DNA from: Natrinema versiforme
Lineage (GTDB): Archaea > Halobacteriota > Halobacteria > Halobacteriales > Natrialbaceae
Length of the DNA stretch: 64,000 bases
Assembly: GCF_005576615.1 (NCBI RefSeq)
Contig: NZ_CP040332.1
Span: 248,001-312,000, forward strand
Reading direction: 5' to 3'
A program made the position numbers and the translations under genes. The notes under the pieces were generated by a model. It saw nothing but the letters and a program-made list of their open reading frames with translations. It was not told where the DNA came from and searched no databases. Positions 1 through 64,000 of the stretch are shown here, piece after piece (position 1 is the first letter of the stretch; each line of letters opens with the position of its first letter).

Positions 1-18
1 TTTTCATACTGGCCGGCA

Positions 19-978
19 ATGAAGGGCCACGCCGCTGCTCCCGCTGCGGGAACAATACTCTGTGCTTTTGCGACAGGATACGGGGCTGCATTCGGTATCG
101 ACAAATACGGCACTGCAACCGTGGAACTCGATGATTCCGGGGATATTTATGGGGAAGTAGCGGATAAGCCAGACATGGATACACGTCTCATCGAGCGATG
201 CGTCGAACGATGTGTGGAGCGGTTCGGAGATAACGAAGGCGGTGTCGTTCGAACTGATAGCGATATTCCAATGGCCGCCGGCCTCAAATCATCGAGCGTC
301 GTCGCGAATGCGGCGGTGTTAGCGACGTTAGACGCTCTCGATGTCTCTATCATAGACACGACTGATCAAAATGCCATGTATAGCGATGGAGGTCAACGAC
401 TCATTTCCGGTCAGGATGGGACTGTTGACGATCTCGAGCAGGACGGACAGGCAGTCTCGCTCCTGACAGCGACTCGCATCGGTGTCGAAGCAGCACGCGA
501 TGCGAACGTGACGACGACGGGGGCATTCGACGATGCAACGGCGTCGATGTTCGGTGGTGTGACAGTTACGGATAATTTAGAGGACGAACTCATTACGAGG
601 GATACCGTCGATTGGGATGTTCTCGTCTGGACTCCCCCCAAGCAAGCGTTCAGTTCCGAAGTTGATCACGACCGCTGTAAGCAACTCGCTCCGCTCGCGG
701 ACGAAATTCTCGACCTCGTCTCGAGAGAAAAATACCAGGATGCAATGATGATCAACGGGTTCGGGTTCTGTTCGGCACTTCGATTCACCTGTGAACCGAT
801 CGTCGAGGCGCTTCCTGCGACGAAGGGCGTTTCACTGTCTGGTTCGGGTCCAAGTTTCGTCGCTGTTGGAAAACGGGACGACCTTGAAGAGGTGAAAGAA
901 AAATGGGAACTTCGGGAAGGATCAGTTTGGTTTACGAAAACTGTCGAGAGGGGAGCGCATATTCTCGATAGCGCATGA
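19..978 (+). CDS. aroK: Archaeal-type shikimate kinase, copy 1
   Basis: GHMP-superfamily kinase that phosphorylates shikimate in the chorismate pathway, cytoplasmic. The start MKGHAAAPAAGT matches the usual haloarchaeal N-terminus. The ATP-binding segment AAGLKSSSVVAN (residues 86-97) is intact, and a C-terminal GSGPSFVAVG glycine motif lies at about residue 275. At 319 residues it is slightly longer than the roughly 290 usual for the family. Part of the excess is a small internal duplication, ERCVERCVER, near residues 59-68. The gene is convergent with the zinc-ribbon gene, with only 4 bp between stops. A diverged paralogue lies inverted at 1532-2446. The start is 18 bases from the window edge, so the promoter and any partner such as chorismate mutase are out of view. 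Confidence 0.88.
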   Translation: MKGHAAAPAAGTILCAFATGYGAAFGIDKYGTATVELDDSGDIYGEVADKPDMDTRLIERCVERCVERFGDNEGGVVRTDSDIPMAAGLKSSSVVANAAVLATLDALDVSIIDTTDQNAMYSDGGQRLISGQDGTVDDLEQDGQAVSLLTATRIGVEAARDANVTTTGAFDDATASMFGGVTVTDNLEDELITRDTVDWDVLVWTPPKQAFSSEVDHDRCKQLAPLADEILDLVSREKYQDAMMINGFGFCSALRFTCEPIVEALPATKGVSLSGSGPSFVAVGKRDDLEEVKEKWELREGSVWFTKTVERGAHILDSA

Positions 979-982
979 GGAG

Positions 983-1285
983 TTAGTCGGTCGTTCCGGG
1001 GTTGAAACAGCCAGCTGATGGAATGTCGTTTTTCAGTTCGTCGAGGCGGGCATCGGCCCACGTTCCGTTGTACCACAGCTTCCTGTGGAGACCGTGTTTG
1101 CCACGGGGAGTACTACAGTCAGGACAGAGCTTCAGATGCGGATAGAAATCGACCTCTCCGGTCCATCCACAGTTAGCACATTCGTGATGCCTGTGGAACA
1201 CTTCTTCGTCATCGTAATATACCCGAATCAGTTGTCCCTCCTTATCGCGGATCACTTTCTCCTCCTCCTCGTTATGGTACTGCAT
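983..1285 (-). CDS. Small zinc-ribbon protein
   Basis: A 100-residue acidic protein with one probable zinc ribbon made of CANC (residues 36-39) and CPDC (54-57). The first 30 residues are very rich in Glu and Asp and the C-terminus is a short basic/hydrophobic tail. I do not recognise a named family. Such proteins in haloarchaea are usually hypothetical, and nucleic-acid or protein binding is only a guess. It lies between the two inverted shikimate kinase genes. No neighbour shares its direction closely enough to form an operon. Confidence 0.7.
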   Translation of the reverse strand: MQYHNEEEEKVIRDKEGQLIRVYYDDEEVFHRHHECANCGWTGEVDFYPHLKLCPDCSTPRGKHGLHRKLWYNGTWADARLDELKNDIPSAGCFNPGTTD

Positions 1286-1531
1286 TGTTTCATATTACGC
1301 CAGATACCACAATAAATCGTTTGGTGTGTAATCCAATAGGTATTCATTCGATCCGATGAGGAGACAAATATTAGATAGTGTACTATATAACTAGCAGCTA
1401 ACTGATTCCCCGGATACTAACGGACTCCGCGCGATTATTTCCGTAGCGGCATGACAGTGAACGATTCGTTCGGAAAGCGCGCCACCGATGGTACAGCCTT
1501 GCTCACTTGCGTCTCAGTCGGCCACAGTTCA

Positions 1532-2446
1532 TCAAACGATTTGCGCCCCATCACGTACTGCTGCCGTCTCCACAACAGATCCTTTGCGGAGTTCCCAATA
1601 CTGTCGGACCTTCTCTAACGTGCTCGTTTTCCCGACCGCAATATAACTTGGTCCCGTTCCAGAGACAGTAACGCCGTTCGTGAGCGGAAGCGCCTCGACG
1701 ATCGGTTGGCTGGGGAATCGGAGCGCGGAGCTAAAGGCGAACCCGTTGAGCATCATCGCATCCGTGTATCTCTCCTTTTGGATCAGTTCGAGAATTTGGT
1801 CCGCGATAATCGTTAACCGTTTGCAACGTTCGTAGTCTATCTCCCCACTCATTAGCTTTGCAGGAAGCCAAACGAGGACGTCCCACTCCGCTTGATCGCG
1901 TTGAATAATCTCATTCTCGATATTATCCGTAACAGTAATTCCCCCGAATAGCGAGGCCGTTGCACTGTCGAACGTACTCGGTATAATAACGTCCGAATCT
2001 TCGGTCGCCGTTACTGCAAGCTTTGCTACGTCAATCAGCGGGAGCGAATCGCGTGATTCGTGCGACCCCGAAGTATCAGACGTATCCTGAGCCGAACCCT
2101 CTCCAATTGACATACCGAGCGCATCCACTGTTGCTAATACGACCGCGTTAGCAGTTGCACTGGTCGCGTTCAGACCGGAGTTCAACGGGACTTCAGTTTC
2201 AACATACACGGATCCACCCTGGTTATCGCCAACGGTTTCAATACATGCCTCCAGACATCTTTCAGAGAGATTCGATAGGCTTTCCGAGCCGTTTTCAGTA
2301 GTGGAGACTTCGCTAGAAATCGAGCCAGAATCGTTAAGTTCCACCGTTGCAGTACTGTACATATCGATCGCAAACGCAGATCCGAAACCGTTGGCAAGTG
2401 GACTGAGTATCGTCCCGGCAGCGGGTGCGGTCGCGTGACCCTTCAT
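1532..2446 (-). CDS. Shikimate kinase paralogue, copy 2 (diverged)
   Basis: A 304-residue paralogue of the kinase at 19-978. It shares the N-terminal pattern MKGHATAPAAGT, the SATASLFGG segment and a GTGPSYIAVG C-terminal glycine motif. The central ATP-binding signature reads GLNATSATAN (residues 91-100) instead of GLKSSS, so the conserved Lys and one Ser of the loop are changed. An insertion of low-complexity Ser/Thr/Glu residues occupies positions 44-60. The reading frame is complete, so this may still be a folded protein, but activity as a shikimate kinase is uncertain. It could have taken another GHMP role or be drifting after duplication. It is transcribed toward copy 1. Confidence 0.78.
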   Translation of the reverse strand: MKGHATAPAAGTILSPLANGFGSAFAIDMYSTATVELNDSGSISSEVSTTENGSESLSNLSERCLEACIETVGDNQGGSVYVETEVPLNSGLNATSATANAVVLATVDALGMSIGEGSAQDTSDTSGSHESRDSLPLIDVAKLAVTATEDSDVIIPSTFDSATASLFGGITVTDNIENEIIQRDQAEWDVLVWLPAKLMSGEIDYERCKRLTIIADQILELIQKERYTDAMMLNGFAFSSALRFPSQPIVEALPLTNGVTVSGTGPSYIAVGKTSTLEKVRQYWELRKGSVVETAAVRDGAQIV

Positions 2447-2819
2447 TGCTATTCTATTTTGTTACCACGCATAAAGATATACTGGTTCAAACGGTCCGTA
2501 CGTTAGAGTTACAGATCGCGGAAATATTCGGCTTCCGTTCTCCAGCGTAGTAACTGTGGCCGCCATCCGTTTGACGTATTTTGGTGTTCCTGGGATTGTA
2601 ACGGACCAGAGCGCGACGAAACTCGGTTCTCAGACGATCATTGTGATCGCTTCGCCGTCGAATGTCAATGGATGGCGAGCGGCAGGAATAGGGCAACGAG
2701 GTCTCCACGTCTCGGAAACGTCTTCACGATCACCTTCGAGGTCTTCGGCTCAACGTCGTTGATATCTCGATGACAAGTCGATATTCCTATAAAAGAAACG
2801 GAATTTATCGTCAGTAGCT
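2447..2819. other. Intergenic stretch, no supported gene
   Basis: About 370 bases upstream of the second shikimate kinase. Short open frames exist on both strands but show no family features. It holds the promoter of the kinase paralogue (TATA-like AT tract near 2460-2480) and nothing else I can support. Confidence 0.5.
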
Positions 2820-3627
2820 CTATTCCTCAACTGGTCTCAACATCGGCTGTTTGTTTTCGGCGGCAATATCGCTCCAGGCGACAGTCTCTGATTCGACAAT
2901 CGCCTCCGCCACGAGCGCAGGATCGCCGAGCACAGAGCCGGCGGTGTACTCCGGCGGCCGTGACTGCTCATTCCCAGGTGCCTCGCCGACGGGATTTGCG
3001 CAGGGGCCACTCGCCGATCCGACAACGATCCGGCCGACCATCCCGAACAGTTCGAGAGGTGTACACATGATATCGTGGACGCCCTCTTGTTCAAATGTAT
3101 AGTACCACGCATCGCCACCTGGTAGAACGGTGCCAAGTAGGCAGGTGTCTTGTCAGGTACCCGCTGGTTGTACCCGAATGCAGGATGGTAGGCGTTGACG
3201 TTGTGATGTGGCGTCGCCATGTTAAACTTGACCGTGTCGCCAGGTTCAATGTACAGCCCTGTCGGCTCGAAATAGAATTCTGGAATCGGGGGGTTCTCTC
3301 GCGGTTGGAACAGCAGATCAACAATATGGTCGACGTCAATCGATGCTGATTCGTCAGCAGTTACCGTCGCTCCAAAGCGTGCGTCAATAGTCATTTCTGA
3401 ATTGTCCTCAGTTCCATTTCCATTTCCGTTGCCGTTCCTACCATCGCCATTGCCACCAGAGCTAGCACATCCGACAGTTTCCACTATGCTACCGATACCG
3501 AGTGCAGCAAGGAATCGACGGCGATTCGAGTGTTGATCGTAGTTCGCTTCCCCATCTTCGTCTGACAGTAAATGTTTGTTCGCAACGACCTCATGCCCAT
3601 TGAGGAGACGAAAAACTCAGTGCCGTC
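2820..3627 (-). pseudogene. Broken blue-copper (plastocyanin-like) lipoprotein
   Basis: Two frames together spell one cupredoxin. The N-terminal frame contains SNRRRFLAALGIG (twin-arginine) followed by a VGCASSGG lipobox and the copper-site region ATPHHNVNAYHP. Near 3110-3125 the frame is lost. The expected ending (YYTFEQEGVHDIMCTP, then FGMVGRIVVGSASG) continues in the other frame down to 2820. A conserved His two residues after the copper Cys (usually CxPH) reads Leu (CTPLELFGM), so a copper ligand is also lost. No ATG, GTG or TTG start lies in frame ahead of the signal peptide after the upstream stop near 3628, which suggests 5' loss too. In life it would have been a membrane-anchored electron carrier outside the cell. 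Confidence 0.75.
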
Positions 3628-3778
3628 CGAGTGAGAGATCCAGAGAGTAAAGAAAACGTATCTAGATGATCAGCGATCGACAGCGAGTTGACCTAGTTCT
3701 CGTTTGTCAGCTCACGTTCCGTGGCACCGTCTAGTTAGCGCGGTTTGAGAAGTGAGCAGGTCGTAGAGTTAGTTTGGA

Positions 3779-4367
3779 ATGATGCTTGCAGACCCGCTCA
3801 GCGAGAGCTACGCGGCGGAATTTGATGAATGTTGGGAGCGTGAACGGACGGTGACGCCCGTCAGGGCGTTCGCCGTCCGACTCCACGCGACCGGTTGTTC
3901 GCTTCGAGAGATACAATCGGCTCTTCGCTTGATCGGTGTAGAACGCTCTCATCAAACAATCTGGCAGTGGGTACATCGGCTGGCTGACAGCGGGTGCGAC
4001 CCGCCGACGTCCACGAGAGCGGAGCTCTCGTGCGGCCCATCAGAACGCTTCGCGTTCTGAGGACGGCAAAGCCGTCAAGGGTCGCGGTTGACGAGACCGC
4101 TGTCAAAATCAATGACGAGTGGTCTTGGTTGGATGCTGCAATAGACATCGAGACAAAGTTGATTCTCGACGTCGCTCTGTTTGGTTGGCACGGCACCGAT
4201 CCAGCGGCTGCGTTTCTGCATCAACTCAAAGAGAAACACGATCTTTCGGAGGCTATGTTTCTCGTCGTCAATTCGGCTATCGGACTACCCTTTCTCGATT
4301 AGGTTCGAGCGGTCAGGTCAGCTATACCGAGCAAAACCTTCTCGAAAAGTGGTTTCGATCGACATAG
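3779..4367 (+). pseudogene. IS6-like transposase remnant, right-pointing copy
   Basis: Degenerate DDE transposase of an IS6-like haloarchaeal type. The first frame (from ATG 3779) gives the N-terminal region with RAFAVRLHATGCSLREIQ and a helix-turn-helix-like VERSHQTIWQWVHRL. After a 56-base insertion the second frame gives AVDETAVKINDEWSWLDAA (first catalytic Asp region) and DLSEAMFLV, where the second Asp is lost (normally FLVDxxG). A third frame gives SRLGSSGQVSYTEQNLLEKW with the Glu region. It ends at 4367 where it meets an inverted copy. The IS end resembles 3727-3780 (CTAGTTAG then AGCAGGT and AGAGTTAGTTT). It is not active. Confidence 0.8.
4010..4065. repeat. 56-bp double-hairpin insertion in the transposase remnant
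   Basis: Compared with the inverted sister copy, this copy carries about 56 extra bases. They consist of two perfect hairpins with 3-base loops: CACGAGAGC-GGA-GCTCTCGTG at 4012-4032 and TCAGAACGC-TTC-GCGTTCTGA at 4040-4060. They sit directly before a third, native hairpin GACGGC-AAA-GCCGTC at 4062-4076. As 56 is not a multiple of three, the insertion explains the frame change in the transposase. Confidence 0.65.
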
Positions 4368-4847
4368 TCGAGGCGGACACTTAATCCTAATCGAGAGAGG
4401 ATAGCCAAACAGCTAGTACCATCAACAAGAAACTCAGCGTCGGAGAGACGTGTTTTTCGACGAATCCATGCAGAAACGCAGCAGTTGATCGGTGTCTCGT
4501 CGTCCAAAAAGTGCTACATCAAGGATGAGTTTCGCATCAATATTTATTGAGTATGCATCCAAGATCGGTCGCCGTTAGTCTTGACAGCGGTTTCATCAAC
4601 CGCGATCCGCGACGGCTTCGCCGTCGGCAGGTCTGGCACGCTGCAGCCAGCGATATACCCAGTGCCAGATTGCTTGATGAGACCGTTCAACGCTGAGTGT
4701 GCAAAGAATTGCTTGTGTTTCTCAAAGCGAACAACCGGTTGCATGAAGCTGGACGGCGAACGCCCTGATGGGCGTCGCCGTCCGTTCCCGTTCTCAATAT
4801 TCATCTAATTCCGCCGCGTAGCACTCGCTGCGCAGGTCTGCGAGCAT
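4322..4847 (-). pseudogene. IS6-like transposase remnant, inverted copy
   Basis: Second degenerate copy of the same IS6-like transposase, on the opposite strand. It starts at ATG 4847 (MLADLRSECYAAELDEY then a stop codon). It continues through a frame with PTAKPSRIAVDETAVKTNGD and ends with DAEFLVDGTSCLAILSRLG and LSVRLDYVDRNHF near 4350. Several stops and frame changes make it inactive. The IS-end-like sequence CTAGTTAGCCCAGTTTGAGG is readable on the minus strand at about 4875-4905. Both copies lose homology at the same short segment (about 4345-4365), so the pair forms a roughly 1.2-kb imperfect palindrome from 3727 to 4905. Confidence 0.78.
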
Positions 4848-4915
4848 AGTTCTAACCTCACTCTCTGACCTGCTTGTTCCTCAAACTGGGCTAACTAGAG
4901 GGTGCCGCTGTCTAG

Positions 4916-5222
4916 ATTATTTCAGATGTCTTTCGATTTCCTGGAAAGCGGTTCTCCTGTTCCTGAGTTAAGTACATTGAACTCCTGTGATTGCTGTGGA
5001 AGACTAAAGCCGTTGTCTCTGTCGATAAGCCAGTAGGTGATAACGATCCCTGGGTCGGCGTCCGTCCTGTGGGATACCAAATATTTACGGGGTTACCATC
5101 GACGAAATAGTGGTTCTAGACATTTGTGAACGGCTTTCCCTTCTTAACGATGTAATTTAGCAGTCGTCAGTACAAGTCGATTGATTTACTAAGTCCAATC
5201 ATTGAGATGGGAGCTAGACAGG
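4916..5222. other. Intergenic, no supported gene
   Basis: About 300 bases between the IS remnants and the end of the IclR-family gene. I see no coding signal, repeat or strong terminator in it. Confidence 0.5.
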
Positions 5223-5978
5223 TCATAGCGTCAGTTCTAGTTCATACTCATTAACAATACCTTTCAGTACCTTTGGTAACTCTTCTCGGAACTCTTCGTC
5301 AGGCATACTGTTCTTCGGGCCAGAAATACTGAACGAACCAATTACCTCGCCACTAGGGGCTCTCGCAGGAACGCCGATAGCTCGGATCCCCTCGACGTTC
5401 TCGCAATCGTTGAAGGCGACTCCTGTTTCTCGAACCTCCTCTAGTTCGTCTAGGAATTCATTCGGTGAAGTGATCGTGTTCTCGGTTTTACGTGGCATTC
5501 CCTGCTCACGGAGGATTTCCAGCACCGTTGATTCCGGATAGAATGCAAGAATTGCTTTTCCTGCAGCCAATGGATGCAAGTGCGCGCGTTGGCCAGCGTC
5601 AGTGTGCATCCACGGCGGGTGATCACCTGAGTACATATGAATAAATACGCCTTGACCATGCTCTTCGACAAAAAAGATAGCACGATACCCGGTCTCTTCA
5701 ACAAGCTTTTCTGTATATTCGTCAGCAAGGACGTATCCTTCTCGTCGTCGCTGGGCATATTTACCGAGTTGGAGGAAGCGCATACCAAGGTGATACTCGT
5801 CTCCCTCTGTGACGACGAGCTCATTTGCCTCCAACGTGGCGAGATGAGAGTGAACTGTACTCGTAGACATTTCTAAATGGTCAGCCAGTTCCGAAACCCG
5901 AGCCCCATCGAGTTCTCTGACCGCATAGATGATTTGTACTGTCTTATCAATAGTTGACAAGGTTGACGTTGAACTCAT
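5223..5978 (-). CDS. IclR-family transcriptional regulator
   Basis: A 251-residue DNA-binding regulator of the usual IclR size. The N-terminal winged helix-turn-helix occupies about residues 10-70 (RVSELADHLEMSTSTVHSHL). The C-terminal effector domain contains the typical segments ETGYRAIFFVEEHGQG, HLHPLAAGKAILAFYP, and FNDCENVEGIRAIGVP with GSFSISGP. IclR proteins bind small metabolites and mostly repress or activate neighbouring catabolic genes. It is transcribed away from the ABC-transporter operon starting at 6597, separated by about 620 bases of AT-rich DNA, which makes it the likely regulator of that operon. The effector cannot be deduced from sequence. Confidence 0.9.
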   Translation of the reverse strand: MSSTSTLSTIDKTVQIIYAVRELDGARVSELADHLEMSTSTVHSHLATLEANELVVTEGDEYHLGMRFLQLGKYAQRRREGYVLADEYTEKLVEETGYRAIFFVEEHGQGVFIHMYSGDHPPWMHTDAGQRAHLHPLAAGKAILAFYPESTVLEILREQGMPRKTENTITSPNEFLDELEEVRETGVAFNDCENVEGIRAIGVPARAPSGEVIGSFSISGPKNSMPDEEFREELPKVLKGIVNEYELELTL

Positions 5979-6596
5979 GGTCGATATGCAACATCTTAGT
6001 ATATAAGATACAGTATTATAGGATTAGCGCTTACTACTCTATCCCCCATCCCTTATTATAATCAATGATATTGCCGTGCAGATCCCTTCTACAATATAAA
6101 TTCCAATATTACCGGATGAATACACGAGATCGAGAATACGCCACGCATCAGGGTAAGATCGCTATATTGTAGCCTTTCACCGATTATTTGGTATGCCAAA
6201 ACGGTACACAGGATCGCGCCTGGAAATCGGTATTATAAAATTGTAATTCATACGGCTCGAATTCGTTGAGCTTACCGCGCGCTGAAGCATGAGCGCAATC
6301 AGAGCACATATAAGATCCACTTATCTTGGATAAGATTGTTGAAGTGCTCGAAAGATCCATATCGAATTATTTCGCTAAATAGCACGCAGACTGGCCTGAA
6401 TTCCGCTATTCCCCCAGCTAGTCTACTACTTAAGTGTATATAATATCCAATATTAGCGTATCTACCCTCTCACTTTATCCTCTCTAATATCAGGGATACA
6501 GGAGACATACCCTCTAATCCATAATATCCCGTAAAACAAGTGTACAATCTTGAGCAACATTTATATGGAATAGTCCTGGATGGGCGATTGTGAGGT
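5979..6596. promoter_or_regulatory. AT-rich divergent control region
   Basis: About 620 bases without a gene between the IclR gene and the ABC operon, clearly more AT-rich than its surroundings. A TATA-like TTTATATGG at 6560-6568 lies about 30 bases before ATG 6597, consistent with a leaderless transcript. AT-rich tracts at 5990-6060 may serve the IclR gene. The long spacer suggests several regulatory sites. Confidence 0.55.
6320..6334. promoter_or_regulatory. Perfect inverted repeat, candidate IclR operator
   Basis: CTTATC-TTG-GATAAG is a perfect 6+6 inverted repeat with a 3-base centre, placed between the IclR gene and the operon it faces. The size fits a dimeric HTH regulator. Assignment to this IclR protein is inference. 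Confidence 0.4.
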
Positions 6597-7649
6597 ATGA
6601 AAGACCACAACACGGCTGACGGTACGATTAACCACAGCCGACGTAACATGCTACGGACGACTGCAGCAGTCGGTGCAGCAGGATCGCTTAGCATACTGGG
6701 TGGCTGCTCATCTCTCGTTCAGTCTGGAAACGGTGGACAGCTCCAGATCTACGGGAGCGAAGGTGCACTGTACATCCCAGTCTACGACTACGGGATGGAT
6801 AATGGCGTCTGGGAAGAACACGATGTCAACATTAACCAGAACGTCGTTGGCTTCGGACAGTTCACACGCTCGTTCACGGCAAACCAGACATCGGCCACGA
6901 GCTTTCCGACGCTCAGTAGTATCCAGAATATAAACGACAGTGAGGACTTGGTCGTCATCGGGCCCCACATGAACATCATCTCCCAGACGTTTGTCCGAGA
7001 AGACTCTGACATTGAATCCGTTAACGATATCGAAGGACGGACTCTCGGCATTCCACCCTGGGGTTCCACAAATACACTTACTAACCAAGCAATGTGGGGG
7101 AGTGTCCTCGACTTCGATATGGAGGAGGACCCAGAGGAGGTAATTTCCACAGATCCGCCAGCACTGTGGAATCTACTCGTTGAAGACGAGGAAATCGATG
7201 CCATGGTGAATTTCACCGGCTTCGGTATCCGCGGGCTGGCCAATCCAGATGTTCGACCTATCTTCGATCCAGTCGAGGTCTGGCAGGACGAAACAGGTTA
7301 CGCCCCGCCAGTAACGAGTATGGTCTGTGAACGGGAGTGGGTGGAGTCGAACCCCGACGAAGCTCGTGGCCTTGTAGCTGGCTGGAAAGACGCTGTTGAC
7401 CTCTTCCGAGACAACGTTGAGGAGGCAATCAACGAGTATGGCGAATTGGCTGGGCTCCAAGACGAGGACGAGATAGAGGTCGTCATCGATCAGGTCGAAC
7501 AAGAACGGGTCTTTGAGCAGGAGTGGAGCGAGGATTACATTGACAGCAAGTGGCAGCTCATTGAGTACGTCCATGAACACGGTGGCGTTGAATCCGTCCC
7601 TGACATCGATGAGCATGCCTACACCAATGAGGACCTTGAGGCCCTGTAA
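6597..7649 (+). CDS. ABC transporter substrate-binding lipoprotein, NitT/TauT (SsuA/NMT1-like) type
   Basis: A 350-residue extracytoplasmic binding protein. The N-terminus has a twin-arginine signal (SRRNMLRTTAAVG, Arg 15-16) and a GGCSS lipobox with Cys 37, so it is exported folded and anchored to the membrane by a lipid. The mature part has the SsuA/THI5-like layout, for example VNDIEGRTLGIPPWGS, which follows the usual pattern for this fold, and DEARGLVAGWKDAVDLF. Families of this type bind sulfonates, nitrate, taurine or pyrimidine precursors. The ligand here cannot be told. It is the first gene of the operon, 6 bases from the permease. Confidence 0.85.
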   Translation: MKDHNTADGTINHSRRNMLRTTAAVGAAGSLSILGGCSSLVQSGNGGQLQIYGSEGALYIPVYDYGMDNGVWEEHDVNINQNVVGFGQFTRSFTANQTSATSFPTLSSIQNINDSEDLVVIGPHMNIISQTFVREDSDIESVNDIEGRTLGIPPWGSTNTLTNQAMWGSVLDFDMEEDPEEVISTDPPALWNLLVEDEEIDAMVNFTGFGIRGLANPDVRPIFDPVEVWQDETGYAPPVTSMVCEREWVESNPDEARGLVAGWKDAVDLFRDNVEEAINEYGELAGLQDEDEIEVVIDQVEQERVFEQEWSEDYIDSKWQLIEYVHEHGGVESVPDIDEHAYTNEDLEAL

Positions 7650-7655
7650 TCCACA

Positions 7656-8510
7656 ATGGCGAACTGGACAACTACACTGACGAACTGGACAAACGATCAT
7701 GAGGTGATAGCCTCACGGATCGGCAACAGAACCATGTTCGCCCGGCTTGGAGGTCTTGGCTTGGTTCTAATAGGATGGCAACTGCTTTCGCTAGCATTTA
7801 ATCCGAACCAGTTTCCAGGCCTCGGTCTACTGGCGACCAACGTGTACGAAGTCGTTTCCGGAAGCGGTCGATACGATCCCATCGCGAACTACGGGATCAC
7901 CATCGCGCGAATCCTCCTTGGATTCGGTGCCGCGATGACTGTTGGAACCACCGTTGGTATCCTGATGGGTACGAACAAATTCCTCGATGAGTACCTGACG
8001 ACGCCAGTCATGATCTTCATGTCGTTCCCAGCGCTCATCTGGGCATTTCTGGGTGTGCTCTGGTTCGGCTTGACGACGTACTTGGTTCCCGCGTTCACGA
8101 TCTTCATGATCGTCACCCCATACGTGATTGTCAACGTCTGGGAGGGCGCAAAAGACGTCGATGCCGAACTCGTAGAGATGGCGACTACGTTCGATGCATC
8201 GACGGCACAAGTCTGGCAAGAGGTTTATCTGCCTCATCTACGGCCGTACCTCTTGTCAACGGCCCGCATCGCATTCTCCCTTTCTTGGAAGATTTCACTC
8301 GTCGCAGAAATCTTCGGGACAACTTCCGGCGTCGGTCTCATCGTGGACTACTACTACCAGACCTTCCAGGCCAATATGATCATTGCATGGGCGCTCCCGA
8401 TAATGTGGCTGATATTCGGTGCTGAGCGCCTGCTCCGACTGTACGAACAGCGCCTCTTCGAGTGGCGCCCCGCGACCGAATCCGAAACGATGGAGGAACC
8501 AGGCGTATGA
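7656..8510 (+). CDS. ABC transporter permease 1, SsuC/TauC type
   Basis: A 284-residue inner-membrane permease with about six hydrophobic helices. Its cytoplasmic coupling loop reads NVWEGAKDVDAELVEMA (EAA-like), where it should dock onto the ATPase at 8507-9301. The last codons overlap the ATPase start as ATGA, a sign of translational coupling. The operon contains a second, dissimilar permease (9298-10089), so the transporter may use a heterodimeric channel instead of the homodimer usual in the SsuABC family. Confidence 0.87.
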   Translation: MANWTTTLTNWTNDHEVIASRIGNRTMFARLGGLGLVLIGWQLLSLAFNPNQFPGLGLLATNVYEVVSGSGRYDPIANYGITIARILLGFGAAMTVGTTVGILMGTNKFLDEYLTTPVMIFMSFPALIWAFLGVLWFGLTTYLVPAFTIFMIVTPYVIVNVWEGAKDVDAELVEMATTFDASTAQVWQEVYLPHLRPYLLSTARIAFSLSWKISLVAEIFGTTSGVGLIVDYYYQTFQANMIIAWALPIMWLIFGAERLLRLYEQRLFEWRPATESETMEEPGV

Positions 8511-9301
8511 CAATTGAGATCCAAAATCTCTCGAAACAATTCGAGCAACCCGATGGCGGACAGCTTGAGGTCCTACAAGATGTTGATCTGGTCGTCGAAG
8601 AAGAATCGTTCACAACCATTATGGGGCCGTCTGGCTGTGGGAAGTCGACGTTGTTGAACATCCTCGCGGGTCTCGTTTCACGCGATAGCGGAACGATAAC
8701 CCGTGATGGGGAGCCAGTTAACCCAGCCTCATTATCGTACGCTTATATCTTTCAAGATCCGCGGCTACTCAAATGGCGGACAGTCCGGCAGAACATCTCG
8801 TTTGCACTGACAGCCAAGGGCATCCCTGAATCCGAACACGACACCAGAATCGAAGAGAGTCTGGAGATGGTTGGCTTGCTCGAGAACAAGGACAGCTACC
8901 CTCTCCAGCTTTCTGGCGGACAGCGACAGCGTGTCGGTATTGCTCGTGCGCTCGCAGTTGATCCCGATGTTTTGCTGATGGACGAACCGTTCAGCGCGCT
9001 CGATGAACTCACAGCGCGACAGCTCCGCAGAGACGTCCTCGACCTCTGGCAAGAGACCGGAAAGACGGTTCTGTTCGTGACTCACAACATCAGTGAAGCC
9101 GTCTATCTATCAGACAAAATATTGTTCATTGATAACGATGGACAGATCTTCAATCGCGCGACTATCGACGTTGAGCGCCCGCGCGAATTCGAGGCTCCAG
9201 AACTGGTCGAGCTCGAGACAGAGCTGATGAATCAGTTCTTCGGCCATCTCGAAGGAAGCACGGAGGAAGAATCTGAGGAGTTACTGGAGGAGATGGAATG
9301 A
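8507..9301 (+). CDS. ABC transporter ATPase, SsuB/TauB type
   Basis: A 264-residue nucleotide-binding protein. The start is taken at ATG 8507 ([12 protein letters not shown]) because it overlaps the preceding stop by four bases and gives the normal family N-terminus. Motifs are Walker [10 protein letters not shown] (residues 40-48), Q-loop [10 protein letters not shown], signature [15 protein letters not shown] and Walker B VLLMDEPF, followed by the switch His in FVTHN. It energises the permeases at 7656 and 9298. The C-terminal tail is very acidic ([11 protein letters not shown]), a halophilic adaptation. Its end overlaps the start of the next gene. Confidence 0.92.
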
Positions 9302-10089
9302 TGCGAAAGGTCGTTGCCGCGGGATGGATCTCCCAAATAGCGATCCCCATCGCTGCCTTCGTCGCTATGTGGCAACTCGCTGCAATGGCGATCGCCAATC
9401 CAGCGACTCTACCAACGCCAGCACACGTCTTTTCACTGGCGATCGAATTCTCACTCCAGCCCGGCCCACGCGGCTATACGGCTATCTATCATCTAGAACG
9501 GACGTTCCTCCGGGTCCTAATTGCGACAGTCATCGCGCTGTCGCTCAGCGTCGTCTTCGGCATCCTCATGTGGCGTTCGGAGACAGTTGAGGCAGTCCTC
9601 TCGGACTGGCTTCCGTTCTGGATGACGATCCCGACGGTCATCCTGATCCTGATCTGCATGATCCTCTTCCAGTTTAGCACGATGTCGGTTATCGTCGCTG
9701 TACTGGTTGCAGCGACGCCATTCGGCATCGTAAATCTCTGGGAGGGGATGAAAAGCGTCGACACTGGCCTACTTGAGATGACAGCCGCATTCGACGCCTC
9801 GTCGTTTCAGGTCTGGAAAGACGTCTATGTCCCGCACCTCTCACCGTACATCTTCGGCACATTCCGATACATCCTCGGAATGGTCTGGAAGATCGTCGCA
9901 TTAGCAGAGGTGTTCGGCATCCAGTCAGGAATCGGCTCAATGTTCCGATACTGGTACTCCCAAGGTAGGATTGACGCGCTGCTAGCCTACTTACTGGTAT
10001 TTGTCCTAGTAATGTTAACCATCGAGTATGGTGTATTGAAGCCGGTCGAATGGCGGACGTTCAAATGGAGGGATTCCAATGTGAGCTAA
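9298..10089 (+). CDS. ABC transporter permease 2, SsuC/TauC type
   Basis: A 263-residue membrane protein with about six transmembrane segments and an EAA-like loop (NLWEGMKSVDTGLLEMTAA). It is homologous to permease 1 in that loop and in the segment FQVWKDVYVPHLSPY, but otherwise quite different. The start codon is ATG 9298 or 9301, overlapping the ATPase stop. The operon thus contains one binding protein, one ATPase and two permeases. About 100 bases separate it from the DapA-like gene. Confidence 0.87.
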   Translation: MMRKVVAAGWISQIAIPIAAFVAMWQLAAMAIANPATLPTPAHVFSLAIEFSLQPGPRGYTAIYHLERTFLRVLIATVIALSLSVVFGILMWRSETVEAVLSDWLPFWMTIPTVILILICMILFQFSTMSVIVAVLVAATPFGIVNLWEGMKSVDTGLLEMTAAFDASSFQVWKDVYVPHLSPYIFGTFRYILGMVWKIVALAEVFGIQSGIGSMFRYWYSQGRIDALLAYLLVFVLVMLTIEYGVLKPVEWRTFKWRDSNVS

Positions 10090-10190
10090 CGATTTTATCG
10101 GTCACTCACTAGAGACCGAGCTCGCCACTCATGCATCGAGGAGTACAGTCTACGTAGAAATACCCGCAAGATACGCGATCCAACGATACA

Positions 10191-11156
10191 ATGACAGCAA
10201 ACACGGCAGATGCGAACGGAATCGAGAACGAAATCGAACTCAACGGCGTCTTCGTCCCCCACGTAACACCGCTCACGTCCGAAGGCGACATCGACGAACA
10301 GAGCCTCCGACGACTGATCCAATACTTCAATGGTGTCGACGGTCTCGGCGGTCTTATCTCCTGTACGCGCGTCGGTGAAGGACCAGTGCTAACGTTCGAA
10401 GAGAAGCGTCGCGTCTTCGAAATCGTCACGGAGGAAATCGACGACGACCTGCCATACGTCAGTACGATCGCTCCGCGGTCAACCGATGAGGCGGTCGAAA
10501 AGGCCATCGCCGCTCAGGAGGCAGGTACCGACGCAGTAATGGTGATTCCACCTCTACTCTTCGCCTGGGGGAACACCTCGCCGGAGATGCGCTATCGCTT
10601 CTTCCAGGAACTCGACGAACGTGCCGGCGTCCCTATCGTTCTCTTCCAGGTCCCCATCGAGTCCTACTGGTACGAACCGGAGACGCTCGGACGCATCTCC
10701 CAGCTTGAGTCCGTCATCGGAATCAAGGAGGCTAGCTTCAATGTTAGTCTCTTCACCGACGTCGTTCACACGCTCAAGAACGACGGTGGCGAAATAGACA
10801 TCCTCTCTGGGAACGACCGCTTCCTTGCCCAGTCATTCATGCTCGGCATTGACGGCGCACTCGTCGGTGTTGCCAACGTTCTTCCTGAACGATGGGTCGA
10901 AATGTACGACCTCGCTCGGCAGCATCGCTACGCCGAGGCGCTTGAGATCCAAGAAGAGCTACTTGAGGTCAAAGAATTGCTATTCAGGCAGCCCATCGTC
11001 ACAGCGACCTCGCGAATCAAGTATTGCCTCAAGCTTCAAGGAATTATTGAGGACGACTACGTCCGCAGTCCGCAACCGGTCGTCGCCGACGATGAACGGG
11101 CTGACCTGCGTGATCAACTGATCACTCACGGGGCGCTCGAGGGTGATAGCCAATGA
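10191..11156 (+). CDS. DapA/N-acetylneuraminate lyase superfamily protein (non-canonical)
   Basis: A 321-residue (beta/alpha)8 aldolase or lyase of the dihydrodipicolinate synthase superfamily. The Schiff-base Lys is visible in VIGIKEAS (Lys 179). Two hallmarks of true DapA are absent. The TTGE substrate loop reads TRVGEGPVLT, and the conserved Tyr of YNVP reads Phe (VLFQVP). It is therefore unlikely to make dihydrodipicolinate and more likely cleaves or condenses another 2-oxo acid. Its stop overlaps the start of the LLM oxidoreductase by 4 bases, and the pair sits behind an importer, which points to catabolism of the imported compound. Substrate unknown. Confidence 0.8.
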   Translation: MTANTADANGIENEIELNGVFVPHVTPLTSEGDIDEQSLRRLIQYFNGVDGLGGLISCTRVGEGPVLTFEEKRRVFEIVTEEIDDDLPYVSTIAPRSTDEAVEKAIAAQEAGTDAVMVIPPLLFAWGNTSPEMRYRFFQELDERAGVPIVLFQVPIESYWYEPETLGRISQLESVIGIKEASFNVSLFTDVVHTLKNDGGEIDILSGNDRFLAQSFMLGIDGALVGVANVLPERWVEMYDLARQHRYAEALEIQEELLEVKELLFRQPIVTATSRIKYCLKLQGIIEDDYVRSPQPVVADDERADLRDQLITHGALEGDSQ

Positions 11157-12115
11157 AGTTCGGCCTACGTCCGATGGAGGGAGGCAATGATTTCACGCCG
11201 ACGCTCGAACAGATCGAAGCTGCCGAGGAACTCGGCTTCGATTCGGTCTGGTTCGCTGAACATTACACACCGGACGAACAGTGGTGGCCAACATCGCTGC
11301 TCAACCTTGCTGCGGTCGCCAGTCGCACGACCGAGATCGAGCTCGGGTCTAATATTATTGTAGCCCCGTTTTACAATCCGGTCTGGCTAGCTAATGCAGT
11401 CGCAATGCTCGATGTCATCAGCGAAGGACGATTCACCTGTGGACTCGGCGTCGGCTATGATCCGACTGAGTTCGAGGCCTTTGACGTCTCTCTCGATGAT
11501 CGGGTCGGCCGAACAATTGAAACGACGATCCTGTTAAAGAAACTCTGGACCCAAGACCGGGTCTCGTTCGATGGAAAGCACTTTTCTGTCGACGATTACG
11601 GGATTGCTCCCCAGCCTCAGCAGGAGCCGCGTCCAGAGATCTGGTACGGCGTCTGGGGGAATTACTTGCTTGAGCAAGCGGCCAAACGTGCCGATGCTTG
11701 GATACCGGGCGCCGTCGCCAGCCTCGACGTTCTTGAAGAAAAGCAAGCACTCTATGACGAGCATCTAGACGGTACACCGGCATCACGCCCACTACTTCGA
11801 GACATCGTCGTTGGTGAAACGCGCACTAAAGCGATGGAGCGCGCAAAGGAGCATCTCGATGAGAAGTACCAAATCTACGCCGGACGGGGGCACCAATTCT
11901 TCGAGGACTATGAGTCCGATCGGTTCGAGGAGTTCGCTCGCGAGCGCATAATCGTGGGGACTCCCGAGGAGTGCACCGAAGGAATTGAGACCTACCGGGA
12001 TGCCCTCGATCTCGACCACCTGATCTTCCGGTTTACATATCCGGATATGGATACTGAAGAGACGATGGAGACGATGGAAACGATCGCAACAGAGGTTCTA
12101 TCCGCGTTCAACTGA
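11153..12115 (+). CDS. LLM-class (probably F420-dependent) oxidoreductase
   Basis: A 320-residue luciferase-like monooxygenase superfamily barrel. Typical segments are ELGFDSVWFAEHY, RTTEIELGSNIIVAPFYNP, and DVISEGRFTCGLGVGYDPTEF, with GTPEECTEGIETY near the C-terminus. In haloarchaea most members use coenzyme F420, but FMN cannot be excluded from sequence. It is translationally coupled (ATGA overlap) to the DapA-like gene and followed 3 bases later by the EamA transporter. With an SsuABC-like transporter this recalls sulfonate-utilising clusters, yet the DapA-like partner does not fit that pathway. Confidence 0.83.
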   Translation: MKFGLRPMEGGNDFTPTLEQIEAAEELGFDSVWFAEHYTPDEQWWPTSLLNLAAVASRTTEIELGSNIIVAPFYNPVWLANAVAMLDVISEGRFTCGLGVGYDPTEFEAFDVSLDDRVGRTIETTILLKKLWTQDRVSFDGKHFSVDDYGIAPQPQQEPRPEIWYGVWGNYLLEQAAKRADAWIPGAVASLDVLEEKQALYDEHLDGTPASRPLLRDIVVGETRTKAMERAKEHLDEKYQIYAGRGHQFFEDYESDRFEEFARERIIVGTPEECTEGIETYRDALDLDHLIFRFTYPDMDTEETMETMETIATEVLSAFN

Positions 12116-12118
12116 TAA

Positions 12119-13021
12119 ATGTCAGCTACCTTCGTCGGGATCGGGCTTGCCATGGCGGGAGCGATCTGTCTTGCCCTGCAAGCTATCTTCATTCGTATCG
12201 GCACCGACGAAGGCGGCGTCATTGATGCATTGCTCGTCGTACTAGCGAGCAACATTCTATTTGTGGTTGTCCCAGTCACGATCTACTATTACCCTGCCTA
12301 TCAAGTGACGGTATTCTCACTGATCGTCTTCATTGCAGCAGGCATCACCGGGACAGTTCTCGCACGGTCGCTCTACTACCTAAGTATCGAACGAATTGGT
12401 GCTAGTCGGACTGAGCCAATTAAATCGTCTCAACCACTGCACGCGACGATTGTAGCGATCTTTGTACTTTCAGAGCCTGTAACATTTGAACACTTTCTTG
12501 GAATTGTGCTTATCACTACTGGTATTATACTAGTCTCAACCGAAATAACTAGTAGCCAGGCAAAAGTAAGCGATACCTCATCTGCAATGATCCTCATAGT
12601 ACCATTAACTTCTGCATTCTTCTTTGGCATCGAGCCTAGCTTTGTCAAACTAGGGTTCCAAGAAGGAACTCCCGTCTACGTCGGATTAGCAATTAAGGTT
12701 CTCGCAGCAAGTATTGGTTTCCTCGGATACCTCTGGTTTGTGGACCGACTACCAACACTCCGATCAGTACTACAGGCCTCTGGCCGCTGGTATATCGCAG
12801 CGGGTCTCGTGAATACGGGTTTTCTTTATGCGTATTACATGGCATTGGAGCGGACAGCCGTCTCGATCGTTGTTCCGATCGTCCAAACGAGTCCACTGCT
12901 CGTCGCGTTTGTCGCCTATCTTGCGCTCTCACACAGAGAGCAAGTAACGAGGCAGACAATGGCCGCTGCAGGGGTTATTGTGGTCGGTGCTATTATTATT
13001 ACTCTATACGGTTCCACATGA
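12119..13021 (+). CDS. EamA/DMT-family transporter
   Basis: A 300-residue membrane protein with about ten hydrophobic helices arranged as two EamA repeats (first about residues 5-140, second about 150-295). The recurring pattern includes ARSLYYLSIERIGASRTEPI in the first half and AYYMALERTAVSIVVPIVQT in the second. Such proteins export metabolites or amino acids. It starts 3 bases after the LLM gene, so it is the last member of the operon and may release a by-product of the pathway. The second half uses fewer GC-ending codons than the upstream genes. Confidence 0.83.
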   Translation: MSATFVGIGLAMAGAICLALQAIFIRIGTDEGGVIDALLVVLASNILFVVVPVTIYYYPAYQVTVFSLIVFIAAGITGTVLARSLYYLSIERIGASRTEPIKSSQPLHATIVAIFVLSEPVTFEHFLGIVLITTGIILVSTEITSSQAKVSDTSSAMILIVPLTSAFFFGIEPSFVKLGFQEGTPVYVGLAIKVLAASIGFLGYLWFVDRLPTLRSVLQASGRWYIAAGLVNTGFLYAYYMALERTAVSIVVPIVQTSPLLVAFVAYLALSHREQVTRQTMAAAGVIVVGAIIITLYGST

Positions 13022-13492
13022 TCGGCATCAACCAAACAAACTAATCGGTCAAACCTCTACACCTATATTTGGACCATCTATATTACATCAGTTCATCAAT
13101 AATAATTCCCCTTGTAACAGAACTTTGGATCGATGCCTCAAACAGTCAGACACGAACTCTCTGGACTTACTGAAGCAAACGAAGAAGAAGGAGTTGATGA
13201 CAGGGACTCCCTGATCTAATCTCTTTCTTGAGCTGGGTTCTCACCTGCTCTTTGAAGATCTGGAACCGGGTTTCAAGCTCACTGAACTGCTGATTCAACT
13301 GTTCTTGTTTTCAGAGGCGCGATTTACTGGATGCCGGTAGTGATCGGTGGTGCGTCGGTGTCCGTGTTTGGTGTTCGAGTACTTCAGTAGTACCGACAAG
13401 AGATACGGGGAATCGCGTACAAGCCAGAGAAGGATTTTCATGCTCATACTGGCAGCTAAAATACATAAAGATCTAATCTGTATACTGAGTTA
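13022..13492. other. Intergenic, no supported gene
   Basis: About 470 bases between the EamA gene and an IS630-like remnant. It is moderately AT-rich. Short open frames here have no family features. I see no convincing hairpin terminator. Confidence 0.45.
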
Positions 13493-13926
13493 GTGGCTCT
13501 GGTTAACGTTTTGACCGACTACCTCCGCCAGCACCTGGCGGAGGTTGACGATGCAGCCGCAACAGAGCGGCTCATGGCTGCAATCACGTACAAAGAGATC
13601 GATGAGGTAACGCAAGAGGACGCAACCGAACTGTGCAGATATTCTGAAGGATGGGCGTCAAAGTGGTCCAGCCGACTCAAGCGGTCGCCGATGAGCCGTT
13701 CGAAGAAGTTGTCTACGACGAGCCACGACCAGGGGGCCATCCAAACTTTGACGCGCCCGCGTGGACCGTTCCACTGGTTCGTCAGTATCTCCGTGAAGAG
13801 TTCAGATCAGAACGGCAGCGAGGACAGGTTACACCGTCACGTCAGCGAACCTGTTGGAACAGGTCCGCTGCGACTGATTCCGACCCAAACACATCGAGCG
13901 GAATCATCCGTGTCGGGCATCGCTGA
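13493..13926 (+). pseudogene. IS630-like transposase N-terminal remnant
   Basis: The first frame (GTG 13493) spells the N-terminal helix-turn-helix part of an IS630-type haloarchaeal transposase: LTDYLRQHLAEVDDAAATER then AITYKEIDEVTQEDATELCR. Near 13680 the reading continues in another frame with ADEPFEEVVYDEPRPGGHPN and DAPAWTVPLVRQYLREEF. The catalytic DDE domain is missing. At least one frameshift and a large 3' deletion make this a dead fragment. The open frame that runs on to 14065 is not related to the family after the shift. Confidence 0.65.
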
Positions 13927-14104
13927 CGCAGTGCCCTTGTCCTCTTCGACTCTACAGCGACCGCTCAACAGTATCAACAATTTTCTACGTAAGAGTGAAC
14001 TCCAAATATATTCGCGTACTTATGTCCATAAGTATGAACTCCACCGTGACCTGCTGTCCCGGTAGACCGATTTGGTGAAGAAAATTCTATACTCCTGTAG
14101 TAGT

Positions 14105-14470
14105 TTAGGTGAACCGGACGCCGATATCGTGCATATTGTCGTTGTAGCGGGCAATGTTGATAACTAGTGGCGTAACACTTTCGACTTCAGCCGCATTTGC
14201 TAGCGGCCCGGCACTCAGGGCCCGTATCCCGGCCAGTTCGTTTACGAGGTCGATGACCTGCTGACGTACCTCTTCGTCGTTGGCCACTACGAGTGTATCG
14301 ACGTCAAGGTCAGCGTTGAGGTCGGCAAGGCGGTCGGCAGCGAGATTGTGAAACGCTCCTGCGATAGCCGTCGATGCAGGTGCACGCTTGGCGACTAGTT
14401 CGGTTACGCACCCCACGGACGGCGGATTAAAATGGAGACCTGACTCATCTCCCTGCATTCCTACTGCAGG
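14105..14470 (-). pseudogene. C-terminal fragment of NADPH:F420 oxidoreductase
   Basis: About 115 residues match the C-terminal half of haloarchaeal NADPH-dependent F420 reductase: VGMQGDESGLHFNPP, TAIAGAFHNLAADRLADL, DVDTLVVANDEEVRQQVIDL, and GPLANAAEVESVTPLVINIA up to the stop. The N-terminal Rossmann domain that binds NADP is absent. Homology ends near 14465, exactly where a different truncated gene (14445-14624) begins, so the two are joined by a rearrangement. It cannot be a functional reductase. Confidence 0.72.
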
Positions 14471-14624
14471 GCGACTCCTCGAGACGGGCCTCACGTTCCT
14501 TGTGCTCGGCTAGCGCTTCGGCGTGCGTAGCAACGTCTCGGAGCCGTTCCGGGTCCGACTCGTTGAGCGTGTTAACGATCTCCGTCGGGAGGTTCGCCGG
14601 TGGGGTCGGGGGTTCGTAGGACAT
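14445..14624 (-). pseudogene. Truncated small haloarchaeal protein of the MSYEPPTPP type
   Basis: ATG 14624 opens a 59-residue frame beginning MSYEPPTPPANLPTEIVNTL and continuing RLRDVATHAEALAEHKEREA before ending in unrelated residues at a stop at 14445. I recall longer haloarchaeal proteins with this N-terminus, usually hypothetical and often near mobile or plasmid genes. Here the 3' part has been replaced by the F420 reductase fragment near 14450-14470. The 15 bases upstream of the start abut a spaced inverted repeat (14639-14679) that may control it. The protein could still be translated. Confidence 0.55.
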
Positions 14625-14638
14625 CGGCTACTCTCGTG

Positions 14639-14679
14639 TTAACCAACACAACCCACTAATCCATAGTTTTGTTGGTTAA
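14639..14679. promoter_or_regulatory. Spaced inverted repeat 1 (10-bp arms, 21-bp spacer)
   Basis: TTAACCAACA at 14639-14648 and its exact reverse complement TGTTGGTTAA at 14670-14679. It lies just upstream of the gene starting at 14624. An identical arm pair with the same 21-base spacer occurs at 14881-14921. The spacer sequences differ, so the arms are what is conserved. Confidence 0.6.
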
Positions 14680-14880
14680 GACAACTTGAGCGGTTCTTGT
14701 ATCTGCTGACTGTAACACTACTCGAAACTTACCCGGGTACGGGAAAGCGCGCCTCGCGCCTTTCGGCGTAGACAAACATGCTGCGGTATAGACATGGGCA
14801 ACCCGTCAGGCAGCCAAGAGTTCTCGAGTTGGTGGAGGTAGGACGGGTGGACAGTCGAGATTCATCGACTCCTTCGAGTG

Positions 14881-14921
14881 TTAACCAACAATCTTGCGCG
14901 TACGACCATTGTGTTGGTTAA
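14881..14921. promoter_or_regulatory. Spaced inverted repeat 2, same arms and spacing
   Basis: TTAACCAACA at 14881-14890 and TGTTGGTTAA at 14912-14921. Both copies are also preceded by GTG, giving GTGTTAACCAACA. It lies about 180 bases before the MBL-fold gene. Candidate operator or recombinase-binding site. Confidence 0.6.
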
Positions 14922-15101
14922 GAATGCGACGAAGTCCACTGGAGTTCGTGTGTCAATTTCGCTGTGAAAATGTCTGATTCAACTGTCCTCCTCTCACCAG
15001 TCGGTTCAATGCTACCGACGGTGACCGCGTGATCCGGGTGACACTTTTGGAAGAAGATCCTCTGCCTTTATACAGGGCTGTGGTTAATGTAGATAAAACG
15101 C

Positions 15102-16748
15102 ATGCGTGTCTCCTATCAACATGCAAATATCAACAGCGGCAACGAATCGACGCTGCTACGGTTTACAGCTGCGGATGGCACGCGTGCTTGTATTCTCGTC
15201 GACGCAGGAGATGGCGTCAATCTCGACACACTACTTGCAGACGATGAGTATCTGAACGCAATCCTACTCACACACCCGCATATCGATCATTATCGCACGC
15301 TCGCAACGAACGTCCGACACAATGCTCCGGTCTATACGGCAGACACAACCGCCGCTATCCTCGAGCAGTCTCTCCCGGAAGCCACACAGGACAACGACCT
15401 TGGGGATATCTCCGCCGCTCTCGACGCCCTCGAACCGATCGACGACTGGACGTCGATTCTCAATGGACTCGAGGTCCGGCCGGTTGCCGCTGGCCATACA
15501 CCTGGTGGGGCAGGGTTCCTGGTCCGGTTTCGTGATGAGACTGCGACTGACGACCCCCTCAACAGCGAGCAACACATTCTCATCTCGGGGGACTTCACGA
15601 CGCGACCATGTGCGGGATTCCCGGGTCTGGAAACATCCTACCCGTTCGATGTCGACTGTCTATTGCTAAACGTCGCGAGCAACGATTCCTACACGACATC
15701 ACTGAATGAGTCACTTCGGTCGACCCTCGAGCACGCGTATGCTGGCTCACGAGTGGTTGTCGCAGCGAGTTCGTTAACGGGCGTTCACTACGCGACACTG
15801 CTGGGTCACTGTACGGAAATACTCGAGCGCGAGGTTCCGATCACGCTCGTCGGTCAGGCCGCGAAACTCTACGACACCCTCGAGTACGATGTGTCTGGGG
15901 TCGAACCAACAGCGGTCTTCGACCGGACGAACGAGGTACTGGCAGATGGCGGGATCACGATTGCCGGACCGGAGATGCCGACGACCGGCAGTACACAGCG
16001 ACTCCTGCAGGCGATCGGCGACGATCCTGTTGCTGCGTTCGTTCAATTGACGACGGGAGACGAGGTCGACCCAGCAGACACCCGCTGTACCACACAGGCG
16101 TTTTCACTGTCGAACCATCCCAGTAGCGAGACGATCACCGACATTGTCCGCAACATCGCTCCGAAAGAGGTCGTCATCAAACACGCGAGCGGACGGATGC
16201 TCAAGGAATTTCAGCGGCGCTTCGATTGCTGTTTTACGTGGGGAACGAACGATACAGGGATCCACTGCCTCTACGAGAACGGCGAGTGGCAGGTCCCCGA
16301 TTGGATCACCGACTCGACTGCAAGTCGAATTCAAAGCCGACAGTGGGAAGCGATCCAAGAGCAGTCACTCGAGATTGACGCCTCACTACCTCGCTGTCGA
16401 CATGGGTCGATCGATCTTGAGGCAGAAGGTGTCGATCTCGATGCCCTCGAAGAGACGTTTTCAGGAGCTATCGAGGACCCATATTCCGGTACCGATCCTG
16501 AGAACAACAGTTCGAAACCAGCTGAAAGTGACGAGGACGACCGACAGCACGATCGATCGTTCGAGGAAGACGTCCTCGCCCGTCTCGAGGCGATTGAAAC
16601 GACACTCGACCGATCAGAGGAGACGGTTTCAGCCCGCGTACTGAGCGATGGTGCGGACAAGCAGATCTTGCAACTTCTAGAGGCCGCTGATGTCGACGCT
16701 GGTGACGTAGTCGACGTAACTATCAAAACAGAACCGGGCGACGAATAG
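15102..16748 (+). CDS. MBL-fold metallo-hydrolase with long C-terminal extension
   Basis: A 548-residue protein with the metallo-beta-lactamase signature HPHIDH (residues 58-63), which would bind two metal ions, usually zinc. Further ligand candidates are His in AAGHTPGGAG (about 133), Asp in LISGDFTTRP (about 164) and His in VIKHASG (about 364). The latter follows a segment that resembles the helical insertion of beta-CASP nucleases, but the fit is loose. From about residue 430 comes an acidic linker, then a predicted coiled coil (EEDVLARLEAIETTLDRSEE) and a tail ending DAGDVVDVTI. Start ATG 15102 gives the first MBL strand without a signal peptide, so it is cytoplasmic. Nuclease, phosphodiesterase or other hydrolase roles are all possible. 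Confidence 0.75.
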   Translation: MRVSYQHANINSGNESTLLRFTAADGTRACILVDAGDGVNLDTLLADDEYLNAILLTHPHIDHYRTLATNVRHNAPVYTADTTAAILEQSLPEATQDNDLGDISAALDALEPIDDWTSILNGLEVRPVAAGHTPGGAGFLVRFRDETATDDPLNSEQHILISGDFTTRPCAGFPGLETSYPFDVDCLLLNVASNDSYTTSLNESLRSTLEHAYAGSRVVVAASSLTGVHYATLLGHCTEILEREVPITLVGQAAKLYDTLEYDVSGVEPTAVFDRTNEVLADGGITIAGPEMPTTGSTQRLLQAIGDDPVAAFVQLTTGDEVDPADTRCTTQAFSLSNHPSSETITDIVRNIAPKEVVIKHASGRMLKEFQRRFDCCFTWGTNDTGIHCLYENGEWQVPDWITDSTASRIQSRQWEAIQEQSLEIDASLPRCRHGSIDLEAEGVDLDALEETFSGAIEDPYSGTDPENNSSKPAESDEDDRQHDRSFEEDVLARLEAIETTLDRSEETVSARVLSDGADKQILQLLEAADVDAGDVVDVTIKTEPGDE

Positions 16749-16801
16749 TACGGTATCACGGATTCACTGTCGCGCGGTGGAAGCGCGACATGGCCAATCC
16801 A

Positions 16802-16817
16802 CCCCCCCCCCCCCCCC
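16802..16817. repeat. 16-base cytosine homopolymer
   Basis: An unbroken run of about 16 C residues just downstream of the MBL gene, in non-coding DNA. A hairpin GTCGCGC-GGTGGAA-GCGCGAC lies immediately before it at about 16769-16789 and could act as the MBL-gene terminator. Confidence 0.6.
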
Positions 16818-16910
16818 TCCCTAACATTGTCCAAATCCCGCCGGCGACGGTTGATACCCCCACCTACCGGGCGCTTTTACAGTTTTCTCGAGGAGAGTAT
16901 CAGATCGCGT

Positions 16911-17090
16911 TTACCCCATTTCGAGTGCATCAACGGCCTCGGCAGGCCCGATATCGTACTCGACGAGGCAGTTCGCTGCGAGCTGCCACGCTTGCTAAGC
17001 GAGTTCGGGAGCAGCGTCCTCATAGTGAGCACTGAACTCGATCAGTGCGACTGCGACGAGGAGATCCTCCTGTCGATCGGTGAGAGGCAT
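16911..17090 (-). pseudogene. Small LTDRQ-family protein, copy with internal stop
   Basis: On the minus strand ATG 17090 opens MPLTDRQEDLLVAVALIEFS, then AHYEDAAPELA, a TAG stop, and continues in frame QAWQLAANCLVEYDIGPAEA to TAA at 16911. The intact relative is at 29142-29315 and another broken one at 27887-28068. The family is a roughly 57-residue acidic helical protein that I do not recognise by name. The single premature stop at codon 31 makes this a probable pseudogene. Confidence 0.6.
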
Positions 17091-17193
17091 CGCCGATGTT
17101 GGGCGCGGCTTCTCTAATAAACCTCAGGACTATCGTTGCTTGACTGGAGTTTGTAGAAGGGAGGATGGGGATACACTGATAGGAACCTGCTTG

Positions 17194-17373
17194 TCATCGG
17201 TGACTCTCCGTTCTGGCCGATCCTCTGATTACATCCCCCTGAGCAGCGTCTCGAGCGTCCGCTTGGAGGTGCTCATAGCGGACATCACACCGCTTTGAAC
17301 AGAACCGGCCGGCGTACCGCTCACGGGCGAGTCTCGTACAGGTTGGTACTCGGCACTCGTCGCGGTCGGTCAT
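17194..17373 (-). CDS. Small cysteine-rich (zinc-binding) protein
   Basis: ATG 17373 gives a 59-residue protein beginning MTDRDECRVPTCTRLARER, with a second cysteine pair in GRFCSKRCDVRYEHL. The C-x4-C and C-x3-C pairs, about 15 residues apart, are a plausible zinc-binding knuckle. The C-terminus is short and charged. It lies about 150 bases downstream of the SWIM zinc-finger gene on the same strand, so the two may be cotranscribed. Function unknown. Confidence 0.55.
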   Translation of the reverse strand: MTDRDECRVPTCTRLARERYAGRFCSKRCDVRYEHLQADARDAAQGDVIRGSARTESHR

Positions 17374-17526
17374 CTGGCGATACCTCGTTTCAGGAATTGA
17401 ATCGTCTCAGCGCTGCCGGACGCTATTGCTGTGAATCTTGATTCCATGCATTGTACAGTGGACTTTGTTCGCGTCCCCTGCACCCCTCTAGGGGAATAAA
17501 CCACCTCGAATGAGCGAGTACCTCTC

Positions 17527-18087
17527 TTATCGAACGAATGTCCCATCCGGTGCAGGGACGAGTCCGGTTCGAATCTCGAGATCGACACGCCGAAGATGCT
17601 TACAGCCACTCTCTAGCTGGCGCTGCTCGAAATCTGGACAGCTACACGTCTCTTTCTCGATGTCGACCTCGTAGGTATGTCCACTCTCACTCACAATCTC
17701 ATAGAGAGCGCCCGCCGTGGCAAAGTGGACGTCCATGTCCTCACTCAATGCACGGCGAGTTCGTGGGTCGTTGATCGAGTAGCCACCTTCCTCGAGTGGG
17801 GTCGGTGGTGCTGGTGTTTCACACTGGCCTCTGAACTCGTCGCGACGATTGCGTTCTTGGCCACAGTTCCGGCAGCACCAGTAGCGTGTGCGATACTCGG
17901 AGCTATCGGTGAGATCGTGATCGTATTGTGTCGGTTCTCTTCCTGGGAGCCACTCATCGATTGCGATGAGTTCATGCCCGTTTAGTCGAGCAACGTCTCC
18001 GGAATACCTCTGCTCTCGGTCACTTGTGTTACTGCGGTCATGGTGGGGTTGCTGCTGCTCGCGATGGATCGGTTGATCTGTACTCAT
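17527..18087 (-). CDS. SWIM zinc-finger protein
   Basis: A 186-residue protein, start taken at ATG 18087 (MSTDQPIHREQQQ). Upstream in-frame codons lack a conserved look. The C-terminal SWIM motif CSCPDFEQRQLESGCKHL provides CxC...CxH zinc ligands and is preceded by HTYEVDIEKE, the usual beta-strand. A second cysteine pair, WCCRNCGQE, lies near residue 75. SWIM domains bind DNA or proteins, and in haloarchaea these small versions are frequent on plasmids. The Gln/His-rich N-terminus is probably disordered. Confidence 0.78.
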   Translation of the reverse strand: MSTDQPIHREQQQPHHDRSNTSDREQRYSGDVARLNGHELIAIDEWLPGREPTQYDHDLTDSSEYRTRYWCCRNCGQERNRRDEFRGQCETPAPPTPLEEGGYSINDPRTRRALSEDMDVHFATAGALYEIVSESGHTYEVDIEKETCSCPDFEQRQLESGCKHLRRVDLEIRTGLVPAPDGTFVR

Positions 18088-18345
18088 GGGGTACTCTCGA
18101 GGCACACATCGTCGCGCCTCACCCGTCAAGCGCGAAAAAACACTGTATAGACCGGCATGTTAGTGGGAAAGTGGTCTGATTGGAATGTACTAGAGGATGT
18201 CATAGAGCGGTTCGCATACCTATTCTATGACTACTCGATGAGCGGTAAAGGGGAAGGACTGCTCACGTCTATCCTTCGCAATTGAGAACCTTCCTATGTA
18301 CACCACTCCAAATCGGGTTCGAGTAGGTCTCGTGGTGAGTATCTG

Positions 18346-19530
18346 ATGACACGACATAATAGCCAGTTCGACGGGAATCGATTCGCAACCATCGCAGTGG
18401 GTGCAGCTGAAACCGAGACGCATCCTCACAGAGATGGAACGAACGACGTCGTCCCACCGATCCACCTTTCGACTACGTTCGAGTGGGCCAGCGGGGAAGA
18501 TGCCAATGAACACGACTATTCGCGCGAGAGCAATCCGACGCGGGCAGCCCTCGAAGAGCAGTTAGCCCGCCTCGAAGGCGGCGAGCATGGGTTGGCGTTC
18601 GCCTCCGGAATGGCCGCTACATCGACGACGATGCTGTCACTGGTCCCACCGGGAGGGCACGTCGTCTCCTCGGACACCATCTATAGCGGAACCGAAAAAC
18701 TGCTCACGGAACACATGGCCGGACATCTCGGCGTTGACATCGACTTTGTTGACGCCCGTGACCCCGACAACGTCGCCGATGCAGTCAATGCGGACACTGA
18801 CTTGATCTGGGCAGAAACACCGTCGAACCCCTTGATTAGGTTGTGCGATATCCAAACGATAGCCGACATCGCCGATGACCACGATGCCCTGTTCGGCGTG
18901 GACAGTACCTTTGCGAGTCCGTACTGCCAAGCCCCACTTGAACTGGGTGCTGATGTCGTCGTTCACAGCACTACCAAGTATCTCAACGGGCACTCCGACT
19001 CGATCGGCGGTGCTGTTATCACCGATGACGATGAAGTTTTCGAGCAATTAGCGTTCGCGCAGCGGGTCGGGCTTGGGAATATGCTTTCGCCGTTCGACTG
19101 CTACCTCGTTGCGCGAGGTATCAAGACGCTGCCCGCACGGATGGAACACCACGAGAAGAACGCGATGGCAGTTGCCCAGTTCCTTGAGAGCCACGATCGG
19201 GTCACTCGTGTCCACTATCCGGGTCTTGAGAGCCACCCACAACACGAGCTTGCGAGTGAGCAGATGTCGGGGTACAGCGGGATGCTGTCCTTCGAGTTTG
19301 ACGGCACACTCATCGAACTTGAGGCGTTCATAGAGGGACTTGAGGTATTCACGCCGGGAGCTAGTCTCGGTGGGGTCGAGAGCCTTGTTGAGGTACCGTC
19401 ACTAATGATTCCGGACGAGTTCAGTCGTAGTGAGGAGTCAGCAGAGATTCCCGAGACGTTGGTCCGAGTGTCCGTTGGCCTCGAAGACGCTGATGACCTC
19501 TGCGAGGACCTCCGGAAGGCACTACCGTAG
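18346..19530 (+). CDS. Cys/Met metabolism PLP enzyme (cystathionine gamma-synthase/lyase-like)
   Basis: A 394-residue PLP-dependent enzyme of the trans-sulfuration family, cytoplasmic tetramer in known members. The PLP Lys is in HSTTKYLNGHSD (Lys 211). Other family segments are YSRESNPTRAALE, HGLAFASGMAATST, and WAETPSNPL before the cofactor Asp in FGVDSTFASPY. The C-terminus has SLGGVESLVEVPS. From sequence I cannot separate cystathionine gamma-synthase, cystathionine gamma-lyase, O-acetylhomoserine sulfhydrylase and methionine gamma-lyase. GGTGAG seven bases before ATG 18346 supports the start. No sulfur-pathway neighbours are present, so the gene stands alone. Confidence 0.88.
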   Translation: MTRHNSQFDGNRFATIAVGAAETETHPHRDGTNDVVPPIHLSTTFEWASGEDANEHDYSRESNPTRAALEEQLARLEGGEHGLAFASGMAATSTTMLSLVPPGGHVVSSDTIYSGTEKLLTEHMAGHLGVDIDFVDARDPDNVADAVNADTDLIWAETPSNPLIRLCDIQTIADIADDHDALFGVDSTFASPYCQAPLELGADVVVHSTTKYLNGHSDSIGGAVITDDDEVFEQLAFAQRVGLGNMLSPFDCYLVARGIKTLPARMEHHEKNAMAVAQFLESHDRVTRVHYPGLESHPQHELASEQMSGYSGMLSFEFDGTLIELEAFIEGLEVFTPGASLGGVESLVEVPSLMIPDEFSRSEESAEIPETLVRVSVGLEDADDLCEDLRKALP

Positions 19531-19607
19531 GCGCACGTTCCCCTTTTCTCCGACTGTCCCGATCTGCAAGCAGAAATACGAATTGTCCCTAAACGAAAGA
19601 GTGCGGA

Positions 19608-20099
19608 TTATTCGAGCGGTTCGATTACGTCTCCGGGGCGAATTATCCCATCTTCGACAATATCCGCTCGGAGTCCACCTCGGTGAGTGAGTGCCTGCAA
19701 AACACCGTCTTGAGTGATGCGCTGAAGATGATTACACGGTTCACACAGTCGATCCCCTCGACAGATGGCGTCACCGACTCGAAATCGTTGTCCAACGAGA
19801 TGATTGAGTGCGACATCACGGGTTTCGATGTTTCGTCGGTGTTCTCCCGGTGCGAGTTCGATTCCCGCTTCACGTTCGATTGCTGTGACAGCCTCCTGCT
19901 CGATCAACGTGAGGTCGTACCCATCGTGGCGTTCTTCATCTGGTTCCCACTCGACGAAGGTTCCCGTCTCAATCTCGCTAAAGTAGCGATCACCTCGAAG
20001 ACCGTTTCCGGCAACTGCTTCAACGTCGGTCTGTTCTTCCATCTCCGCTTCGGCTTCAGATGCGATAAAAATCCGTTTGATAGTACCACTCCCGGTCAT
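19608..20099 (-). CDS. MOSC-domain protein
   Basis: A 163-residue stand-alone MOSC domain. Conserved parts include GNGLRGDRYF near residue 33, LTLIEQEAVTAIE, HRRNIETRDVALNHLVGQRF and the cysteine-containing LCEPCNHLQR (Cys about 118 and 121), the usual sulfur-carrying position in the molybdenum cofactor sulfurase C-terminal fold. Such proteins move activated sulfur or bind molybdenum cofactor. A TTTATACTG-like TATA box about 30 bases before ATG 20099 suggests a leaderless transcript. It is convergent with the PLP enzyme. A link between the two through sulfur chemistry is only a guess. Confidence 0.87.
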   Translation of the reverse strand: MTGSGTIKRIFIASEAEAEMEEQTDVEAVAGNGLRGDRYFSEIETGTFVEWEPDEERHDGYDLTLIEQEAVTAIEREAGIELAPGEHRRNIETRDVALNHLVGQRFRVGDAICRGDRLCEPCNHLQRITQDGVLQALTHRGGLRADIVEDGIIRPGDVIEPLE

Positions 20100-20367
20100 G
20101 TGTGCTATGCGCGTTTAGCACAGTATAAATACTCGGGTGTAGGTTGTTGGCAAGGTACCTCAGGGGTATGTCCGCACGTGTAGTGAACAGACAGTTCAGT
20201 CCAAATAGATCGAAAGGTACGTCATGCGAATCGTTCTATGGTACCCTCATGTACGGTCTTATCGATCCCGAGTCAAATTTTCTAGACATCTCACAGCGGT
20301 AGCTCTCCAGTTACTGTGGGGTATTTTTAAGCCGCTCAATACCAACGACTATGATACCGAAAGGGCG

Positions 20368-20637
20368 ATGAACGATCTTACTGATCCGCGGTCGCCGCTG
20401 CCGGAGTGGATCGTGGACGCGTACGATGTCCTCTGTACGTCTTGTTTCAATTCAGCCGACGAAGAAGGCGTCCAGTCAGTCCCTCGAGAGAAAGCGCTCA
20501 CGGTGCTTCTCACTGCTGAGACTCTATCTCTCGAACCCGAAGACGCAAACCACGCACTCACCCGGTTACTCGAGCGAGGGTACGTCTATGCGGTTGATGG
20601 GGAACTCCGTGTGACGACACCAGAGACTGACGTGTAA
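20368..20637 (+). CDS. Small acidic hypothetical protein, possible winged helix
   Basis: An 89-residue protein from ATG 20368 (MNDLTDPRSPLPEWIVDAYD). The longer in-frame extension upstream does not look coding, and a TATA-like TATTTTTAAG lies about 45 bases before this ATG. The pattern of helices ending LTRLLERGYVYAVDGELRVT looks like a winged helix-turn-helix with a final beta hairpin, common in haloarchaeal small regulators, but no strong motif supports DNA binding. Function unknown. Confidence 0.6.
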   Translation: MNDLTDPRSPLPEWIVDAYDVLCTSCFNSADEEGVQSVPREKALTVLLTAETLSLEPEDANHALTRLLERGYVYAVDGELRVTTPETDV

Positions 20638-20843
20638 TGCATAATTCGGGAGGTGACCGCCCACTTCAAAAGATGGCTGATATCTGATATCGCATATCAC
20701 TCGTTCAAATCCGATAGTACTCAGACCGGTGACGGTTCTGGCAGTAAAAAAAACAACCTGCCTTGGTCAAGCGTACAACTGAGAACGGAAGCCAATGGCT
20801 CATAATTGGGTACGAAAATCCAGGAATACAGGTAGTAGCCTAG

Positions 20844-21008
20844 TCAGTCCTCACTTTGCAATTCAACGAATGAATTGCTTCCACACCGGCAAGATGGCCT
20901 GTTACTAGCCCGCGTCAATGTCCCATCAGGAAGTCGAAACGCGGGATAGACAGCTCCGCATTCAGTACAGCGGATGGAAACCTCCTCTGTACTACCCTGA
21001 TCCTTCAT
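20844..21008 (-). CDS. 54-residue zinc-ribbon peptide
   Basis: ATG 21008 opens a 54-residue frame ending at TGA 20844. It has two cysteine pairs, RCTECGAVYP and SCRCGSNSF, separated by about 23 residues, which is a good zinc-ribbon pattern for so short a frame. It continues to FVELQSED at the acidic C-terminus. It lies downstream of the HalOD1/IrrE-like gene group on the same strand but 160 bases away. Function unknown. Confidence 0.55.
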   Translation of the reverse strand: MKDQGSTEEVSIRCTECGAVYPAFRLPDGTLTRASNRPSCRCGSNSFVELQSED

Positions 21009-21167
21009 CGTCGATAGAGTGAACGAGACGAAGTGAACATATAGAGGTGGTGGCTATTCCGTTATCCGACGCTGATCGATACGCATCTATATGGTCGCGG
21101 GTCACCTGCCACTGATCGCTAACGGTCCGTTCCAATGACACAGAGGAAGGGACCCTCGACTGTCTTC

Positions 21168-21386
21168 TTACTCCGAACGAAGACCCTGCACATCGGACTG
21201 CGTCACGCAGAGCCAAAGTTCACCAACAGAGAATCGGATCTCCAGTCCAGTGTGCGGACCGGCCGAGTTCACGAGTTGCTCGAGTGATTCGACATCGATC
21301 ACCCGGTGGAGTTGGTACTCGTCACGATTGAGACCCACCGTTTCGAGCGAGTCGATGATTTCGAAGAGGAGTTCCTGATCACTCAT
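21168..21386 (-). CDS. HalOD1-domain small protein
   Basis: A 72-residue protein consisting of one halobacterial output domain 1 (HalOD1): LLFEIIDSLETVGLNRDE, LHRVIDVESLEQLVNS and the beta hairpin GLEIRFSVGELWLCVTQ. HalOD1 is found as a stand-alone domain or at the ends of haloarchaeal signalling proteins; its role is not settled. The start ATG 21386 overlaps the end of the IrrE-like gene by 8 bases, so the two are probably translated from one message. Confidence 0.68.
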   Translation of the reverse strand: MSDQELLFEIIDSLETVGLNRDEYQLHRVIDVESLEQLVNSAGPHTGLEIRFSVGELWLCVTQSDVQGLRSE

Positions 21387-21855
21387 CTATCATCACCTCG
21401 TCGACGACGTCGATGATCCCTGCGGCTGTCGAACTGATCCGCTCGAGTCGGTCGAAGATCACTTCCGACTCTTCGCCCTGCCACGCAGCGAGGTAGAACG
21501 CTGAGCCGCTCGTATCCAGTCCGAAGTACCGTCCGACAATGTAGCCGACTGCTTCCGCCTCAAGTTCGCGTTTCGACCGTTCAGTCTCGTTGTCGATGCC
21601 ACTATGCAAGAGTGCATGCGCATACTCGTGGACGGAGGTCAGCGAGTGCGCCTCGATCTCGACCCAGCCCGGCGGGATCTCGCGGGCCATGTCGATTGAG
21701 ATGACGAGGACGCTATTGCGAGACTCGGTGCCCTGCGCGATGAAGCGGTCGAATGCCTCAAGGAGTGCCTCGATCGAGGTTGAGCCGTCGACGGTCGCGA
21801 CGTCGTCCTCGAGGGCGTTGTGCCAGAGTTCGAGGGTGTCTTCGAAGACGGTCAT
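21379..21855 (-). CDS. IrrE/ImmA-like zinc peptidase (short ArdC-like protein)
   Basis: A 158-residue protein with the zinc-peptidase motif HEYAH (residues 76-80) and a third-ligand region ELEAEAVGYIVGRYFGLDTS. It closely resembles the C-terminal peptidase part of long haloarchaeal plasmid proteins that also carry an N-terminal ArdC-like single-strand DNA-binding domain. Here only about 75 residues precede HEYAH and these do not look like ArdC, so the gene is either a short natural version or a 5'-truncated one. It overlaps the 72-residue HalOD1 gene downstream and the small gene upstream, forming a three-gene unit. The peptidase may cleave a repressor or act in anti-restriction. Confidence 0.68.
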   Translation of the reverse strand: MTVFEDTLELWHNALEDDVATVDGSTSIEALLEAFDRFIAQGTESRNSVLVISIDMAREIPPGWVEIEAHSLTSVHEYAHALLHSGIDNETERSKRELEAEAVGYIVGRYFGLDTSGSAFYLAAWQGEESEVIFDRLERISSTAAGIIDVVDEVMIDE

Positions 21856-22064
21856 CCCTTGAGCTCACCTCCGCTACCGAAGTCTCCGAGTTCCAGTTGC
21901 CTGTCGCGCTCGTCGAAGCGGCACTCGGGGTAGTGGTCCAGGAGCGTTTCGTCGACGACCAGCCAGAAGTCACACTTATCGGATTCACCTGCTGCCACAT
22001 CCGGGACGGGACAGCGCCTCTTGGACGCCTGCGCGTTCGTCTCGCTTCCAGTCGTCGCGCTCAA
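21852..22064 (-). CDS. Small cysteine-containing hypothetical protein, possibly frameshifted
   Basis: A 70-residue frame starting with TTG 22064. The well-formed part is RRCPVPDVAAGESDKCDFWL then VVDETLLDHYPECRFDERDR, with three cysteines. An alternative start, GTG 22077, in another frame reads VTILVERDDWKRDERAGVQE, which looks more like a natural N-terminus and would join the cysteine part after a frame change near 22015-22025. Thus the gene may be frameshifted. Its 3' end overlaps the IrrE-like gene by 4 bases. Function unknown. Confidence 0.45.
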   Translation of the reverse strand: MSATTGSETNAQASKRRCPVPDVAAGESDKCDFWLVVDETLLDHYPECRFDERDRQLELGDFGSGGELKG

Positions 22065-22812
22065 CGAGGATCGTCACCGCTGCTCACCTTCCGGTTCTAG
22101 TGATCGAATTTCAATACCGGTATAAATATTCTGTGTATGCAGTACTTCTCTACAATGGGATCCAGCACCTCCGATAGAGTGGCGGTCATCAACCGTTTCA
22201 CCGGCCCAAGCATGAGACGATTCGATGGCCGCCGTTCCTTGATCACTCACAGTGCGTTCAGTACCCAGCTGTAGTGATCGGTCTACTCTGTCAAATTCAG
22301 GACAGATAGTAGAACGATGTGCTCCTTTTTCCGACTGAGTCCCTGACTATAGACGCGGCTGCCGGATCTTTGGCCCAACCACAATCCGGTAGTCCGCATC
22401 CATTCATTATTCCTACCGCGATCAGTCTCTGTGCTGCGTGATCTGACGAATTTGGAGATCTCGTAAGTGTTTGATGACCGAGCCTCCCAGTTATACGGCT
22501 GGATTCCCTAGATAAATCTGTGGGAGCGTAAACCGGGGTTGGGACGGTGATACAACTCCCACACTGATTTAGGAACAGCAGTTCGTTCAGTACCTCCCTT
22601 GTACTTACCGTAAGTCGTGGCACAAACCACTGGAGTCACGGGCTTGGGCTGGAAGCCCGAGTTCTGCGTTCATCGTCTTGTAAACCTTACTCACTCACCA
22701 ATCAAACCCGCTGGGTTTGCGGGAGATCTCCGGCATGCCTGAATCAAGGTCAGCGAGTAGTCGTCCTGGAATGGATATATGGGTCGTTTGGGACGAGACT
22801 TATTCACATTGC
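22065..22812. other. Long stretch without a supported gene; two hairpins
   Basis: About 750 bases. Open frames on the minus strand (for example 22297-22623) have no recognisable features. Two perfect hairpins are present: GGGCTT-GGGCTGG-AAGCCC near 22640-22659 and CAAACCC-GCT-GGGTTTG near 22704-22720. They recall the ends of IS200/IS605-type elements or structured RNAs, but no transposase is visible beside them. Confidence 0.4.
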
Positions 22813-23310
22813 TCACTGAGAGCAGACGCATTCATGCCGTAGTGTTGCGGCATTCAGAATATACCGGTGAACTGCTTCGGCAAGTGCCAGCATTGCATCG
22901 GCTTGTTCGGCACTGGCAACCGTCTCGCGATAGTACACCTCGGCTCGGTTTTGCTTCCAGAGTTGGGTAAGGCGGTCAGCGAACTCTTGGCTGAACAAAT
23001 TCACCTTCGCACCTTGCTGGTACACCTCTGTGTGTTCGTAGCGTAAGTCCTCCCCAGATGCATGTCCACGATGCAGCAGATAGAACTGAATACTGCGCTC
23101 GGCGGCCACAAACGATGCCTCGATCACTACCGTATAGTATCCGTTCTGCTCGCGGAGCGTTCGTGCTGCTTCGAGGAGCCGACAGGCCTTCCGTAGCTGA
23201 ACGAGAGCGGTGTTAGAGACATCCAGATCGGACTCACCAGTTTGTCCACGGGTCCGCTGAAAGGACACCTCAGCGTCGGAGAGCGCTTCGTCGACGTAGC
23301 TATCGTCCAT
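22813..23310 (-). CDS. HEPN-domain protein (toxin of a HEPN/MNT pair)
   Basis: A 165-residue helical HEPN protein. Family features are QLRKACRLLEAARTLREQNG, VIEASFVAAERSIQFYLLHR and the basic/tyrosine-bearing segment KQNRAEVYYRETVAS. In HEPN ribonuclease toxins the active motif is R-x4-6-H. Here the equivalent segment has Arg followed by Tyr residues (RAEVYY), as in HEPN proteins where a tyrosine is the target of AMP transfer by the partner. Its start overlaps the end of the nucleotidyltransferase gene by 11 bases, so the two are cotranscribed with the antitoxin first. It lies 1.1 kb from the origin-linked orc1 gene, consistent with a replicon-stabilising role. Confidence 0.8.
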   Translation of the reverse strand: MDDSYVDEALSDAEVSFQRTRGQTGESDLDVSNTALVQLRKACRLLEAARTLREQNGYYTVVIEASFVAAERSIQFYLLHRGHASGEDLRYEHTEVYQQGAKVNLFSQEFADRLTQLWKQNRAEVYYRETVASAEQADAMLALAEAVHRYILNAATLRHECVCSQ

Positions 23311-23977
23311 TCGTCAGTACCTCCTCTTTGAGTTGGGTGAGAGAGTCGGATCCTTCAAGCGTCAGTCCGGTGGCGAAGATTTCGCGCAGCCGATCCCCGT
23401 ATCGGCGCGCACTCTCAACGGATTCGACGAGGACGTGGAATTTGTAGCGGTCACCATCGAAGGCTTCCTCGTTCAACTCCGACGTGAGTTCGTCGGCGGT
23501 TTGCTGGGCTGTCGCCTGCGTACCGTCGACGAGGACGAAACAATCGATATCACTTCGGCGATCAGCATTCCCTTGAGCAACACTGCCGAAGAGGACGATT
23601 CCGTGGATATCGTCAACGTTGTTAGTCAGTCTCGAGACGAGTTCTCGAACTGGGGCGTGAAACTCCGTTTGTGGGATCTGGATAATTGGATCGTTAGGCT
23701 TGCTGAGTCGGGCACGATTAATCTGAACGAGCTTCTTCCGCCCACTATGCTCGATCTCGACGAAGCCAACCGCTTCGAGGTCGTCAACGGCTGCTGAAAT
23801 GCTTCGATGTGGATTATCCGTTGCCCGACTCAAATCCCGAATCCCGAACGCTGTATAGGGATTGTCGACAAGCAATGTAAGAATCTCCCCAGTACAGGCG
23901 TGACTGAAGAGGTCCGTAGAAGGGACAGGGACTGCCAACTCGAGTGAGGCGCCTCTTTGGATACTTTTACTGCCCAT
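23300..23977 (-). CDS. MNT-type nucleotidyltransferase with N-terminal winged helix (antitoxin)
   Basis: A 225-residue protein. Residues about 20-95 form a winged helix (DNPYTAFGIRDLSRATDN, ISAAVDDLEAVGFVEI). Residues about 120-200 form a minimal nucleotidyltransferase with the signature LFGSVAQGNADRRSDIDCFV, i.e. GSxxxG and the paired Asp (SDID). In described HEPN/MNT systems the MNT enzyme neutralises the HEPN toxin by AMPylation. The N-terminal DNA-binding domain could make this protein an autoregulator as well. It is directly upstream of and overlaps the HEPN gene. Confidence 0.85.
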   Translation of the reverse strand: MGSKSIQRGASLELAVPVPSTDLFSHACTGEILTLLVDNPYTAFGIRDLSRATDNPHRSISAAVDDLEAVGFVEIEHSGRKKLVQINRARLSKPNDPIIQIPQTEFHAPVRELVSRLTNNVDDIHGIVLFGSVAQGNADRRSDIDCFVLVDGTQATAQQTADELTSELNEEAFDGDRYKFHVLVESVESARRYGDRLREIFATGLTLEGSDSLTQLKEEVLTNGR

Positions 23978-24368
23978 AGATATATTTCTTCACCGATTCA
24001 TAAATAACTGCTGGGAAGGCGGTCTTCTCCAATGATGGTGATATGTCCGGTTCGGCTGGTACTTGATCGATACGCCAGTGTTGCTGGTGTAGTTGTACAG
24101 AAGGCATACCTTGTTCTGGGGTAATGCGGAAACCCCTCACCCCACTGGGGGTGAAAAACACTACGCAGCGGGTTTGACATCACTCTGAGTCGGCCCCGAA
24201 CAACTGTTTCGGCCGGTCCCACATAGACGGTACCTCGGATTCGTCCGCATCCGGACCTGAAAACAGTCACACGATTTCATCATAAATCTACGGGTCGTCA
24301 AGGTGGCGAGAGACGGCTACTATCGGTCAAATATAACGGAATAGGTTCGATTTCGATATGAGGGGTGG

Positions 24369-24432
24369 CACCCCTCGTTTTCAGTGAAAGGATAGCCAGA
24401 AGGTGGAGACACCCCTCGTTTTCAGTGAAAGG
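24369..24432 (+). repeat. Two ORB-like origin repeats downstream of orc1
   Basis: Two identical copies of an element starting CACCCCTCGTTTTCAGTG and continuing AAAGG, at 24369-24391 and 24410-24432, spaced by 41 bases start to start (about four helical turns). They match haloarchaeal origin recognition boxes, with a C/G string beside a TTTCAGTG core. They lie just behind the orc1 stop codon, about 9 bases away. Confidence 0.75.
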
Positions 24433-24440
24433 ATCAGCGA

Positions 24441-25724
24441 CTACACTGAGGATTCCGAAAGTGCATCCAGTACGTTGCGTTGGGTTTCCGACGAATCGAG
24501 ACAAGCAGACATAACAACGTCAGGGTCGTGCAACAGACGGTGCGTTCGATAGCTTCCTTCTCCTTTACCGCCACCCGTGTGCCGGCTTTCCGTTATCTCT
24601 GGGAGCGTCCACTTTTTCATCAAATCCAGTACACGCTGGTGAGTGAGTGACTCACCAGCAGCCACTTCGGCGACAATACAGTAGCCGTCGTACAGTTCAC
24701 CCGTCGAGAACGAATCCTTCAACTTCACTTTTGTGAGATATGCGAGTGCGTAGAGCGCGTATCGCGAGTGCGGCGTACCGTTTTTGATGACCTGCACTGA
24801 CCGGTTGAGATCACTATACTCGTCGGCTTCTCGGACGTGTTCCTCAGTGACACGGTCGCTATCGTCTTTCTCCGCAAGCTTGCCGGCCGATCGAAGAATG
24901 TCAAGTGCACGGCGTGCATCACCGTGGTCGCGAGCAGCAAGGGCAGAGGCCAGTTGGATCACGCCATCTTCGAGAACGCCATCTTTGAACGCATCACTCC
25001 GCCGCTCGAGGATTGCTTGCAACTGATTCGCGTCGTAGGGCGGGAAGATGATCGGATCATCCTGAAAGCTCGAGGCGACACGCTCATCGGGAGAGTCAGA
25101 GTATTCCGTCTTGTTGCTGATCGCGACGACCGAGATGTAACAACCCGTTTTCCCTGCTTCCTCCGATCGCGAGAGTTTCGAGAGGACCTCGGCGGTATCA
25201 TCGCCGAGTTTGTCAATCTCATCAAGGATAACAACCAACGAATCGGTCTCATGGAGAAGACCGTCAGAGCCCCAAAGAGAGTCATAATATCGACTTGCGC
25301 CAACGCCCTCCTTTGGAATATATCGGTCCGGATTGATCGCATCGCGAACTTCGAACGCCATCGTCCGGGCTGCCCGTGTCTCTGTGTTGTACTGATCGCA
25401 GTCGACATAGGCTGCCGTCAGATCAGTTCCTTGCATCTGTGCAACCCCTCGAGCACGACCAGTGACGTGTTTCGCGACGAGTGACTTCCCGGTCCCCGTC
25501 TTCCCGAATAGGAAGCCACTCTCCGGGGGGTCACCAAACGCAGCGGGCTTCAAGAGCGCTTCAACGGTCTCAATCTCTCGGTCGCGACCGACGATTCGAT
25601 CTTTCTGTGGAACGTGTTGCGGTCGAAGGAGTTCACGACGACGAAAAATGGACGTCGACTCGTCCGCCATCGGGTCATCCTGAAGATCCTCGACTGAGGG
25701 AGTCGGGATTGGATCGTTACCCAT
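24441..25724 (-). CDS. Orc1/Cdc6 replication initiator
   Basis: A 427-residue AAA+ protein that binds origin repeats and loads the replicative helicase. Walker A is GKTGTGKS (residues 74-81), Walker B VVILDEID (about 168-175), sensor 1 around VVAISNKTEYSD, followed by DDPIIFPPYDANQL and ALDILRSAGKLA; the C-terminal 90 residues form the winged helix (ALAYLTKVKLKDSFSTGELY). The gene is flanked upstream by an AT-rich region with three ORB-like repeats and downstream by two more, so its cognate origin is here. TTTATTAT near 25750 may be its TATA box. Complete and apparently functional. Confidence 0.93.
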   Translation of the reverse strand: MGNDPIPTPSVEDLQDDPMADESTSIFRRRELLRPQHVPQKDRIVGRDREIETVEALLKPAAFGDPPESGFLFGKTGTGKSLVAKHVTGRARGVAQMQGTDLTAAYVDCDQYNTETRAARTMAFEVRDAINPDRYIPKEGVGASRYYDSLWGSDGLLHETDSLVVILDEIDKLGDDTAEVLSKLSRSEEAGKTGCYISVVAISNKTEYSDSPDERVASSFQDDPIIFPPYDANQLQAILERRSDAFKDGVLEDGVIQLASALAARDHGDARRALDILRSAGKLAEKDDSDRVTEEHVREADEYSDLNRSVQVIKNGTPHSRYALYALAYLTKVKLKDSFSTGELYDGYCIVAEVAAGESLTHQRVLDLMKKWTLPEITESRHTGGGKGEGSYRTHRLLHDPDVVMSACLDSSETQRNVLDALSESSV

Positions 25725-25762
25725 TGGCTATTTCAGTACAGACAACCATAATAAATCCACCG

Positions 25763-26095
25763 CACCCCATTTTCAGTGAAAGAGGTGAAATTAGAGGTTT
25801 GAAGGCGTATTGGTGGATTGTCTGAAGAGTGGATACCAGTCACACCCACCCCTGATTTTCAGTGAAAGCCTCCGTACAAGAGAACCTGCTGTTCGACTCG
25901 AGAACGGATCCTCTGATTGAATTATTATATTATTTTTGGTGTAGGTAAAGTAGTAGTGTAGTAGTAGATAGAGATGTTCTCTAACTAGCGATGGAAAGAA
26001 ACGGTCTTTCTCACTGCCATTACTTTATATGTAGTTCTATCTGAGATCAGAGTTGATTTCACATATTCACCTCCTTTCACTGAAAACGAGGGGTG
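25763..26095. other. Replication origin with ORB repeats and AT-rich unwinding region
   Basis: Between the intact orc1 gene and a dead orc1 paralogue. ORB-like repeats occur at 25763-25782 (CACCCCATTTTCAGTGAAAG), 25847-25868 (CACCCCTGATTTTCAGTG...), and inverted at 26073-26095 (CCTTTCACTGAAAACGAG...). The two right-pointing repeats face the left-pointing one across about 200 bases that include the AT-rich stretch 25915-26050 (for example AATTATTATATTATTTTTGG), a plausible duplex-unwinding element. This arrangement is the standard one for haloarchaeal origins. Confidence 0.85.
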
Positions 26096-26120
26096 TGTCT
26101 GTATCGTTCTGGATCAGTCT

Positions 26121-26904
26121 ATGTCTTCTGCATCGCGTGCTCGAACGACTCCGCGATGTCCTCCTCGTGGAAGTAATCGTGACCACGCTCAAGGGCCAAC
26201 TCCGCAGCGGACAAGACCGACTTGATTGCCCAGTGTGCGATATCGCCAGTCTCGTCGGCAATCCACTCGAGGTGGTCCGACTGGGTCGGGTGACGGTCAG
26301 TCCGTGCTCAACACGGGACTCGAGGATATCGACGAGTTCGTCGACACCGTACTTCTGAAACTCGATCTGGCTCTCGCCGTGGAAGTGGGCCGGAAAACGC
26401 GGTCGACGCGGTTGAGCCACTCGGCCTGTTGGTGGATGATTGCGATCACCGACACGCTGTCGACGGCGAATAGGTCCTCGAGGACATCTAGATCAGGGAT
26501 GACATCGGCGTCGTCGAGGACGTACGGTTCGCCGTCGACGGCCGCTGCAAGAGCGTCGACGAGTTCGCTGTGCGGCTGGTTTTGATGTATCACCCCTCCA
26601 TCGGAGTGTTTAGTGACGCTTCGTAGAGGATTCCGTTTCGCGTCTTGCCCGAGCACTCAATAGCGGTCGACGAAAGTTGCCATCGCTGCCGGAGTTCACG
26701 AAGCATCCAGCGTGCTGATGCAGATTTGCCGACACCGCTGGGTCCGTGGATCAACACATCGTCTGCTCGCTGACCGTTCCCCGTCGGCTTAAGCGCCCGC
26801 GAGGGCGTGTTCAACTCCGTATTTCGGTGGAGGATAGGGGTGGGGTAATCATCCCTGAAGACATCCTTGAGGCGGTCGCACGTCGGTTGAGCGCGAATGT
26901 CCAC
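26121..26904 (-). pseudogene. Frameshifted second orc1/cdc6
   Basis: Three frames in sequence spell a second Orc1/Cdc6. From ATG 26904 come ILHRNTELNTPSRALKPTGN and Walker A HGPSGVGKSAS. Near 26600-26650 the frame changes to SELVDALAAAVDGEPYVLDD (Walker B region, ADVIPDLDVLEDLF) and HQQAEWLNRVDRVF. Near 26400 it changes again to FHGESQIEFQKYGVDELVDI. The end, ADETGDIAHWAIKSVLSAAE to SFEHAMQKT, is in a further frame, stopping at 26121. The C-terminal winged helix is absent or very short. It directly borders the origin, on the side opposite the intact orc1. Confidence 0.82.
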
Positions 26905-27032
26905 CCTGATGGCGACGATCCCGACCGCGAGGAGTACATCAGGATCCAGAAAGCGGAAGAGGCGATGTTAGGCGAAAACACTAATTAGGAGTTATATGAA
27001 CTGATACAGTATGTGAGAAATGACAATGGTGC

Positions 27033-27764
27033 CTAACATACCGAATATGGACCATACCATACGCCAAAACGGCTTTTTGTGACCCCCTGTCGGTTCGCTA
27101 CAAACATATATCTACGATAAGAAATAGTGTACATAAATGCCGATATTATAACCGTAAAGAAGATTATAAATCTAATATCTTTATGTAGTGTATCCATGTT
27201 TGATCCTATTTCAGTGACTGGTGCAAAAGGCGAATGATTAACCAGGAACAGTGCACCTCTTTCTAAATGAAGGTATAGATCAGTAACGGGATCTAATGAA
27301 ATACCAAGAAAGATATCAACAACGGCCAATAGTAACCATACGGTGACATAAATAGTGGTTGATCGTACAAACCATTTATAGGATCTATCCATCACTTGAT
27401 TGTATTTTTCAGTGCCATATTCTAAACCGGAATCAGCACCCTTTCTAAACCATGGATCTGACAGGATTCTTTTCACGAAGCCAAACAAATTGAGGAAATA
27501 GGCCAATAAAACACCTAATATAAGTGGAAATAGTAAAAGGAAGATTGTGAGCGATAGCATATTGATAACACTATCTTGCGGCGATCCACTCGACCAATAT
27601 AGAAGATAAAATGAAATGCCTGTTACTGTAGTTGGTAACGTTATCCGACAGTATATTAACCATTTGAGTAGAAAGAAATCGCGTTTCCTCCAAATTCGCA
27701 GATGGAGAGTTTTAGCAGCTACCCAATCCTGCCCTACCACTCTCCTGATCCTGTCAATGTCCAT
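27033..27764 (-). CDS. AT-rich membrane protein of unknown function
   Basis: A 243-residue protein with about four hydrophobic helices: around residues 30-60 (LKWLIYCRITLPTTVTGISF), 68-95 (MLSLTIFLLLFPLILGVLLA), 135-160 (TIYVTVWLLLAVVDIFLGIS) and 205-220 (FIIFFTVIISAFMYTI). No enzymatic motif or named family is recognised. Its codons are unusually AT-rich and it is much less acidic than most proteins here, which suggests recent transfer from another source. It stands alone beside the dead orc1 gene. Confidence 0.65.
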   Translation of the reverse strand: MDIDRIRRVVGQDWVAAKTLHLRIWRKRDFFLLKWLIYCRITLPTTVTGISFYLLYWSSGSPQDSVINMLSLTIFLLLFPLILGVLLAYFLNLFGFVKRILSDPWFRKGADSGLEYGTEKYNQVMDRSYKWFVRSTTIYVTVWLLLAVVDIFLGISLDPVTDLYLHLERGALFLVNHSPFAPVTEIGSNMDTLHKDIRFIIFFTVIISAFMYTISYRRYMFVANRQGVTKSRFGVWYGPYSVC

Positions 27765-27886
27765 ATGATGTAGTCAGATTGGACAGTCACACTACTTAAG
27801 GGTGGTTGCCCCATCTTGAGAAACCGGCTTAGTTCATCGGGATTCCAATGCTGACATTCATATAGAAGCCGCAGCCAATGTCGTGG

Positions 27887-28068
27887 ATGTCTCTCACCGA
27901 TCGACAGGAGGACCTCCTCGTCGCAGTCGCACTGACCGAGTTCTCAGTCCACTACGAAGACGCCGATCCCGAACTCGCCGAATGGGCGTAGCAGCAGGCT
28001 GCCGATCGCCTTGTCGATCACGATGTCGGCCCGCCGAGGCCGTCGGCGCACTCGAGATTGGATCCTAA
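27887..28068 (+). pseudogene. Small LTDRQ-family protein, second broken copy
   Basis: ATG 27887 opens MSLTDRQEDLLVAVALTEFS and VHYEDADPELAEWA, then a TAG where relatives have Trp, then QQAADRLVDHDVG and a one-base frame loss before the TAA at 28066-28068. The relatives are at 16911-17090 (broken) and 29142-29315 (intact). The two lesions make it a pseudogene. The nonsense codon is one G-to-A change from TGG. Confidence 0.6.
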
Positions 28069-28207
28069 GAGTGCGGTAAATGAACAGTCGTAATAGACAT
28101 ATATACTGAATAACGATTAGCTGAGAAATGGGCGAGTCAAAGATTGAACAAACAGGACGGTCACCTGGGGTGTTCGCGTGCTGAGTGTGATGGTACCCTC
28201 ATTTACC

Positions 28208-28426
28208 ATGAGTACAGGAGCGCTGTTAGCGATGCTTGGACTCGGGGTATTTGCGGCTCTAATTCTCTCTGTGATGTCTTATACAGCACAGAGGTTCACT
28301 GAGTATTACGTCTGCGAAGAGTGTGGAGACGATGTCTCCGAATTTGAGGCAACGAATAATCCAGACCCAGAGGGTGGGGGTGAGGTCTGGTACTGCACAG
28401 ACTGCTCAGCGAAAATTGATACCTAA
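28208..28426 (+). CDS. Small membrane-anchored zinc-ribbon protein
   Basis: From ATG 28208 (MSTGALLAMLG) a 72-residue protein. An N-terminal hydrophobic helix (about residues 5-25, LLAMLGLGVFAALILSVM) precedes a zinc ribbon formed by CEECGDDVSEFEA and WYCTDCSAK. A GTG at 28178 in the same frame could start 10 residues earlier, but the ATG gives a tidy membrane anchor. The ribbon would face the cytoplasm or outside depending on topology. Function unknown, no operon partner. Confidence 0.6.
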   Translation: MSTGALLAMLGLGVFAALILSVMSYTAQRFTEYYVCEECGDDVSEFEATNNPDPEGGGEVWYCTDCSAKIDT

Positions 28427-29141
28427 CCGCAATCCGTTCGCTTTGGGGATCACACCCGCTCGGCGCCTGATTGTCTCGAGAAGACCTCAAAAGGCCGCCC
28501 GGATGGGCCAAGGGGGATGGCCGCCGGGCGGATACGGGACATGGTTGGGGTTCGGGTGCTGATGCCGTGTCGCGTGGTGGGGAACGCGACAGTGAATATG
28601 TTCGCCTTGGCCTATATCAACGCCGCCCCGATTCCGAGTGAGCAAGAATCGTCCCACTGGCCATGTAGAAATTCCGCCAGCGACCGACGAATAGACAGCG
28701 AAGCGATCAACTATTTTGCCCGGTAACAGCGCTGTTCCCCCACTACGTGGCCAATAGAATTAATTGGTTAGAGTATTGAGATTCTGATAGCGAGAGATAG
28801 GGACCTGGTCGTCGATTCACCAGATCCGCTCCGAGACATCGCTCTCGCTATACTGAGGTCGGCTCACCGAACATCAAGTGGTCCCGATCTCAGACCAATC
28901 ACCACCTACCAGACACACCACCAAGGGAGGAAGGTTCCAACGTCGGCCTCTGGCCGGCGCTTCTCGAAGTGCCTAATCGGATACGGAACAGTGGCCACGA
29001 GATTGATAAAGAGATAGTAACTGCGTTGATCTGGCGAGGAAATCGGTTGTTGCCAAACACCTGTCTGACATCACCCTTGCCCTCCAGTTTCTACTCACCG
29101 AGTCCTGAGTTTTATCAAGGAAGCCACGGCCAACGCCGGCG
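28427..29141. other. Long stretch without a supported gene
   Basis: About 710 bases with no family-like frame. A hairpin GTCGCG-TGGTGGGGAA-CGCGAC at about 28570-28591 resembles the one at 16769-16789 near another LTDRQ-family copy, so a small piece of shared flanking DNA may exist. Otherwise I see nothing. Confidence 0.4.
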
Positions 29142-29315
29142 ATGCTTACCGATCGACAGGAGAACCTTCTGGTCGCAGTCGCACTGACCGAGTTCTCAGT
29201 CCACTACGAAGAGGCCCATCCCGAGCTCACCGAACGAGCGTGGCAGCTGCCCGCCGATCGCCTCGTCGATCACAACATCGAGCCCGCTGAGGTCGTCGAC
29301 GAACTCCTCGAGTAG
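29142..29315 (+). CDS. Small LTDRQ-family protein, intact copy
   Basis: ATG 29142 gives an uninterrupted 57-residue acidic protein: MLTDRQENLLVAVALTEFSV, HYEEAHPELTERAWQLPADR, LVDHNIEPAEVVDELLE. It is predicted to be almost entirely helical. Two broken relatives occur in the window (16911-17090 and 27887-28068). The closeness of the copies, with most differences at third positions or few residues, argues that the family is or was under selection. I do not recognise a named function. It ends about 60 bases before an IS6 element. Confidence 0.6.
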   Translation: MLTDRQENLLVAVALTEFSVHYEEAHPELTERAWQLPADRLVDHNIEPAEVVDELLE

Positions 29316-29376
29316 CGACTCGCAGTAGCAAAACGGTAGGTGGGGGAGCCCAGGCCTTGTGGGGGGTGAAGGGAGG

Positions 29377-30072
29377 GTCGTGTTTAGTTTGTAGCATTCT
29401 GCCGGACGGCGAAAGCTTGGAGCCACGATTCTGCGGTTGATGATTTGGCGTGACTAAAACAATTTGAAAACGAGGAGGTACGTCGTTTTATCTCTCGAAA
29501 GACACGTTCAACAGCGTTTCGATTTCCATGTTTTTCGTATCGAAATCGGAGCCCATGTCGGCGGAGTGCTGTCTGGAGATGCTGTGCTCCGTCGACGAGA
29601 AACACAGCGTCTTCGACATCATGTTTCTCGGGTAATTCTCGTAGAAAGCGTTCAGTCAATGCGGTTGTAGTCGCTGAAAACAGCCGTATATGGAGAATCT
29701 TGTTCGTTCCAGGATCGACTGCAGCGTACAGCCAATACTGGTGATCATCGATCCGAATCACGGTTTCGTCGAGCGCAATGTGATCCGGAGTCGTGTCAGT
29801 TGCTGGCTGTAGATCGGCTTTCTGTACCCAATCGTGAACAGCCTTCCGCGATCGCTCGACACCGAACCTCTCGAGTTCTCGAACGGTATTCGAAAGCGAT
29901 AATCCAGCAAGGTGGAGTCGAATACCGAGCCCCATCAGCCGACGCGGTGTCCGTTCTCGCTCCACAACACTCAAATCGATCCAGTCGCTACAACCGTTGA
30001 GGCGGTCGATTTTTGCCATAGACCAGCATACAATCGTACCGCCTCACTTTTCACGCTTAACTAAACACGGCC
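29377..30072. mobile_element. IS6-family insertion sequence, apparently complete
   Basis: An element of about 700 bases. Its ends are near-identical inverted repeats: GGTCGTGTTTAGTTTG at the left (about 29377) and the reverse complement of GGCCGTGTTTAGTTAAG at the right (to about 30072). The single gene it carries is intact. I could not find an obvious 8-base target duplication in the flanks. Confidence 0.75.
29384..30019 (-). CDS. IS6-family transposase
   Basis: A 211-residue DDE transposase, the normal length for short haloarchaeal IS6 elements. The N-terminus has a helix-turn-helix-like region (LAGLSLSNTVRELERFGVER, KAVHDWVQKADL). The catalytic residues are Asp in IALDETVIRIDD, Asp in AVFLVDGAQHL and Glu in RNAVERVFREIKRR. 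The frame is uninterrupted and the inverted repeats are intact, so it may be active. It is only distantly related to the IS6-like remnants at 3.8-4.8 kb. Confidence 0.9.
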   Translation of the reverse strand: MAKIDRLNGCSDWIDLSVVERERTPRRLMGLGIRLHLAGLSLSNTVRELERFGVERSRKAVHDWVQKADLQPATDTTPDHIALDETVIRIDDHQYWLYAAVDPGTNKILHIRLFSATTTALTERFLRELPEKHDVEDAVFLVDGAQHLQTALRRHGLRFRYEKHGNRNAVERVFREIKRRTSSFSNCFSHAKSSTAESWLQAFAVRQNATN

Positions 30073-30139
30073 ATCGACACAGCCTGTTTAACGAAGCGGA
30101 AGAGAGTCTTTTGCACAAAGCTTCCTCTTCCGCTTCAAT

Positions 30140-30530
30140 TCAATCATTCTGACGACTTACCCCGACGCCGTCGGTGGATTCAATAGAACCGTCACAACGT
30201 ATCTCCCTGAGCGTCATCTGCGTCCCCTCCGGGGTGTTGTTCGTCGCTGTCTCGTCGCTATCGTTCGTGTTCGCGTCTCTGTTGTTCCACTGATTCTCGT
30301 ACTCGTTGACCGCGCCGTTCCCGACATCCGTACTAGGGTCGTACCCGTCACCTCCGTCGTTGTCGCCAACGACCGCACCGCTGCGTAGGGGCTGGCAAAC
30401 AGCACGGCGAGCACGACGCCGCCGCCGAGCTACGTCCGCCGGTTGGCCAGGAGCGTGCGCTGGCGGCACCACACGCCCAGCACCGGGCTGGCTAGAGCGA
30501 GGGTCAGGGTAGCGTAGACGAAGATCACGG
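30140..30530 (-). pseudogene. Possible fragment of a membrane protein with acidic tail
   Basis: On the minus strand two frames look coding in part. One has hydrophobic VIFVYATLTLALASPVLGVW and, after an in-frame TAG, GGGVVLAVLFASPYAAVRSL. The other has the acidic, Asn-rich tail GDNDGGDGYDPSTDVGNGAV and NTNDSDETATNN before the stop at 30140. Together they resemble the last helices and a halophilic tail of a membrane protein that has suffered a stop and a frameshift. No family recognised. Confidence 0.35.
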
Positions 30531-31110
30531 AACGAACGAAGGAAAGTGCACCGGCACGATCTTCCGTTGAGCGTCGTCCCCAGTCTGCCTGTCCAGACTA
30601 ACCCTACGTCCGATCGTTCGTGATGTGTTCTGCCGCAGCACCGCCTTGGTGTGAACCCATGTTGTCTGTACCACTGGGGTTCTAGAAGATGAATTTGGGG
30701 AACGCTTCGTCTCTCCCGCGTTTGGCTGACTGTCAAACCGGGCTTTACTCCGGCAGGAAGCCGTCATTCAGAGTTCGTTCGATGGCTGTTGTGCATCAAG
30801 AATGAATCTTAATTGCGTAACTCACCACGGAATTCCGTTTTCTGGTTATCACCCTTACACTGGTATGATTGTAATGACCTTCGGATGGATCGGTGTTATA
30901 TCTTGTTACCACTTAACACAATTTGGCGTTTAGCAAGTGAAAATCTAGGCAATTTATAGATCTACGAAGTAGGATTTCGCAGCACGACCACACGACATTG
31001 AAACAGGGACTCGTTCATAATCTCTTGAAGCCGTGGAGAGACGGTTAGAGGATGATACGTGAACATGATCTACAGAGGTGGTCTGAATTAAGCAGTGAAA
31101 TAGTCTATGC

Positions 31111-31330
31111 CACCGTCTCACAGGCACAGTGTGAGAATCAGACAGACTACAACGCTGCGAAGAACATCAGCTAGCGGTTTCTCCATCGCAACCAAACTGG
31201 CGGCGACAGAGGAGTGCCCTTGGACGAGCACCCGAACAGTGGGACGGTGATCGTGAACGGAGGTTAGTCTCCTGACTCAGATGAAGCCGGAACCGGAGTC
31301 CACACTGAATCCCACCGCTTTAGTGGTGGG
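31111..31330 (+). pseudogene. TnpB (IS200/IS605, IS1341-type) 3' remnant and element end
   Basis: The frame SQAQCENQTDYNAAKNIS, an in-frame TAG, then RFLHRNQTGGDRGVPLDEHP and NSGTVIVNGG to the stop at 31265-31267 is the C-terminus of a haloarchaeal TnpB (the NQTDYNAAKNI motif holds the last RuvC Asp region). It is followed by CCCACCGCTTTAGTGGTGGG (31311-31330), the subterminal hairpin typical of the right end of these elements. The upstream part between 30530 and 31110 shows no more of the gene. Inactive. Confidence 0.65.
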
Positions 31331-31372
31331 GAGTCAAGCAGGTGTTCTGAGTTACAGGGAACGAGAGAGTTG

Positions 31373-34075
31373 CTACACTCGTTCGAATACCCACCGCTGA
31401 TTCTCTGTATCGTCCCACTCCGATTGGTGAACGTTTGCCCCGTCACTGACCGAAGCGTTCTCGACAGCAAGGACCTTCGCACTATGAGAGTTGACAACGC
31501 GATATTCGTCGTCACTAATATGCTCGATTTCCCATTTCTGGTAGTCAACGTCGGCTTCTGACCACTGGTGGACGTCTGCCCCGTCATCGATCGATCCGCC
31601 TTCGACGTCGAGATACTTTCCACTGTTCTCGTTTCGCAGCCGATAGCGTTCGTCACTGAGTTCGTCAACGATCCAGTGGGCAGAGGTCTGCCCCTCGTCA
31701 GACCATTGATGGACTGTCGCCCCGTCATCAGTCGATCCACCTTCAACATCGAGATACTTCCCGCTGTGTTTTGCCTTCAACTGATACGTTACCGTGTCAG
31801 TGATGTCATCGCCGCTGTACCACTGGAGACTGTCTGTTTCATCGCTGGTCGCAGGCTCAATCCGGATCGCCTGTCCGCCACCTTTTACCATCTCCGACTT
31901 GATCGTCGTCGTCTCGTCGACCAGATATCGACTCCTTTCGACATCGTGGGGATTGGTCGCGAAGTCGCAGTCGGGACCATCAGCGTAGATCGTCGCCGTG
32001 TAGGTTGTTTCACTGTCGAGGAACTCAAGCGGTACGTCGACGGTTCGGGGATTCTCGTCGGTGGCGACGCCGACCCACCAGTCGGTTCCACTTCGACGAG
32101 CGATAGCCGTGTACTCGCCGATGGATGCGGTTGGGACCGTCGTTTCGTCCCAGTCGACGGGGACATCCTTGATGAACTGGAACTCCGGCGGAACGTCGGA
32201 AAGGTCGTCACCGTCGACGTAGTACTCGACGAGGTCGGCGACCATCTGGAGGCCGCTGAGAATCATCGGGTAGTGCGCCAACTGGCGCGCTCGGGTCGTC
32301 TGGACTCGGCAGTCGGGATCAGCCTGCAAACCGCCTTCGTACTCGTCGTAAAACACGTCGAAGATGCCCGGACAGTGGTCGATCGGTCCGGCCAGCATCC
32401 GCGTGAACGGCGTCGTAACGGTGTGGCTAGGAGGAATACCATCGGCGCTGAAGTTCTGGTATTCGAGTCCGGCGGCACCCTCTCTGGTCATGAAGTTGGG
32501 ATAGGTCCGGCGGACACCAGTGGGTTTGATCGGCTCGTGGGCATTGAGCATTAGTTCGTTCTCGGCGGCCGTCGTGATTGACCGCCGGTAGTGTTTGACC
32601 ATCTCTTGATCGTGATGGTGGTGTGTCTGGTCGTGTAGATTGACGTTGTCTTCGTCGACGTAGCCCGATTTGATCGAATTGACGGCAACTTCCTCACCGT
32701 ACCACGAATAGGCATCATCCAGTTGCCGTTCATACCGGTCGACGTAGCCGACGGTCTCGTTGTGGGCCATGAAGCTGACCGAGGGGTTCAGTGACTGGCC
32801 ATAGTCCCACGCATCTCGGTGATCGAAATGCTCCCCGGAGTCGGTGTAAATCATGTCCGAGTCGTACGATTTGTTCCAGCCTTCAGCCACGACTGTCCCG
32901 ATGCCGTGCTCGCTCGCGAAGTCCATGTAGCGTTTGACATTTTCCGTCCGTGCGCCAATCGAAACACCGTCGTCCTCCCCATTGGGCCACTTGGACTTCC
33001 CGATATGGAGTTCCCACCAGACGCCACAGTACTTCTGTGGCTCAATCCAGGAGGTATCATCAATCTTGCACGGTTCGTTGAGATTGAGGAGGAGCCGCGA
33101 TTCGACCAGATCGCCAGGCGATCGACCGAGTTGCACCGTCCGCCATGGAGAAGCGTGCGGGGTCGTCGCCCAGACTTTATCACCGCTTGGTCGGGGTACC
33201 AGCGACGACTCGAAACTGGTCGTCCCCTGACTGACTTGCGTGAGTGTCATGCCGGCGTAGTCTGTTAGCGCCGCCTCATGGATGCTCAGGTAACAGTCGT
33301 CGGCCGCCTTCATCGTCAGTGGCGTGTTGGTACCATCCTTCTTGACCTCCGAATTGTTCTCCGGGAGGGGATCGGAGGTCTTGTCATGGTTCTGCTGGTC
33401 GCCTGCATGAACCTCGCTGATGGGCGTGTTGAAGTAAAAGTACTCGTAGTTGTCCCAGTCGTTGGGGATCCACCACGACTCGTAATCGCCGGCGAACTCA
33501 AAGCCCGTGTTCTCGGACGTAATAGAGAAGTCCCCGAGGTTTTCCTGATCGGGGAACACGTACCGGAACCCGACGCCATCGTCGAACGCTCGGAACTCCA
33601 AGGTAAGCACCCGACGGGGAGAATCAGTCGTCTCCAGTCCGATTTCCAGTTGGTTGCAGTGGTTGCGGATCTCACTGAAACCACCCCAAACTGGACTCCA
33701 CGTCTCGTCGTGCGTGACTGTTCTGCTGCCTGTGACCGCGAGGTTGCCGTCCAAGGTGCCATCGCCAAGTTCAATTCCAAGGTTCGAACTATCGAGCAGG
33801 GTCTGACCGTCAAACGCCAGCGAATATGACGCTGACCCGTCACTGATTTTGATGTCGACCGTTACCGCTCCATCAGGTGACTGCAGCGAGTAGGAGGATT
33901 GAACCGGCCCCTCGGAGATCGGTGCAGCACTAGCGTCACCAGCTCCGAGCGGCAACGACGCAGCAACTCCAAGCCCAGTAATCGTACTCAGAAATCCCCG
34001 CCGACCTGTACTACCAGAGGAAACGATTTCCTCCTTACTTTGTTCATCCTCTAACGTATTGGTATCTCTCGCCAT
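31373..34075 (-). CDS. Secreted GH97 alpha-glucosidase-type enzyme with ricin B-like lectin domain
   Basis: A 900-residue protein from ATG 34075, chosen because GGAGG (minus strand, 34083-34087) precedes it by a normal distance; an upstream ATG at 34093 lacks this. A twin-arginine signal (STGRRGFLSTITG, Arg 25-26) ends near ASA, so it is exported folded. GH97 features: N-terminal beta domain (YSLQSPDGAVTVDIKISDG), the barrel with IGTVVAEGWNKSYDSD, and ELMLNAHEPIKPTGVRRTYP, where NAHE is typical of the inverting SusB-like subgroup. The last ~140 residues are three ricin-type repeats (HSGKYLDVEGGSTDDGA, NSGKYLDVEGGSIDDGA, HSAKVLAVENASVSDGA) that should bind polysaccharide. It probably releases glucose from alpha-glucans outside the cell. 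The TrmB gene at 34711 lies upstream. Confidence 0.9.
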   Translation of the reverse strand: MARDTNTLEDEQSKEEIVSSGSTGRRGFLSTITGLGVAASLPLGAGDASAAPISEGPVQSSYSLQSPDGAVTVDIKISDGSASYSLAFDGQTLLDSSNLGIELGDGTLDGNLAVTGSRTVTHDETWSPVWGGFSEIRNHCNQLEIGLETTDSPRRVLTLEFRAFDDGVGFRYVFPDQENLGDFSITSENTGFEFAGDYESWWIPNDWDNYEYFYFNTPISEVHAGDQQNHDKTSDPLPENNSEVKKDGTNTPLTMKAADDCYLSIHEAALTDYAGMTLTQVSQGTTSFESSLVPRPSGDKVWATTPHASPWRTVQLGRSPGDLVESRLLLNLNEPCKIDDTSWIEPQKYCGVWWELHIGKSKWPNGEDDGVSIGARTENVKRYMDFASEHGIGTVVAEGWNKSYDSDMIYTDSGEHFDHRDAWDYGQSLNPSVSFMAHNETVGYVDRYERQLDDAYSWYGEEVAVNSIKSGYVDEDNVNLHDQTHHHHDQEMVKHYRRSITTAAENELMLNAHEPIKPTGVRRTYPNFMTREGAAGLEYQNFSADGIPPSHTVTTPFTRMLAGPIDHCPGIFDVFYDEYEGGLQADPDCRVQTTRARQLAHYPMILSGLQMVADLVEYYVDGDDLSDVPPEFQFIKDVPVDWDETTVPTASIGEYTAIARRSGTDWWVGVATDENPRTVDVPLEFLDSETTYTATIYADGPDCDFATNPHDVERSRYLVDETTTIKSEMVKGGGQAIRIEPATSDETDSLQWYSGDDITDTVTYQLKAKHSGKYLDVEGGSTDDGATVHQWSDEGQTSAHWIVDELSDERYRLRNENSGKYLDVEGGSIDDGADVHQWSEADVDYQKWEIEHISDDEYRVVNSHSAKVLAVENASVSDGANVHQSEWDDTENQRWVFERV

Positions 34076-34082
34076 TGCAAGT

Positions 34083-34087
34083 CCTCC
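34083..34087 (-). promoter_or_regulatory. Shine-Dalgarno GGAGG deciding the GH97 start
   Basis: GGAGG on the minus strand, 7 bases ahead of ATG 34075. Most genes in this window look leaderless, so this clear ribosome-binding site is notable. Confidence 0.55.
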
Positions 34088-34710
34088 ATACATAATTGTG
34101 GTACATAAAAATTCGCATTAGACCACTATGGTTCTAAGAATAGCAGAACTGGGCGTTACTTGGCACTACTTGATGACGAGAACGATCTGTTTTATGGATC
34201 CATACAAGGGATAGTTTAATAGCTGATAATGCTAGCCCTCCTATTTCGAACAGCTAACACACGAGTATGATGGGTACTTGGGTGAATAGCTCACTCCGTG
34301 AGATGGATTGTGCCTTATAGGAACCAACTTCACCCTGTCTACAGATAACTGGATGATGACTGAACCTGCCCGCGTTCAGCGGTAGCCCCGTAAATGGGAG
34401 CCGATTTAGGTCTTACCCGAATTGAAGACGTTGTTCTCCAGGCGAGATTGTTGTTTCTATCCAGCTCAGTATGTCATTCGCTCGGACCTCAATCTTGCTC
34501 ACAATAGTTTAATTCTAGTGATGTAAATTGCCGAATCTGGAAAGAGGATTGAAATGGCAGTTCAAAAGTTCGGGTGACTGTGAAAGTACGGGATCTTTAG
34601 AAAATAACAGAGCCGCTGTGATGCCGATCGCGTCCGTATTCTTGCATGAGCGCAGTTTTCGCCGGCGTTCTATCCTCAAAATTTCCGTTTGTTTCCTGCC
34701 TGTGTGAAGA
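34088..34710. other. Intergenic between GH97 and TrmB genes
   Basis: About 620 bases. It should contain the GH97 promoter (AT-rich ACATAAAAATTCGCATTAG near 34103-34122). I see no gene in it and no clear perfect palindrome. Confidence 0.45.
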
Positions 34711-35781
34711 TTACGACTCCTTGTGATCAAGCCGAACCGTTACTGCTTCGTAATCTTCTATAACCGCTTGTTCTCCGCCAATACTAACCACACCGTCGTC
34801 AGTTCGGATATCGATCGCATGTTCCAGGGCAGAGCCGCTTGTGGGTTCCACGATTTGCTGTTGTATTTCCATGACTCTCCCTTCCAGTTGCTCAGTCGAA
34901 CTGGTGTCATGTGCCGATCTCGCTTCAACGGTGGCGTGCAACTCGTGCCCGTCGTTGGCGTGTAGAGCCGCCTGAGACGTCGTGAGTAGAAAGTTGGTGT
35001 AGGTCTCGGGAAGGTTGTCAGCCGGTTTTGTGTATATCTCTTCGGAAAACTTCCAGACATCGCCGAGGAAGGCTCCGAATAACACTGGTTCGAGATAGGA
35101 CTGCCCGAATGCGACTGCTGCGGACTGTTTCTCCGGGTTCGTTAGGAGATCACGAGGTGCGATCAGACCGAATCTCGAGTCCACGGTAAGTTGGATAGAG
35201 ATGTCATCCCATCTGATGCGAACCGCGTGGGCGAGTCCGTCTATGCTCAGATCGGCGCCAGCGTCGTTTTGATCAAGTGTGCTCCCGTAGACCACCAGTA
35301 ACACGAAAGTACCTCTCTCGACCGCATCCTCCAGATTTCCACTCAAACTCGACAGGAGCGACGGAGGTATGGCGATCGTGATAATCTCTTCTGCACTGTC
35401 GATAAGCTGTTGCATTCGTTTGATGAACGTCGTACGAGACTTGAGCACTTCGACTGGTCCGATGTCGTTCTCTTCTTGACTGAATCGGCTGTCTATCAGA
35501 TCGGTGAGGGTATCTACCTCGGAATGCAGAGATTCCTCGACACGCTCTGGTGGCGTCGGACGCAGTATCGTGGGGGTCACAAAATCGTTTATCTCGACTA
35601 GATTCTTCTCTTCAAGGCGAACCGCCGTATTGTAAACATGACGCTTAGAGACGCCAGCTTCGTTGGCGACCGTACTAGCGGTCGTCTCTCCCGGGTCTTC
35701 TAGGATTGTGAGATACGTATCAACCTCCTTGTCGGTCAGGCCGTACGATTTCAGCATTGCGGAAAGTTCTTCATCGGGCAT
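34711..35781 (-). CDS. TrmB-family sugar-responsive regulator 1
   Basis: A 356-residue regulator. The N-terminal winged helix is MLKSYGLTDKEVDTYLTIL with AGVSKRHVYNTAVRLEEKNL (residues about 9-60), the classic TrmB DNA-binding region. A phospholipase-D-like central part (VEVLKSRTTFIKRMQQLI, about 110-180) and a C-terminal beta-rich sugar-binding domain follow (about 270-350, VSIGGEQAVIEDYEAVTVRL). TrmB proteins bind maltose, glucose or related sugars and control transporters and central carbohydrate genes. Lying between two GH97 genes, it probably controls them. It is paralogous to the protein at 46301. Confidence 0.9.
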   Translation of the reverse strand: MPDEELSAMLKSYGLTDKEVDTYLTILEDPGETTASTVANEAGVSKRHVYNTAVRLEEKNLVEINDFVTPTILRPTPPERVEESLHSEVDTLTDLIDSRFSQEENDIGPVEVLKSRTTFIKRMQQLIDSAEEIITIAIPPSLLSSLSGNLEDAVERGTFVLLVVYGSTLDQNDAGADLSIDGLAHAVRIRWDDISIQLTVDSRFGLIAPRDLLTNPEKQSAAVAFGQSYLEPVLFGAFLGDVWKFSEEIYTKPADNLPETYTNFLLTTSQAALHANDGHELHATVEARSAHDTSSTEQLEGRVMEIQQQIVEPTSGSALEHAIDIRTDDGVVSIGGEQAVIEDYEAVTVRLDHKES

Positions 35782-35843
35782 ACATGGACAATCATCGCCA
35801 GTTTAGATAAATCCTGCCGTGGCTCATATCGCGGTGTTGTAAC

Positions 35844-35855
35844 GTATTATAATAC
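35844..35855. promoter_or_regulatory. GTATTATAATAC palindrome upstream of TrmB 1
   Basis: A perfect 12-base palindrome about 65 bases before the TrmB start. It could be the TATA region of this gene or an autoregulatory operator. Surrounding 35782-36108 holds no gene. Confidence 0.4.
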
Positions 35856-36108
35856 ACTCTCTCAACCGAATAGGCGGAGTGAAAGAGAATATTCCCTAAT
35901 CATTTTTGGTATTGTGGTGTTCTCAGTTCGGTTGTTTACCTCGAAATTTCCTTTTTCGTACGCGCGAGCGCGAATCAGACAAATCAGTCCTTCCCTTGGG
36001 ACATGAAATCTGGTTTCAAAAGTATAACTTGTCTGTTCATATCGTTGGTGGATAATCGTGATTGTTGATGTCAAGAGACAGCTCACAGCGAGCAGTCAAC
36101 AAGTGCAA

Positions 36109-38080
36109 ATGAAGAGGGTTTCTGGGTGGAATGGCTTCGTTGTTCGCTGCTGCGTCCTACTCGTTAAACGTTCCTGCAGAGACCGCTCGACCGGTTAGTC
36201 CGGGAGACGATTCGGTAAAGCAAACAGTCACTTCACCCGCGGGCAATGTTAAGTTCACCGTCGATATTTCGAGTGGGACGCCGCACTACAGCGTCTCGTT
36301 CGAAGACTCGACGGTCGTCAAATCGTCCCGGTTGGGATTCGAGTTCAAGAACCAACCGAATTTCGGCGTCGGAAGCGATGCGAGCGAAATCACTGTTACG
36401 GGAAGTGAGTAAACGGAAGTTGATACGTCATGGGAGCCAGTATGGGACCAGTACGATGAGATCAGCGAACACTACACCGAGCTTCGCCTCAGTCTCGAAG
36501 AGACTGGAGACCCGGGACGCTCGGGGACTCTCGAAGTGCGGACGTTCGACGACGGTCTCGGAATCCGGTTCGTCTTCGGCGAATCGTTTGGCGACTTCGT
36601 TACCACGTCCGAACGCACAGAGTACAACTTTGCGGGCGATTACACGTCATGGTGGATCCCAAACGACTACAATAATTTCGAGCTCGAGTACGAGCAGACG
36701 CCGCTGTCTGAGATCGAGTCGACGCTCGAAGCGGAAATGGGCGGAGCGTTCGACGGCGTCCACACGCCGATGACGATGCGGACGGGCGATGAATGGTACG
36801 TCGGCGCGATGACCGACGAAAGTGCTCGCGTCCTCGATATACCCCTTGGATTCCTCGAGGCTACGTCGAACGAACAGGACGATCACAAGAAAGGAAAGTA
36901 CGTCGCGACGATCTACTCCGACGCGGCGGACGCCGGGCTTGAGACCGACAAGGCGGCGGTCAGAATCGACGAAGTCGTGGTTTCGATAGACGACACGATG
37001 GTGGTATCGATGGCGACGAGCGGCGGCCAGGCGCTGCACTTGGAACTGGCCACGAGCGAGCAGGTCGATTCGCTTCCGCGGTACTCCGCACCGAACCAAA
37101 CGTACTTCGACGTATCCATCGCGAAGAACCCCACGATCGGAGATGCGTTCATAACCGTCGACGGGGAGAACGACGGCTCCGTCATCGGCGGGGAATCGTT
37201 CGAGGTATACATCGACGGTGAGAAGTACGCCGATGACCTCGTCCGGATCCCGCCTGGTGGCGGGAACACCGACCTCTCGGTTACGATCGATGAGCTGGGC
37301 ACGTACGAAGTGTCAGTCGGACCCGCTGGATCTGACCCTCTCATCACTGAAGAGGTGACCGTCGAGACCGATCTCCCTCTAGACGAGCAAATTACCGAGT
37401 GGACCGATCCGAAGGGCGACGACCACGGTCCTGGATCGTACACGTATCCGCAGCACGGGTGGTTCAACGAGGATGCGTTCGACATCGACACCTTCGAGAT
37501 CTGGGAGACCGAGGATCGCTACCAGTTCCTGTTCACGATCCACGGCGACCTGCAGAACCCCCGGGGCTTCTCTGGCGGCTTCTCCATGCAGGTGCCAGAA
37601 CTCTACCTCAGAGATCCAACTGCCGATGGTGCCCCCGAATCGACGGAAGCCCGGCCGGGTGTGAACGCGACCTTCGAGCAACCGTACCACTACCGCTTCG
37701 TGAATATCGAAGGCTCAGTGGACGAGCTAGAGAACAAGGGGGATCCCTCTCGCCTCGAATCCGCCGACGGGACGACGATCACTGAAGACGTGACGGTGCA
37801 CGCGTCGTCGACTCTGGACGGTATCATGTTCGACGTACCTAAGAATGCTATCGGCGCTGTGAGCAACATGGAGGTAACTCCGCTGATGCTCTCGCAAGAC
37901 GATTCCGTGGAGACCCGCATCCGCGAAGTAGTCAGCACCGAGACCTGGGAGAGCGGTTGGCAACACGACTGGCAGTTCGGCGGTGGTCGTGACGACGATA
38001 TGAATCCGAATGTGATCGATATGGTGACACCATCTGGCGTCTCACAGGAAGACGCACTCCCGTACTCCGACATTGAATAG
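36109..38080 (+). pseudogene. GH97 pseudogene lacking its catalytic barrel, with glucodextranase-type C-terminal domain
   Basis: From ATG 36109 a twin-arginine signal is recognisable only across a frameshift near 36118 (MKR then FLGGMASLFAAASYS). The N-terminal GH97 domain follows (VTSPAGNVKFTVDISSG) to GSE and a TAA stop at 36411-36413. The frame then continues with VDTSWEPVWDQYDEISEHY, RTFDDGLGIRFVFG and NFAGDYTSWWIPNDYNN. At about 36750 it jumps directly to the C-terminal sheet (GDEWYVGAMTDESARVLDIP): the whole catalytic barrel is missing. After that come a beta domain (about 37100-37370) and a domain with WTDPKGDDHGPGSYTYPQHG and DIDTFEIWE, like the C-terminal module of glucodextranases. 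The long 3' frame is undamaged. Confidence 0.85.
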
Positions 38081-38264
38081 GCTCAGCTTCCATCCATTCC
38101 CGTGGATGATAACATCATGGACGGCTGAAGAATCTGCAAACGGGAATCCTTCGCAGAGAGTGAGATAGGGATCGCCAATCTCATTTCCCCCATTGATGCT
38201 GACAAAAATATGAAATGCCGCGTATTCCGGCATTGATCGTCGTGTATCGTCCAATACTACTCGG

Positions 38265-39938
38265 CTATAACTCGTAGACGCGTGCTTCGTACGGACGGAG
38301 ATTGATTTTACTGTCGGCCGCTTCCCTCACTGAGTAGTTCCCGATAAGAAGTTCTGGCGTGTCAACGCGAATGAGCTCGGGTAGTTCGACCGAGGGTTCG
38401 CCGTCGAAGAAGTTGCAGACGACGATCAACTCCTCGTCACCGAGCGTGCGACGGTACGCGAACACTTCTTCGTGATCAGGGAGCAAGAGTTCGTACGCTC
38501 CATGGACGAATACGTCGCGTTCCGAGCGCAGGTCGATCAGGCTGCGGTAATAGTGCCAGACCGACATCTCGTCGTCTCGGGCGGCTTCTACGTTCACATC
38601 CTCGTAGTTTTCGGTGACCCCAATCCAGGGATCGCCCTCTGTGAACCCGGCGTTCTCCTCGTCGGACCACTGCATCGGCGTCCGCGAGTTATCCCGGCTC
38701 CGGTACTCAATGACGGGTCTGAGTTCCTCGTAGGAGTCATACTCGTCCGATTCAAGCGCCATCTCGACGTAGTTCTCTGCTTCGACGTCCTGGATCTCCG
38801 AAGGATCCTCAAACGTAGTATTGGTCATGCCGATCTCCTGACCCTGATAAATAAACGGCGTACCCTGAAGGGTAAAGAGAACGGTCGCAAGCATCTTCGC
38901 GGATTCGACGCGATACTCCTCGTCGTCACCGAATCGAGAGACGGCGCGGGGCTGGTCATGGTTATTGAAGTACAGGCAGTTCCACCCGTCGTCAGCGAGA
39001 GACTCCTGCCAGTCGGTGAGAATTCGTTTGAGCTCAAGTAGGTCGAATTCTTTAATATCCCACTTGCCGCCATCACCGGCATCGACTTCCATGTGCTCGA
39101 AGTGGATCAGCATAGATAGCCCTCCACTGTCCTCGCTCACGTAGTTGCGGGCCGTGTTTGCATCGACACCGATCATCTCGCCAACGGTCATCACATCGCG
39201 GTCGTCGAGAACGCGTTCACACATTTCATCGAGATAATTCGGTAATTCTGGCCCATCGATGAAGTGCTCCGCACCGGTCAGCCCGCCTTCGGGGTCACCG
39301 TCGGGTAATGACTCCGTCTTGGAGATGAGATTGATGACGTCCATCCGGAAGCCGTCGATGCCCTTCTCTAACCACCAGTTCATCATCTCGAACACCTCGT
39401 CCCTGACGTCCTCATTACGCCAGTTGATGTCCGGCTGCTTCTTGTCGAACAGATGGAGATAGTACTCGCCGCGCTCGTCGTCGTAGGACCACGCCGAGCC
39501 GCCGAAAAGGGACTCCCAGTTGTTCGGTGGATCATCGTCTGGCTCCCCCTCAGCCCAGTAATAGTAATCGTCGTACTTTTCGTGTCCCTTACGGGACTTC
39601 ACGAACCACTCATGCTCGTCGGACGTGTGGTTGACCACGAGGTCCATGATCAGGCGCATATCACGGTCGTGGAGTTCCTCGAGCAGCCGTTCCCAGTCCT
39701 CCATAGTGCCGAACTCGGGGTGGATCGACTGGTAGTCTGCAATGTCGTAGCCGTTGTCGGCCATCGGCGACTCGTAGACCGGGTTGAGCCACACCACGTC
39801 GACACCTAAGTCTTCAAGATAGTCGACTTTCTCTATGATTCCGGGGATATCACCGATTCCGTCGCCATTGGTGTCGTTAAAACTTCGAGGGTACACCTGA
39901 TACACAACCGCTTCTTTCCACCACTGATCATCGTCCAT
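38265..39938 (-). CDS. GH13 alpha-glucosidase (oligo-1,6-glucosidase/MalL type)
   Basis: A 557-residue cytoplasmic enzyme (no signal peptide) starting MDDDQWWKEAVVYQVYPRSF. The GH13 motifs are all present: DLVVNHTSDEHEWF, GFRMDVINL with the nucleophile Asp, TVGEMIG with the acid/base Glu, and FNNHDQPRAV with the third Asp. Length and the QIGMTNTTFE-like C-terminal region match oligo-1,6-glucosidases and alpha-glucosidases. It hydrolyses short alpha-1,4 or alpha-1,6 glucosides to glucose. It is divergent from the ABC importer operon at 40180, and the 240 bases between them should hold a shared control region. Confidence 0.92.
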   Translation of the reverse strand: MDDDQWWKEAVVYQVYPRSFNDTNGDGIGDIPGIIEKVDYLEDLGVDVVWLNPVYESPMADNGYDIADYQSIHPEFGTMEDWERLLEELHDRDMRLIMDLVVNHTSDEHEWFVKSRKGHEKYDDYYYWAEGEPDDDPPNNWESLFGGSAWSYDDERGEYYLHLFDKKQPDINWRNEDVRDEVFEMMNWWLEKGIDGFRMDVINLISKTESLPDGDPEGGLTGAEHFIDGPELPNYLDEMCERVLDDRDVMTVGEMIGVDANTARNYVSEDSGGLSMLIHFEHMEVDAGDGGKWDIKEFDLLELKRILTDWQESLADDGWNCLYFNNHDQPRAVSRFGDDEEYRVESAKMLATVLFTLQGTPFIYQGQEIGMTNTTFEDPSEIQDVEAENYVEMALESDEYDSYEELRPVIEYRSRDNSRTPMQWSDEENAGFTEGDPWIGVTENYEDVNVEAARDDEMSVWHYYRSLIDLRSERDVFVHGAYELLLPDHEEVFAYRRTLGDEELIVVCNFFDGEPSVELPELIRVDTPELLIGNYSVREAADSKINLRPYEARVYEL

Positions 39939-40179
39939 ATGAATCTTTCATCCTGATTTCATCACCGGTTGTTCAAAAACCCATCGAATAATTCGGCCCA
40001 GATATGGATATCAAAAGCCCGTCGAAAAATCTTCACGGCTTTTTCGTGCGAGATAATTCATAAGTAATTAACCTTGTTCACAGTATTTCTATTTAATTTA
40101 TTAGATTGGACAGTGAGATAAAATATTCCTGGGGTGTTAATCCCAAACATTTATTAATGGGTGATATAATTCCTCCACC
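39939..40179. promoter_or_regulatory. Divergent promoter region of GH13 gene and ABC operon
   Basis: AT-rich. CGAAT-A-ATTCG is a small palindrome at about 39985-39995. ATTTATTAATGGG near 40149-40161 sits about 25-30 bases before ATG 40180 and is a likely TATA box for a leaderless message. TTAGATTGGACAGTGA at 40101-40116 recurs downstream of the operon. Confidence 0.5.
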
Positions 40180-42009
40180 ATGTCCGAAAAGGACACTAAC
40201 TATAGTAGTGATTTGGCTCTGGACCGCCGGATGTTCATGAAAGGTATCGGCGCGACAGGCGTTACGGCCATGCTAGCCGGATGTGGCGGCATGGGCGACG
40301 AAGATAACAGGAACAACACTGTGGACGCGGAAGAGGATATTGAGACAAACGAGGAAGCACTGCAAATGATCCAGGAGCTGGCGTGGATCACGAACCAAGA
40401 ACTCCCGATGTTGCCAGTGACGGAGAAAACGTCGCAGTCGTTCCAGTCGACGGATGGCTGGGACGTTCCGGACACGGACAGCAACGATCTATACTACTAC
40501 TGGCCCACGGAGTGGGTTCCTCGCTTCGGCAATTGGCGGGCAACCGGCGACGACGACACGCTTAGCGTTACTCAGTGGGACGTCCCCGATGACTGCCAGT
40601 ACAACCCTTGGAACACTCGTGGCGACGCAGAGCCGCGACGAAACCTCTTCGACCGGTTCATGTCCTTCAACATTGTCACCGGCGAGTACGAGGGGTATGC
40701 GGTCTCCGACTGGGAGTACGACGGGCAGACAATCGACCTCACCGTCCGGGATGGTCTGACCTGGCACGACGGCGATGACGTCGTGGCGCAGGATATTGTC
40801 AACCAGATCAAGTTGGACATGTATGCCGGTTCGACGCTCGGCGATCTGGTCTCGAATATCCCGACGGACGTCGAAGTCGTCGACGATGCGACGGCGCGAA
40901 TCACGTTCGAGGGAGAGATCAACGAACGGATCGTCCTCGGTTACCTCCAGCCGACCCGGCTCATCGCCAAGAACAGCGAATACGGCGAGTATGTCGAGCA
41001 ATTCGACGATGCCGAGAACGAAGACGAGGAGATTGCCGTCCTGAGCGATCTCCAAGAATGGTCCGTCCCGGAACCGATCGGTTCTGGACCGTTTGCGTTT
41101 GAGGATGCCGACACCCAGCGGACCCTGCTCGCGAAGTTCGATGATCACCCCGATGCGGACAACATCAACTTCGACTACCTTGAGCACAGGTACATGCCGT
41201 CCAACGAACGGCGTTGGAACGCACTCCAGAACGGCGAACTTGACGGCGAAGCGACCCTGTTTATGCCGCAGAACCAAGTGAATCAGCTCCCGGACGACAT
41301 GCAGGTTGCCCACGTTCCGCGCCACTGGGGGATGGGGCTGATGTTCAACCACGACGACGAGCACATCGGGAAACTCCAAGTTCGACAGGCGATCGCGCAC
41401 GTCGTCGATCGAGAACTCGTCGCCGGGAACGCAGACTCGGGCACGGGAACGAAGCTCGGCGTCTCCTATCCGAGCGGTATCACGGGCGATTTCAGCAACC
41501 GCGTCGAAGAGGAGTGGCTCGATGGCGTCGTCGATCAATTCAACGAGTACGAGACGGATACTGGTCGTGCCGAAGAACTACTACAAGATGCCGGCTATAC
41601 GAAGGAAGGCGGTACGTGGGTTGACGAGACCGGATCAGAGCTCACGGTGCCCATCAAGGTCCCGCAGGGCTTCTCGGACTGGGTGACCGCCGTCCAAACT
41701 GTCGTCGACCAACTCGATGAGTTCGGTATCGCAGCCGAAACACTCACGCGAGACGACGGCACCTACTGGGGGCAGGACGTCCCGGAAAGTGACTTTGTCA
41801 TCGCGACCGAAGGATGGGCGAACTACGACCAGACGTACCCCTACTACCACTTCGACCACCTCTACGGCGGCGGTGACGGCAGTGTGCAGGATAACGCGAA
41901 CTTCCCGGATGAGTTCGACGTCGAGGTACTCCACGACGATGTTCGAGATAGCTCGACCGTCGATCCAACCACAATCATCGAATCGCTCGCAAAGGTCACC
42001 AGCGAATAA
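40180..42009 (+). CDS. Opp/Dpp-type ABC substrate-binding lipoprotein
   Basis: A 609-residue binding protein of the peptide/opine/oligosaccharide (SBP_bac_5) family. The twin-arginine signal is LDRRMFMKGIGATG (Arg 16-17) and the lipobox LAGCGG has Cys 35. Family segments include YDGQTIDLTVRDGLTWHDGD, AQDIVNQIKLDM, GSGPFAFEDAD and VRQAIAHVVDRELVAGNA. In archaea and Thermotogales Opp-like binding proteins often bind oligosaccharides; with a GH13 alpha-glucosidase next door and TrmB at the end of the operon, an alpha-glucoside is the likely ligand, although peptides cannot be ruled out. Confidence 0.88.
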   Translation: MSEKDTNYSSDLALDRRMFMKGIGATGVTAMLAGCGGMGDEDNRNNTVDAEEDIETNEEALQMIQELAWITNQELPMLPVTEKTSQSFQSTDGWDVPDTDSNDLYYYWPTEWVPRFGNWRATGDDDTLSVTQWDVPDDCQYNPWNTRGDAEPRRNLFDRFMSFNIVTGEYEGYAVSDWEYDGQTIDLTVRDGLTWHDGDDVVAQDIVNQIKLDMYAGSTLGDLVSNIPTDVEVVDDATARITFEGEINERIVLGYLQPTRLIAKNSEYGEYVEQFDDAENEDEEIAVLSDLQEWSVPEPIGSGPFAFEDADTQRTLLAKFDDHPDADNINFDYLEHRYMPSNERRWNALQNGELDGEATLFMPQNQVNQLPDDMQVAHVPRHWGMGLMFNHDDEHIGKLQVRQAIAHVVDRELVAGNADSGTGTKLGVSYPSGITGDFSNRVEEEWLDGVVDQFNEYETDTGRAEELLQDAGYTKEGGTWVDETGSELTVPIKVPQGFSDWVTAVQTVVDQLDEFGIAAETLTRDDGTYWGQDVPESDFVIATEGWANYDQTYPYYHFDHLYGGGDGSVQDNANFPDEFDVEVLHDDVRDSSTVDPTTIIESLAKVTSE

Positions 42010-42107
42010 CGATCCTCGACCGAAACTGACTACACCATGGTTTATACTGTTATACAGGTTAAACACAAACGGACTGCGGCCTCTGGTGTGACCTAACTGA
42101 CGTTCAC

Positions 42108-43115
42108 ATGAACTACGTAATAAAACGAACCGGCCAGGCGATATTCACAATCTTCGCCACCATCTCGGTATCGTTCGGGCTGATTCGCCTGCTGCCCGGC
42201 GGACCGACGGATTATCTCCGAGCACAGATGCTTCAGCGTGGTGAGGATATGACCGCCCAACAGATTAATCGTCGGATCGAAGCGCAGACCAACATTGCCG
42301 TTGATGAGCCGCTACACATACAGTACATAGACTACATGACGAGTATCCTGACGGGTGACTTCGGGACTTCACACTGGCAAAACGAGCCTGTGACCGAAGT
42401 GCTCGGGAGTGCTGTCCCGTGGACTATCTTCATCATGTCCGTCTCGTTGTTCCTCGCGTTTGCCATCGGGATTAGCCTCGGGGCATTCATGGCGTACCGA
42501 GAGGGCAGTCGGTTTGACGTGGCGTCAACCGGCGTGGCACTGGTGTTGAATTCGACGCCAGGGTACGTCGTCGGACTGCTCGCGCTTGTGTTCCTAGGAT
42601 ACCGTACCGGAATCTTCCCGACAGGAGGTCATCACGCCTCGGGGCTAGAGCCCGGACTGAACGCCAAGTTCCTACTCAGCGCAGCCTACCATGGCGCCTT
42701 GCCGATCCTCTCGATGACAGTCGTCGCGTTCGGTGGTTGGGCGCTCGACATGCGCGGGAACAGCATTCGCGTTCTCGGTGCCGACTATCTGCACGTCGCT
42801 CGGCTCAGGGGGCTCCCCGAGCGGCGGATCGCGCTGCGATACGTGGCGCGGAACGCGATCTTGCCAATGTACACTGGTCTCATGATCGCAATCGGGACGA
42901 TGTTCGGCGGCGCCATCATCATCGAAGAGATCTTCGCCTACCCTGGCGTTGGCTTCTATCTCATCAGTTCGATCCACCAGCGTGACTATCCCGTAATGAT
43001 GGGCGCGTTCATTCTGATCACAGTCGCTGTTGTGATCGGGATCTACATCGCCGACATGACATACGGAAAACTCGATCCGCGGGCCAAACGAGGTGAATCG
43101 CGTGAGTCCTACTGA
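42108..43115 (+). CDS. Opp/Dpp-type ABC permease B
   Basis: A 335-residue membrane protein of the DppB type with about six helices. It starts MNYVIKRTGQAIFTIFATIS with the usual leading helix. The large external loop after it is typical (LPGGPTDYLRAQML, QYIDYMTSILTGDFGTS). The EAA-like loop RLRGLPERRIALRYVARNA docks to the ATPases. The C-terminus reads IADMTYGKLDPRAKRG, the family ending. Its 3' end overlaps the next permease gene by 23 bases. Confidence 0.92.
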   Translation: MNYVIKRTGQAIFTIFATISVSFGLIRLLPGGPTDYLRAQMLQRGEDMTAQQINRRIEAQTNIAVDEPLHIQYIDYMTSILTGDFGTSHWQNEPVTEVLGSAVPWTIFIMSVSLFLAFAIGISLGAFMAYREGSRFDVASTGVALVLNSTPGYVVGLLALVFLGYRTGIFPTGGHHASGLEPGLNAKFLLSAAYHGALPILSMTVVAFGGWALDMRGNSIRVLGADYLHVARLRGLPERRIALRYVARNAILPMYTGLMIAIGTMFGGAIIIEEIFAYPGVGFYLISSIHQRDYPVMMGAFILITVAVVIGIYIADMTYGKLDPRAKRGESRESY

Positions 43116-44100
43116 GGCAAATAGGTCAGACTTCGAGACCGTCTCCGACAGTCAAATCTCGCGCAGTGAACGGTACAGACAACTAGTTGACGAGCTGTTA
43201 CTCGCACCCGCCCGCATCGTGTGGAACGATTGGCGCGCGCGCATCGCCATCACGATCATCTCCGTGTTCGTCTTCATGGGTACCGTCGGGATCCGCCTCG
43301 TCAAAGAGCCCCGGACGAACCAAGGCGATCGGCTCGTAGGTGCATTCCAGACGCTCGAACATCCCCTTGGGACAACACCGCTGGGAGTAGATATCATGTC
43401 CCAGATCATCTACGCTACCGTCCCGATGCTGAAGATGATCACCGCAGGTGCGGTCTTCTCGGTGGTCGTAGCGACGACTGTCGGAACCATATCGGGTTAC
43501 AAGGGCGGTACCATCGACCGTGCATTGATGGCGCTGACCGACGTTATGCTGACGATCCCAGGACTCCCGCTAGTGATCGTCCTCGCCGGCGTGATGGATA
43601 TCAGCGGAAACCCGTACTTGATCGGGGTCTTGCTGTCTATCAACGCTTGGGCCGGGCTAGCGCGGGCACTCCGATCGCAGGTCTTGACGTTACGAGATGC
43701 CGACTACGTCGAGGCCGCCCGACTCATGGGCATCCCGACTTCGAAAATACTGACCGTCGATATCATCCCGAACCTGATGCCGTACATCACGATGAACTTC
43801 GTCAAACAGGCCCGGGCGGTGATATTTGGATCCGTCGGTCTGTATTACCTTGGCATTCTGCCGTACAGCACGGTTAACTGGGGCGTCATGATGAACAACG
43901 CGGTCAAGCAAGCGGGTGCGACGTCCTCGCCAGCCGCGTTCCATTGGTTGGCGATGCCGATGTTGGCCATCATCCTGCTGTCGATGGGGCTGACACTGTT
44001 CGCCCAATCGGCCGACCGGCTGTTCAATCCCCGCGTACGGGCGCGTCACGCAAAGTCGATTAGTGGAGATAACGACACGACCAGCGAGGTGAAGTCCTGA
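43093..44100 (+). CDS. Opp/Dpp-type ABC permease C
   Basis: A 335-residue DppC-type permease. The start is GTG 43093 or GTG 43102; either overlaps the preceding gene. After a cytoplasmic N-terminal region comes helix 1 (IAITIISVFVFMGTVGI), then HPLGTTPLGVDIMSQIIYA, the canonical DppC periplasmic segment. The EAA-like loop is VEAARLMGIPTSKILTVDII. Together with the permease at 42108 it forms the channel. The stop shares its last base with the ATG of the ATPase gene (TGATG). Confidence 0.92.
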   Translation: MNRVSPTEANRSDFETVSDSQISRSERYRQLVDELLLAPARIVWNDWRARIAITIISVFVFMGTVGIRLVKEPRTNQGDRLVGAFQTLEHPLGTTPLGVDIMSQIIYATVPMLKMITAGAVFSVVVATTVGTISGYKGGTIDRALMALTDVMLTIPGLPLVIVLAGVMDISGNPYLIGVLLSINAWAGLARALRSQVLTLRDADYVEAARLMGIPTSKILTVDIIPNLMPYITMNFVKQARAVIFGSVGLYYLGILPYSTVNWGVMMNNAVKQAGATSSPAAFHWLAMPMLAIILLSMGLTLFAQSADRLFNPRVRARHAKSISGDNDTTSEVKS

Positions 44101-45188
44101 TGGAAAACACAGTACAACAATCAGCCCAAAACCAGGCCAATACGGTCGACAACGACAGAGACGTAATTCTCTCTCTAGAAAACGCGACGGTCGAGTTCGA
44201 CATGGACAGGGGCACGTCTCGTGTGCTCGACTCCGTCGACTTCGACGTGTACCGCGAGGAGATCGTCGGTATCGTCGGCGAAAGCGGCAGTGGGAAGTCA
44301 ATGCTCGCGAACGCGATGCTCGACGCGGTCGAAGAACCAGGTCGGGTCACCGGCAGCGTGAGGTACTTCCCCGAAGGCGAGGATCCGAAGGACGTCCTTG
44401 AACTGTCGGACACAGAACTCCGGAAGTTCCGCTGGGAAGAGATCTCAATGGTGTTCCAAGGGGCCTCTCGCTCGTTCAACCCGACGATGTCGATTCGCGG
44501 GCATTTTGAGGAGACGCTCAAAGCCCACGATGAAGATCTGGAGGACGGTATGGAGCGGACCCGAGAACTGCTTTCGGACCTCTACCTTGATCCAGAGCGC
44601 GTGCTGGACTCCTACCCGCATGAACTGTCCGGCGGGATGTCTCAGCGGGCGCTGATCGCGCTGAGTCTCGTGTTAGAGCCCGAAGTACTCGTGATGGACG
44701 AACCGACTGCAGCGCTCGATCTCCTGATGCAACGCTCCATCCTCAGTTTGCTGTCCGACCTTCAGGAGAAATACGAGTTGACCGTCGTGTTCATCACCCA
44801 CGACTTGCCCTTAGTGGCGGGACTAGCTGATCGCCTAGCCGTGATGTACGCGTTCGATCTCCGAGAAGTGGGTCCTACGGAGAGCATCGTCCGGAACCCG
44901 TCTCACCCCTACACTCGTGCGCTGTTGAAGGCAGTTCCCAACCTCGATGCGCCACTCGACACGATGGAACCGATCGAGGGCTCTGCTCCCGATCCGGTAG
45001 CTACGCAGGACGGATGTACGTATGCGCCTCGGTGCCCGCTGGCCGACGATACGTGTCGAGAGTCGCCACCCGAGTTCCACCAGGTTGACGGTAACAGCGA
45101 GCATGCGGTTACCTGTTACTACTGGGATCAAGCCGACGAGGCAGTCGAACTTGACCTCGATGTCGCGGATCCGGAGGTGTCCAGATGA
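44100..45188 (+). CDS. Opp/Dpp-type ABC ATPase D
   Basis: A 362-residue ATPase with Walker A GESGSGKS, signature LSGGMSQRALIALSL and Walker B VLVMDEPTAALD. Downstream are the switch His (VFITHDLPLV) and the oligopeptide-type C-terminal extension NPSHPYTRALLKAVP and CTYAPRCPLADDTC with its conserved cysteines. It pairs with the ATPase at 45185 as the asymmetric motor of the importer. An N-terminal Gln/Asn-rich 20 residues precede the domain. Overlap of ATGA with the next gene indicates coupling. Confidence 0.93.
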   Translation: MENTVQQSAQNQANTVDNDRDVILSLENATVEFDMDRGTSRVLDSVDFDVYREEIVGIVGESGSGKSMLANAMLDAVEEPGRVTGSVRYFPEGEDPKDVLELSDTELRKFRWEEISMVFQGASRSFNPTMSIRGHFEETLKAHDEDLEDGMERTRELLSDLYLDPERVLDSYPHELSGGMSQRALIALSLVLEPEVLVMDEPTAALDLLMQRSILSLLSDLQEKYELTVVFITHDLPLVAGLADRLAVMYAFDLREVGPTESIVRNPSHPYTRALLKAVPNLDAPLDTMEPIEGSAPDPVATQDGCTYAPRCPLADDTCRESPPEFHQVDGNSEHAVTCYYWDQADEAVELDLDVADPEVSR

Positions 45189-46279
45189 CCGATACGCCGG
45201 TGGTCACACTCGACGATGTCGAGGTCCACTTTGAGCAGGAGCAGGGGTTCGTCGAAGGCTTGTTCAACGATCCTGAGGCGGTACGTGCCGTCGATGGGGT
45301 GTCTCTAGAAATCCCTGAGAACGACGTTGTTGCGCTTGTCGGCGAGTCTGGCTGTGGTAAGACGACTCTCGGGAAGGCTGCTATCGGTGCGCGCCGCCCC
45401 ACTGGTGGAAGTGTCCGCTACCGTGGACAAGATATCTGGGCCGCAAGAGACGGTGATGGCGAAATTCCGTACGAGGAGATTCGCCGTTCGCTGCAGATGA
45501 TTCATCAGGATCCGGGCGGGTCGCTCAACCCGAACCGAACAGTAATGAAGAGCTTGACGACACCGTTAGCACGTTGGCAGCCCGAAATGTCGAGCGAGGA
45601 TCGCAGAGCGCGGGTGCTGCGTATGCTCGAACGTGTTGGGATGAGCCCGCCGCAGGACTATGCTCACCGTTACCCGCACCAGCTCAGCGGTGGCGAGCAA
45701 CAACGTGTCGCACTCGTCCGTGCGCTGCTCATGAATCCGGATTTGATCCTCGCAGACGAGGCGGTTTCCGCACTTGATGTCTCTCTTCGGGTCGAGACGA
45801 TGGATCTCCTGCTCGAACTGCAAGAGGAGTTCGGGACCTCGTTCCTGTTTATCAGCCATGACCTATCGAATGCCCGATATCTTGCTGAGAACGCTGACGG
45901 CCGTCTGGGAGTGATGTATCTGGGCGAGCTCGTCGAAATCGGGCCTGCCGAGGAGGTTCTCAAGAATCCCAAACACCCGTACACGAAGGTGCTCAAGTGG
46001 GCGACTGCCGACCTCGCAACGAGTCTCGGGGAAGTTGAGGAGCCGCCGGTTAGAGATATAGACATCCCTGACCCCGTGAACCCGCCCTCTGGTTGCCGGT
46101 TCCACCCTCGTTGTCCAGAGGCGAGAAGCGTATGTGCGGAAAAGTCGCCAGATTTGGCCGATCAATCGTCGACCAGCCGTGGTCACTGCGCACAGTGTTT
46201 CCGCGATGACCCGGACCACGAGTACTGGTCCAGCGAACCTCTCGAAGGCACACAATCGAAAAATATTGAAGGCAGTTGA
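45185..46279 (+). CDS. Opp/Dpp-type ABC ATPase F
   Basis: A 364-residue ATPase. Walker A is GESGCGKT, the signature LSGGEQQRVALVRALL, and Walker B reads LILADEAVSALD, where the usual DEP has become DEA. The switch His is in LFISHDLSNARYL. The C-terminal domain shows KHPYTKVLKWATADL and CRFHPRCPEARSVC. The N-terminal insert of about 15 residues (EQGFVEGLFNDPEAV) between the first strands is typical of archaeal OppF. It forms the ATPase pair with the preceding gene. Confidence 0.92.
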   Translation: MTDTPVVTLDDVEVHFEQEQGFVEGLFNDPEAVRAVDGVSLEIPENDVVALVGESGCGKTTLGKAAIGARRPTGGSVRYRGQDIWAARDGDGEIPYEEIRRSLQMIHQDPGGSLNPNRTVMKSLTTPLARWQPEMSSEDRRARVLRMLERVGMSPPQDYAHRYPHQLSGGEQQRVALVRALLMNPDLILADEAVSALDVSLRVETMDLLLELQEEFGTSFLFISHDLSNARYLAENADGRLGVMYLGELVEIGPAEEVLKNPKHPYTKVLKWATADLATSLGEVEEPPVRDIDIPDPVNPPSGCRFHPRCPEARSVCAEKSPDLADQSSTSRGHCAQCFRDDPDHEYWSSEPLEGTQSKNIEGS

Positions 46280-46300
46280 GCTACATCTACTACAAAAACC

Positions 46301-47362
46301 ATGGATGAGAAAGTAATCAAATCACAACTCTCGGTGTTCGGATTCTCTGAGAAGGAGATCAACACCTATCTAGCGTTGCTTCCTCTGGGCGAAGCTAAAA
46401 CGAGTGTGATTGCTGACGAGGCGGAAGTCTCCCAGCGATACGTCTATCAGACCGCCGAAACGCTCGAAGAACGCGGATTAGTTACAGTAAAAGATCACGC
46501 AAAACCAACAACGATCGCTGCGGTCGATCCTGAGCAGGCGATAGAAGGATTAGTGGGTCATCTTCGATCGATCCAGACGGATTTAGAGGAGCGATTCTCG
46601 GAAGACAGAAAACAATCTGCGTCGTTCGAGGTCCTTAAGAGTCGGTCAACCGTCCTCAAGAAGATCCGCAGAATCCTGGCAAGTGCCGAGAAGGAAGCCT
46701 TCATCACGATGCCGAACTACATCGTCACCAAGATCGAGTCTGATATCGCCGCTGCGGTCGATCGGGGGGCTAGCGTATGGCTCTTAGAAGGAGCGATTGT
46801 CCCGCAGGACCCTGGAGAAGCGGAACGGCGGTTTGACGGCCTGGCTCACGTCGTTCGACAGGTCGAGCCAGACATCCCATTTGTTGTCACTTCGGATTCA
46901 GGAGCAGGCATCGTCGGCCAGCGTACTCAACTAAAGGATGATCAGAACGATCTCCAGTCAGTTATGGTCTCTCAAACGGACCTCGTCGGTAGTCTTTTTG
47001 GATCGTTCCAGGGAGGGTACTGGTCAGCAGGCGAAGAAGTATTCGCCTCAATCCCGAAGACACCGCCCGCAACTTTCACCACGATGCGACCGGCGGTTAC
47101 GGTCGCGGCTCTTTGCCAGCAAAAGCGGCGACCGCTTCGAGTGGAAGCTAACGGTACCAATCCAGAAACGGACGAACCACTGTCGGTAGAGGGCCGTGTG
47201 ATCGACGTACGACAACGTCTGGTCGAACCGTTCAACAACTCGTTCCCCCTCGAAAATACGATTACAGTCGAGACAGACGACGAACGGGTCAATATTGGTG
47301 GCGAGGGGGCCTTTATGGAGGACATCAGCGCTGAAGAAATAACACTACTCCCCATAGAATGA
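46301..47362 (+). CDS. TrmB-family sugar-responsive regulator 2
   Basis: A 353-residue paralogue of the regulator at 34711. The winged helix is LSVFGFSEKEINTYLALL with AEVSQRYVYQTAETLEERGL. The middle shows FEVLKSRSTVLKKIRRILA and the last domain VNIGGEGAFMEDISAEEITL. It starts 21 bases after the OppF-like ATPase, so it is the sixth gene of the importer operon and presumably regulates it in response to a sugar. Its presence is the strongest contextual sign that the importer carries carbohydrate. Confidence 0.9.
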   Translation: MDEKVIKSQLSVFGFSEKEINTYLALLPLGEAKTSVIADEAEVSQRYVYQTAETLEERGLVTVKDHAKPTTIAAVDPEQAIEGLVGHLRSIQTDLEERFSEDRKQSASFEVLKSRSTVLKKIRRILASAEKEAFITMPNYIVTKIESDIAAAVDRGASVWLLEGAIVPQDPGEAERRFDGLAHVVRQVEPDIPFVVTSDSGAGIVGQRTQLKDDQNDLQSVMVSQTDLVGSLFGSFQGGYWSAGEEVFASIPKTPPATFTTMRPAVTVAALCQQKRRPLRVEANGTNPETDEPLSVEGRVIDVRQRLVEPFNNSFPLENTITVETDDERVNIGGEGAFMEDISAEEITLLPIE

Positions 47363-47547
47363 CTTCTCTCTGGCGCATTCTTTTCACTCTCAATGCCGTG
47401 TTACTCGCCCTTGTCGGTCTCAGTTGGCCGTTCATCGAGACGGGATCAGCTGCAGAGACTATCACACTCGTCAGTCTCGGGTTCATTATCACTTCGATGG
47501 TTGGGCTCGGAGTCCTCATTCGGTTGGACTGGAATCCATTCGAGTAG
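47359..47547 (+). CDS. Two-helix small membrane protein at the end of the importer operon
   Basis: A 62-residue protein (MTSLWRILFTLNAVLLALVG) with two hydrophobic helices, about residues 5-24 and 35-55 (LVSLGFIITSMVGLGVLIRL). Its ATG overlaps the TrmB stop (ATGA), so it is translated as part of the operon. Function unknown. It could help the transporter or be an independent membrane peptide. Confidence 0.62.
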   Translation: MTSLWRILFTLNAVLLALVGLSWPFIETGSAAETITLVSLGFIITSMVGLGVLIRLDWNPFE

Positions 47548-48221
47548 CTCGCGGTTTTCATTACCGCTCCCCCCCCCCCTACTTCAAATAACCTGTTGGG
47601 CTTCAACAACCATATTTAGACTCCCGAGGCGCTTTACAGTCGTACCTCCGTAATATTGGGACCTTTGCAAGCAGATTTCACAGAACGTCAGTTCATCTGT
47701 AAAACGGGTCTCGAGTCTCGTTCACGGTAGAGTTTAAAAGTAATTGTCGTGAAGGACGTTTCCTGATATTCGTCGGTGATAACCGTAAGAGGCCGTATAA
47801 CGGCAAAATACCGTACATAAGTAATCAAGCCACCAATTATTCCATCAGAACTGAGCCTTGTTTTTGTATACTATTGGGAGATCTCGTTGCAGGGTTTTCA
47901 ACACTACACGATCAGTTTGTGAAGTATAATATTTCTTAACTGTTAGATTAGACAGTGATCACCGTGACTGGTGTCCTGGGCATCGCACTAAACAGGATTT
48001 GCCGGCAGGAACAGTTGACGATACGCAACTCGTGATATACTGTCAATCAGTGGTCCTGGAGGCCGTCCTTCTCACGTCCCCGGAGGATTACTGATGGCCA
48101 TATCCATAATTCAAAGATAGTGTTTAGTCATCCATTATTTTTCCAGACAGATATCGATGTTTTCTTTATCCCGCAGATATATGCCAGCGTCTTTATGCGG
48201 CTCTAGAATATAGGTGTGTTG
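47548..48221. other. Stretch without a gene; repeat of the operon-upstream motif
   Basis: About 670 bases. TTAGATTAGACAGTGA at 47943-47958 repeats, with one change, the motif at 40101-40116 upstream of the importer operon. The DNA before both motifs is also alike (AGTAT followed by an AT-rich ATTT tract). A run of about ten C residues lies near 47568. No gene is seen. Confidence 0.45.
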
Positions 48222-48463
48222 ATGACGCCCGATTCGACAGACACAGCCACTCTTCCGCTATCTGTTGCGATTCCGAAGCAAGTAGCGGCCAAAGAAGACA
48301 TGGATCCCTTAACCTGCCGCCGCTTCATACGGCAGTTGACGCCGACGCGCTGACGGCGCTTTTGGACCACTACGACGCGGCTGACAACCTAGAGATCACG
48401 TTTTCATATATGGGCTACCCGGTGACGGTCACCGGTAACAGCGCTGTCACTATTCACGAATAA
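48222..48463 (+). pseudogene. HalOD1-domain protein, one-base frameshift
   Basis: ATG 48222 opens MTPDSTDTATLPLSVAIPKQ and VAAKEDMDP. Near 48312 the family continues in another frame: NLPPLHTAVDADALTALLDH, NLEITFSYMGYPVTVTGNSA, to TAA at 48461. The full pattern is a HalOD1 domain of about 80 residues. The distance from start to stop is 242 bases, one short of a multiple of three, as expected for a single-base deletion. If not a sequencing error, it is a pseudogene. Confidence 0.65.
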
Positions 48464-50092
48464 CTCCTCACAATCCGTACACGCTGTCGCAAATCCGCGT
48501 TCCCCCTTTGTACGATCACAGTGGTCACGATGGGTACCATAGTGACCACGGCCCAGTCACCATATTCTTACTGACGATATCGGGCAACGACAAGCGATGA
48601 ATGCGACAATGTGTCCTGTACCACGTCGAACTGGCCGACAGCCGGGAAATAGACTTCCGGTGGCAGGATCTACGACCACTGTAATCGGGCTGTTCTAGGA
48701 TAGTACTGATGTCCAAGTGTCAGCGATCCATCTGTCTTCTAAATACGTACAGAACAGATGCGGACAGTAACAGGAAGTTCCACGACTGACAGGATGAGAC
48801 AGACTCAGATACGAACTTACGGAAACTAAACATATGTCACAGGCCAGAATATTGATCCCATGGTGAACTCTTAAATGATGTAGTAAACTACTAGACTGCA
48901 GTAGACCTTTTGAGGCAGGTGAAGTAAAACGTAGCCGCAGTCGACTCCTTCAGGTCGTCTCTTCCTGTTCTCTCTTGCTGTAACTTTCGCGCCCCAGAGG
49001 CGCTCTCTCGTTGGTCTAGCTTTCTCTGACCTCCCGCTTACGCTTTTGGAGGGGACCTCCAGCAAGAAAAATTATTTCGACTGGATGCACATCCATAGTC
49101 TCCTATCAACGAAAAACCGACGGACTGCGGGGCTTCTATTTGACTTCTGAGGTGAAAACTAGAGGGGTATTTTGCCGACTCTCATTCCGACCGAGAATTT
49201 TTTCGCTACCTCTCTGAGCTCTGATACTGTACTCTCCAGTTGGCGGCAGAGGCTATGTCGATAAGCGACCTGTCACTCTTTTATAGGCAAGGTTCTGTTC
49301 GAACGGTACTGTGAAACGATCTCAATCCTGGGATTGATTCGAAAGTCGTTCAGGCGGCGCTACAACTCGTCGACGGAAACAATCATCCCCAGGAGATTGG
49401 CGCATCGGTTCGACGGGACATTCACTTAGCTGTCGTAGCAGACGTAAACGTCAATCTGTCTCGATTCCTCACCGGACTCGAGGATCTGCTTCCTGGTTCA
49501 GAGTCAGCGCACCTCAACAGAACCAGCACCACTCACTCGGGTGCGATCGACTCTAAAGATAGGTCGCTCTCTAGAAGACCATTTCTCGATGAAAGTATAT
49601 TCATCTCTTACGTTGAACATACATACGCTTGTAAATATCCCCTATACAGGAGAGCGGATACAAATAATATACTTATTTCACTATGTGGATATTTAACTAA
49701 TTTTGTATCTATATTATATATAATAGCTGGAATCAGTCGCTAGTTAGCTTTTGAAGTACAATTTCAAACATATACTCGAAATCGAGTTAATTTCCTAGGC
49801 TTATGAAGGGACCAGTCACTCTTTGATCGTAACGTCTCGCCTAGAAATAGATACACAGTCACTATAAGGCGGTATTTTAGCTGAATAGCATCTTCTTCTC
49901 CGTTCGGCCATCGGTTCATACTGATGCTACAGTAAAGACACTGATGCTCGAACCGAGCTCTGTCTAACTACGTTGAATTTGGAGCCCAGCCGCGGACATG
50001 ACGTCTCTATCACTCAGAAGCGAAGCCTGGAGAACCGCATTCTATGCCTACACTGACCCTCTACGCACGCGTGAGGGACAAAGCAATACACC
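48464..50092. other. 1.6-kb stretch of decayed DNA
   Basis: No complete gene. One 142-codon open frame on the plus strand (49318-49743) has no possible start codon but its first third looks coding (SKVVQAALQLVDGNNHPQEI, GASVRRDIHLAVVADVNVNL) before becoming AT-rich. It is probably the remains of an unknown gene. The remainder shows no family features. Confidence 0.4.
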
Positions 50093-50350
50093 TTGGCGAT
50101 CCGTCTCTCACCGGCAGCGAAAGATCCAACGAGACGACTGTTGTTCGTCGTGCTCACCCTGCAGATTCAGAATGTCTGGCGGTACTTACATTGGGTGTAC
50201 GTGCCAATGCCCCGCCAAGGCAGTCGTTGCCTCTGGAAATGGCCATTCGACGAATTCGTCGACATGGGGACTCAGACAGTGTGGATGACCCTCGCGACGC
50301 GTCGGGCCGTCCCCGCAAACCGACCACGGGGCGACCGCTTCCACTGGTAA
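50093..50350 (+). pseudogene. Transposase C-terminal remnant
   Basis: The frame contains LLFVVLTLQIQNVWRYLHWV and YVPMPRQGSRCLWKWPFDEF, then ATRRAVPANRPRGDRFHW to the stop. This matches by memory the C-terminal end of a haloarchaeal DDE transposase family (QNVWRYLHW and RRAVPANRP are its typical segments), but I cannot assign IS4 or IS5 with certainty. The catalytic part is absent upstream. Confidence 0.5.
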
Positions 50351-50821
50351 CCAAGTCTACCCCACCGATCAGTGGTAACGCCGCCATGTCGGCGGCGATC
50401 AGCCGCCTGCGATTCTTAACCGATACGCCGCACTCGGACTCGAAGTGGGAGAGACGATCATTATGACCGCGGTGTCCGGTGCGTGGATTCAATCGAACGT
50501 AGCGCACGCTCGAACAAACGGTGTGAGAGCCACGAGATCCTGCCACTGTGGGAGCCGCGCGATAGGAATGGGAGGAGAAGATACCGGCCGTCTAGACGCT
50601 GAGAGGTGAATTACAAAGAAATCACGTACTGCGTTCTCGGACGCGGTCAGCCCGCATAGCACCAGGTGATGCCCGCGATCACGGTCAACTGTGTCCGATC
50701 AGGTCCAGTACGGTCGGCACGAGTTTGCCAGCGCTGGCTGTCGCGCTGACTGAATTATAACTATAACCATATTTTATCTATAGGAATTTACTTACCGCTC
50801 GGCAACTATTTTCCACTAAGC

Positions 50822-51310
50822 ATGAGCGAAGGATCATACTCCAGAGACCCGTCACGCGAACCCGAACTACGAACAATTCTGCTTGGCGTTGGCGGGCGTG
50901 ATGACTTCCGTGTCGACGCACTTGTGGATGTCGTCAAGGAAGTAGCCTCCAGTAACACCACGGTAATCATCGTCCATATTTTCGATACGGATTCCTACAA
51001 AGAAACAGTCAAGCAGGTAGCGAATACAGAGGATGAACACATCGAACCTGACGAACTAGCTGCTCAGATGAGCACTACCGAAGAGATTATCGGCCAGCTG
51101 GAAGCTAATTCGATCGACTACGAGGCTCGTGCGACGACCGGCAGAAAAGGAGACGGGATCGTCGAGATCGCCGAAGAGGCCGACGCTGATCGCGTGATCA
51201 TCGGCGGCCGACAACGCTCTCCCGCCGGAAAGGCACTCTTCGGGAGCACAGCACAGAAAGTCATGCTGAACGCGCCCTGTCCGGTCACGTTCGTCCGCGA
51301 TCGAGAGTGA
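50822..51310 (+). CDS. Universal stress protein (UspA family)
   Basis: A 162-residue USP. The first strand is RTILLGVGGRDDFRVDALVD and the nucleotide-binding signature is VIIGGRQRSPAGKALFGSTA (G-x2-G-x9-GS type), followed by APCPVTFVRDRE. Such proteins bind ATP and often accompany transporters. The neighbouring convergent gene is an MFS sugar porter, a common partner in haloarchaea. AT-rich CATATTTTATCTATAGG about 35 bases before ATG 50822 is a likely promoter. Confidence 0.9.
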   Translation: MSEGSYSRDPSREPELRTILLGVGGRDDFRVDALVDVVKEVASSNTTVIIVHIFDTDSYKETVKQVANTEDEHIEPDELAAQMSTTEEIIGQLEANSIDYEARATTGRKGDGIVEIAEEADADRVIIGGRQRSPAGKALFGSTAQKVMLNAPCPVTFVRDRE

Positions 51311-51526
51311 GATCGCGATTCTCCTGACGCGTCCGTAGTGCGGACCCGGTATCACGGCTCCGAAACCGTACTCATCGCTGTTATCTGACTGAGTTTCGAT
51401 CAGCAGAGGCAGAGACAGAGGATTTCGGTACGTCCTGAACGAATCGATCAGCCAGTGAGGTTACGACCGCACGAGTGCACATCGCTCAGAAACGCTGGTA
51501 CTGACGCCGGTTCGGGATCGAGCCGG

Positions 51527-52960
51527 TTAGTCGTCCGATTTCACGGTGTTAGAGCGCCCGGCTTTCTTGCCGATGGTCGTCTCGCGCAGATCGGATTCGA
51601 TCTCCTCGAGCGATCGGCCCTTCGTTTCGGGGACGAGCTGGTAACAGAAGACCAGTGCGATGAAACAGAGCCCGCCGTAGAGCCAGAACGTGCCCGACTG
51701 GCCGAAAACGTCGACTAGACGGAGGAACGTCAGCGACACAATCAGGTTCGCAGCCCAGTTGAGGACCGTAACGGTCCCCATCGCGGTTCCGCGGACCTGC
51801 ATCGGATAGATCTCGGAGATCAGCAGCCAGAACGCCGGTCCGAGTCCGATCGCGAAGAACGCGACGTACAGCATCAGGCTCCCGGTCGCGACCCAGCCGA
51901 TGATGCCCGAGAGTCCGGGTAGGAAGAACGCGAAGCCGAGGACGGCGAGCATCAAGGTCATTCCGCTGAGTCCGCTCAGCAACAGCGGTCGGCGTCCGAC
52001 CCGGTCGATGAGGAGGACGGCAACGATGGTCATCACGACGTTGACAACGCCGATTCCGGCAGTCGCGAGAATCGAAGCGGTATCTTCGAAGCCAGTGGAC
52101 TCGAGGATCGTCGGAGCGTAATAGATGACCGTGTTGATGCCGGTCACTTGCTGGAACACCGCCAGTCCGACGCCGACGATCAGCATCGGGCGGACCCACG
52201 GCTGGAACAGATCACGAAACGAACTGGACTCGACTTGGACTGTTTCTTTGATTTCGTTGAGTTCGGCACCGACCTGGCTTTCGACGCGGGTTCGGGACAG
52301 GACCGCACGGGCATCCGTCTCACGACCCTGTTCGTAGAGCCAGCGTGGACTTTCCGGCATGAAAAGCATCCCGACGAACAGGACGGCTGCAGGGACCATT
52401 CCGAGACCGAGCATCCAGCGCCACTCACCACCGCCGGCGAACGCGAGATTCACCAGATACGCGATGAGGATACCGCTTGTAATGGTTAACTGGTTCAGCG
52501 AGACCAGCGATCCCCGTATCTTCGGGGGCGAGATTTCGGAGATGTAGAGTGGACCGACTACCGACGCGAAGCCGATCCCGACCCCGTCAAGGATGCGGCC
52601 GACGATTAGTATTTCGACGGTCGGTGCGATCGCCATGATGAGCGAGCCGACGAAGAAGACGACTGCGCCGACGAGGATGAGTCGGCGTCGGCCGAGCCGG
52701 TCGGCGAGACGGCCGCCGAGTGCCGCGCCGATGATCGCGCCGACCATTGCCCCGCTGACGATTACCCCTTCGACGTAGGACGGATTCATCGTATAGCCGA
52801 ACACTGCGGTGAGTTCGAACACATCCCGAATGTAGAGCATTGCACCGGAGATAACACCAGTGTCGAAGCCGAATAGTAATCCGTTCAGTGCGGCTAACGC
52901 CGTGACTACGTAAATAAACGAGTTCTGTCCGTCGGCAGTATCTGTGTGTGATGTCGGCAT
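51527..52960 (-). CDS. MFS sugar porter
   Basis: A 477-residue, 12-helix transporter of the sugar porter family (XylE/GLUT type). Diagnostic motifs are GFDTGVISGAM in helix 1, GGRLADRLGRRRLIL in the first loop, PESPRWLYEQGRE before the central loop, QQVTGINTVIYYAPTI in helix 7, DRVGRRPLLL in the second half and VPETKGRSLEEIE at the C-terminus. It probably takes up hexoses or pentoses with H+ or Na+. The QQVTGIN segment suggests glucose or xylose. It complements the ABC importer in the same locus. Confidence 0.92.
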   Translation of the reverse strand: MPTSHTDTADGQNSFIYVVTALAALNGLLFGFDTGVISGAMLYIRDVFELTAVFGYTMNPSYVEGVIVSGAMVGAIIGAALGGRLADRLGRRRLILVGAVVFFVGSLIMAIAPTVEILIVGRILDGVGIGFASVVGPLYISEISPPKIRGSLVSLNQLTITSGILIAYLVNLAFAGGGEWRWMLGLGMVPAAVLFVGMLFMPESPRWLYEQGRETDARAVLSRTRVESQVGAELNEIKETVQVESSSFRDLFQPWVRPMLIVGVGLAVFQQVTGINTVIYYAPTILESTGFEDTASILATAGIGVVNVVMTIVAVLLIDRVGRRPLLLSGLSGMTLMLAVLGFAFFLPGLSGIIGWVATGSLMLYVAFFAIGLGPAFWLLISEIYPMQVRGTAMGTVTVLNWAANLIVSLTFLRLVDVFGQSGTFWLYGGLCFIALVFCYQLVPETKGRSLEEIESDLRETTIGKKAGRSNTVKSDD

Positions 52961-53185
52961 GGGTGAGGCCTGTAATTATTTATCCAGACTAGAGTTAATA
53001 ATCTTTTGTCCCGAAAGAGGATGCGATAGTTATCTCGAGGTGTACAGAATCTGTAAATAGATATCGGCGGTCTACACTCCGGGTCACCTTCGCACTTGCT
53101 CACGTTTCACCAGTGACGATCGTTCGGAGCGCTTCGCGCCGTGCACTCTCTCCCTCTCTCTTCGCGGTGAGTCGCGATTGATTGC

Positions 53186-53404
53186 TTGCCGATCTATGCG
53201 CATAAGGACTTGATTATCCCGATGTGTGAGGTCCAGCAGTACATCGGAGAGGAGCCGCTGACGATGCTCGATCTCAACACCTACCTCGATACTGAAGCCA
53301 CGTACTCGTTCTACGAGGATGGCGGTGAGTCTCTCGACCACAAGAATGGCGAGTACAACGTGACGAACTTCACGATACTATATTCGCCCTGCATCAAACG
53401 ATAG
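53186..53404 (+). pseudogene. C-terminal fragment of a GH31 alpha-glucosidase
   Basis: The 72-residue frame reads LPIYAHKDLIIPMCEVQQYI, then EEPLTMLDLNTYLDTEATYS and FYEDGGESLDHKNGEYNVTN. This is the C-terminal beta-sandwich of GH31 enzymes, where a (V/A)xxGxIIP strand is followed by a YxDDGxS turn; here the Gly of the first motif is changed (HKDLIIP) and the turn reads YEDGGES. The barrel and the rest are gone. It probably marks a deletion of a third type of alpha-glucosidase from this locus. Confidence 0.62.
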
Positions 53405-54306
53405 GTGAGTTACCGATACTGGAAACACAGTTTCGGTTGCGTAGGACTAGGGTGCCGGTGTGATGAGACGGAGGGTGACCAATGTAAACAGCACGAGAGC
53501 ACCAATGGGGTGCCAGCATCGACGCACCATCTGGGGGCCACCGTGACCGCACTAGTTGGTGCCGTCTTGTGCGAAACACTGTGGTTCCAGTAACAGCGGA
53601 TCACGTGGACTCGAGTTCACTCATGAACTCGGCAGCAGTAGGGGACTGTCACTTGCGAACTCCAGTTCAGTAGAACCATCCACGAGCGACACGGCACCGT
53701 GTGCGTCGGCCAACACGCGATAGGAGGACTGTCAGATAGCGACCAGCGAATTACCGAACTCGAGCAGCAACAAGGGACTGTCACCACATGCAGCCCTCAG
53801 TGGCTACTAGAGATGCCCAAACGACTGAAAACAACGGCTTTGTTGAAATCCTCAACTGGTGACAGGCTAGACACCCACAGCAATAAGTGCAGGTCGTAGA
53901 GTTGCTGCTCGTCCCACAAGTTCACTAGCTACCGCTCATTTCATTAGATCTTAATGGTTGTTAATGGATCTGGGAGGGTATTAGGGGTCCTACAAGACCC
54001 TGTCCGAAGTATCTATGAGTTCGTCAGTAGGATTATGACCTCAGCAACAGACGGGAAAGAGAACAATCGAATACCGATAGTGATCACGTTAGAAAGGGGG
54101 AGAATAGACAGTGTTGAAACCCTCAGAAAGTGACAGTTTAGCGCCCTCTGCAGCCCGTACAGCTGGCGAGCGTATCAGACGGATTTGCGGAACCGACACC
54201 ACGGTAGATGGGAGTTGGGTGCAGCTTGAAGGTGGAGTTCTCGCAATCGAGAACGCTCGAAAGCGTATTTCGGGCCTCACGGCCCGGCTAGCGAGCTGGA
54301 GATCGC
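53405..54306. other. 900-base stretch without a gene; short direct repeats
   Basis: No supported frame. TGTTGAAATCCTC...GTGACAG near 53832-53858 and TGTTGAAACCCTC...GTGACAG near 54110-54134 form a pair of diverged 25-base repeats, possibly ends of a lost insertion element. Confidence 0.4.
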
Positions 54307-57300
54307 TTACTCCACGATCTCGAAGTCGCTGAATGCAACTCGACTCTTCGTACCTACGTTGTGGGATGTGACGAACATTCCCGTGTCCTGAGTCTCATTC
54401 GCAGAGGGCACTTCCACGGTTCCCACTTCGGTGAACGTCGACCCACCGTCGACACTCACCGATCCCGTGAACGTCGTGCCGTCTTTTTCGAGCCGGAAAT
54501 GCGTCGGGAACTCGTACGGGACCTCAGACCCGATAAACGTGTCAACTAGACCGTCTTCGTCGGCGTCGACGTGCATGAACGGTCCCAGCCCCGGCGCCGT
54601 TGCTATCAATACGTACCCAGTGGACTCTCCGGCCCCAGTGATGGCGTTCCGCGCCATGAGGCCCGCTTTGGCGTACGTATTGGTGATCTCCTGGTTCAGA
54701 ATTTCCGTCGTGACCGTTCCGCTCTCACCTAGGCCCTCGTCCACGTAGATGGTCCCATACTCGTCTGCGTAGGTCTCGACGTCCTCACCAGCGGCATTGA
54801 TGAGGAGCTGATCGTCCATCTGACCGAAGTCCGCGGGAGCCGACGCGAACGTCGAATACTGGCTCGGGAGGCCGGCCGAGTACGGGTCCTGAACGGTGAT
54901 TGTCTGTGTGGGGAGGGCGTCGTCAAGCGACCGCCCAACTGTAATCTCGTACTCGCCGGGTTCGTCGAAGGTGAGGCTGAAGCTGTCTGTTTCCCGCTCG
55001 GACGAGAAGCGAACGAGGACGGTATCGATCTGTTCCCCGTTGGCGTAGACGTTCAGTTCCTCGCCGCCGATGAACTCCCCGGAGTGGGATCCTGTTATCT
55101 CAACGTTGAACGAGAAACTCACGTACGCCTGGTCGGGAAGGGTGATAGAGTCGTACTGCTGGTCGGGCCGCTCGTACTTCGGCAGTTTGCCGACCTCGCC
55201 GCCCCGAGCTGGCCGTAACCGAACAGCCTGCCCCCCACTGGCCACGACAGAAGCCAGGAGCGTCGTGCTCGGATCGACGATAGCCTTGTCGATTCGCGCG
55301 TCCGTCGGATTCTCATCAACCGTCGCGTCGATCCCATCCGAGTACATTTCCGCGACGTACTTCGGTCCTTTCGGCGAGTTTGATCCGTTCGCGGGCGCTC
55401 CGTTCTCGTTCGCCCGTTCGTCGCCACGACCGGGCGAGAGGAACCGCAGCGGTACGTTGAGTGCATGCCCAGTCTCGCCGGTCATCGCGCCAACGTACCA
55501 TTCGTCACCCTTCTGGCGGGCTGTGACGATGTGTTCGCCGATTTCGGCGTCGATGACCGTCGTATCGTCCCAGCCGCCCGCGGGGACGTTCTCGATGAAC
55601 GAGAACTCCGGTTCGGTATCGAAGTTCTCGTTCTCTGGAGTATAGCCCGAGTAGCTGTCCGGGATCGGCGAGGGCGCCCCGTGCTCTGTGACTGCGATAG
55701 CGTTGAGGTTGAAACCGCCGACATCTCCGGTGAACGACCCGCTGGTGTCGTCGTAGTTCAGTTCGATACCGACGGTGTTCTCTCCCTCGGTGAGTTCGAC
55801 CTGCGCCGTAAATACCTGCCAGTCGTCCCAGTACTCGGTGAACGACGGAGTGATCGTCTTCGTCGTATCGTTGACTCGGAGCGTAGCCTGCGTCTCGCCG
55901 GCGTCGATAACGCGGGACGCATTTTCTTCGCCATCGCTGGCATAGCGCAGGTGGAGATCGTACGTTCCGTCGGACGGAACGTTCGTGACCGTCCACGTGA
56001 CCGACGACCCGGACGATGCCCGGTTAGAGTCAACCGCCACGTAGTTCGTTCCGAACGCGTTCCGCCAGTTATCAGCAGTAATGAGTCCATCCAGTTCGCC
56101 GGCAGTCGCCTGCAGAAGCTCACCGACCTCGAGTTCAGGATTGAGATACGCCTCTATACGGTCGGCGGCCATCTGGATTCCGGCGTTATAGTTAGGATAC
56201 ATCGCGAGCTGTTTGGCTCGCGTGGTCTGTACCTGCCCGCCGGTGTCATCGTTGAACGTGATATCGAAGATTCCAGGTTGGAAACTCGTCGGACCGGCTA
56301 GCATTCGCGTGAACGGTAGGTTGACGTGGTGATCTCGCCCGAGGTTGCTGGCGAGCGCATTGAAACCGTCGAACTCCTGCGCTCGCACCGTTTCGGTCGC
56401 GGCGAGGTTAGGATACGTTCGTCGTTTCCCGGTCGGCTTGTCGGCCTCGTGGCGCTCGAGCAGCTGTCGGTCGTTCGCTGCCTCCTTCGCGACTAACTCG
56501 TGGTGGTTCACCGCGATCTGGCTGTGGTGGTTGATCGTCGCCGTTCCGCCATCCCCCTCGTGTCCTATCCCGGCATCGTTGACGTACCCGTTCTTGATGC
56601 TCCGGATGTGATTGTCCTCGTAAAACTGGAATATCTCGTCGTCTAGAATCTGGTCCTCGTAGTTGACGAGGTTCCCGCCGGTCTCGTTGTGGGCGGTCAT
56701 CTCGACGCTTGGGGAGAGCGACTGACCGAAGTCGGTGACGTCATCGAAGTCGAAGTCGGGATAGGACGCGTCGAAGTCCATCGAGATTCCCGAGCCGGGA
56801 TAGCTGTCCCAGCCCTGATTCCAGCCTTCGACGAGTACACTATCGATGCCGTTCTCGCTGGCGAAGGTCATGTACCGCTTCATCCGCTCGGTGCGCGCGC
56901 CGTGGATGTATGCGGCCGGGTTGCCCCCCTCCTCTTCGATCTGGGCGTCGGACTTGTACTCCCAGTTGGCGTTCCCAGCGATCATCGTCCACCAGATACC
57001 GACGTACTTCCGGGGCGTGATCCAGCTGGTATCCGGTTCGCCATCGACGGTAGGCAACACCGACTCGTCCAGTTCGTCGTTGAGGAGCGGGATGAGCGAC
57101 GATTCGACAAGGTCACCCGGACTCGTTCCGACTTGAATCGTCCGCCAGGGCGTCGCGAACGGTGCTTTGGTGGATACTTTCGTCCCGTCTGGAAGTGGGG
57201 CAAGTTCTGCAGCAAACTCCGTCCCACCGTCGTCAGACTGAGGTGCGAGCGAGAGCGTCGCATAGTCGGTAAGATCAGCCTCGTGGACACTCAGGTACGC

Positions 57301-58062
57301 GTTCTCGTCAGCTTCGACCGTAAACGGTGTGTGAGCGCCGTTTCGAAGCGTATTGTCGTTCGGACGGATGGTTCTAGTACCGGCGTCGACGTCACTGAGC
57401 GCGGTTTCTTGGTACTCTTGTTCGAAGCGGGGGTTGACCATCTCGTTGCTGATCCACCATGCGGTGTAGTCGCCAGCGAAGTTGAACTGCGTGTTCTCCG
57501 AGGTGATGACGGTCTTCCCGTCGTTACTGGCGAAGTCCTCGTTGAACGTGGCCCGGAACCCGAGTCCATCGTTAAATACGCGAACCTCCAGGTTCGCCGA
57601 TCTGTTCGGGTCTTCTGTTTCGGCCACCCCGATACGGAGGCACCGATACTCCTCCGAGACGGTCGCATACTGGTCCCAGACCGGATTCCAACGTTCGGTC
57701 GCCGTCCCGCTCTCGCTTCCAGTAACCGAGAGACTCGGGTCTGCATTACCATCTGATGCCGCGCCGAACGACTGTTGGTTCTGGAACTCGAACCCCAGTG
57801 CCGACGATTCGACATAGGTCGTTTTGTCATACGTAACCGAGTACGTTGGTGTTCCGTTCGATACGTCGATAGTTACCTCAATGTTGCCGTCCGGCGAGGA
57901 GACCGTCTGCGTTGGTGACGCGTCTCCTTTTGTGACCGGTGTAGCAACCTCTGCTGTCACGGCCTGTGAGAACGACGCCGCTGCGAGTAGCGAGCCAATC
58001 CCCCCCATAAAACCGCGTCGTTTCATATAATCAGACGTCTGCTCGGCTTCAGTTCCCTTCAT
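54307..58062 (-). CDS. Large secreted GH97 enzyme with inserted carbohydrate-binding module
   Basis: A 1,251-residue exported protein. The twin-arginine signal is MKRRGFMGGIGSLLAAASF (Met 13 at 58026 may be the true start; ATG 58062 is 12 codons earlier). GH97 features: SSPDGNIEVTIDVSNG, EYRCLRIGVAETEDPNRSAN, NFAGDYTAWWISNEM, IDSVLVEGWNQGWDS, and LLERHEADKPTGKRRTYPN. About residues 654-807 form a CBM6/35-like sandwich (NWRNAFGTNYVAVDSNRASS, YDLHLRYASDGEENASRV) inserted before the last GH97 sheet (WDDTTVIDAEIGEHIVTAR). Then come a linker, an Ig-like domain (about 980-1065) and a laminin-G/DUF1349-like domain (about 1067-1251, TYAKAGLMARNAITGAGEST). It probably degrades insoluble or branched alpha-glucans outside the cell. 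Confidence 0.88.
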   Translation of the reverse strand: MKGTEAEQTSDYMKRRGFMGGIGSLLAAASFSQAVTAEVATPVTKGDASPTQTVSSPDGNIEVTIDVSNGTPTYSVTYDKTTYVESSALGFEFQNQQSFGAASDGNADPSLSVTGSESGTATERWNPVWDQYATVSEEYRCLRIGVAETEDPNRSANLEVRVFNDGLGFRATFNEDFASNDGKTVITSENTQFNFAGDYTAWWISNEMVNPRFEQEYQETALSDVDAGTRTIRPNDNTLRNGAHTPFTVEADENAYLSVHEADLTDYATLSLAPQSDDGGTEFAAELAPLPDGTKVSTKAPFATPWRTIQVGTSPGDLVESSLIPLLNDELDESVLPTVDGEPDTSWITPRKYVGIWWTMIAGNANWEYKSDAQIEEEGGNPAAYIHGARTERMKRYMTFASENGIDSVLVEGWNQGWDSYPGSGISMDFDASYPDFDFDDVTDFGQSLSPSVEMTAHNETGGNLVNYEDQILDDEIFQFYEDNHIRSIKNGYVNDAGIGHEGDGGTATINHHSQIAVNHHELVAKEAANDRQLLERHEADKPTGKRRTYPNLAATETVRAQEFDGFNALASNLGRDHHVNLPFTRMLAGPTSFQPGIFDITFNDDTGGQVQTTRAKQLAMYPNYNAGIQMAADRIEAYLNPELEVGELLQATAGELDGLITADNWRNAFGTNYVAVDSNRASSGSSVTWTVTNVPSDGTYDLHLRYASDGEENASRVIDAGETQATLRVNDTTKTITPSFTEYWDDWQVFTAQVELTEGENTVGIELNYDDTSGSFTGDVGGFNLNAIAVTEHGAPSPIPDSYSGYTPENENFDTEPEFSFIENVPAGGWDDTTVIDAEIGEHIVTARQKGDEWYVGAMTGETGHALNVPLRFLSPGRGDERANENGAPANGSNSPKGPKYVAEMYSDGIDATVDENPTDARIDKAIVDPSTTLLASVVASGGQAVRLRPARGGEVGKLPKYERPDQQYDSITLPDQAYVSFSFNVEITGSHSGEFIGGEELNVYANGEQIDTVLVRFSSERETDSFSLTFDEPGEYEITVGRSLDDALPTQTITVQDPYSAGLPSQYSTFASAPADFGQMDDQLLINAAGEDVETYADEYGTIYVDEGLGESGTVTTEILNQEITNTYAKAGLMARNAITGAGESTGYVLIATAPGLGPFMHVDADEDGLVDTFIGSEVPYEFPTHFRLEKDGTTFTGSVSVDGGSTFTEVGTVEVPSANETQDTGMFVTSHNVGTKSRVAFSDFEIVE

Positions 58063-58273
58063 CTGTGCCAGTAGTTAGCAGAGACCATAACTTAAGTCTA
58101 GCTATTTATTTACTATATTATGAATTAATTTCGCTGCTGGAACGACGCGTGAACGCGTTCAAACCGGGAGTACATACCGATTCCACCTCCAGAAAATCTG
58201 CTCTGTTGAATAGGGGTACGGCGTCGGGGTAGGTGTGTTACAGCCACGATCAAGAGGTCGAAGGAGGCAGTGT
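58063..58273. promoter_or_regulatory. Promoter region of the large GH97 gene
   Basis: AT-rich CTATTTATTTACTATATTATG at about 58102-58122 lies 40-60 bases before the GH97 start and probably contains its TATA box. No gene is seen. Confidence 0.4.
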
Positions 58274-58319
58274 CTAGTTAGGCCAGTTTGAGGAATGAGC
58301 AGGCTGTAGAGTTAGTTTC
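58274..58319. repeat. Solo end of the IS6-like element
   Basis: TCTAGTTAGGCCAGTTTGAG and AATGAGCAGGCTGTAGAG followed by TTAGTTT match the ends of the two IS6-like copies at 3727-3775 and about 4870-4910. No transposase follows; the next bases are an unrelated remnant. Confidence 0.6.
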
Positions 58320-58361
58320 ACGTTCTTCGAATGCTTATAAAATTACAAATGAAGTATGTGT

Positions 58362-58575
58362 TTACCCCGAGGGCTCAACAGCGGGTACAGCGTGAGTCCG
58401 TGAGATCATCTCATTGCTGCTGACGACTCGGCGAAGTTCTTCGTAGAGATTGCGTCCCTGCTGGTGCCACGTCGCCAGCAGGGACAAGATCGTCTCGTGA
58501 ACGAACATACCGCGATCATTGCGGAGTGTCCCGATGATCTTCCGAAGAATCCTCGTCTGCGTCGTCGAATGCAGC
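58362..58575 (-). pseudogene. IS66-like transposase C-terminal remnant
   Basis: The minus-strand frame reads IGTLRNDRGMFVHETILSLL then ATWHQQGRNLYEELRRVV and ISRTHAVPAVEPSG to a stop at 58362. This resembles the C-terminus of haloarchaeal IS66-type transposases. The start and the catalytic domain are missing. Confidence 0.5.
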
Positions 58576-58580
58576 TCTGA

Positions 58581-58751
58581 TTAAATTTCTGCATAGTGAT
58601 TGATTAGGACGCCTGATGCGCCACATCTCGCGCAGTCGATTGGTGATCCAGTCGAACCAAGCGTCGCTGGAATCGGATCATGCCCGCACTCCTCGAGTGG
58701 TTCGTCTAACCACACAATGCCGTGGTCATCTGTCTGGTTGGTGGCAGTCAT
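58581..58751 (-). CDS. Small zinc-binding hypothetical protein
   Basis: From ATG 58751 (MTATNQTDDHGIVWLDEPLE) a 56-residue protein; an ATG at 58766 in frame is possible. It has CGHD in the middle and CARCGASG near the end, giving three Cys and one His for zinc. Function unknown. The next frame upstream on the same strand is the coiled-coil protein. Confidence 0.52.
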   Translation of the reverse strand: MTATNQTDDHGIVWLDEPLEECGHDPIPATLGSTGSPIDCARCGASGVLINHYAEI

Positions 58752-58790
58752 CGTTGAACTCCTCATCCCTCCGGAGAGTCGATAAACCCG

Positions 58791-59300
58791 TCAGAGTGCT
58801 TTGGAATGGGCTTCAGTTGTCATCTCCGACGAACCGCCGTGCACGGACCCAGATCGAGTTGGCTTCACCAGCACCCGTCTATCCGTCTCGGAGCTCGAAG
58901 ACTGATCACGACGCTCGAGTGTCTCCTGACAGTCACTGAGTTGCTCTCGAAGCGCTTCGTTGGTCGCCTCGAGTGCATCGATGCGGTCGTTTTTCTCTTC
59001 GAGTGTTGCCTCGAGGTTGTCGACGCGGTCGGTCAACAGTCGATTCTTCTCGGCCAAATATGCATGATTCTGCGCTAGATCGTCACGACTGCCGGCGGTC
59101 GACGACTTACTCTGTCTGGAACTCGCTTCACTCGAGTCCTCTCGAGCGTCCGGACCGTAGAACTCAGACGTGCTTGCAATCGCTCGTTCGATGGTCTTTT
59201 CGCCGTATGTCGATCCATCGGCGTAGTGGACATCGTCCCACGTCTCCCGAGAAGCCCTGATTGGTATCTTCGGCGGCGTTGTGACGGTTTTCTGAGCCTC
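58791..59300 (-). CDS. Coiled-coil protein without a normal start codon (5'-truncated?)
   Basis: An open frame of 169 codons. Its first part (KTVTTPPKIPIRASRETWDD, then GSTYGEKTIERAIASTSEFY) looks like a family N-terminus that normally follows a Met a few residues earlier, but no ATG, GTG or TTG is in frame before about 59057, where a TTG could start an 88-residue form. The middle (AEKNRLLTDRVDNLEATLEE, KNDRIDALEATNEALREQLS) is a strong coiled coil, the end is Ser/Thr-rich. Either the start codon has been lost after a nearby stop at 59301-59303 or an unusual start is used. Confidence 0.5.
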   Translation of the reverse strand, partial: EAQKTVTTPPKIPIRASRETWDDVHYADGSTYGEKTIERAIASTSEFYGPDAREDSSEASSRQSKSSTAGSRDDLAQNHAYLAEKNRLLTDRVDNLEATLEEKNDRIDALEATNEALREQLSDCQETLERRDQSSSSETDRRVLVKPTRSGSVHGGSSEMTTEAHSKAL

Positions 59301-59388
59301 CTAACAGGCAGGGTCTGTTTGTTCTCTCAACCACAGTACGAATCCATGTCTAAGCTCTCTCTGACTAGAACTGTTCGATGGAGTTCTC

Positions 59389-60459
59389 TCACCGATTGGG
59401 TGTCTCGATTGACTCCTGGTCGAGCGGATCTTCAATGTCACCCATGATCGCCTCTAATAGGTCAGTTACCGTCACCAGCCCGATAACCTCCCCGTCCTCG
59501 ATTACGAGAGCAAGTTCTTGCCGTTCTGCTTGGAACTGATCAATGGCATCGCTGACATCAGCATCAGGGGAGAGCGTCATCGGCGGCGCTGCCAGTGCAG
59601 CAAAGTCGAGATTGCCGCTGGCTAACTCCTCGCGATGTCTGAGAAGAATCGGGGTGTAGAGAATACCCTGAAAATCAGTCAAATTATCGCCGATCAACGG
59701 ATATCGGGTCTGCGGTCGATCTTCCATCTTCTGAAGATTCACTTCGGACTCGTCTTCAGTAGACAAAGCGACGATGTCATCAGTCGGGACCATCACTTCA
59801 CTGATCGACTGTTCGCCGATATTGAACGCGTTCATCACCTCTTCGCGGCGTTCTTCCGAAAGCTCTCCTTCTTCGAGAACGGATCCAAGCTGGTTCCGAA
59901 GGTCCGCTCGAGTCTCGATGACTTCCTGTTCAGTCTCCTGCCACGCGCCGGTCATTTCGATCCCAAAGAGACCGAGCGTCTTTTTCGCAATCCAGTCACC
60001 GAACCAAATCGCCGGCGCAAGCACCTTAGCGAACCAGTATAGGGGTCGTGCGCCGTACTGGCAGACCTGTTTGGAGCGTTCGACGCCGAGATACGTTGGC
60101 GTCTGTTCGCCGTGGGTAAGATGAACGAGATTGATCAGCAAGAATCCGAGGAGTGATCCAGCACCGATCGATGCCAGCGCTGTATTTTCGAACAGCGGTT
60201 CAAACACCGCCGCGAGCCCGGGTTCAGCGACGATCCCTAACGCAATGCTTGTTCCGGAGATCCAGATCTGGCACGTTGTCAAGTAAAACTCGAGGTCTTC
60301 GGTCATCTTCCATGCGAGCTCGAGCGACGGCGTGTCGAACTCGGACTTGGAGTACTGTCGGGCACGAGTCAAACCGAACTCGATAGCGACGAAATACGCG
60401 TTCAATCCGATCAAGATGAAACCAGCCAGTATTCGGAGACTGATCTCAAGGGGAGTCAT
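59389..60459 (-). CDS. CNNM/CorC-type membrane protein with CBS domains
   Basis: Start taken at ATG 60459 (MTPLEISLRILAGFILIGLN), because the longer form has a non-hydrophobic leader. 356 residues. The N-terminal DUF21/CNNM domain has four helices (about residues 1-180, for example LGFLLINLVHLTHGEQTPTY). Next is the linker LSEERREEVMNAFNIGEQSI with EVMVPTDDIVAL starting the first CBS domain, and AIDQFQAERQELALVIEDGE with EVIGLVTVTDLLEAIMGDIE in the second. The TorS/HlyC-like C-terminal domain is absent. Members affect magnesium or cobalt transport. It stands alone. Confidence 0.88.
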   Translation of the reverse strand: MTPLEISLRILAGFILIGLNAYFVAIEFGLTRARQYSKSEFDTPSLELAWKMTEDLEFYLTTCQIWISGTSIALGIVAEPGLAAVFEPLFENTALASIGAGSLLGFLLINLVHLTHGEQTPTYLGVERSKQVCQYGARPLYWFAKVLAPAIWFGDWIAKKTLGLFGIEMTGAWQETEQEVIETRADLRNQLGSVLEEGELSEERREEVMNAFNIGEQSISEVMVPTDDIVALSTEDESEVNLQKMEDRPQTRYPLIGDNLTDFQGILYTPILLRHREELASGNLDFAALAAPPMTLSPDADVSDAIDQFQAERQELALVIEDGEVIGLVTVTDLLEAIMGDIEDPLDQESIETPNR

Positions 60460-60635
60460 CGTCCGAACTAGTTGTAGAAGCAGCCATAAATGAATGGGGT
60501 CTATGGATACTGATCCGGACGCACGTTCGCCTGAATCCACGACGGCTAACGACAAGCAGTGCATCCGTTACTATCTGCTCTCTCTATACTATCGTGGTGA
60601 GAAAACGCGGCGAGGCAGAGAGCAAGGAACGGCGG

Positions 60636-63170
60636 TCACTCAAGCCGGTCGGGGACGATTCGCGACAGCCGCATTGCGTTCCCAGTGACGCCGAGACTCA
60701 TCCCCATGTCGCCGACGACGACCGCGATCGCGACACTTACCAGTCCCAGCGGCACGCCAAGCGCGAGCAGGGCCTTCACGCCGAGGCTCGCCCAGATGTT
60801 CTGCCGGATGACGCCGTTGGCCGTGTGCGACAGCTCGTACAGGTACGGTAGCTTCCCGACATCATCGCCCATCAGCGCGATGTCCGCGGTCTCCAACGCG
60901 GTGTCGGTACCGGCCGCACCCATCGCGATGCCGACCTCCGCGGTGGCGAGCGCGGGTGCGTCGTTGATACCGTCGCCAACCATCGCCACGTCGCCGTACT
61001 CCGCCTGCAGTTCCTCGACCGCATCGACCTTCTCATTTGGCAGGAGTTCGGCGCGGTACTCGTCGACGCCGACTTCCTCCGCAATGGCGCGGGCGGTGCC
61101 CTCGTTGTCGCCGGTCAGCATCACGACGCGCTCCACACCTAGTTCGTGCAGGCGTTCGACAGTCCGCTTCGAGGCGGGACGCACCTCGTCGGCGATGGCG
61201 ATGGCTCCCAGCAACTCCGAGTCCGTCCCGACGACGACGACCGTCTTGCCCTCCCGCTCTAGTGCGGCGAGAGCATCCCCGGCGAACGCTCCGTCATCGG
61301 ACTCGGCCGTATCTTCCGCCACGACGCCACCGTCAGACCGATGGCCTGACGAGCCCTCGGTCGTTCCGCTCCCGGGGACACCGTCTGTCTCGCGGCGCGC
61401 CCGCGAGAGGTCAAAGCCTAGCTCCTCGAAGAGCGCGGGCTTGCCCGCGTAGTACGTCTCGCCACCGTCGGACGAGTCCGACGAGCCTCCGGCTTCGCCG
61501 GAGACATCGATCTCCCCGCGGATACCTTTGCCCGTCAGGCTCTCGAAGCCCGTCAGCTCGGGCAGATCGCCCACGCTTGCCTCGTCGGCACGAGCGAGAA
61601 TCGCCGCGGCGATGGGGTGCTCGCTGCGCCGCTCCAGTCCGGCGGCGTGGCGGAGCAGCGTCGCCTCGTCAGTGTCGCCGACCGGGACGACATCGGTGAC
61701 GGCGAGTTCGCCCTTCGTGAGCGTGCCCGTCTTGTCGATGGCGACGGCGTCGACCTCGCCCATCGCCTCGAGGTAGTTGCCGCCTTTGATCAGGACGCCG
61801 TTCTTCGCGGCGCTGGTGATGCCCGACACCACGGACACCGGCGTCGAGATGACGAACGCACACGGGCAAGCGATCACCAACAATGTGAGCCCGCGAATAA
61901 ACCACGTCTGCCAGTCGCCGGCGAAGCTGATTCCGTACCCGGCTACGTCCACTGACACGGGGTCAGCGATGACCAGCGGCGGGATGATGGCGGTCAGGAT
62001 CGCCAGCACGACCACGACCGGCGTGTAGTACCCCGAGAACCGGTCGACGAACTGCTCGGTCTCGGTCTTCTTCGCCTGTGCGCCCTGCACCATCTCAATG
62101 ATCCGCGAGAGCGTCGAGTCGCCCGCCGTCGACGTGACCTCCACCTCGAGGTAGCCCTCCTCGTTGATCGCGCCGGCGTACACCTCATCGCCGGCGGTCT
62201 TGTCAACAGGGACGCTCTCGCCCGTAATCGGCGACTGGTCGACCGCGCTTTCGCCCTCGATGACAGTCCCGTCGAGCGGAATCTTATCGCCGGGCCGGAC
62301 GACCACGACTTCGCCGACTTCCACCTCGTCGGCGGGCACCGTCACTTCCTCGCCGTCGCGGCTCGCGGGTCGCTCACGCTCCCCGCTCGCTCGTTCGGCG
62401 GCCTCGCTCCCGCCGGTCGCTGCGGCCTCCCGCTTGACGGTGGCTTCGTCGGGCGACAGCTCCATCAGTTCGCGCAGGGAATTCCGTGCTCTGTCCATCG
62501 CGTAGTCCTCGAGCAGTTCGGCGATGCTGAAGAGGACGGCCAGCGTCGCCGCCTCGACGAAGTAGCCGATGCCGGTCGCGGCGATGATCGCCGTCCCCAT
62601 CAGCAGGTCGATGTCGAGACTCCGGTTCTTCGCGGAGTAGTAGCCGCTACGGACGACGGGGACGCCGCTGGCGGCGACAGCACCGAGAAACAGGACGTCC
62701 GCCACGTGAAGTGGATAGTCGAGGACGCTCGCCACCGCGGCGTTCTGGGCAGTGAGGAGAAACTCGAAGAGGAGTCCGAGGGTAACGAACGCCGCACCGA
62801 TCCACGTCTTCTTCGCACGAGGACTCGTCCAAACCGTCGACGGCGGCGCGATGTCGACGCCGTCGGCTGCCGCGGTTCGCTCGTCGTTGCCGTCGGCGTC
62901 CGAGCCCCCGACGACCTCGTAGCCGGCGGCCTCGATCGCCTCGACCACGTCGGCTTCGCTGGTGTGGTCGGGATCGTATGTGACGTTTGCTGTGCCGGTG
63001 GTCGGCTGCAGCGTGGCGTCGACGACGCCGTCGACGCGCTGGAGGCTCTTGTCGACCTTCTGGGCGCAAGAGGGACAGTCCATCTCGGGGACCACGAGGC
63101 GTGCAGTCAGCTCCTGTTGCCGACCGCCCCCGCTCACCCGCTCGGCCGCGTTTGATTCGTCGGTCATCAC
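60636..63170 (-). CDS. Heavy-metal P1B-type ATPase (Zn/Cd/Pb-like)
   Basis: An 844-residue exporter. An N-terminal metal-binding domain (VPEMDCPSCAQKVDKS, Cys 32 and 35) precedes the membrane domain. The TM motif is IACPCAFVISTP (CPC), the phosphorylation site AIDKTGTLTKG, the TGES loop SPITGESVPVDK, and ATP-binding domain segments SEHPIAAAIL, GDGINDAPALATAEVGIAMG. The CPC motif plus the N-terminal CxxC suit Zn, Cd or Pb, though copper cannot be excluded. Two low-complexity Ser/Gly/Glu/Asp insertions lie in the actuator loop (about 250-275) and the nucleotide-binding domain (about 590-640). The start is Met 1 or 2. The likely regulator is 60 bases upstream. Confidence 0.9.
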   Translation of the reverse strand: MMTDESNAAERVSGGGRQQELTARLVVPEMDCPSCAQKVDKSLQRVDGVVDATLQPTTGTANVTYDPDHTSEADVVEAIEAAGYEVVGGSDADGNDERTAAADGVDIAPPSTVWTSPRAKKTWIGAAFVTLGLLFEFLLTAQNAAVASVLDYPLHVADVLFLGAVAASGVPVVRSGYYSAKNRSLDIDLLMGTAIIAATGIGYFVEAATLAVLFSIAELLEDYAMDRARNSLRELMELSPDEATVKREAAATGGSEAAERASGERERPASRDGEEVTVPADEVEVGEVVVVRPGDKIPLDGTVIEGESAVDQSPITGESVPVDKTAGDEVYAGAINEEGYLEVEVTSTAGDSTLSRIIEMVQGAQAKKTETEQFVDRFSGYYTPVVVVLAILTAIIPPLVIADPVSVDVAGYGISFAGDWQTWFIRGLTLLVIACPCAFVISTPVSVVSGITSAAKNGVLIKGGNYLEAMGEVDAVAIDKTGTLTKGELAVTDVVPVGDTDEATLLRHAAGLERRSEHPIAAAILARADEASVGDLPELTGFESLTGKGIRGEIDVSGEAGGSSDSSDGGETYYAGKPALFEELGFDLSRARRETDGVPGSGTTEGSSGHRSDGGVVAEDTAESDDGAFAGDALAALEREGKTVVVVGTDSELLGAIAIADEVRPASKRTVERLHELGVERVVMLTGDNEGTARAIAEEVGVDEYRAELLPNEKVDAVEELQAEYGDVAMVGDGINDAPALATAEVGIAMGAAGTDTALETADIALMGDDVGKLPYLYELSHTANGVIRQNIWASLGVKALLALGVPLGLVSVAIAVVVGDMGMSLGVTGNAMRLSRIVPDRLE

Positions 63171-63231
63171 CTCGAGGTAGGGGCGTTATTTCGATAAGCC
63201 TTTGTTGGAATATTCCAAATTCCCTGCCCCG

Positions 63232-63987
63232 TTAGAGCGGTGGCGACGCCCCACCTGTCAGTTGCTCGCCAGCGACGTACCGCTTGGCCAAGTGTTCCTC
63301 GGCCCGACGGAGCCGGTATGTGAGCGTCGACCGCGGCACGTCGAGGTGGTCGGCAAGGTCGCCGACGTCGACCTCGCGCGGCGACTGGTAGTACCCGTGT
63401 TCGACGGCGGCCCGGAGGGCAGCCTCCTGATCGGGGGACAGTCCACTCGAGTCGGCTGTCGTCTCTCTGGTTGGCGCCGACGTATCTGCCGTCCGGAGCA
63501 TCTCCGTTTGAGCGCAGTCGCCGACCGCCGCCTCGAGGTCGTCGAAGAATGCGGCCACGTCGCCCTCGCCGGAGTGGATGATGCGCCACGTGTAGTGGCG
63601 CCCCTCGTGACGGGTCTCGAACAGCACGCCGTCGCCGAGGTGGTCGCGGGCGATGTGGGGGACGGACGCGCAGTCGGGGGTGCGCTCCCAGTCAGAGTAG
63701 AGAACGAGCGTGTCGTCGGTGTGATCAAGGACTTGGGTTTCCTGGGTGGCGCCGCAGTCCTCAGTAGCAAGACAGTCAGCGTAGTAGTCGCTAGTGAGGA
63801 AGGCGTCCCCGATATCGTCGAGGGCATCGGGGGGTCCGGTGACGTGGTCGACTCGCCAGAGACGCTCAGCGGTGGCATGCAGTGACAGCGAGCGGATCCG
63901 GGCGTCGGGGTGATCGGCGAGGGTGTCCGCCACCCTGTTACACCCGGGTTCGTATTCGAGGGCGAAGACGAGTTCGCGCATACCCAT
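63232..63987 (-). CDS. HTH_10 (bacterio-opsin activator-type) regulator next to the metal ATPase
   Basis: A 251-residue haloarchaeal regulator. The C-terminal helix-turn-helix of the HTH_10 type is LSPDQEAALRAAVEHGYYQS, then REVDVGDLADHLDVPRSTLT and YRLRRAEEHLAKRYV. The N-terminal 150 residues form a sensor-like beta domain (MRELVFALEYEPGCNRVADT) with Cys-containing YADCLATEDCGATQE and DCASVPHIARD, possible metal ligands. It lies 61 bases upstream of the P-type ATPase in the same orientation, so it may control that gene in response to metal. The start is ATG 63987 or 63981. Confidence 0.85.
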   Translation of the reverse strand: MGMRELVFALEYEPGCNRVADTLADHPDARIRSLSLHATAERLWRVDHVTGPPDALDDIGDAFLTSDYYADCLATEDCGATQETQVLDHTDDTLVLYSDWERTPDCASVPHIARDHLGDGVLFETRHEGRHYTWRIIHSGEGDVAAFFDDLEAAVGDCAQTEMLRTADTSAPTRETTADSSGLSPDQEAALRAAVEHGYYQSPREVDVGDLADHLDVPRSTLTYRLRRAEEHLAKRYVAGEQLTGGASPPL

Positions 63988-64000
63988 GCTAGGGAGTGGC

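Follow-up and report, generated by a model that had tools for sequence, protein, structure and literature searches.

A two-armed inverted repeat scattered over haloarchaeal plasmids and viruses, and a DUF6788-like protein as its probable reader

Introduction

Self-repressing plasmid regulators and centromere-binding proteins alike occupy an operator at their own promoter and, beyond this, more sites on the same replicon. Among the archaea, the upkeep of large plasmids and their discrimination from one another have been little studied outside the Sulfolobales. In that group, the SegAB system pairs SegA, a ParA-like ATPase, with SegB, a small site-specific DNA-binding protein that recognizes dozens of scattered palindromic sites, some of which precede its own operon; SegB is an RHH protein, and its site is 13 bp long, contiguous and in about 83% of cases intragenic (PMC12284271). 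For DUF6788 (PF20586), the family to which the present work leads, no function or site is on record, and a literature search for DUF6788 gave no paper naming the family.

The locus described here lies in a 64,000-nucleotide stretch of Natrinema versiforme DNA (the window throughout this text), situated on contig C4 of that genome. A first-pass annotation had reported in it two spaced inverted repeats, and had proposed that these are a protein site, either an operator or a recombinase core, rather than copies of a transposon.

Results

The two repeats and their surroundings are as follows.

14105-14458, minus strand: npdG-like (NADPH-dependent F420 reductase) fragment, 65% DNA identity to an annotated npdG (query 14102-14472)
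14445-14624, minus strand: truncated DUF6788-like gene, a 59-aa open frame with 14 bp between its start codon and site 1
14472-14730: piece common to the window and contig C3, 97% identical to C3:5326-5584, carrying the relic gene and site 1
14639-14679: site 1, exact match to TTAACCAACA-N21-TGTTGGTTAA, predicted operator of the truncated DUF6788-like gene
14661-14666, minus strand: TATA-like CTATGG within the site 1 spacer, conserved in type-I gene operators; putative promoter
14828-15200: tested part of a second piece shared with C3, 96% identical to C3 near 359 kb, which takes in site 2 and extends into the MBL-fold gene
14881-14921: site 2, exact match to TTAACCAACA-N21-TGTTGGTTAA, with the MBL-fold gene starting 180 bp downstream
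15102-16748, plus strand: MBL-fold protein gene (PF12706, E 3e-9; PF00753, E 2e-7)

In both sites the 10-bp arms are perfect and the spacers are 21 bp long but differ in sequence, and the chance expectation for the pattern in the window is 0.00; the pair is thus just what the first-pass annotation had described. The 240 non-coding bases between them are indeed flanked by a truncated gene and an MBL-fold gene, as had been stated, but they do not form one unit: because the 97% and 96% matches lie at different places on C3 (a 492-kb contig of the same genome that is probably a plasmid), this interval joins two separately related pieces lying next to each other. Site 1 is a 97% copy of the putative operator at C3:5377-5417, and the piece that carries it also matches many haloarchaeal plasmids, while the spacer of site 2 is identical to that of C3:359271-359311, and the C3 relative of the MBL-fold gene has a site upstream as well. 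Only about 51 N-terminal residues of the DUF6788-like product remain (profile positions 1-51 of 107), and its C-terminal beta-sheet is therefore gone; a profile search finds full-length copies of the protein encoded on C3, where a gene for the type-I protein (see below) occupies C3:5432-5755. The pair in the window is a relic, in which site 1 accompanies the truncated DUF6788-like gene and site 2 an MBL-fold gene with a counterpart on C3. The npdG-like fragment, for which a Pfam search gave no match, is a neighbour behind the truncated gene and stands outside the system.

Of the 17 exact sites in this genome, 15 are on C3 and the other two are those of the window. Permitting up to three mismatches at a 21-bp spacer added two sites only, each with a single mismatch, from which we take the arms to be nearly invariant. 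A search of 61 haloarchaeal genomes, such as the annotation had suggested as a means of exposing chance copies, found sites in 33 (our own included; at most 21 per genome), and the pattern read backwards as a control gave 0 matches in the same 61. A genome collection yielded at least 119 stretches with the site, nearly all haloarchaeal among the matches listed, and viral contigs yielded 54 stretches, halovirus ChaoS9 being one of the sources. Single matches in Aerophobetes (N29) and Omnitrophica (N24, at a gene end) MAGs were judged to be chance, and a literature search by arm sequences gave no halophile work among the matches listed. The two repeats in the window represent a single conserved DNA site that is found across plasmids and viruses of haloarchaea and is far from chance. 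The spacer length, constant at 21 bp in both window copies as claimed, is not so elsewhere, for among 245 distinct sites it is mostly 20-23 bp (20 bp, n=20; 21, n=108; 22, n=88; 23, n=16; few others).

Plasmids pJ7-1 (Natrinema sp. J7-2) and CP098416 (Halorubrum) have much backbone in common, with genes for ParA, primase and XseAB in it; each has 7-8 sites, several of them with one mismatch. Near 7265 on pJ7-1 and near 44747 on CP098416, cargo abuts a site in one plasmid and is absent there in the other; site-adjacent cargo on this pair comprises a DUF5797 gene and nrdR with ribonucleotide reductase genes. At five sites (L002, L010, L032, L134 and L140), one and the same IS-like end begins 7-8 bp beyond the arm; it reads CGCTCTTATGTAGAACTG in the copies inspected. 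These sites, C3:15867 and C3:244942 among them, are otherwise unrelated, with variable bases between the arm and the IS end, and CGCTCTTATGTAGAACTG possibly belongs to an insertion sequence for which the site is the target.

That the sites serve recombination, as cassette boundaries or as the recombinase core of the first-pass annotation, would agree with the differing cargo next to sites on related plasmids and with the tyrosine recombinase genes that these replicons carry. However, the spacers on a single replicon vary in length and share no crossover or overlap sequence, orthologous sites each retain their own spacer, and the near-identical one-sided case (L002/L010) begins 8 bp outside the arm and resembles an IS end; one-sided homology between sites was seen in 476 pairs. 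With spacers that differ from site to site on one replicon but are retained at each locus, a recombination role fails, and we regard it as highly improbable. Transposon ends or a MITE were likewise rejected: non-orthologous sites have only the arms in common, and similarity beyond the arms is locus-specific, in keeping with the annotation's preference for a protein site over a transposon copy. With regard to an intrinsic terminator, the arms are invariant within a type, so that compensatory change is not visible, and the composition of the flanks reveals no T run.

The commonest neighbour of the site is a protein of about 107 aa (MSYEPPTPPANLPTEIVNTLNE...NRYYYWQWREGDKVKSKYKGPV; type I), whose gene adjoins 47 of 301 sites, with a gap of 14 bp between arm and start codon at 26 of these 47 putative operators. 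When the protein was searched for by a profile blind to the site, 26 loci were recovered, and at 25 of them a site stood 8-16 bp upstream of the gene; site 1 of the window has the same position relative to its start codon. All 24 genomes with a strong match to the protein (E<1e-40) have two or more sites, against 4 of the 37 others (four genomes with at least two sites give no strong match to the profile), a by-genome association (Fisher 3e-13) whose independence is overstated because the genomes are related. Four viral contigs with 2-4 sites (G062, G070, G072 and G084) contained no DUF6788-like gene in the stretches read. Given that site and protein co-vary, the site very probably functions as operator of the protein's own gene, and this plasmid- and virus-encoded DUF6788-like protein seems to be the best-supported candidate for its reader. 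Such placement could also result from some other regulator acting on the DUF6788-like gene, but that would not readily explain why the arms vary with the protein subtype, as set out below. The annotation had advised looking for a linked HTH or integrase gene; a linked candidate DNA-binding gene does seem to be present, but it is DUF6788-like and neither of these.

Transcription of a gene pair for a MarR/HVO_2833_C regulator and a DUF6036 nucleotidyltransferase leads off from the DUF6788-like gene, and in 14 of 18 cases 83 bp separate the start of the pair from the site (pJ7-1 41394-43120, with homologues at CP098416 76422-78148 and C3:3775-5293). As a reader of the site, this HTH (HVO_2833_C) gene beside DUF6036 was rejected, for it occurs in five plasmid groups and zero virus groups. 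A weaker relative of the DUF6788-like protein (E about 1e-16 to 1e-22) recurs on the chromosomes of many Natrialbaceae, for example at L327, at L330 and in our own genome at G000:C2:1183381-1183677; in the L327 and L330 proteins acidic residues replace basic ones (GTEYYYYQWREGDEIRSET), and no TTAACCAACA repeat lies upstream.

The type-I protein itself gives no significant Pfam match, and none to PF20586 up to E 10. Against the family's cut-off of 27.2 bits, the relative at L126 scores 37.7 and is above it, and those of phiH1 (24.3) and phiCh1 (23.4) fall below; an HMM of type I retrieves all three (E 2e-8 to 5e-6), and a joint alignment could be made. We call type I DUF6788-like because it is under the Pfam cut-off and yet tied to the family through these intermediates. 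It resembles DUF6788 in that divergent haloarchaeal relatives do match the family and have a repeat at the start codon, and differs in lacking the CxnCxC...HGPY stretch. Of the virus family phrog_22659, for which no function is given, phiH1_250 is a member (E 3.6e-73), and the ChaoS9 homologue matches weakly (E 1.1e-5). AlphaFold2 predicts two N-terminal helices followed by a C-terminal beta-sheet (pLDDT 76 for type I and 90 for a relative). Structure searches with the two models gave no significant match, known DNA-binding folds included, and integrase arm-binding domains (3rmp, 3jtz) came up at no better than E 1-2.5 and a Sulfolobus nucleoid protein at E 0.3; a PDB sequence search with the protein gave no match.

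It is the divergent members that allow the link between protein and repeat to be examined across arm types. In phiCh1 and phiH1, no TTAACCAACA pairs occur in the stretches read (about 43 of 58 kb each); their arm type is TTATCAAACA-N24-TGTTTGATAA, which phiCh1 carries at four positions, at one of them with an arm of 9 bp, and phiH1 at two. Between ORF47 and ORF48 of phiCh1 we find an unannotated DUF6788-like gene of 112 aa (NC_004084.1 33244-33582, minus strand), the start of which is 4 bp from one such repeat. A profile built from the phiH1, phiCh1 and Halorubrum relatives retrieved many divergent members from 243 genomes, and an inverted repeat (10-bp arms, at most one mismatch, spacer 20-27) is located at the start codon in 27 of 30 divergent loci, compared with 142 of 3064 other genes (4.6%), a control that retains some true sites. 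Moreover, the arm types track the C-terminal strands: CCTTATGTAACA goes with LYRYYRENGTMKSEYVGK, TCTTACCAAACA with KYVVRRxGDxLxWEYKG, TTATCAAAC with KYVVSRDGNGGHNWEYEG, and there are others. Eight of the 243 genomes carry CTTATGTAACA repeats, as many as seven in a genome, and each of the eight also matches the protein profile; type-III repeats, too, are multicopy in some genomes, and one type-III relative of the protein is encoded at G039:C1:2544484-2544804. A scan of viral sequences for TTATCAAACA repeats gave only two fitting contigs, both GC-rich with N24, in whose stretches read no DUF6788-like gene was found; the remaining viral matches look like chance in low-GC DNA. In bacteria, a Candidatus Tritonobacter MAG encodes a protein with the DUF6788-like motif (L117 5541-5858, minus strand) that has two type-I sites within 118 bp upstream, and of 14 other bacterial DUF6788 loci three (L393, L401 and L402) have inverted repeats around GTTGACATCTTGA, with arms of 17, 15 and 8 bp and a spacer of 19-21, beside or overlapping the start codon. 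The simplest reading of this co-variation is that the protein reads its own repeat.

An RHH-looking partner of ParA, comparable to SegB or ParG, was the binder we had favoured first; the sites would then be parS-like centromeres, and the DUF6788-like gene merely one regulated target. ParA and a small partner are common to site-bearing plasmids and viruses, sites adjoin the par operon in some of them (54 bp from parA in contig G062 and 73 bp from the partner in G072), and sites are enriched in partner-bearing genomes (19/24 vs 9/37). That association is nevertheless weaker than the one between the DUF6788-like protein and the site. One recognition strand, ERKNVNMYLPE, is common to the partners of G062 and phiCh1, whose ParA proteins are 90% identical, while the arms are of the TTAACCAACA and the TTATCAAACA type, respectively; in G010, G023 and G025, furthermore, the partner is undetectable despite 9, 6 and 5 sites. 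Because the strand stays the same when the arm type changes, and several site-rich genomes lack the partner, the ParA partner was rejected as the binder, and we consider this explanation quite improbable.

Within the spacers of type-I operators, TATA-like words are found in 78% of cases as opposed to 13% at other sites, CTATGG being present in many, and the arms of these operators therefore seem to bracket a core promoter. At sites away from the DUF6788-like gene, A+T content has maxima at the dyad itself and at a distance of two bases from either arm, and the annotation's notion of a free spacer sequence needs amending accordingly: the spacers are unlike, but not without a pattern. Genes were called with a simple gene caller that recovers most annotated genes of pJ7-1; by this measure 11 of 301 sites are intragenic and some 96% intergenic. 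Leaving out the sites adjacent to DUF6788-like genes, 137 lie between co-directional, 46 between convergent and 39 between divergent gene pairs, and the stop codon is nearer than the start in 40 of 54 independent upstream families. Such stop-proximal placement, together with the counts of gene orientation, does not fit a general promoter operator, so that the operator function first proposed is supported for the copies preceding DUF6788-like genes but not for most of the others, which stand away from promoters.

The same placement could be taken to mean that the DUF6788-like protein binds the scattered sites in order to act on transcription, whether as a plasmid-wide regulator or, where transcription units end, as a roadblock or insulator. 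The sites do avoid genes and favour stop codons, several arms supply a TAA stop, convergent placement occurs, and control of the protein's own promoter is likely. Yet any architectural site that shuns coding sequence and promoters would give this pattern, many sites are 50-170 bp from the next start, and the linkage of the protein's gene to Orc1 and ParA genes would go unexplained; we think a transcriptional role for the scattered sites unlikely. As to this linkage, an Orc1/Cdc6 or ParA gene is present within 1.5 kb at 18 of 26 type-I and 10 of 30 other loci, relative to 10% of random plasmid windows (Orc1, 17/26 and 6/30; ParA, 2/26 and 6/30). It is from here that our guess of replicon maintenance derives. 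Clustering of the sites themselves near Orc1/ParA genes was tested and was not significant.

Discussion

Taken as a whole, our observations are best explained if TTAACCAACA-N20-23-TGTTGGTTAA is the recognition site of the DUF6788-like protein, a reading based on sequence comparison to which we would assign a probability of roughly 0.7. It is reasonable to postulate that the protein acts as a dimer in which each C-terminal sheet would grip one arm, the arms lying on the same side of the DNA with about three helical turns between them, and that a symmetric complex holding both arms would bend the A+T-rich middle; A+T peaks at the dyad and near the arms are as expected for one such complex. At its own gene, the bound protein probably covers the promoter between the arms and thereby represses its own synthesis. 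The same protein might also bind the scattered intergenic copies, which might then function in maintaining the replicon, either like dispersed centromeres or in the control of replication, a twofold suggestion that we make tentatively and place somewhat short of even odds. Extended further, DUF6788-like proteins might represent a new class of replicon-organizing (centromere-like) DNA-binding proteins, with an unmatched fold and genes beside ParA-partner and Orc1 modules, and the bipartite sites a dispersed partition or incompatibility code of haloarchaeal plasmids and tailed viruses, perhaps competed for, and with relatives in bacteria; this broader proposal we regard as doubtful.

For DUF6788, a family common on haloarchaeal plasmids and viruses, the analysis provides a first testable function, namely sequence-specific and self-regulating DNA binding, and it offers a site code for a protein family hitherto without an assigned function. 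If partition or replication control is what the scattered sites are for, they would be relevant to the persistence of large plasmids and plasmid-like proviruses in archaea and to their discrimination.

Compared with plasmid regulators and centromere-binding proteins in general, the system is alike in its probable own-promoter operator and in the further sites on the replicon; it is unlike them in the three-turn spacing of the arms, in the absence of a recognized fold and in arm types that follow protein subtypes. With SegAB it shares its archaeal setting, a small (here predicted) DNA-binding protein with scattered sites, some of these at the protein's own operon, and possibly a ParA-type partner. 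It departs from SegAB in that two 10-bp arms are set 21-22 bp apart, the sites are overwhelmingly intergenic, and the gene is usually beside Orc1 and not ParA. By analogy, SegAB may serve as the closest working model for the haloarchaeal sites, from which they differ in site shape, in placement and in the protein itself.
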